Shown: one piece after another, positions 1-18,204 of the stretch
Layout: each line of letters opens with the position of its first letter
How positions within the stretch are numbered: the first letter of the stretch is position 1
NCBI GenBank assembly: GCA_945291235.1
Contig: CALYQY010000047.1
Coordinates: forward strand, 1-18,204
DNA from: an uncultured Gilliamella sp.
GTDB lineage: Bacteria > Pseudomonadota > Gammaproteobacteria > Enterobacterales > Enterobacteriaceae
Reading direction: 5' to 3'
DNA: 18,204 bases
Translations under genes and position numbers: made by a program
The notes under the pieces: model-generated
What the model was told of the DNA's origin: nothing
What the model saw: the letters and a program-made list of their open reading frames with translations, nothing else
Database searches by the model: none

Positions 1-1301
1 TAATAACCACCAATATCAAGCACTAAGCCCATTTTGTTACCTTTCCAATCAAGATCACCTGACATACCAATATCTACCATTTTATCAACTAATGCTTTGT
101 TAGCTGTAAATCCATCTTCGGTACAAATTTCAGCACGAAGTGCAAGACCTAGGCCATCAACTTCGCCTATTTCTTTATGTTTCTTCTCAAGTGTTTTTAA
201 TCCGTCAAGGAAATATGCACCGCTATCCATTACCATTTTTTCGTAATCTGTTTCAGAAGTCATTTTTAATACTTCTAGGCCAACTGCGGTACCTAAAGGA
301 TTTGAAGCAAACGTAGAGTGGGTTGAGCCAACTGGGAATACTTCTGGATTGATTAACTCTTCACGAGCCCATAAACCACCTAATGGATTTAAACCATTAG
401 TTAATGCTTTCGCAAATACCACCACATCAGGTTTAACATCAAAATGTTCAATTGACCATAATTTACCAGTACGATAAAAGCCCATTTGAATTTCATCAAC
501 AACTAATAAAATACCATATTGATCTAAAACTTTTTTCAGACCTTTAAAGTAATTACGAGGAGGAACAATATAACCACCCGTTGCTTGTAATGGTTCGGCA
601 TAAAATGCAGCATATTCTGCTTGTCCGACTTTTGGATCCCATACACCGTGATATTCAGTTTCAAATAAACGTGCAAACTCAGCAACTAAGTGTTCACCAT
701 ATTCTTCTGCTGTCATTCCTTTTGGACGACGGAACGGATATGGGAATGGTACAAACATTGCACGATCACCAAAATGACCATAACGACGACGGTAACGGTA
801 GCTCGAAGTAATTGAAGATGCACCCAAAGTACGACCATGGTAACCACCTTGAAATGCAAACATCAGGGATTTACCACCAGTAGCATTACGAACGACTTTT
901 AATGAATCTTCAATACATTGTGAACCACCAACATTAAAATGAACTCGTCCTTGGTAACCGAATCGCTGTTCCATACCTTGAGCAATTGTTTTTGCTAATT
1001 CGATTTTAGTTGGATGTAAATACTGGCTAGCACATTGCGGTAAAGTATCGATTTGCTTTTTAAGTACGTTATTTAAACGCTCATTAGCATAACCAAAGTT
1101 ACAAGCAGAGTACCACATTTGTAAATCAAGGAAGGCTTTACCTTCTTTATCATACATGTAACTACCTTCACAACCATCAAAAATCTTTGGTGGTTCAACA
1201 TAATGCACGGTATCACCAAATGAACAGTATTTTGCTTCATCCGCTAATAACGTTGCATCGTCGGGACGACTATTAATCATTTCTAAAGTTGGTTTACTCA
1301 T
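1..1301 (-). CDS. Class III PLP-dependent aminotransferase (C-terminus off the left edge)
   Basis: A fold-type I, class III pyridoxal-phosphate aminotransferase, which moves an amino group between an omega-amine or amino acid and a 2-oxo acid in the cytoplasm. 433 residues are visible from ATG at 1301-1299, and the reading frame is open to base 1, so the C-terminus is missing. Seen: an N-terminal region ending in YLHPTKIELA, a cofactor-binding stretch NVGGSQCIEDSLK, GGYHGRTLG, the aspartate motif VVDEIQMGFYRTGK, and FAKALTNG whose lysine (K298) should form the Schiff base. THSTFASNPLGTAVGLE follows, as in the family. The ribosome site (GAGA) is weak. It is divergent from the outer-membrane gene at 1458. 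The family includes GABA, ornithine, putrescine and diaminobutyrate aminotransferases, and the substrate cannot be told from sequence. The class is near certain, the substrate open. Confidence 0.93.
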   Translation of the reverse strand, partial: MSKPTLEMINSRPDDATLLADEAKYCSFGDTVHYVEPPKIFDGCEGSYMYDKEGKAFLDLQMWYSACNFGYANERLNNVLKKQIDTLPQCASQYLHPTKIELAKTIAQGMEQRFGYQGRVHFNVGGSQCIEDSLKVVRNATGGKSLMFAFQGGYHGRTLGASSITSSYRYRRRYGHFGDRAMFVPFPYPFRRPKGMTAEEYGEHLVAEFARLFETEYHGVWDPKVGQAEYAAFYAEPLQATGGYIVPPRNYFKGLKKVLDQYGILLVVDEIQMGFYRTGKLWSIEHFDVKPDVVVFAKALTNGLNPLGGLWAREELINPEVFPVGSTHSTFASNPLGTAVGLEVLKMTSETDYEKMVMDSGAYFLDGLKTLEKKHKEIGEVDGLGLALRAEICTEDGFTANKALVDKMVDIGMSGDLDWKGNKMGLVLDIGGY

Positions 1302-1365
1302 AATTTATCTCACTAATCCATATTCAAACACGATAAAATGTGGCATTATTATTCAAGAAAATTGA

Positions 1366-1393
1366 TTGTTACAATGTACATTTAATGTATAGA
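1366..1393 (+). promoter_or_regulatory. Possible sigma-70 promoter for the MipA/OmpV-family gene
   Basis: TTGTTA (1366-1371), a 16-base spacer and TATAGA (1388-1393) resemble a sigma-70 promoter about 65 bases before the start codon at 1458. The match is moderate and AT-rich DNA yields such pairs by chance. Confidence 0.3.
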
Positions 1394-1457
1394 TTGTGTG
1401 ACGACAAATCACAGCTAACAAAACCATAATAATATTTGATGATAAATAGGTCAGTTT

Positions 1458-2222
1458 ATGAGGATCAATAAATTTACTAACAAACGCTGTGTGATTGCGA
1501 TATTATCCATCATTACCCTAGGCTACACTCAATTTACCTTTGCTGATCCCACCTCAATTGGTGTCGGTGTTGGTTGGTCAAATTCACCTTATAAAAGTTA
1601 TAGTGCCAGTTTTTATCCGGTGCCACATATAGATTACGATAATGGTCTATTTTTTATTGATGATTTATCTGCCGGTTTTTATCTTTATAATGAGAATAAC
1701 CAAAGTATTTCCCTAGGTGCCCGCTATTTATCAAATGAATTTAAACCACATGATTCAGATAATCATCGACTCAAACAACTTGATACTCGACATACAACAG
1801 TACTGGCTGAAATTGAATACTCGATCGTAACCGATTGGGGAGGCTTTTCGACCAGTATTGGGGCTGATGTACTTAATGAAAGTAATAGCATTTTGTTTAA
1901 TGCTGATTATACCGTACCTTATATACAAGGCGATTTAATTATCGCGCCTACCATTGGTGTCAGTTGGGCTAATAGTAAACATAATAATTATTACTATGGT
2001 GTGTCGAATAAAGAATCGCTCCGATCAGGTTTACATCATTTTAGTGCGAACAGCTCTTTTACACCTTATCTGGAAGTAGTAGCACAATATACATTAACCG
2101 ATAATATTGCCACTTTTGGCGGCGTCCATATTGAAAAATTAACCGGTGATGCAGCAGATAGCCCAATGGTTGACAATAGTATCTTAACTTCAGTTTATAT
2201 GGGGTTATCTTATAAATTTTAA
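1458..2222 (+). CDS. MipA/OmpV-family outer-membrane beta-barrel protein
   Basis: An outer-membrane protein of the MipA/OmpV family (254 aa, the usual size). The founding members are MipA, a scaffold linking murein synthases and hydrolases in E. coli, and OmpV of Vibrio. Seen: a signal peptide of about 29 residues with a hydrophobic core and cleavage likely after FTFA; YPVPHIDYDNGLFFI near residue 52, a family hallmark; alternating-residue strands; YYYGVSNKES near residue 177; DAADSPMVD before the last strand; and a C-terminal GLSYKF ending in phenylalanine, the barrel-assembly signal. The ATG at 1458 has a weak TAGG ribosome site seven bases upstream. It is followed 125 bases later by rdgC and has no obvious partner gene. 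Whether it binds murein enzymes or serves another envelope role is not shown by the sequence. Confidence 0.88.
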   Translation: MRINKFTNKRCVIAILSIITLGYTQFTFADPTSIGVGVGWSNSPYKSYSASFYPVPHIDYDNGLFFIDDLSAGFYLYNENNQSISLGARYLSNEFKPHDSDNHRLKQLDTRHTTVLAEIEYSIVTDWGGFSTSIGADVLNESNSILFNADYTVPYIQGDLIIAPTIGVSWANSKHNNYYYGVSNKESLRSGLHHFSANSSFTPYLEVVAQYTLTDNIATFGGVHIEKLTGDAADSPMVDNSILTSVYMGLSYKF

Positions 2223-2305
2223 TCATTTTATTTTAGTTTTATTTAACTTTAACAATAAAATGATAACGACTTAATTTTTGATAAACCTTTATTTGAAACG
2301 CTTCA

Positions 2306-2314
2306 TGTTAAAAT
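2306..2314 (+). promoter_or_regulatory. Possible extended -10 promoter for rdgC
   Basis: TGTTAAAAT is an extended -10 element (TGN followed by TAAAAT), 33 bases before the rdgC start. No good -35 hexamer lies at the right distance, which extended -10 promoters tolerate. Confidence 0.35.
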
Positions 2315-2347
2315 GAATTTCACCCAAAATTTAGGAAATAGTTAAAT

Positions 2348-3256
2348 ATGCTTTGGTTTAAAAATGCCATTATTTACCAGCTTAATAGTGATAGTTTGCT
2401 TGATAAAGCTGTCATTGAAAAGGCGCTTAAATCCGCACCTTTCACGCCATGTGGCAACTTAGATACCTCTAAAACTGGTTGGGTGTCTCCTTATAATGAT
2501 AATAATAATGAAGATTATATTGTTGATATGCAGGGGCATTTACTACTACGGATTAAAAAAGAGTCTAAGATTCTTCCCGCTCCGGTAATCAAACAAGCAT
2601 TATTAGAAAAAATAGATAAACAAGAACAAGCGTTAAGTCGAAAATTAACCAAAAACGAAAAAGCAACACTAAAAGATGAAGTGATGATTGACTTAATGCC
2701 CAGAGCATTTAGCAAATATAATCATTATTGGCTTTGGATTGATACGCATAATAAACGAATTATTATCGACTGTAGTAGTTTCAAGCAAGCAGAAGATATT
2801 CTAGCCATTTTGCGTAAACAATTAGGGGCGTTGGCACTAACACCACTATCTATTGATACTCCTCTTGAGCAAGTAATGACAACTTGGGTTAAAGAAAAAC
2901 TCAACTTCGCTCCATTTTTATTAGGCGATCAAGCCGAATTAAAAGATCCGCTGGAAGGAAACGGCATTATCAGTTGTAAAAATCAAGATATTACCAGTGA
3001 TGAAATGCTTGTTCACTTTGAATCGGGAAAATGGATATCTAAAATCAAAATCATTGATGAACGAGGCGTTAATTTTATCGTTAATAGTGATTTAACTTTG
3101 AAGCGAATCAAATTTGACTCAGCTATTTTAGATGAAAATGAAGATATCGGATCTGATGAAATGGATAAACGACTCGAAGCTGATTTTTTCATTATGGCTA
3201 ATACGTTAGCAAATACAATTAACGATTTTTATATTACAATTAATCAAATAATTTAA
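2348..3256 (+). CDS. rdgC: Recombination-associated protein RdgC
   Basis: RdgC is a nucleoid-associated, ring-forming dimer that binds duplex DNA without sequence preference and restrains RecA filament activity. It becomes important when replication restart is impaired. The protein is 302 aa, essentially the E. coli length (303). Diagnostic stretches are the N-terminal MLWFKNAIIYQL, FTPCG, the GW dipeptide near residue 45, KESKILPAPVIKQAL, LKDEVMIDLMPRAFSKY, DCSSFKQAEDILAILRK and, near the C-terminus, RLEADFFIMANTLA. No truncation is seen. An AGGA ribosome site lies 11 bases before ATG, rather far. It is a monocistronic-looking gene between two outer-membrane protein genes, and its placement just ahead of the dnaA-gyrB block puts several DNA-metabolism genes together. 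Confidence 0.96.
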   Translation: MLWFKNAIIYQLNSDSLLDKAVIEKALKSAPFTPCGNLDTSKTGWVSPYNDNNNEDYIVDMQGHLLLRIKKESKILPAPVIKQALLEKIDKQEQALSRKLTKNEKATLKDEVMIDLMPRAFSKYNHYWLWIDTHNKRIIIDCSSFKQAEDILAILRKQLGALALTPLSIDTPLEQVMTTWVKEKLNFAPFLLGDQAELKDPLEGNGIISCKNQDITSDEMLVHFESGKWISKIKIIDERGVNFIVNSDLTLKRIKFDSAILDENEDIGSDEMDKRLEADFFIMANTLANTINDFYITINQII

Positions 3257-3317
3257 CGATAAGATAATATCTTTTTAACACATTAGTATCTTTTGTTATG
3301 GATTTGTATATTATATG

Positions 3318-3326
3318 TGCTATAAT
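3318..3326 (+). promoter_or_regulatory. Extended -10 promoter of ompA
   Basis: TGCTATAAT is a perfect extended -10 element, placed so that transcription would start near 3333. This leaves an AT-rich leader of about 75 bases before the ATG at 3408, in keeping with the long, stabilising 5' leaders of ompA messages. A TTGTTA further upstream (3293-3298) is 22 bases away, too far for a standard -35. Confidence 0.6.
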
Positions 3327-3407
3327 CGATATTAGATTATGTGTATCATAATTAAATAAAAACAAATTAAACAACGTCTATTACAACATAATAAGTTGAG
3401 GCAAAAA

Positions 3408-4508
3408 ATGAAAAAAACAACTCTAGCTCTAGCAATTGCTGTTGCAAGTTTAACTGCTACTGCAGCTAATGCAGCATATGAAGATAACACTTTTTATACA
3501 GGTGCTAAATTAGGTTGGTCAGAACTTTACAGATTAGATGCGAACAAAGTTCGTGCATTTGATGATACTGGTATCAAAACTTCTAACCGCAGCAATGTTG
3601 CTGGTGGTGCATTCCTTGGTTTCCAAGCTAACCCATACTTAGCATTTGAATTAGGTTACGACTGGTTAGGTTCTGCTAAATATAAAAGATCTTACAACCG
3701 TACAGGTAATGGCCATGCTGCTGGTAACAGCAAAATCAATGCACAAGGCGTATCTTTAACTGGTAAATTAAGCTACCCATTATCATTCATCTCTGATGAT
3801 TTTGATATCTACGGTCGTGCAGGTGCAATGGTAACTATCGCTAAATGGAAAAATGGCGGCGATGTTAAAGATGTTTATGGTCGTGGCGGTACAAAAACTG
3901 ACGTATCTCCAGTTTATGCATTAGGTCTTGACTATCGCCTTGATGAAAACTTCTCTACTCGTTTAGAGTACCAATATGTTCAACATATTCATACTAAAAC
4001 TGACGCATCGCCAGACGCTGGTACTGTTAGCTTAGGTATTACTTACCGTTTAGCTTCTCCTGCTGTTGCGGCACCAGTTGAAATCAAAACTGAAGTAAAT
4101 CGTTATGTATTAAATGAAGACGTTCTATTTGCTTACGCTAAAGCTGACTTAAAAGCAGAAGGTCGTCAAGCATTAGATAATCTATTAGCTACTTTAGTGA
4201 AAATTAATCCATCTCAAAGTGCTATCGTTGTAATTGGTCACACTGACCGTATCGGTTCAGAACATTACAACCAAAAATTATCTGAACAACGCGCTCACTC
4301 TGTAATGAAATATTTAGTTGCTAGAGGCGTTCCTGCAGAAATCATCAGTGCACGTGGTATGGGTAAATCTCAACCAGTTACTGGTACTAAATGTAATGCA
4401 CTTCGTGGCGCTGAATTAAAAGCATGTTTAGCACCAGATCGTCGTGTTGAAATCGAAGTTAAAGCACGTAACGTTCAAGAAGTTCAAGTAACTAATACAA
4501 CAAATTAA
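3408..4508 (+). CDS. ompA: Outer-membrane porin/structural protein OmpA
   Basis: OmpA tethers the outer membrane to peptidoglycan. The start is ATG at 3408, preceded by TGAGG (3397-3401). An in-frame TTG at 3396 lies before this ribosome site and is rejected. The product is 366 aa. The signal peptide is residues 1-22, ending ATAANA, and the mature protein begins AYEDNTFYTGAKLGW, close to E. coli OmpA. An eight-stranded barrel spans roughly 23-205, then an Ala/Pro/Val hinge (SPAVAAPVEIK), then an OmpA-like peptidoglycan-binding domain at about 230-355. In that domain D280 of GHTDRIGS and R295 of SEQRA keep the 15-residue spacing of the diaminopimelate-binding pair D271/R286 in E. coli. Two cysteines (KCNALRGAELKAC) match the conserved disulfide. 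Codon choice is strongly biased (GGT, GCA/GCT, CGT), as in an abundant protein. It has its own promoter and terminator. Confidence 0.97.
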   Translation: MKKTTLALAIAVASLTATAANAAYEDNTFYTGAKLGWSELYRLDANKVRAFDDTGIKTSNRSNVAGGAFLGFQANPYLAFELGYDWLGSAKYKRSYNRTGNGHAAGNSKINAQGVSLTGKLSYPLSFISDDFDIYGRAGAMVTIAKWKNGGDVKDVYGRGGTKTDVSPVYALGLDYRLDENFSTRLEYQYVQHIHTKTDASPDAGTVSLGITYRLASPAVAAPVEIKTEVNRYVLNEDVLFAYAKADLKAEGRQALDNLLATLVKINPSQSAIVVIGHTDRIGSEHYNQKLSEQRAHSVMKYLVARGVPAEIISARGMGKSQPVTGTKCNALRGAELKACLAPDRRVEIEVKARNVQEVQVTNTTN

Positions 4509-4524
4509 TTTTTGTTTATTTCTC

Positions 4525-4551
4525 AAAAACCCGGTTTTCGCCGGGTTTTTT
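4525..4551 (+). terminator. Rho-independent terminator of ompA
   Basis: A perfect 10-bp stem, AAAAACCCGG (4525-4534) against CCGGGTTTTT (4541-4550), closes a six-base loop TTTTCG. The right arm ends in a run of six T. It lies 17 bases after the ompA stop. Because the left arm begins with five A, it could also work in the reverse direction. Confidence 0.93.
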
Positions 4552-4597
4552 GTTCCGCTATTGTTGTTAGCAACTAAATAATATCTTACCTTTGATC

Positions 4598-4612
4598 TAT
4601 AATTTATCCACA
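4598..4612 (+). promoter_or_regulatory. dnaA promoter -10 box abutting a consensus DnaA box
   Basis: TATAAT (4598-4603) is followed immediately by TTATCCACA (4604-4612), the consensus nine-base DnaA box. A DnaA molecule bound here would cover the transcription start region, which fits the known autoregulation of dnaA in E. coli. No good -35 hexamer is present 16-18 bases upstream. Only this one strong box was found before dnaA. Confidence 0.65.
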
Positions 4613-4656
4613 AAACAGATTATAATTATTACCAACGTTGTTAGTAATATAAAGTT

Positions 4657-4663
4657 AAAGGAG
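4657..4663 (+). promoter_or_regulatory. Strong ribosome-binding site fixing the dnaA GTG start
   Basis: AAAGGAG lies five bases before GTG at 4669, so the GTG is the real start although no ATG precedes the conserved N-terminus. The weak start codon combined with a strong site is the usual dnaA arrangement. Confidence 0.8.
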
Positions 4664-4668
4664 TTACT

Positions 4669-6024
4669 GTGCCTACCGCTATTTGGCAAGATTGTCTTTC
4701 TCAATTACAAGAAGAGCTTCCTACAACGGAATTCAACTTATGGATACGCCCGTTGCAAGCGGAAATGGTCGATGACAAACTTTATATTTATGCACCTAAT
4801 AGATTTGTATTAGATTGGGTAAAAAATAAATACCTATCTGCTATTTCTCAACTATTAAATAAACTTTTTGATAATGATTCACTGAAATTATATCTTGAAG
4901 TTGGATCGACTTTATCTTTAGAGAAAAAATCTCAACAAAGCAAACCTAAAACCGATATTGTTCCGGCATGGAAAACAACGAAAGAAACGAACAATCACAC
5001 TTATCATTCCGGTATTAACCATAAGCATACTTTTAGTAGCTTTGTAGAAGGTAAATCAAACCAACTTGCCGTTGCGGCAGCTAAACAGGTTGCTGAAAAT
5101 CCGGGTAAAGCTTATAACCCGCTATTTTTATATGGTTCAACCGGTTTAGGAAAAACCCATTTATTGCATGCAGTTGGTAATCAAATCATGGATGAAAAAA
5201 TGAATGCCAAAGTTGTTTATATGCATTCAGAACGTTTCGTTCAAGATATGGTAAAAGCATTGCAAAATAATGCTATTGAAGAGTTTAAAAATTATTACCG
5301 TTCAGTTGATGCTTTACTCATTGATGATATTCAATTCTTTGCTAATAAAGAACGTTCTCAGGAAGAATTTTTTCATACCTTCAATTCATTATTAGAAGGT
5401 AATCAACAAATTATTTTAACATCTGACCGTTACCCGAAAGAAATTAATGGCGTTGAAGATCGTTTAAAATCACGCTTTGGCTGGGGATTAACTATTGCCA
5501 TTGAACCGCCAGAACTTGAAACTCGCGTTGCTATTTTAATGAAAAAAGCAGAAGAGAATAAAATAAAATTACCAGAAGAAGTGGCTTTTTTTATAGCTAA
5601 ACGATTACGTTCTAACGTGCGTGAATTAGAAGGCGCGCTTAACCGGGTCATAGCGAATGCAAATTTTACTGGTAAATCAATTACCATTGATTTTGTAAAA
5701 GATGCTTTAAAAGATTTACTTGCCTTGCAAGAAAAATTGATTACTATTGAAAATATTCAAAAAACGGTGGCTGAGTATTATAAAATCAAAGTTTCAGATT
5801 TATTATCTAAACGCCGTTCTCGCTCAGTTGCCAGACCTAGACAAGTGGCAATGGCTCTTGCTAAAGAATTAACCAATAAAAGCCTCCCTGAAATTGGAGA
5901 TGGATTTGGTGGAAGAGATCATACCACGGTACTACATGCATGCCGTAAAATTGCCGATTTAAAAGAAGAAAGCAATGATATTAAAGAGGATTATTCCAAT
6001 TTAATTCGAACATTATCAACTTAA
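4669..6024 (+). CDS. dnaA: Chromosomal replication initiator DnaA
   Basis: DnaA binds 9-mer boxes at oriC, oligomerises with ATP and melts the origin, then loads DnaB. The product is 451 aa with a GTG start. Domain I (about 1-85, begins [17 protein letters not shown]) binds partners and DnaB. A variable linker (about 90-120) follows. The AAA+ domain III has Walker [10 protein letters not shown] (156-164, K162), Walker [10 protein letters not shown] (D219, D220), sensor 1 near ILTSDRYP, the box VII arginine region [10 protein letters not shown], and sensor 2 in [13 protein letters not shown]. Domain IV carries [11 protein letters not shown] and [15 protein letters not shown], the DNA-recognition signature. 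All key residues are intact. It leads a compact dnaA-dnaN-recF run, with a 14-base gap to dnaN. The rpmH-rnpA genes that often diverge from dnaA are not present here; ompA lies upstream instead. Confidence 0.99.
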
Positions 6025-6038
6025 CAAGAATAAACACT

Positions 6039-7142
6039 ATGAAATTTATTATAGAACGAGAAAAACTGATTAAGCCATTGCAACTTGTTAGTGCACCACT
6101 AAGCAGTCGACCAACATTACCCATTTTGGGCAATTTATTACTACAAGTCAGTGACAATACATTATCAATGACAGGTACTGACCTTGAAATAGAGATGATA
6201 GCGCATTTACCGTTAACACAAGCATGTGAACCGGGTGCAACAACAGTGCCAGCAAGAAAGTTTCTCGATATCTGTCGTAATCTTCCCAATGATGCTCAGA
6301 TTTCGATCAGTGTTGATGATAATCGATTAATAATCCAGTCTGGTCGGAGTAAATTTTCTTTAGCAACTTTGCCGGCGAGTGATTTTCCAAATTTAGAAAA
6401 TTGGCAAAGTGATGTTGATATTTCTGTTCCACAAAAAACGATAAAACGTCTCATCGATGCTGTTCAATTTTCAATGGCAAATCAAGATGTGCGATATTAT
6501 TTAAATGGAATGCTATTTGAAATTGAAGACGGGTTATTAAAATCTGTTGCCACCGATGGTCACCGATTAGCAGTTTGTGCACAACCTGTTGGGCAAAATA
6601 TTACTGAAACTTGCTCGGTGATATTACCTCGAAAAGGGGTTATTGAACTGGCGAAATTGGTAAGTGATAGCGACGATCCGATTAATATGCAAATTGGTAA
6701 CAATAATCTGCGTGTCAATCTTGGTGATTTTACTTTTACCTCTAAACTGATTGACGGTAGATTTCCTGATTATAAACGTGTATTGCCACGTAACCCTGAT
6801 AAGCCACTAGAAGTTTCCTGTGATGAGCTGAGAAACGCATTGTCTCGTGTGGCAATTTTATCCAACGAGAAATTCCGTGGGATCCGATTATATGTACACA
6901 ATAATCAAATAAAAATTACTGCTAATAATCCGGAGCAAGAGGAAGCTGAAGAAGTCATTGATGTAAAATATGAGTCCTCAGAGCTTGAAATTGGCTTCAA
7001 TGTGACCTATTTATTAGATATATTAAATACTTTGAAATGTGATAGCGTACAACTGCTATTCACCGATGCAACATCAAGCGTGCAAATTGAAGATATTAAT
7101 AATCAATCTGCAACTTATGTTGTGATGCCAATGCGCTTATAA
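6039..7142 (+). CDS. dnaN: DNA polymerase III beta sliding clamp DnaN
   Basis: The ring-shaped clamp that holds DNA polymerase III and many repair proteins on DNA. 367 aa (E. coli 366). Three clamp folds of about 120 residues are expected, at 1-120, 125-245 and 250-367. Recognisable stretches are MKFIIEREKLIKPL, RPTLPILGNLLL, GTDLEIEM, VPARKFLDICR, YYLNGMLFE, ATDGHRLAVC, DGRFPDYKRVLP, LSRVAILSNEKFRG and the C-terminal YVVMPMRL. The last supplies part of the pocket that binds clamp-interaction motifs. The ATG is 14 bases after the dnaA stop with only a weak ribosome site (AAGAA), so it is probably expressed with dnaA. Nothing appears truncated. Confidence 0.99.
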   Translation: MKFIIEREKLIKPLQLVSAPLSSRPTLPILGNLLLQVSDNTLSMTGTDLEIEMIAHLPLTQACEPGATTVPARKFLDICRNLPNDAQISISVDDNRLIIQSGRSKFSLATLPASDFPNLENWQSDVDISVPQKTIKRLIDAVQFSMANQDVRYYLNGMLFEIEDGLLKSVATDGHRLAVCAQPVGQNITETCSVILPRKGVIELAKLVSDSDDPINMQIGNNNLRVNLGDFTFTSKLIDGRFPDYKRVLPRNPDKPLEVSCDELRNALSRVAILSNEKFRGIRLYVHNNQIKITANNPEQEEAEEVIDVKYESSELEIGFNVTYLLDILNTLKCDSVQLLFTDATSSVQIEDINNQSATYVVMPMRL

Positions 7143-7158
7143 CATACGCCTATTCAAC

Positions 7159-7176
7159 TTCCGGCTTCGGCCGGAG
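7159..7176 (+). promoter_or_regulatory. Stable UUCG hairpin between dnaN and recF
   Basis: TCCGGC (7160-7165), loop TTCG, GCCGGA (7170-7175) form a perfect six-bp GC-rich stem capped by the very stable C(UUCG)G tetraloop, extended by one G-T pair. It ends 16 bases before the recF ATG. The following sequence (GATTGTATTTTAA) is not a clean T run, so this is more likely a partial terminator, RNA-end stabiliser or translation-damping structure than a full terminator. Confidence 0.7.
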
Positions 7177-7192
7177 ATTGTATTTTAACCCT

Positions 7193-8266
7193 ATGACTCT
7201 TGCACAAATTAATATTCACCATTTCCGTAACATTAGCCACGCTCAATTATCTTTATCTCGCCATTTTAACTATGTGGTTGGTGATAATGGTAGTGGTAAA
7301 ACTAGCCTACTTGAAGCGATTTACATGTTAGGTCATGGACGTGCATTTAGGCATATACAATCAAATCGAATTATACAACACGAACAACCAGAGCTGGTGT
7401 TATATAGCCAATTAGAATCATTAAATCAGCAATGTCGTACAATAGGATTGGCAAAAGCTCGTAACAATGAAAACAAGATAAAAATCGATGGCGATGAAGG
7501 CTTTCGGTTAACTGATTTAGCAAAATTATTACCCATTCAGCTCATTACGCCGGAAGGTTTTGATTTGTTAACAGGCGGCCCTAAATATCGACGTTCATTT
7601 CTTGATTGGGGGTGTTTTCATCATTATCCGGAGTTTGTCCAGCTTTGGAATAATTTGAAACGTCTGTTTAAACAACGTAATGCATTATTAAAACAATCCC
7701 AAAACTATAATCAACTGTTACCTTGGGATAAACAATTAGTCCCCATCGCTGAAAAAATAAGTGAAATTCGAGCTGACTATGCTGAAAATATTTTTCCTGA
7801 AATTATAAAAACAACGAAAGACTTTCTACCTGAGTATGAACTTAACTGTTCATACTATCAAGGTTGGGAGTATGGTGTAGATTATGCAGAGATATTACAA
7901 AGACAATTTGAACGAGATAAATTGCTTAATTATACCTCGCTAGGTCCACATAAAGCCGATATCAAATTAAGTGTTAATAATATACCGGTTGAAGATCTTC
8001 TATCACGAGGCCAATTAAAATTGTTAATGTGTGCCTTACGTTTGTCACAAGGTGAGTATTACACTAAACAAACAAACCAATCATGTATTTACCTGATTGA
8101 TGACTTTGCTTCCGAACTGGATAAAAATAAACGTAACTTATTGGCAAAACGTTTAAAATCAGCCCATTCACAAGTTTTTATCACGGCTGTCAGTGAAGAG
8201 CAAATTAGCCACATGATTGATGAAAATGATAAGATTTTTCACATAAAATCTGGTATAATTTCATAA
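7193..8266 (+). CDS. recF: DNA replication and repair protein RecF
   Basis: RecF is an SMC/ABC-like ATPase that works with RecO and RecR to load RecA at single-strand gaps. The start is taken as ATG 7193, giving MTLAQINIHHFRNI and 357 aa, the E. coli length. A TTG at 7178 in frame lies right against the hairpin and adds a non-conserved MYFNP, so it is rejected. Seen: Walker A GDNGSGKTS (30-38, K36), AIYMLGHGRAFR, GPKYRRSFLDWG, TSLGPHKAD, the ABC signature LLSRGQLKLL (S271-Q274) and Walker B YLIDDFASELD (D303, D304). No clear ribosome site sits at normal distance. A GGAG occurs only inside the upstream hairpin arm, which suggests low translation or dependence on upstream ribosomes. Third gene of the dnaA run. 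Confidence 0.98.
   Translation: MTLAQINIHHFRNISHAQLSLSRHFNYVVGDNGSGKTSLLEAIYMLGHGRAFRHIQSNRIIQHEQPELVLYSQLESLNQQCRTIGLAKARNNENKIKIDGDEGFRLTDLAKLLPIQLITPEGFDLLTGGPKYRRSFLDWGCFHHYPEFVQLWNNLKRLFKQRNALLKQSQNYNQLLPWDKQLVPIAEKISEIRADYAENIFPEIIKTTKDFLPEYELNCSYYQGWEYGVDYAEILQRQFERDKLLNYTSLGPHKADIKLSVNNIPVEDLLSRGQLKLLMCALRLSQGEYYTKQTNQSCIYLIDDFASELDKNKRNLLAKRLKSAHSQVFITAVSEEQISHMIDENDKIFHIKSGIIS
8251..8259 (+). promoter_or_regulatory. Extended -10 promoter of gyrB
   Basis: TGGTATAAT is a perfect extended -10 element lying in the last codons of recF, 49 bases before the gyrB start. No good -35 is seen at standard distance. It would let gyrB be transcribed independently of dnaA-dnaN-recF, as is known for gyrB in E. 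coli. Confidence 0.55.
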
Positions 8267-8296
8267 ATATACGAAATGATAAAAGAAATTAAATAG

Positions 8297-10720
<2,424 letters not shown>

Positions 10721-10747
10721 AAGTATTTCAATACAGCATTTAACAAC

Positions 10748-10777
10748 AAAAAACCAGACTTAATGTCTGGTTTTTTT
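10748..10777 (+). terminator. Rho-independent terminator of gyrB, probably bidirectional
   Basis: AAAAAACCAGAC (10748-10759) pairs perfectly with GTCTGGTTTTTT (10765-10776) around the loop TTAAT, followed by further T. It begins 27 bases after the gyrB stop. The A run on the left arm becomes a U run on the other strand, so it should also stop transcripts arriving from the minus-strand operon. Confidence 0.93.
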
Positions 10778-10813
10778 ATTGTTAAAATCTCAGATAATTT
10801 TATTGCCCAAAAT

Positions 10814-10840
10814 TCGACAATAATCCTAGATACCTATAAT
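10814..10840 (+). promoter_or_regulatory. Promoter-like sequence downstream of gyrB
   Basis: TCGACA (10814-10819, five of six to the -35 consensus) and TATAAT (10835-10840, perfect) are separated by 15 bases, slightly short. It sits after the gyrB terminator with no established gene beneath it; a 54-codon open frame begins at 10874. Confidence 0.35.
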
Positions 10841-10873
10841 TTTCTTATACATTGAAAGTTTCTACTGGCAAAC

Positions 10874-11038
10874 ATGCCAACTAGTTTACAACGTGGCAAG
10901 GCTGATTTTGGCGCTTTTAGGATAATACCATGGCAATATATTGATAATAACCAATATATTGCCATGTTTAAGATAGGAAAAGCTCATTCAGTTAAATATG
11001 GTTTGAATAATAGTAACAAGAAAATATTAATCGAATAA
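10874..11038 (+). CDS. Possible 54-aa small protein or gene remnant, unrecognised
   Basis: ATG at 10874 to TAA at 11036-11038 encodes 54 residues, beginning MPTSLQRGKADFGAFRII and ending NKKILIE. I do not recognise it. A perfect TATAAT lies 33 bases upstream, but no clear ribosome site precedes the ATG, and an in-frame stop at 10853 closes the frame above it. The frame runs through the perfect inverted repeat at 10929-10966, which it reads as PWQYID and QYIAM. A 43-codon frame is also open on the opposite strand (10965 to 10834), so openness alone is weak evidence in this AT-rich DNA. It could be a real small gene, a decayed fragment, or chance. Confidence 0.2.
   Translation: MPTSLQRGKADFGAFRIIPWQYIDNNQYIAMFKIGKAHSVKYGLNNSNKKILIE
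10929..10966. repeat. Perfect 15-bp inverted repeat with 8-base loop
   Basis: CATGGCAATATATTG (10929-10943) and its exact reverse complement (10952-10966) flank ATAATAAC. Each arm contains the 10-base palindrome CAATATATTG, so the element is also two identical palindromes 18 bases apart. No T run follows, so it is not a normal terminator. It could be a paired operator, an RNA-stabilising hairpin or a dispersed repeat. Confidence 0.85.
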
Positions 11039-11141
11039 AAACACTTTGTTTCCCATTATGATGATCTTTATTTCTTATTATTCAATCATTGATCATAGTT
11101 AACTTCCCGTTTTTACTTCACTAATTTATCAAACTAAATCA

Positions 11142-11627
11142 TTATATATTTAATGCTTTTTGTAATTGTTGAAGTTTTTTATGTAATTTTTCCAACTCAA
11201 TTTGCTTTTCAAGTTCTGAGCCATATGAACTATTCACTTTTTTAATGAGTTGCTGTTCAATATCGTTAACTTGAGCTTGCAAATCATCACGACCTTTTGC
11301 CTTTTGTTTCACTTCATCAGTTAACTGAGATACCTCAGTTTCCAGTTTTTGCTGTAGTGACCGTCTTTGTTTTATCGTTAATGAAGTATCATTTTTCTGT
11401 TTCTCAATAATGGCATAAATCTGTCTAAACTGACGATTAGCTCTTTTTTCATTCTCTAGAATTTGCACTTTTCGATCAACTCGAGCTTGATAATTACCCG
11501 AATTATGACAACCCATTTTATGGAAAAAACTAATGTCTTCATTAGTTGGATCACATTGTTCAACTGTAGTTGAACAACCAGTTAAAAATATAAACGGACA
11601 AAGTAATAACAGATATCTTTTTTTCAT
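11142..11627 (-). CDS. Small coiled-coil lipoprotein, last gene of the Tag-like operon
   Basis: A 161-aa predicted lipoprotein of unrecognised family. The signal peptide ends in the lipobox LTGC with the acylated cysteine at position 18. Residue 19 is serine, not aspartate, so transport to the outer membrane is expected. Residues about 19-45 contain two further cysteines (EQCDP, KMGCHN). From about residue 48 to the end the sequence is highly charged, rich in K, E and Q with spaced L/I, and should form long coiled coils (for example LQKLETEVSQLTDEVKQKAK). The start follows the stop of the upstream lipoprotein gene by two bases, and AAGGTAAG lies in the end of that gene. The same overall plan as its neighbour suggests the two lipoproteins may pair. 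No equivalent is part of the P. aeruginosa TagQRST set as I know it. Confidence 0.85.
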   Translation of the reverse strand: MKKRYLLLLCPFIFLTGCSTTVEQCDPTNEDISFFHKMGCHNSGNYQARVDRKVQILENEKRANRQFRQIYAIIEKQKNDTSLTIKQRRSLQQKLETEVSQLTDEVKQKAKGRDDLQAQVNDIEQQLIKKVNSSYGSELEKQIELEKLHKKLQQLQKALNI

Positions 11628-11629
11628 AA

Positions 11630-12319
11630 TTAACTTACCTTAACTGCTGAGCGCTGTTTAGACACAATATTTATTTGATTTTCAAGTACTGCAATTTGTT
11701 TATTTAATTGATTGATTTGTTTATCAAGTTGAGAGACATTGACACCAGCTTGTTTTTCTTCAGAAGATACTGTCACCCAATCTCTTTCGATTTTTTTCAT
11801 ACGTTGTAACTTATCGTTTAGATAAGTAATATTGGCATCAATTTGGGTCAAATCATTTTCAGCCTGTTTTTTATTTACCGTATCGTTTTTAATTTGATTT
11901 CTTAATGCGTTAAGTGTCATCAAATTCTTGTCTAACACTGCTTTAGCTACTTGTGTCACAGCTTGCACCTCGTAAGTATCTTTCTGAATATCTTGAATAT
12001 AGATATCAAGACGCGCTTCAGTATTAGCATAGTCTGCGCGTTTAGAGTCAAGATAATAATTTACGCCCATCGCTAAACCACAACTTACAGCCGCAGAAGC
12101 GACACAAGTACCAGCTCTACCACCTAGTAACAAACAACCAACACCACCTATACCTGCACCGACTGCACAAGCTTGCCATGCAGATTTACTAAAAAATTTA
12201 GCTGTATGGCTTTTAGTCAATGCGGGATCAACATTTCGAGTATTTACACCACCAACACCTTGACATCCAGCTAAAACAAGAGATACACATAAACTAAGGA
12301 CTACTAAAATTTTATTCAT
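11630..12319 (-). CDS. Glycine-rich coiled-coil lipoprotein (TagQ-position)
   Basis: A 229-aa predicted lipoprotein. The lipobox LAGC gives an acylated C19 followed by Q, pointing to the outer membrane. Residues about 45-92 form an uncharged Gly/Ala/Cys-rich segment (ACAVGAGIGGVGCLLLGG, then GTCVASAAVSCGLAMGVNYYLD), like glycine-zipper segments that insert in or pack against membranes. Residues about 93-229 are a long coiled coil with LDKQINQLNKQIAVLENQI near the end. The ATG overlaps the stop of the SUMF1 gene by four bases (ATGA) with AAAGGA upstream, so they are translationally coupled. It holds the place of tagQ, the outer-membrane lipoprotein of the type VI phosphorylation pathway. The assignment rests on position and lipoprotein nature, not on recognised sequence identity. 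Confidence 0.87.
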   Translation of the reverse strand: MNKILVVLSLCVSLVLAGCQGVGGVNTRNVDPALTKSHTAKFFSKSAWQACAVGAGIGGVGCLLLGGRAGTCVASAAVSCGLAMGVNYYLDSKRADYANTEARLDIYIQDIQKDTYEVQAVTQVAKAVLDKNLMTLNALRNQIKNDTVNKKQAENDLTQIDANITYLNDKLQRMKKIERDWVTVSSEEKQAGVNVSQLDKQINQLNKQIAVLENQINIVSKQRSAVKVS

Positions 12320-13935
12320 CGTTTGTTTCCTTTTATTTCATTACAAGTTTGTAGCCAAGCTGTTCGCTCAACTTTTCCTGATTCAATATATTCGTTGATG
12401 TGTTTGAAATAGAGCGCCAAGTAGTCGCTCATATTTGCTTTTCCACTATTCTCAAGAATAAATTGAGTCGATTTGGATTGATCGTTGATTGTTTTTTTCT
12501 CGTAGTTCGAGGCTGTGTTAACAATGGTGTCGGAATAGTATTTCAAGATAAAATCCCGAGCACTTTTGGACTCATCAACAACCTGTTTTAAATTTTCCAA
12601 CTTCACTTTTGAACACATATTATCGTCATTCAAAGTATTAGTCTCGTTTGCATCACAAACTTCATTGACCATTGTTTCATAGAGATTATTATTATATTCG
12701 TACTTACTATGTAAATCAGATACATTGGCACATAAAAAGGCTCCGAGTTGCAAAGCAGATTGAATAGAGCGATCACGTTGCTCATCACGGGCTTGATTAG
12801 CACTCCTTAAAAGTATATTGAGTTGATTTAATTCTTGTTTAGTTTTCTCATCCTCAACTTGTTTAGTGATTTTTTCAAGCTCATTAACTACATTGCCATT
12901 TTGGTTATTATTTGTTTCGTTACCTAGTTCGTTCCATTCTTTTTCAAGCTCTTTGATTTTTTCATTCGAACTCATCACATTTGTGGTATAGACTAAACGG
13001 ATCCCAACATCCTTACTTTTATAGGCAGTTTTATCATCATAAAAAGGTTTCTCAATACGAAAATAACTGGTAATTGATGATTCCGGTGTCAAATAGCTAC
13101 CACCACGAACAATGATGCCACCTTGCTGACCATGATAACGATCCAATTTATTCATTTTAAATGAATCAAACATCATTTCGTGTACATTACCTAAGATATC
13201 ATAAAGATCCAAAGGGTTAGGCTCAAGCCGACCTATAAGCTGTAATTTTCCATTGGCTGACTTAGATCCGGAAAACCAGGCATAACTTTCAACATTACTT
13301 GTCATCGGGAATCGTGATTCACGAAATTCTGATTCCGTCACTTTCGCTCCTCCTCGTGCTGCATATTCCCACTCGGTGTTACTAGGTAAACGGACATAGC
13401 CGTTAGGTAAACCCTTTTCATTCAACTTAGCAGCGTTTTCAATCAACCAGCGATTATATTTATCGGTAAAAGCGACTGCATCAAACCAGCTAATATCTGT
13501 AATAGGAAAAGAAAGATTGATCTTGGGTTTTGGGCAGGTATCATTCATTACCGATTGATATTGTAATGCGGTAATCTCATACTTACCTATTAAATAATAA
13601 CGCTCTTTACCAGAATCTGAAAAACTGCCCGCAATATAGTTTGGTGTTGCATACTCAGCAAAACCAAGCTCTTTTTGATTACTGCCCAAAATAATTTTGA
13701 CATCATCTAACGGCTTGTTTGTTGGTGTAAATACCTTTTTCATTACCAAACTACCGTCACAAGGCATTGGTAAAATAACATCATCTTTTGCTGGTTTAGG
13801 ATTATAGAATTTTTCATCCCAAGCTTGAGCATAACCGAAGGACGGAAATAAGCTTATTGCAGCCAAACCCCAACTAGCAAATCTGAGACTGTTAGGCTTC
13901 ACGTAAGCTTTCTGCTGGTTGAATTTTAACAGCAC
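12316..13935 (-). CDS. Secreted SUMF1/FGE-fold protein with helical tail (TagR-like)
   Basis: A 539-aa periplasmic protein. The signal peptide ends FGYA before QAWDEK. Residues about 110-316 form a SUMF1 (formylglycine-generating-enzyme-like) domain: YYLIGKYEIT, PITDISWFDAVAF, VRLPSNTEWEYAARGG (181-196), LYDILGNVHEMMFDSF, VRGGSY (276-281) and GIRLVY (311-316). The stretch 282-310, where true FGE enzymes carry their two catalytic cysteines, has none, so it is likely a binding domain. Residues about 322-539 are a charged helical tail with several cysteines. The GTG at 13935 has a perfect AGGAGG five bases upstream. An in-frame GTG at 13902 would give a shorter, more typical signal peptide but a poor ribosome site. 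In the type VI pathway, TagR of this fold promotes activation of the kinase PpkA; the neighbours support the same role. Confidence 0.9.
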   Translation of the reverse strand: MLLKFNQQKAYVKPNSLRFASWGLAAISLFPSFGYAQAWDEKFYNPKPAKDDVILPMPCDGSLVMKKVFTPTNKPLDDVKIILGSNQKELGFAEYATPNYIAGSFSDSGKERYYLIGKYEITALQYQSVMNDTCPKPKINLSFPITDISWFDAVAFTDKYNRWLIENAAKLNEKGLPNGYVRLPSNTEWEYAARGGAKVTESEFRESRFPMTSNVESYAWFSGSKSANGKLQLIGRLEPNPLDLYDILGNVHEMMFDSFKMNKLDRYHGQQGGIIVRGGSYLTPESSITSYFRIEKPFYDDKTAYKSKDVGIRLVYTTNVMSSNEKIKELEKEWNELGNETNNNQNGNVVNELEKITKQVEDEKTKQELNQLNILLRSANQARDEQRDRSIQSALQLGAFLCANVSDLHSKYEYNNNLYETMVNEVCDANETNTLNDDNMCSKVKLENLKQVVDESKSARDFILKYYSDTIVNTASNYEKKTINDQSKSTQFILENSGKANMSDYLALYFKHINEYIESGKVERTAWLQTCNEIKGNKR

Positions 13936-15115
13936 GACGCCCTCCTATAACCACAACGGTACTTGAAATGAGTAAAGTCAATAAAAATGCAAAAATAAAA
14001 TGGTAAAATTGTAATTGACTCACAACAGATTGTGAAACCAAATTTTCACCTAAAACTAAATTGAACGCATAATTTCCTGCCATAAAAAGTATGCAGGACA
14101 GAATAAAAGCTAAACAACTAAGCATCATAGCTTGATTGAGTAGATAAAGCATAATATCTCGGGAGCGAAAACCAAGTAATCGCATAAAAGCAATATCTTT
14201 ACGCTTCCGTTCAATATTGGATAAAAACGATCCGGTAAATGATAAAACACATCCAAATACGGCTGTCATTGCAATCACACTAAAAATAAAATTAAGTACG
14301 CGATCAATTGCTTGCATATTTTCAATTGCTTTAGCTTGAGTGCGAGTATCAATATTCTTTTCTCGTAATTTAAATGCTAATGGTGCAACATTCTCAAGTG
14401 CTTTAGCATATATTCGGGCACGAGCAAAGGAAGTATGAGAGGGAGGGTTAATATTTCCTTTAGATGTTATAAAAACATTACTGACATAACCATCATAATA
14501 GTTTTCCATTTCTATTAGTAAATCTAATGTAACAAATGCGGCTGCTCGGCTGTAATTAATTTCGGGAATAATACCAATAACTTCTAATTCTGCAATGCCT
14601 TTCTCCAGCTTCCCGTCTAGCTGTCGGGTAATTACCATTTTCACACGATTCCCAACGTCTACCTGCATTTTTTCGGCAGATAATGAACTCAATAAAATTT
14701 GATTTTTGTTATTGAGTAACGGTAAATTTTCGGTTATTGGATCGCCCTTCGCAGTGGGAATAACTTCGGCATTATTAACAAAATGACTGGCATCTTTCAT
14801 TAAGTCTGCTTGTGTATTTAATGAACGTGTCAATGGAATCACAAAAGCGGTCTCTGGTTGTTGCTCTATCCATTGAAACATTTCATTATCGAGTTGTAAA
14901 TTACCCACAATTTTTACTTCTAAATTTTGCGGATCATTAAGTAATTGTTGTCTAAGTTGTGAAACAATGCCATATTTTAAACTAAATAGTAATAGTAACG
15001 GTGTGATGACCGATATTACCGACGCAATAATACAAAATGAAACTTTTTTGTCGTACCATAAGTCTGCCAAGGATAAACGAGCGATAAAAAGCCATTTTGA
15101 AAACGTTTTAATCAT
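13892..15115 (-). CDS. FtsX/LolC-type ABC transporter permease (TagS-like)
   Basis: A 407-aa inner-membrane protein with the MacB/LolC topology. One membrane helix lies at about 25-46, a large periplasmic region at about 47-270, then three helices at about 273-297, 325-350 and 370-390. Between helices 2 and 3 is the cytoplasmic FtsX signature region FLSNIERKRKDIAFMRLLGF, which couples to the ATPase. The C-terminus IQPAESLREA is typical (PAE.LR). It starts two bases after the ATPase stop and ends 44 bases inside the SUMF1 gene. Such transporters move no small substrate across the membrane; they transmit ATP-driven motion to the periplasm. Alternatives are a lipoprotein-releasing LolCE-like or MacB-like role. 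The neighbourhood favours TagS. Confidence 0.93.
   Translation of the reverse strand: MIKTFSKWLFIARLSLADLWYDKKVSFCIIASVISVITPLLLLFSLKYGIVSQLRQQLLNDPQNLEVKIVGNLQLDNEMFQWIEQQPETAFVIPLTRSLNTQADLMKDASHFVNNAEVIPTAKGDPITENLPLLNNKNQILLSSLSAEKMQVDVGNRVKMVITRQLDGKLEKGIAELEVIGIIPEINYSRAAAFVTLDLLIEMENYYDGYVSNVFITSKGNINPPSHTSFARARIYAKALENVAPLAFKLREKNIDTRTQAKAIENMQAIDRVLNFIFSVIAMTAVFGCVLSFTGSFLSNIERKRKDIAFMRLLGFRSRDIMLYLLNQAMMLSCLAFILSCILFMAGNYAFNLVLGENLVSQSVVSQLQFYHFIFAFLLTLLISSTVVVIGGRRAVKIQPAESLREA
13941..13946 (-). promoter_or_regulatory. Perfect Shine-Dalgarno for the SUMF1 gene inside the permease gene
   Basis: AGGAGG on the minus strand, five bases before the GTG at 13935, also encodes the Gly-Gly of VVIGGRRAV in the permease C-terminus. 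It supports the longer start of the SUMF1 protein and a 44-base gene overlap. Confidence 0.6.
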
Positions 15116-15117
15116 TT

Positions 15118-15834
15118 TTACGCCCTATCCTGTAATGGCAGAAAAACGGATGATTGCGGGGAAGTTAACTTAGCTGATAAAGTATAAAGCCCTTTATTTG
15201 CTATTCGTTTCCAATCATGCGTAACAATCATTGCTGCAATATTATCTTGCAAAGCCTGTTCAATAATTAATTCAAAAAGCAAATTAGCATTATAAGGATC
15301 TAACGCTGACGTTGGTTCATCTGCCAGTAATAACGCAGGTTTATGAATAATAGAACGAATAAAAGAAGCACGTTGTCTTTCACCAATAGAGAGCTGATTA
15401 GGATACTTATTGATTAAATGTGCAATATTAAGCTTCTGCACTAAGTAATCAAAGCGTTGGTTATCAACGCTTTTTTGTAATAACTTAAAGGACATTAATA
15501 TATTGTCACGAACGGTCAAAAATGGCAGCAATCCACCTGTTTGCAACATAAAACCTAAATAGTGAGCTCGTATATCGGCTAATTGCTCCCATTTATCATG
15601 CTTAATTAATTTAGCAATATCAATATCATTATCCCCTACCAGCAGGTTGTAGCAACCCACTTCGGCAGGTTTTAGAATCATACCCACCATTTCAAGTAAG
15701 GTGCTTTTTCCAGCACCACTATCACCTTGAATAACCACAACTTGACCCGCGTTAACTCTCAGTTGTGGCAGGCAAACACTAAAAAAGGATTTGCCGGTTG
15801 TTCTTGAAATGGACAATTGATTAATGACTAACAT
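15118..15834 (-). CDS. ABC transporter ATP-binding protein (TagT-like)
   Basis: A 238-aa ATPase of the LolD/MacB subfamily that powers the adjacent permease. Seen: Walker A GDSGAGKST (37-45, K43), Q-loop Q98 in GFMLQTGGLLPFLTV, signature LSIGERQR (148-155), Walker B ALLLADEPTSALD (D172, E173) and H-loop H206 in IVTHD. All catalytic positions are intact, so it should hydrolyse ATP. The ATG lies two bases after the stop of the VWA gene and has no good ribosome site, implying coupled translation. It is followed at two bases by the permease. The ATPase alone resembles LolD, but the partners (VWA, SUMF1, lipoproteins) and the presence of a single permease gene point to a TagT-like role in envelope signalling. 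Confidence 0.95.
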   Translation of the reverse strand: MLVINQLSISRTTGKSFFSVCLPQLRVNAGQVVVIQGDSGAGKSTLLEMVGMILKPAEVGCYNLLVGDNDIDIAKLIKHDKWEQLADIRAHYLGFMLQTGGLLPFLTVRDNILMSFKLLQKSVDNQRFDYLVQKLNIAHLINKYPNQLSIGERQRASFIRSIIHKPALLLADEPTSALDPYNANLLFELIIEQALQDNIAAMIVTHDWKRIANKGLYTLSAKLTSPQSSVFLPLQDRA

Positions 15835-15836
15835 TT

Positions 15837-17792
15837 TTACGGTAACATTTCTAATGGAATAGGATAAACATTTTCACGCGGATCACTTCCTTCGGATAAT
15901 GAGATCCAGCGATCGACATCGGCATTACATTTTTGATAATAACGAATCTTACTGTTTAAATTCCGGATAAATTTTTCTTGTTCAAGCCCACTCATACTTT
16001 TCCAAGCATCTTGATCAAGTCCTGTTACGTCACTTTTATAAGGAATATTATCCAAATATTCACCTAATAAACCTAAATCAGCAATTTTAGTCACAGAATC
16101 AGATTTTAACTTACTTGGATCTTGCCCCATAGCCGCTGCAACAGAACGAAGTTGGGAAAACATATCATCGGCAGAAATCAAACCATCATTGGCGGCATTA
16201 GCAATCTTGCTAACAACATCACTTAAATCACTTAGTTGCGATTTGGTTAACAAAATGCGTGGCTCTGCTGTCGGAATGGTTGGTTTAACAAAGTCTTTAT
16301 CAGCAATCCAAGCCTTGAAAACTGTTGGGGCTTTAGCGCCTTTAGTATCCCCAAGATATGCAAGCTGCATGGCTTTACTTAATAATAAAGCATCTTTGAT
16401 CATATCAGCATTTTCATCTTTTGAATTCAATGCGCTTCCAACGGAAACCTCACCTTTATAAGCAAGTTTCACTTGTGTGGATAATGCTTCGGCTAATAAA
16501 TCAACCTTCTGACCAAATTGTTGTACATTACCAGCATTAACCGGATAATAGAGTGATTTATGGATGAAATCGTTAAAAGTTAAATCAGAGTATTGCGCTT
16601 TAGCAATAGGATGATCTTTTATACCATTTGCTGTTTTGAGATGTAAAGCATAGATAGCAACACCTTTATGTTGCGCTTCAAGTCGCAATTGAGCGGCATC
16701 CATTTTCGTACTTGATAGTTTATCGTCGCCTGGAATAGCGCTAGCATCAGTAATTAAAATTATATAACGGGCGCTAAAGTTATCCCAATTAATCTCATTT
16801 AAAGCTTGATTTATACCTGCAAATGCATCTTCGGCAAAATAAGCCGTTGAAACTTTAGCTTGTTTAAGTGAGGCGCTTGCTTTTAGAAAGCTATCTTTAC
16901 TCTTAACTTGATTAGGATCGACAAAAATTTTAGAAACAAATTCAAGTTTTTTGGAAGTTTTTAAACTCGATCTAAAAGAAACCAGACCGAATTTAACTTG
17001 ATCTTGTAAATGTTCTTTTTCAATTTTCTTATAAACTCGCTTAACCGCTTCTCTAGTGCGAGAAATATAGGGATCCATTGAAATCGTTGAATCTATCACA
17101 AATACAATTGCCGCATTAAAAGGGGTTTGATTGCTAGCTTTATCATTAGATTGAGAATTTGATGATCCTTTTTTAACTAGCTCATCTTGTTTGCTCAGTG
17201 AAGCAACTTCTAATACTCGTTCATAAAACCCTTGCCCATTCATCACTTCCTCACCTTGTAAAATCGGTAATAAATAGAAGTTACTTTTGAAATCGACATA
17301 CTCTTTAGGCTCTTGTGCAAGCACTTGTGATACTGATTTATTACTTTTGAGTGCATCACGAATAGGTTTTAATAGCGTTTCGGGATTTTCAGCATCGACA
17401 ATTTTAGTTAGATCTGCTTTATCTTTAAAAAATAATAAAGGTTCACGATCAACCGGATTAGTAAATACTAAAGTCATTTGCATATTCCAATCGATAGCAC
17501 ATGAATCATTAATCCAACCGATTGTTTTACCGAATGAATCCGGACCTACTTTTAGCCATTTCTGATTATTTTCATATTTACGCTCATAAACATAGTAACG
17601 CGAAAAAGCCGGAACAGATTTACCTTTAGAATCGGTGAAATTACTCTTTAATTGGCAGCTTGGCGTACTTAACACACGCTGATACAAGGTTGTTTTACCA
17701 GCCTGTTTAAGTGGCTCTGCTGCAAATCCCAATAGAGGAAAACACGTTAAACCTATTGTAAAAAAGAGTTTGGAAATATCTATTTTATTCAT
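15837..17792 (-). CDS. Secreted SH3-like plus von Willebrand factor A protein (PpkA periplasmic-domain-like)
   Basis: A 651-aa exported protein. The signal peptide is about 1-25 (hydrophobic core, LLGFAAEP). Residues about 30-110 look like an SH3-like domain (RYYVYERKYENNQKWLKVG, GKTIGWINDSCAIDW). Residues about 226-430 are a VWA domain whose metal site is D234-S-T-I-S238, T316 in STAYFAEDAF, and D349 in IILITDASA. The first motif has Thr in place of the usual Ser of DxSxS, which can still coordinate. The rest (about 430-651) is helical without recognised domains. No membrane anchor and no kinase motifs are seen. AAGGAG sits five bases before ATG. In P. aeruginosa a periplasmic VWA forms the C-terminal part of the kinase PpkA and precedes tagT as this gene does; here it is free-standing. 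Confidence 0.93.
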   Translation of the reverse strand: MNKIDISKLFFTIGLTCFPLLGFAAEPLKQAGKTTLYQRVLSTPSCQLKSNFTDSKGKSVPAFSRYYVYERKYENNQKWLKVGPDSFGKTIGWINDSCAIDWNMQMTLVFTNPVDREPLLFFKDKADLTKIVDAENPETLLKPIRDALKSNKSVSQVLAQEPKEYVDFKSNFYLLPILQGEEVMNGQGFYERVLEVASLSKQDELVKKGSSNSQSNDKASNQTPFNAAIVFVIDSTISMDPYISRTREAVKRVYKKIEKEHLQDQVKFGLVSFRSSLKTSKKLEFVSKIFVDPNQVKSKDSFLKASASLKQAKVSTAYFAEDAFAGINQALNEINWDNFSARYIILITDASAIPGDDKLSSTKMDAAQLRLEAQHKGVAIYALHLKTANGIKDHPIAKAQYSDLTFNDFIHKSLYYPVNAGNVQQFGQKVDLLAEALSTQVKLAYKGEVSVGSALNSKDENADMIKDALLLSKAMQLAYLGDTKGAKAPTVFKAWIADKDFVKPTIPTAEPRILLTKSQLSDLSDVVSKIANAANDGLISADDMFSQLRSVAAAMGQDPSKLKSDSVTKIADLGLLGEYLDNIPYKSDVTGLDQDAWKSMSGLEQEKFIRNLNSKIRYYQKCNADVDRWISLSEGSDPRENVYPIPLEMLP

Positions 17793-17804
17793 TTTTGCTC
17801 CTTA

Positions 17805-18204
17805 CTATTTCTGCAATTGAGATAAACGATCTTTAACAAACTCGCTATTTGGATCATTAATTAAAGATGTTTCATACCAATAAATGGCTGCTTCTTTATC
17901 GGCTTTGAAGCATTTATTCGCTTTATAAAATTTTTCGTCATACTCTTTTGCATACAGCAGAGCAATTTTAGTATTTTTTTGCGCCTTATTTGCATATAAA
18001 CGCTGCGCGATATTACATTTTCCTGCATTTTTAGCTTCAGTAATTATCTCAATAATTGCATCTATATCGGGTTTAGTCTGTAAACATTGTTGAATAAACG
18101 TTAAATCATCACTTGTTGCATTTTTTAAACTACATTTACTGCTGATTTTGGAATCCGGTTCTACCGGTTTTGTCGGTGCCGTTGGCGTTGACGCTACTGG
18201 TTTC
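17805..18204 (-). CDS. C-terminal part of a Cys-containing TPR/Sel1-like protein (N-terminus off the right edge)
   Basis: The frame is open from base 18204 to TAG at 17807-17805, giving 133 residues. It begins with a Pro/Thr-rich linker (KPVASTPTAPTKPVEPDSK), then a helical region with cysteines (SSKCSLKNA, FIQQCLQ, AGKCNIAQ, KANKCFK) and ends in ADKEAAIYWYETSLINDP, like the last helix pair of a TPR or Sel1 repeat. Paired cysteines suggest a periplasmic location. A disordered Pro/Thr linker of this sort commonly follows a membrane helix in receptor-type Ser/Thr kinases or anchors a lipoprotein. The missing N-terminus could therefore be a kinase, a lipoprotein signal or something else; the window cannot tell. 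It ends 12 bases before the VWA gene and heads the visible operon. Confidence 0.8.
   Translation of the reverse strand, partial: KPVASTPTAPTKPVEPDSKISSKCSLKNATSDDLTFIQQCLQTKPDIDAIIEIITEAKNAGKCNIAQRLYANKAQKNTKIALLYAKEYDEKFYKANKCFKADKEAAIYWYETSLINDPNSEFVKDRLSQLQK

What the first reader, a model, noticed from the sequence alone, without database searches (positions are those of the whole stretch)
11142..18204. Tag-like envelope-signalling operon with a changed composition, no secretion genes in view
In transcription order the operon reads: repeat protein, VWA protein, ABC ATPase, FtsX permease, SUMF1-fold protein, lipoprotein, lipoprotein. The spacings are 12, 2, 2, -44, -4 and 2 bases, so it is one transcription unit. 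The order VWA-TagT-TagS-TagR-TagQ equals that of the P. aeruginosa H1 type VI threonine-phosphorylation arm (established knowledge). The kinase is not fused to the VWA, an additional coiled-coil lipoprotein is present, and no type VI structural gene is within 7 kb. It is either a divergent post-translational switch for a type VI system beyond the edge or an independent system that senses the envelope through an ATP-driven mechanical relay.
Basis: partly seen in the sequence, partly recalled or inferred. Interest (0 to 1): 0.75.

Follow-up and report, generated by a model that had tools for sequence, protein, structure and literature searches.

The report
Envelope sensor operon missing its partners
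A Gilliamella bacterium appears to keep, still under selection, a set of cell-envelope sensing genes that in most relatives belongs to the larger srfABC operon, after its lineage lost the two big cytoplasmic srf proteins; this offers a natural way to ask what the envelope part does on its own.

Summary
In detail: seven tightly packed genes at 11142-18204. TagT-, TagS- and TagR-like proteins match a T6SS-linked Tag locus far better than LolCDE or MacB. The VWA protein matches PpkA's periplasmic half, without the kinase. A T6SS switch is unlikely: the twin genome G001 (98.75% identical over the window) has no Pkinase match, its T6SS lies over 460 kb away, and across 44 family members operon and T6SS are not associated.

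It is the envelope half of the srfABC operon, an association already in print (PMC3608642). What is new: G001 has lost srfB and most of srfA and srfC, which all 80 named loci compared keep. A 274-aa SrfA/SrfC fusion remains, drifting almost neutrally. TagT, TagS, TagR and the tail of the first protein stay as constrained as in sisters; its cytosolic domain is strongly relaxed. VWA, TagQ and LP1 are mildly relaxed, so slow decay is not excluded.

Seventeen wider loci carry the VWA-TagT-TagS core with no srf or T6SS gene found in the stretch held. SrfC's model is dynamin-like.

Limit: the deletion lies outside the window and is shown in G001.

The parts
17805..18204 (-). C-terminal end of the first gene (REP): periplasmic TPR-like helical domain plus the last repeats of the linker; cut by the window edge. 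The whole protein is 1000 aa in G001: N-terminal cytosolic domain, one TM (195-224), about 660-aa Pro/Lys/Glu-rich repeat linker, helical C-terminal domain
15837..17792 (-). Periplasmic VWA protein (651 aa, signal peptide by eye, intact MIDAS); equivalent to the periplasmic half of PpkA without the kinase
15118..15834 (-). TagT-like ABC ATPase; Walker A, signature (LSIGE), Walker B and H-loop present
13892..15115 (-). TagS-like FtsX-family permease; 4 hydrophobic segments with a large periplasmic domain between the first and second
12316..13935 (-). TagR-like SUMF1-fold periplasmic protein; no Cys in the stretch where formylglycine-generating enzyme has its catalytic pair (that position recalled), so probably a binding protein and not an enzyme
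11630..12319 (-). TagQ-like lipoprotein, lipobox LAGC, +2 Gln
   Evidence: (TagQ model 24 bits, cut-off 300)
11142..11627 (-). Second coiled-coil lipoprotein (LP1), lipobox LTGC, +2 Ser; found in 78 of 80 srf-type loci

Best explanation
The operon is the envelope half (REP-VWA-TagT-TagS-TagR-TagQ-LP1) of the widespread srfABC operon, in a Gilliamella lineage that lost srfB and most of srfA and srfC but still keeps the envelope half under purifying selection. Likely working (inferred): the lipoproteins, TagR and VWA register displacement or damage of the envelope; the TagT/TagS transporter, of the MacB/LolC/FtsX superfamily, couples ATP hydrolysis to movement of its periplasmic domain and does not export anything; REP spans the inner membrane with a periplasmic TPR-like tail. 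In intact relatives REP's cytosolic domain passes the signal to SrfB (Hsp70/actin-like by motif) and SrfC (dynamin-like by fold), which would remodel the membrane. Shown: gene content, homology, loss in G001, constraint pattern, SrfC fold match. Inferred: what is sensed, the direction of signalling, the remaining function, and that the window's own genome has the same deletion.
For: Homology to a T6SS-linked Tag locus: L030 has TssM, PP2C, kinase-VWA and a TagQ over NCBIfam's cut-off. srf operon: 80 of 80 named loci carry SrfA, SrfB, SrfC, REP and VWA in order (the best 80 of 516 confirmed). Loss: SrfB 0 matches in G001 and SrfC only model positions 736-878; the G001 ORF is a SrfA-N/SrfC-C fusion, shared by three protein clusters (98, 62, 63% in the alignment; 98, 61, 54% by BLASTP). 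Constraint, (p1+p2)/2p3, this lineage versus sisters | sisters among themselves: ABC .27|.29, FtsX .29|.31, SUMF1 .28|.29, REP tail .42|.38, gyrB .10|.10, but REP cytosolic domain .60|.34 and SrfC remnant .82|.33. Window versus G001: 7 nonsynonymous and 26 synonymous differences in the operon. A core without srf genes exists elsewhere. SrfC model resembles dynamins.
Against: The deletion is outside the window; only G001 and three small-contig proteins show it. VWA, TagQ and LP1 are mildly relaxed (.26|.18.42|.31.45|.29). Fixed-topology branch ratios, G001 over sisters, exceed gyrB's .93 (only 3 sisters for gyrB) for every operon gene: FtsX 1.2, ABC 1.6, SUMF1 1.6, REP tail 1.9, TagQ 2.0, VWA 3.4, LP1 4.0, REP cytosolic domain 5.1; SrfC remnant 12.7 (some nodes of that tree have support as low as 33). 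Window-G001 N/S is higher in the operon than in five other window genes (7/26 versus 2/33, p=.08). G222 and G290 have no SrfB, SrfC or VWA match, and G144 keeps only fragments, so loss of the rest may follow. Direction of signalling and SrfB's class rest on motifs and analogy.
Confidence: 0.57

Rival explanations
1. A remnant in slow decay: after srfB and srfC were deleted the envelope half has no function and is being lost, as in sister genomes that lack the whole operon.
For: G222 and G290 lack SrfB, SrfC and VWA matches, and G144 keeps only SrfA/SrfB fragments between gyrB and gsp. VWA, TagQ, LP1 and REP's cytosolic domain are relaxed. The MQR genes that follow LP1 in relatives are not found in the 55 kb of G001 searched or in the window (one weak match falls in REP's repeats).
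Against: TagT, TagS, TagR and the REP tail keep sister-level constraint. Recent differences are mostly synonymous (7 N, 26 S; binomial p 1e-11 against an assumed neutral share). The deletion is old: the fusion ORF differs by 38% between lineages and is near-neutral by codon position, yet the seven genes are intact.
Confidence: 0.25
2. The fusion ORF (SrfA N-terminus plus SrfC C-terminus) is a working small replacement for SrfABC, so the system still has a cytoplasmic output.
For: One open frame of 274 codons in G001; three database proteins carry the same fusion (a protein database shows open frames by construction). A drift simulation gives a 0.0005 to 0.011 chance of no stop.
Against: Codon-position differences of its SrfC part look neutral (.38/.27/.35; ratio .82). 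One homologue lacks about 31 internal residues. The part of SrfC with the GTPase motif is missing.
Confidence: 0.1
3. A divergent post-translational switch for the T6SS elsewhere in the genome.
For: Homology to TagTSR and to PpkA's periplasmic half; G001 does carry a T6SS.
Against: No Pkinase match in G001; T6SS over 460 kb away, with no kinase or FHA gene recognised among the ORFs read there (8 of them given to Pfam). In the family 10 of 31 operon-bearing genomes lack VipB and 11 of 13 operon-less genomes have it (a few genomes are incomplete).
Confidence: 0.05
4. An ordinary lipoprotein or efflux transporter of the LolCDE/MacB kind.
For: General fold and family: FtsX domain, LolD as the nearest curated ATPase model; the T6SS-linked TagT also has LolD as nearest model.
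Against: LolD 124 bits against a cut-off of 308 and LolCE 26 against 362. With phmmer the ATPase scores 143 bits to TagT; the best PDB chains score 115 (OpuCA), 103 (BceA), 95 (LolD), 78 (MacB), 77 (FtsE); the permease scores 171 to TagS, 20 to LolF.
Confidence: 0.03

Closest known systems
srfABC operon with tagQRST and ppkA neighbours (Campbell et al. 2013, PMC3608642; noted for Xenorhabdus in Sun et al. 2019, PMC6950479; passages of both seen)
   Same: REP-VWA-TagT-TagS-TagR-TagQ-LP1 in the same order and orientation
   Different: In G001 srfB and most of srfA and srfC are gone, no MQR gene follows, and the REP linker is about 660 residues against about a dozen in the sister L041
TagQRST-PpkA threonine phosphorylation arm of the Pseudomonas aeruginosa H1-T6SS
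   Same: Homologous ATPase, permease, SUMF1-fold protein and periplasmic VWA half (compared with the T6SS-linked locus L030 of another genome, not with P. aeruginosa itself)
   Different: No kinase, no T6SS linkage; TagQ only weakly alike; extra LP1 and REP
Stand-alone core found here: small membrane protein with a TPR-like tail, VWA, TagT, TagS (17 loci, L168-L184; small protein readable in 14)
   Same: Same core proteins at 35-39% VWA identity; its TPR-like tail weakly matches the REP tail (E 6e-5; three control profiles E 0.5-0.7)
   Different: No match to the REP profile, no TagQ, SUMF1 in 1 of 17 loci, no srf genes
LolCDE / MacB / FtsEX transporters
   Same: Same superfamily and permease topology
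   Different: Far below the curated cut-offs; lower scores than to TagT/TagS

Membership tests
T6SS threonine phosphorylation arm (PpkA-TagTSRQ) | Ser/Thr kinase PpkA | tested here: not met
   VWA protein has no kinase domain; PF00069 gives 0 matches in G001, with the control search ringing in 11 of 14 genomes
T6SS threonine phosphorylation arm (PpkA-TagTSRQ) | Encoded with tss genes | tested here: not met
   VipB at 740371 in G001, operon at about 267-277 kb
T6SS threonine phosphorylation arm (PpkA-TagTSRQ) | TagT, TagS, TagR homologues in one operon | tested here: met
   37, 31, 27% identity to L030; phmmer 143, 171, 158 bits
T6SS threonine phosphorylation arm (PpkA-TagTSRQ) | TagQ | tested here: inconclusive
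   NF041250 24 bits, cut-off 300; phmmer to L030 TagQ E=3; profile of srf-type TagQ finds L030 TagQ at 2e-9
T6SS threonine phosphorylation arm (PpkA-TagTSRQ) | PppA phosphatase and Fha | not tested
   No genome-wide search was made for PP2C or FHA
srfABC-tag operon | Conserved order REP-VWA-TagT-TagS-TagR-TagQ-LP1 | tested here: met
srfABC-tag operon | SrfB and SrfC present | tested here: not met
   Tested in the twin G001, not in the window's own genome: SrfB none, SrfC only model positions 736-878 of 878
LolCDE / MacB | Curated model cut-offs | tested here: not met
   LolD 124/308, LolCE 26/362, MacB ATPase 95/966 bits
Dynamin superfamily (SrfC of relatives) | Dynamin-like fold and GTPase motifs | tested here: met
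Hsp70/actin-like ATPases (SrfB of relatives) | Phosphate-binding motifs and fold | tested here: inconclusive
   DVGNSRTCG and DIGGGTTDLV invariant in 12 sequences, motif meaning recalled; PDB profile search gave no relative; not folded

The most novel reading that the evidence does not exclude
VWA-TagT-TagS with a membrane-anchored TPR-like protein is a self-sufficient envelope-monitoring or envelope-stabilising machine, not a T6SS accessory. Different lineages have attached different outputs to it: a kinase that fires the T6SS, the SrfB/SrfC pair with a dynamin-like membrane remodeller, or an S41-protease/ankyrin set. In this Gilliamella lineage the Srf output was cut off and the part that lost most constraint is REP's cytosolic domain, which identifies it as the coupling site. 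SrfABC would then be an envelope-damage-triggered membrane repair system and not primarily an injected toxin.
Probability: 0.35. Interest if true: 0.82.

Novelty: new variant of a known kind. Interest (0 to 1): 0.58.

Why it matters
What SrfABC does is called unclear in PMC3608642, and the papers on TagQRST that I saw treat it as part of a T6SS. A lineage that kept the sensor and lost both large cytoplasmic proteins separates the two functions by nature, points to the coupling domain, and gives a clean genetic background to ask what the TagTS/VWA machine does by itself. The dynamin-like fold of SrfC gives a testable mechanism, membrane remodelling after envelope damage, for a family named as a virulence factor.

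Tried and rejected
T6SS control: rejected on linkage, missing kinase and lack of association. LolCDE/MacB: rejected on scores. Antiphage system: 5 of the 7 proteins were given to PADLOC; only the ATPase (mad3 65 bits, mad8 32 bits, both ATPase-like, and weaker) and the coiled-coil TagQ matched. REP's cytosolic domain: AF2 gives a confident beta sandwich, but Foldseek found only weak immunoglobulin-like and TEAD matches (TM-score normalised by query at most 0.20 in the 50 rows shown), so no function is read from it. PDB sequence search with the VWA protein, SrfB and SrfC found no real relative. Promoter scan near the fusion ORF: 7 found, 8.0 expected; one terminator-like site inside the ORF, 0.4 expected. 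Tandem repeats in 17700-18204 of the window: none.

Rates. Simple relative-rate counts against an Orbus outgroup gave about normal ratios for most operon genes (0.89-1.24; LP1 2.19; SrfC remnant 11.4), but gyrB and recF had no outgroup there, so no housekeeping control. The model-based tree gave some acceleration. Both are reported. One search is taken as the better measure because it needs no outgroup; its pairs are not independent, and sister pairs with third-position difference up to 0.25 were dropped (for example 52 of 55 kept for VWA, 47 of 55 for SrfC). In one search the pairs with L081 look misaligned and are not used. In one search, 3 of 17 upstream ORFs (L171, L172, L178) were picked in a wrong frame or short and left out. 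The control profiles printed no score; they were run again (E 0.54-0.65). Of 25 class-level genomes with a VWA hit besides G001, 20 regions were read; G618, G490, G451, G588 and G680 were not. MQR counts: 79 of 80 by any hit, 77 of 80 by best hit on the same strand.

Papers. PMC3608642, PMC6950479, PMC11881912, PMC6657622, PMC2816674: passages only. PMC3467343 is not held. No paper held Gilliamella with srfB. By the ranking, none held SrfB, SrfC and dynamin together (20 of 39 rows seen) and none held srfC with both dynamin terms (10 of 127 rows seen); a paper with only two of the terms could be among rows not seen. Other papers: listings only.


Full report
What is there. The proteins are a cut repeat protein (here REP), a periplasmic VWA protein, an ABC ATPase, an FtsX permease, a SUMF1-fold protein and two lipoproteins. 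The window is the dnaA-dnaN-recF-gyrB region of a Gilliamella. The nearest held genome, G001, is a single 2.81-Mb contig (99% complete), 98.75% identical over the whole window. The genus follows from named hits and from shared contigs; its family f1 also holds Orbus (G170), so I call it Orbaceae.

Relation to Tag proteins. Locus L030 (G040) is a T6SS-linked locus: TssM, a PP2C phosphatase, a kinase-VWA fusion, then TagT, TagS, TagR and TagQ, its TagQ passing NCBIfam's cut-off (341 against 300). The window's VWA matches its PpkA residues 456-1071 at 37%, the ATPase 37%, the permease 31%, the SUMF1 protein 27%. With phmmer the ATPase scores 143 bits to TagT, against 115 to the best PDB chain (OpuCA), 103 to BceA, 95 to LolD, 78 to MacB and 77 to FtsE; the permease scores 171 to TagS against 20 to LolF. 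TagQ is only distantly alike. P. aeruginosa's own proteins were not compared.

Relation to T6SS. G001 has a T6SS at 740 kb, more than 460 kb from the operon at about 267-277 kb, with TssB, TssC, TssM, TssA, TssJ and others. G001 has no Pkinase match (the control search rings in 11 of 14 genomes). Of 44 genomes of the family, 31 have the VWA and 32 have VipB: 21 have both, 10 VWA only, 11 VipB only, 2 neither (Fisher p=0.46; a few genomes are under 90% complete). There is no sign that they go together.

The operon it belongs to. In relatives the unit is longer: SrfA, SrfB, SrfC, REP, VWA, TagT, TagS, TagR, TagQ, LP1 and one or more membrane VWA proteins (MQR). All 80 carry SrfA, SrfB, SrfC, REP and VWA in that order; 79 ATPase, permease and SUMF1; 78 LP1; 77 MQR; 73 TagQ (best hits). 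They include Gilliamella, Pasteurellaceae, Pseudomonas, Pantoea, Azotobacter, Proteus and Taylorella. As they are the closest relatives of the query, they say nothing on distant types. Campbell et al. 2013 (PMC3608642, passages) described srfABC with tagQ and ppkA, and in most cases tagR, tagS and tagT, in host-associated Deltaproteobacteria, and Sun et al. 2019 (PMC6950479, passages) mention T6SS post-translational control genes beside srfABC in Xenorhabdus. The association is therefore known.

What is missing here. G001 has no SrfB match and only model positions 736-878 of SrfC. Upstream of REP is one 274-codon frame whose start matches the first 70-100 residues of SrfA and whose end matches the last 155 or so of SrfC. 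The same fusion is found in three protein clusters: P0121 (98%), P0122 (62%), P0123 (63% over aligned columns, with about 31 residues missing). So the deletion probably predates at least one lineage split. P0121 is listed with its sources blank, as is the window's own VWA (P0001), so it may come from the window's genome; this is not shown. MQR genes were not found in the 55 kb of G001 searched or in the window. Of 31 family genomes with the VWA, 29 have SrfB; the exceptions are G001 and G314, where SrfC starts at a contig edge. Among 29 VWA-bearing genomes of the order sample (the other 14 members of the family left out), 26 have SrfB; those without are G001, G005 and the T6SS type G040. G005 has neither SrfB nor SrfC, and its REP-to-SUMF1 block stands beside an rpoH-like gene, by eye, with no convincing srf remnant in the stretch held: probably a second, independent case, in a 96% complete draft.

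Is the remnant under selection? Codon-position ratio (p1+p2)/(2 p3), medians, this lineage against 11 sisters (7 for gyrB) | sisters among themselves: gyrB .10|.10; ATPase .27|.29; permease .29|.31; SUMF1 .28|.29; REP tail .42|.38; VWA .26|.18; TagQ .42|.31; LP1 .45|.29; REP cytosolic domain .60|.34 (ranges .54-.68 and .21-.44); SrfC remnant .82|.33. REP and SrfC values use G001 DNA, the others the window. Window against G001: 7 nonsynonymous and 26 synonymous differences in the operon, 2 and 33 in five other genes. Branch lengths on a fixed topology, G001 over sisters: gyrB .93 (3 sisters), permease 1.2, ATPase 1.6, SUMF1 1.6, REP tail 1.9, TagQ 2.0, VWA 3.4, LP1 4.0, REP cytosolic domain 5.1, SrfC remnant 12.7. 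Identity of REP's cytosolic domain to the closer sisters is .51-.59 where sisters share .77 on average; for the REP tail .65-.78 against .74. The conclusion is mixed but clear in outline: the transporter, SUMF1 protein and REP tail are kept; VWA and the lipoproteins are somewhat relaxed; the cytosolic domain of REP is strongly relaxed; the SrfC remnant is nearly free. That is what one expects if REP's cytosolic domain served SrfB/SrfC and the rest has its own job. The fusion ORF staying open in G001 is odd under near-neutral drift (simulated chance .0005-.011).

A core without srf or T6SS. In a class-wide sample of 369 genomes, 26 have a VWA hit. Besides G001, 20 of 25 regions were read: two have srfABC beside the VWA (L165, L167); one (L166) ends at a contig edge with SrfB on another contig; 17 show VWA-TagT-TagS with no srf gene, kinase or T6SS hit in the stretch held (kinase and T6SS were sought with single sequences, and some stretches are short, down to 6.2 kb). 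Upstream of the VWA is a small protein, usually with one hydrophobic segment (by eye) and a TPR-like tail, readable in 14 of 17. Its tail matches the REP tail weakly (hhalign E 6e-5, probability 65%), while three control profiles give E 0.5-0.7. SrfB is present in 3 of the 25 genomes; of the 22 without, 5 have VipB and 17 do not. A further type (L031, L033, L035) adds an S41 protease and ankyrin proteins; its genomes G089 and G051, and G223, have SrfB at other places.

How it probably works. P. aeruginosa TagQRST-PpkA responds to mechanical or chemical damage of the outer membrane (PMC11881912, passages), and for TssK assembly TagQ and TagR are needed more than TagS and TagT (PMC6657622, passages). 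By homology the envelope half here should register envelope damage, with TagT/TagS as an ATP-driven mechanical element. In intact srf operons the signal would pass through REP to SrfB and a dynamin-like SrfC, that is, to membrane remodelling. In this lineage that branch is lost and the envelope part remains. Its remaining action is inferred to be periplasmic.

Verdict. The T6SS reading is not supported and the independent-system reading is partly supported. The operon is a new variant of a known kind: a srfABC-tag operon that has lost its srf output and still looks maintained.

Noticed in passing
L003:13060-14997 (G001, just beyond the window's right edge): Huge in-frame repeat expansion in REP: 19.9 copies of a 72-bp unit and 9.1 of a 51-bp unit, giving a periplasmic linker of about 660 residues. 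The window ends inside this gene.
   Followed up: partly
L003:11410-12234: The SrfA/SrfC fusion ORF stays open although its codon-position pattern looks neutral; homologous proteins of at least one more lineage carry the same fusion.
   Followed up: partly
L168-L184: Stand-alone core (small TPR-like membrane protein, VWA, TagT, TagS) in Gammaproteobacteria without srf or T6SS genes in the stretch held; in L180 it lies between lptE-like and holA-like genes by eye.
   Followed up: partly
L031, L033, L035: A third association of the VWA-TagT-TagS-TagR-TagQ set with an S41/PDZ protease and ankyrin-repeat proteins; the genomes also have SrfB elsewhere.
   Followed up: partly
L027 (G005): REP-VWA-TagT-TagS-TagR beside an rpoH-like gene, with no SrfB or SrfC match in the genome: probably a second independent loss or a gain without srf.
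   Followed up: partly
window 10721-10800: Strong hairpin with a T run after gyrB (z -6.9), a likely terminator between gyrB and the convergent operon.
   Followed up: yes
window 3-4508: Aminotransferase class III (cut), MipA, RdgC and OmpA genes flank dnaA; ordinary.
   Followed up: yes
public names of the VWA homologues: About a dozen of the 120 listed are named serine/threonine protein kinase or PpkA although proteins of this length have no room for the kinase part.
   Followed up: no
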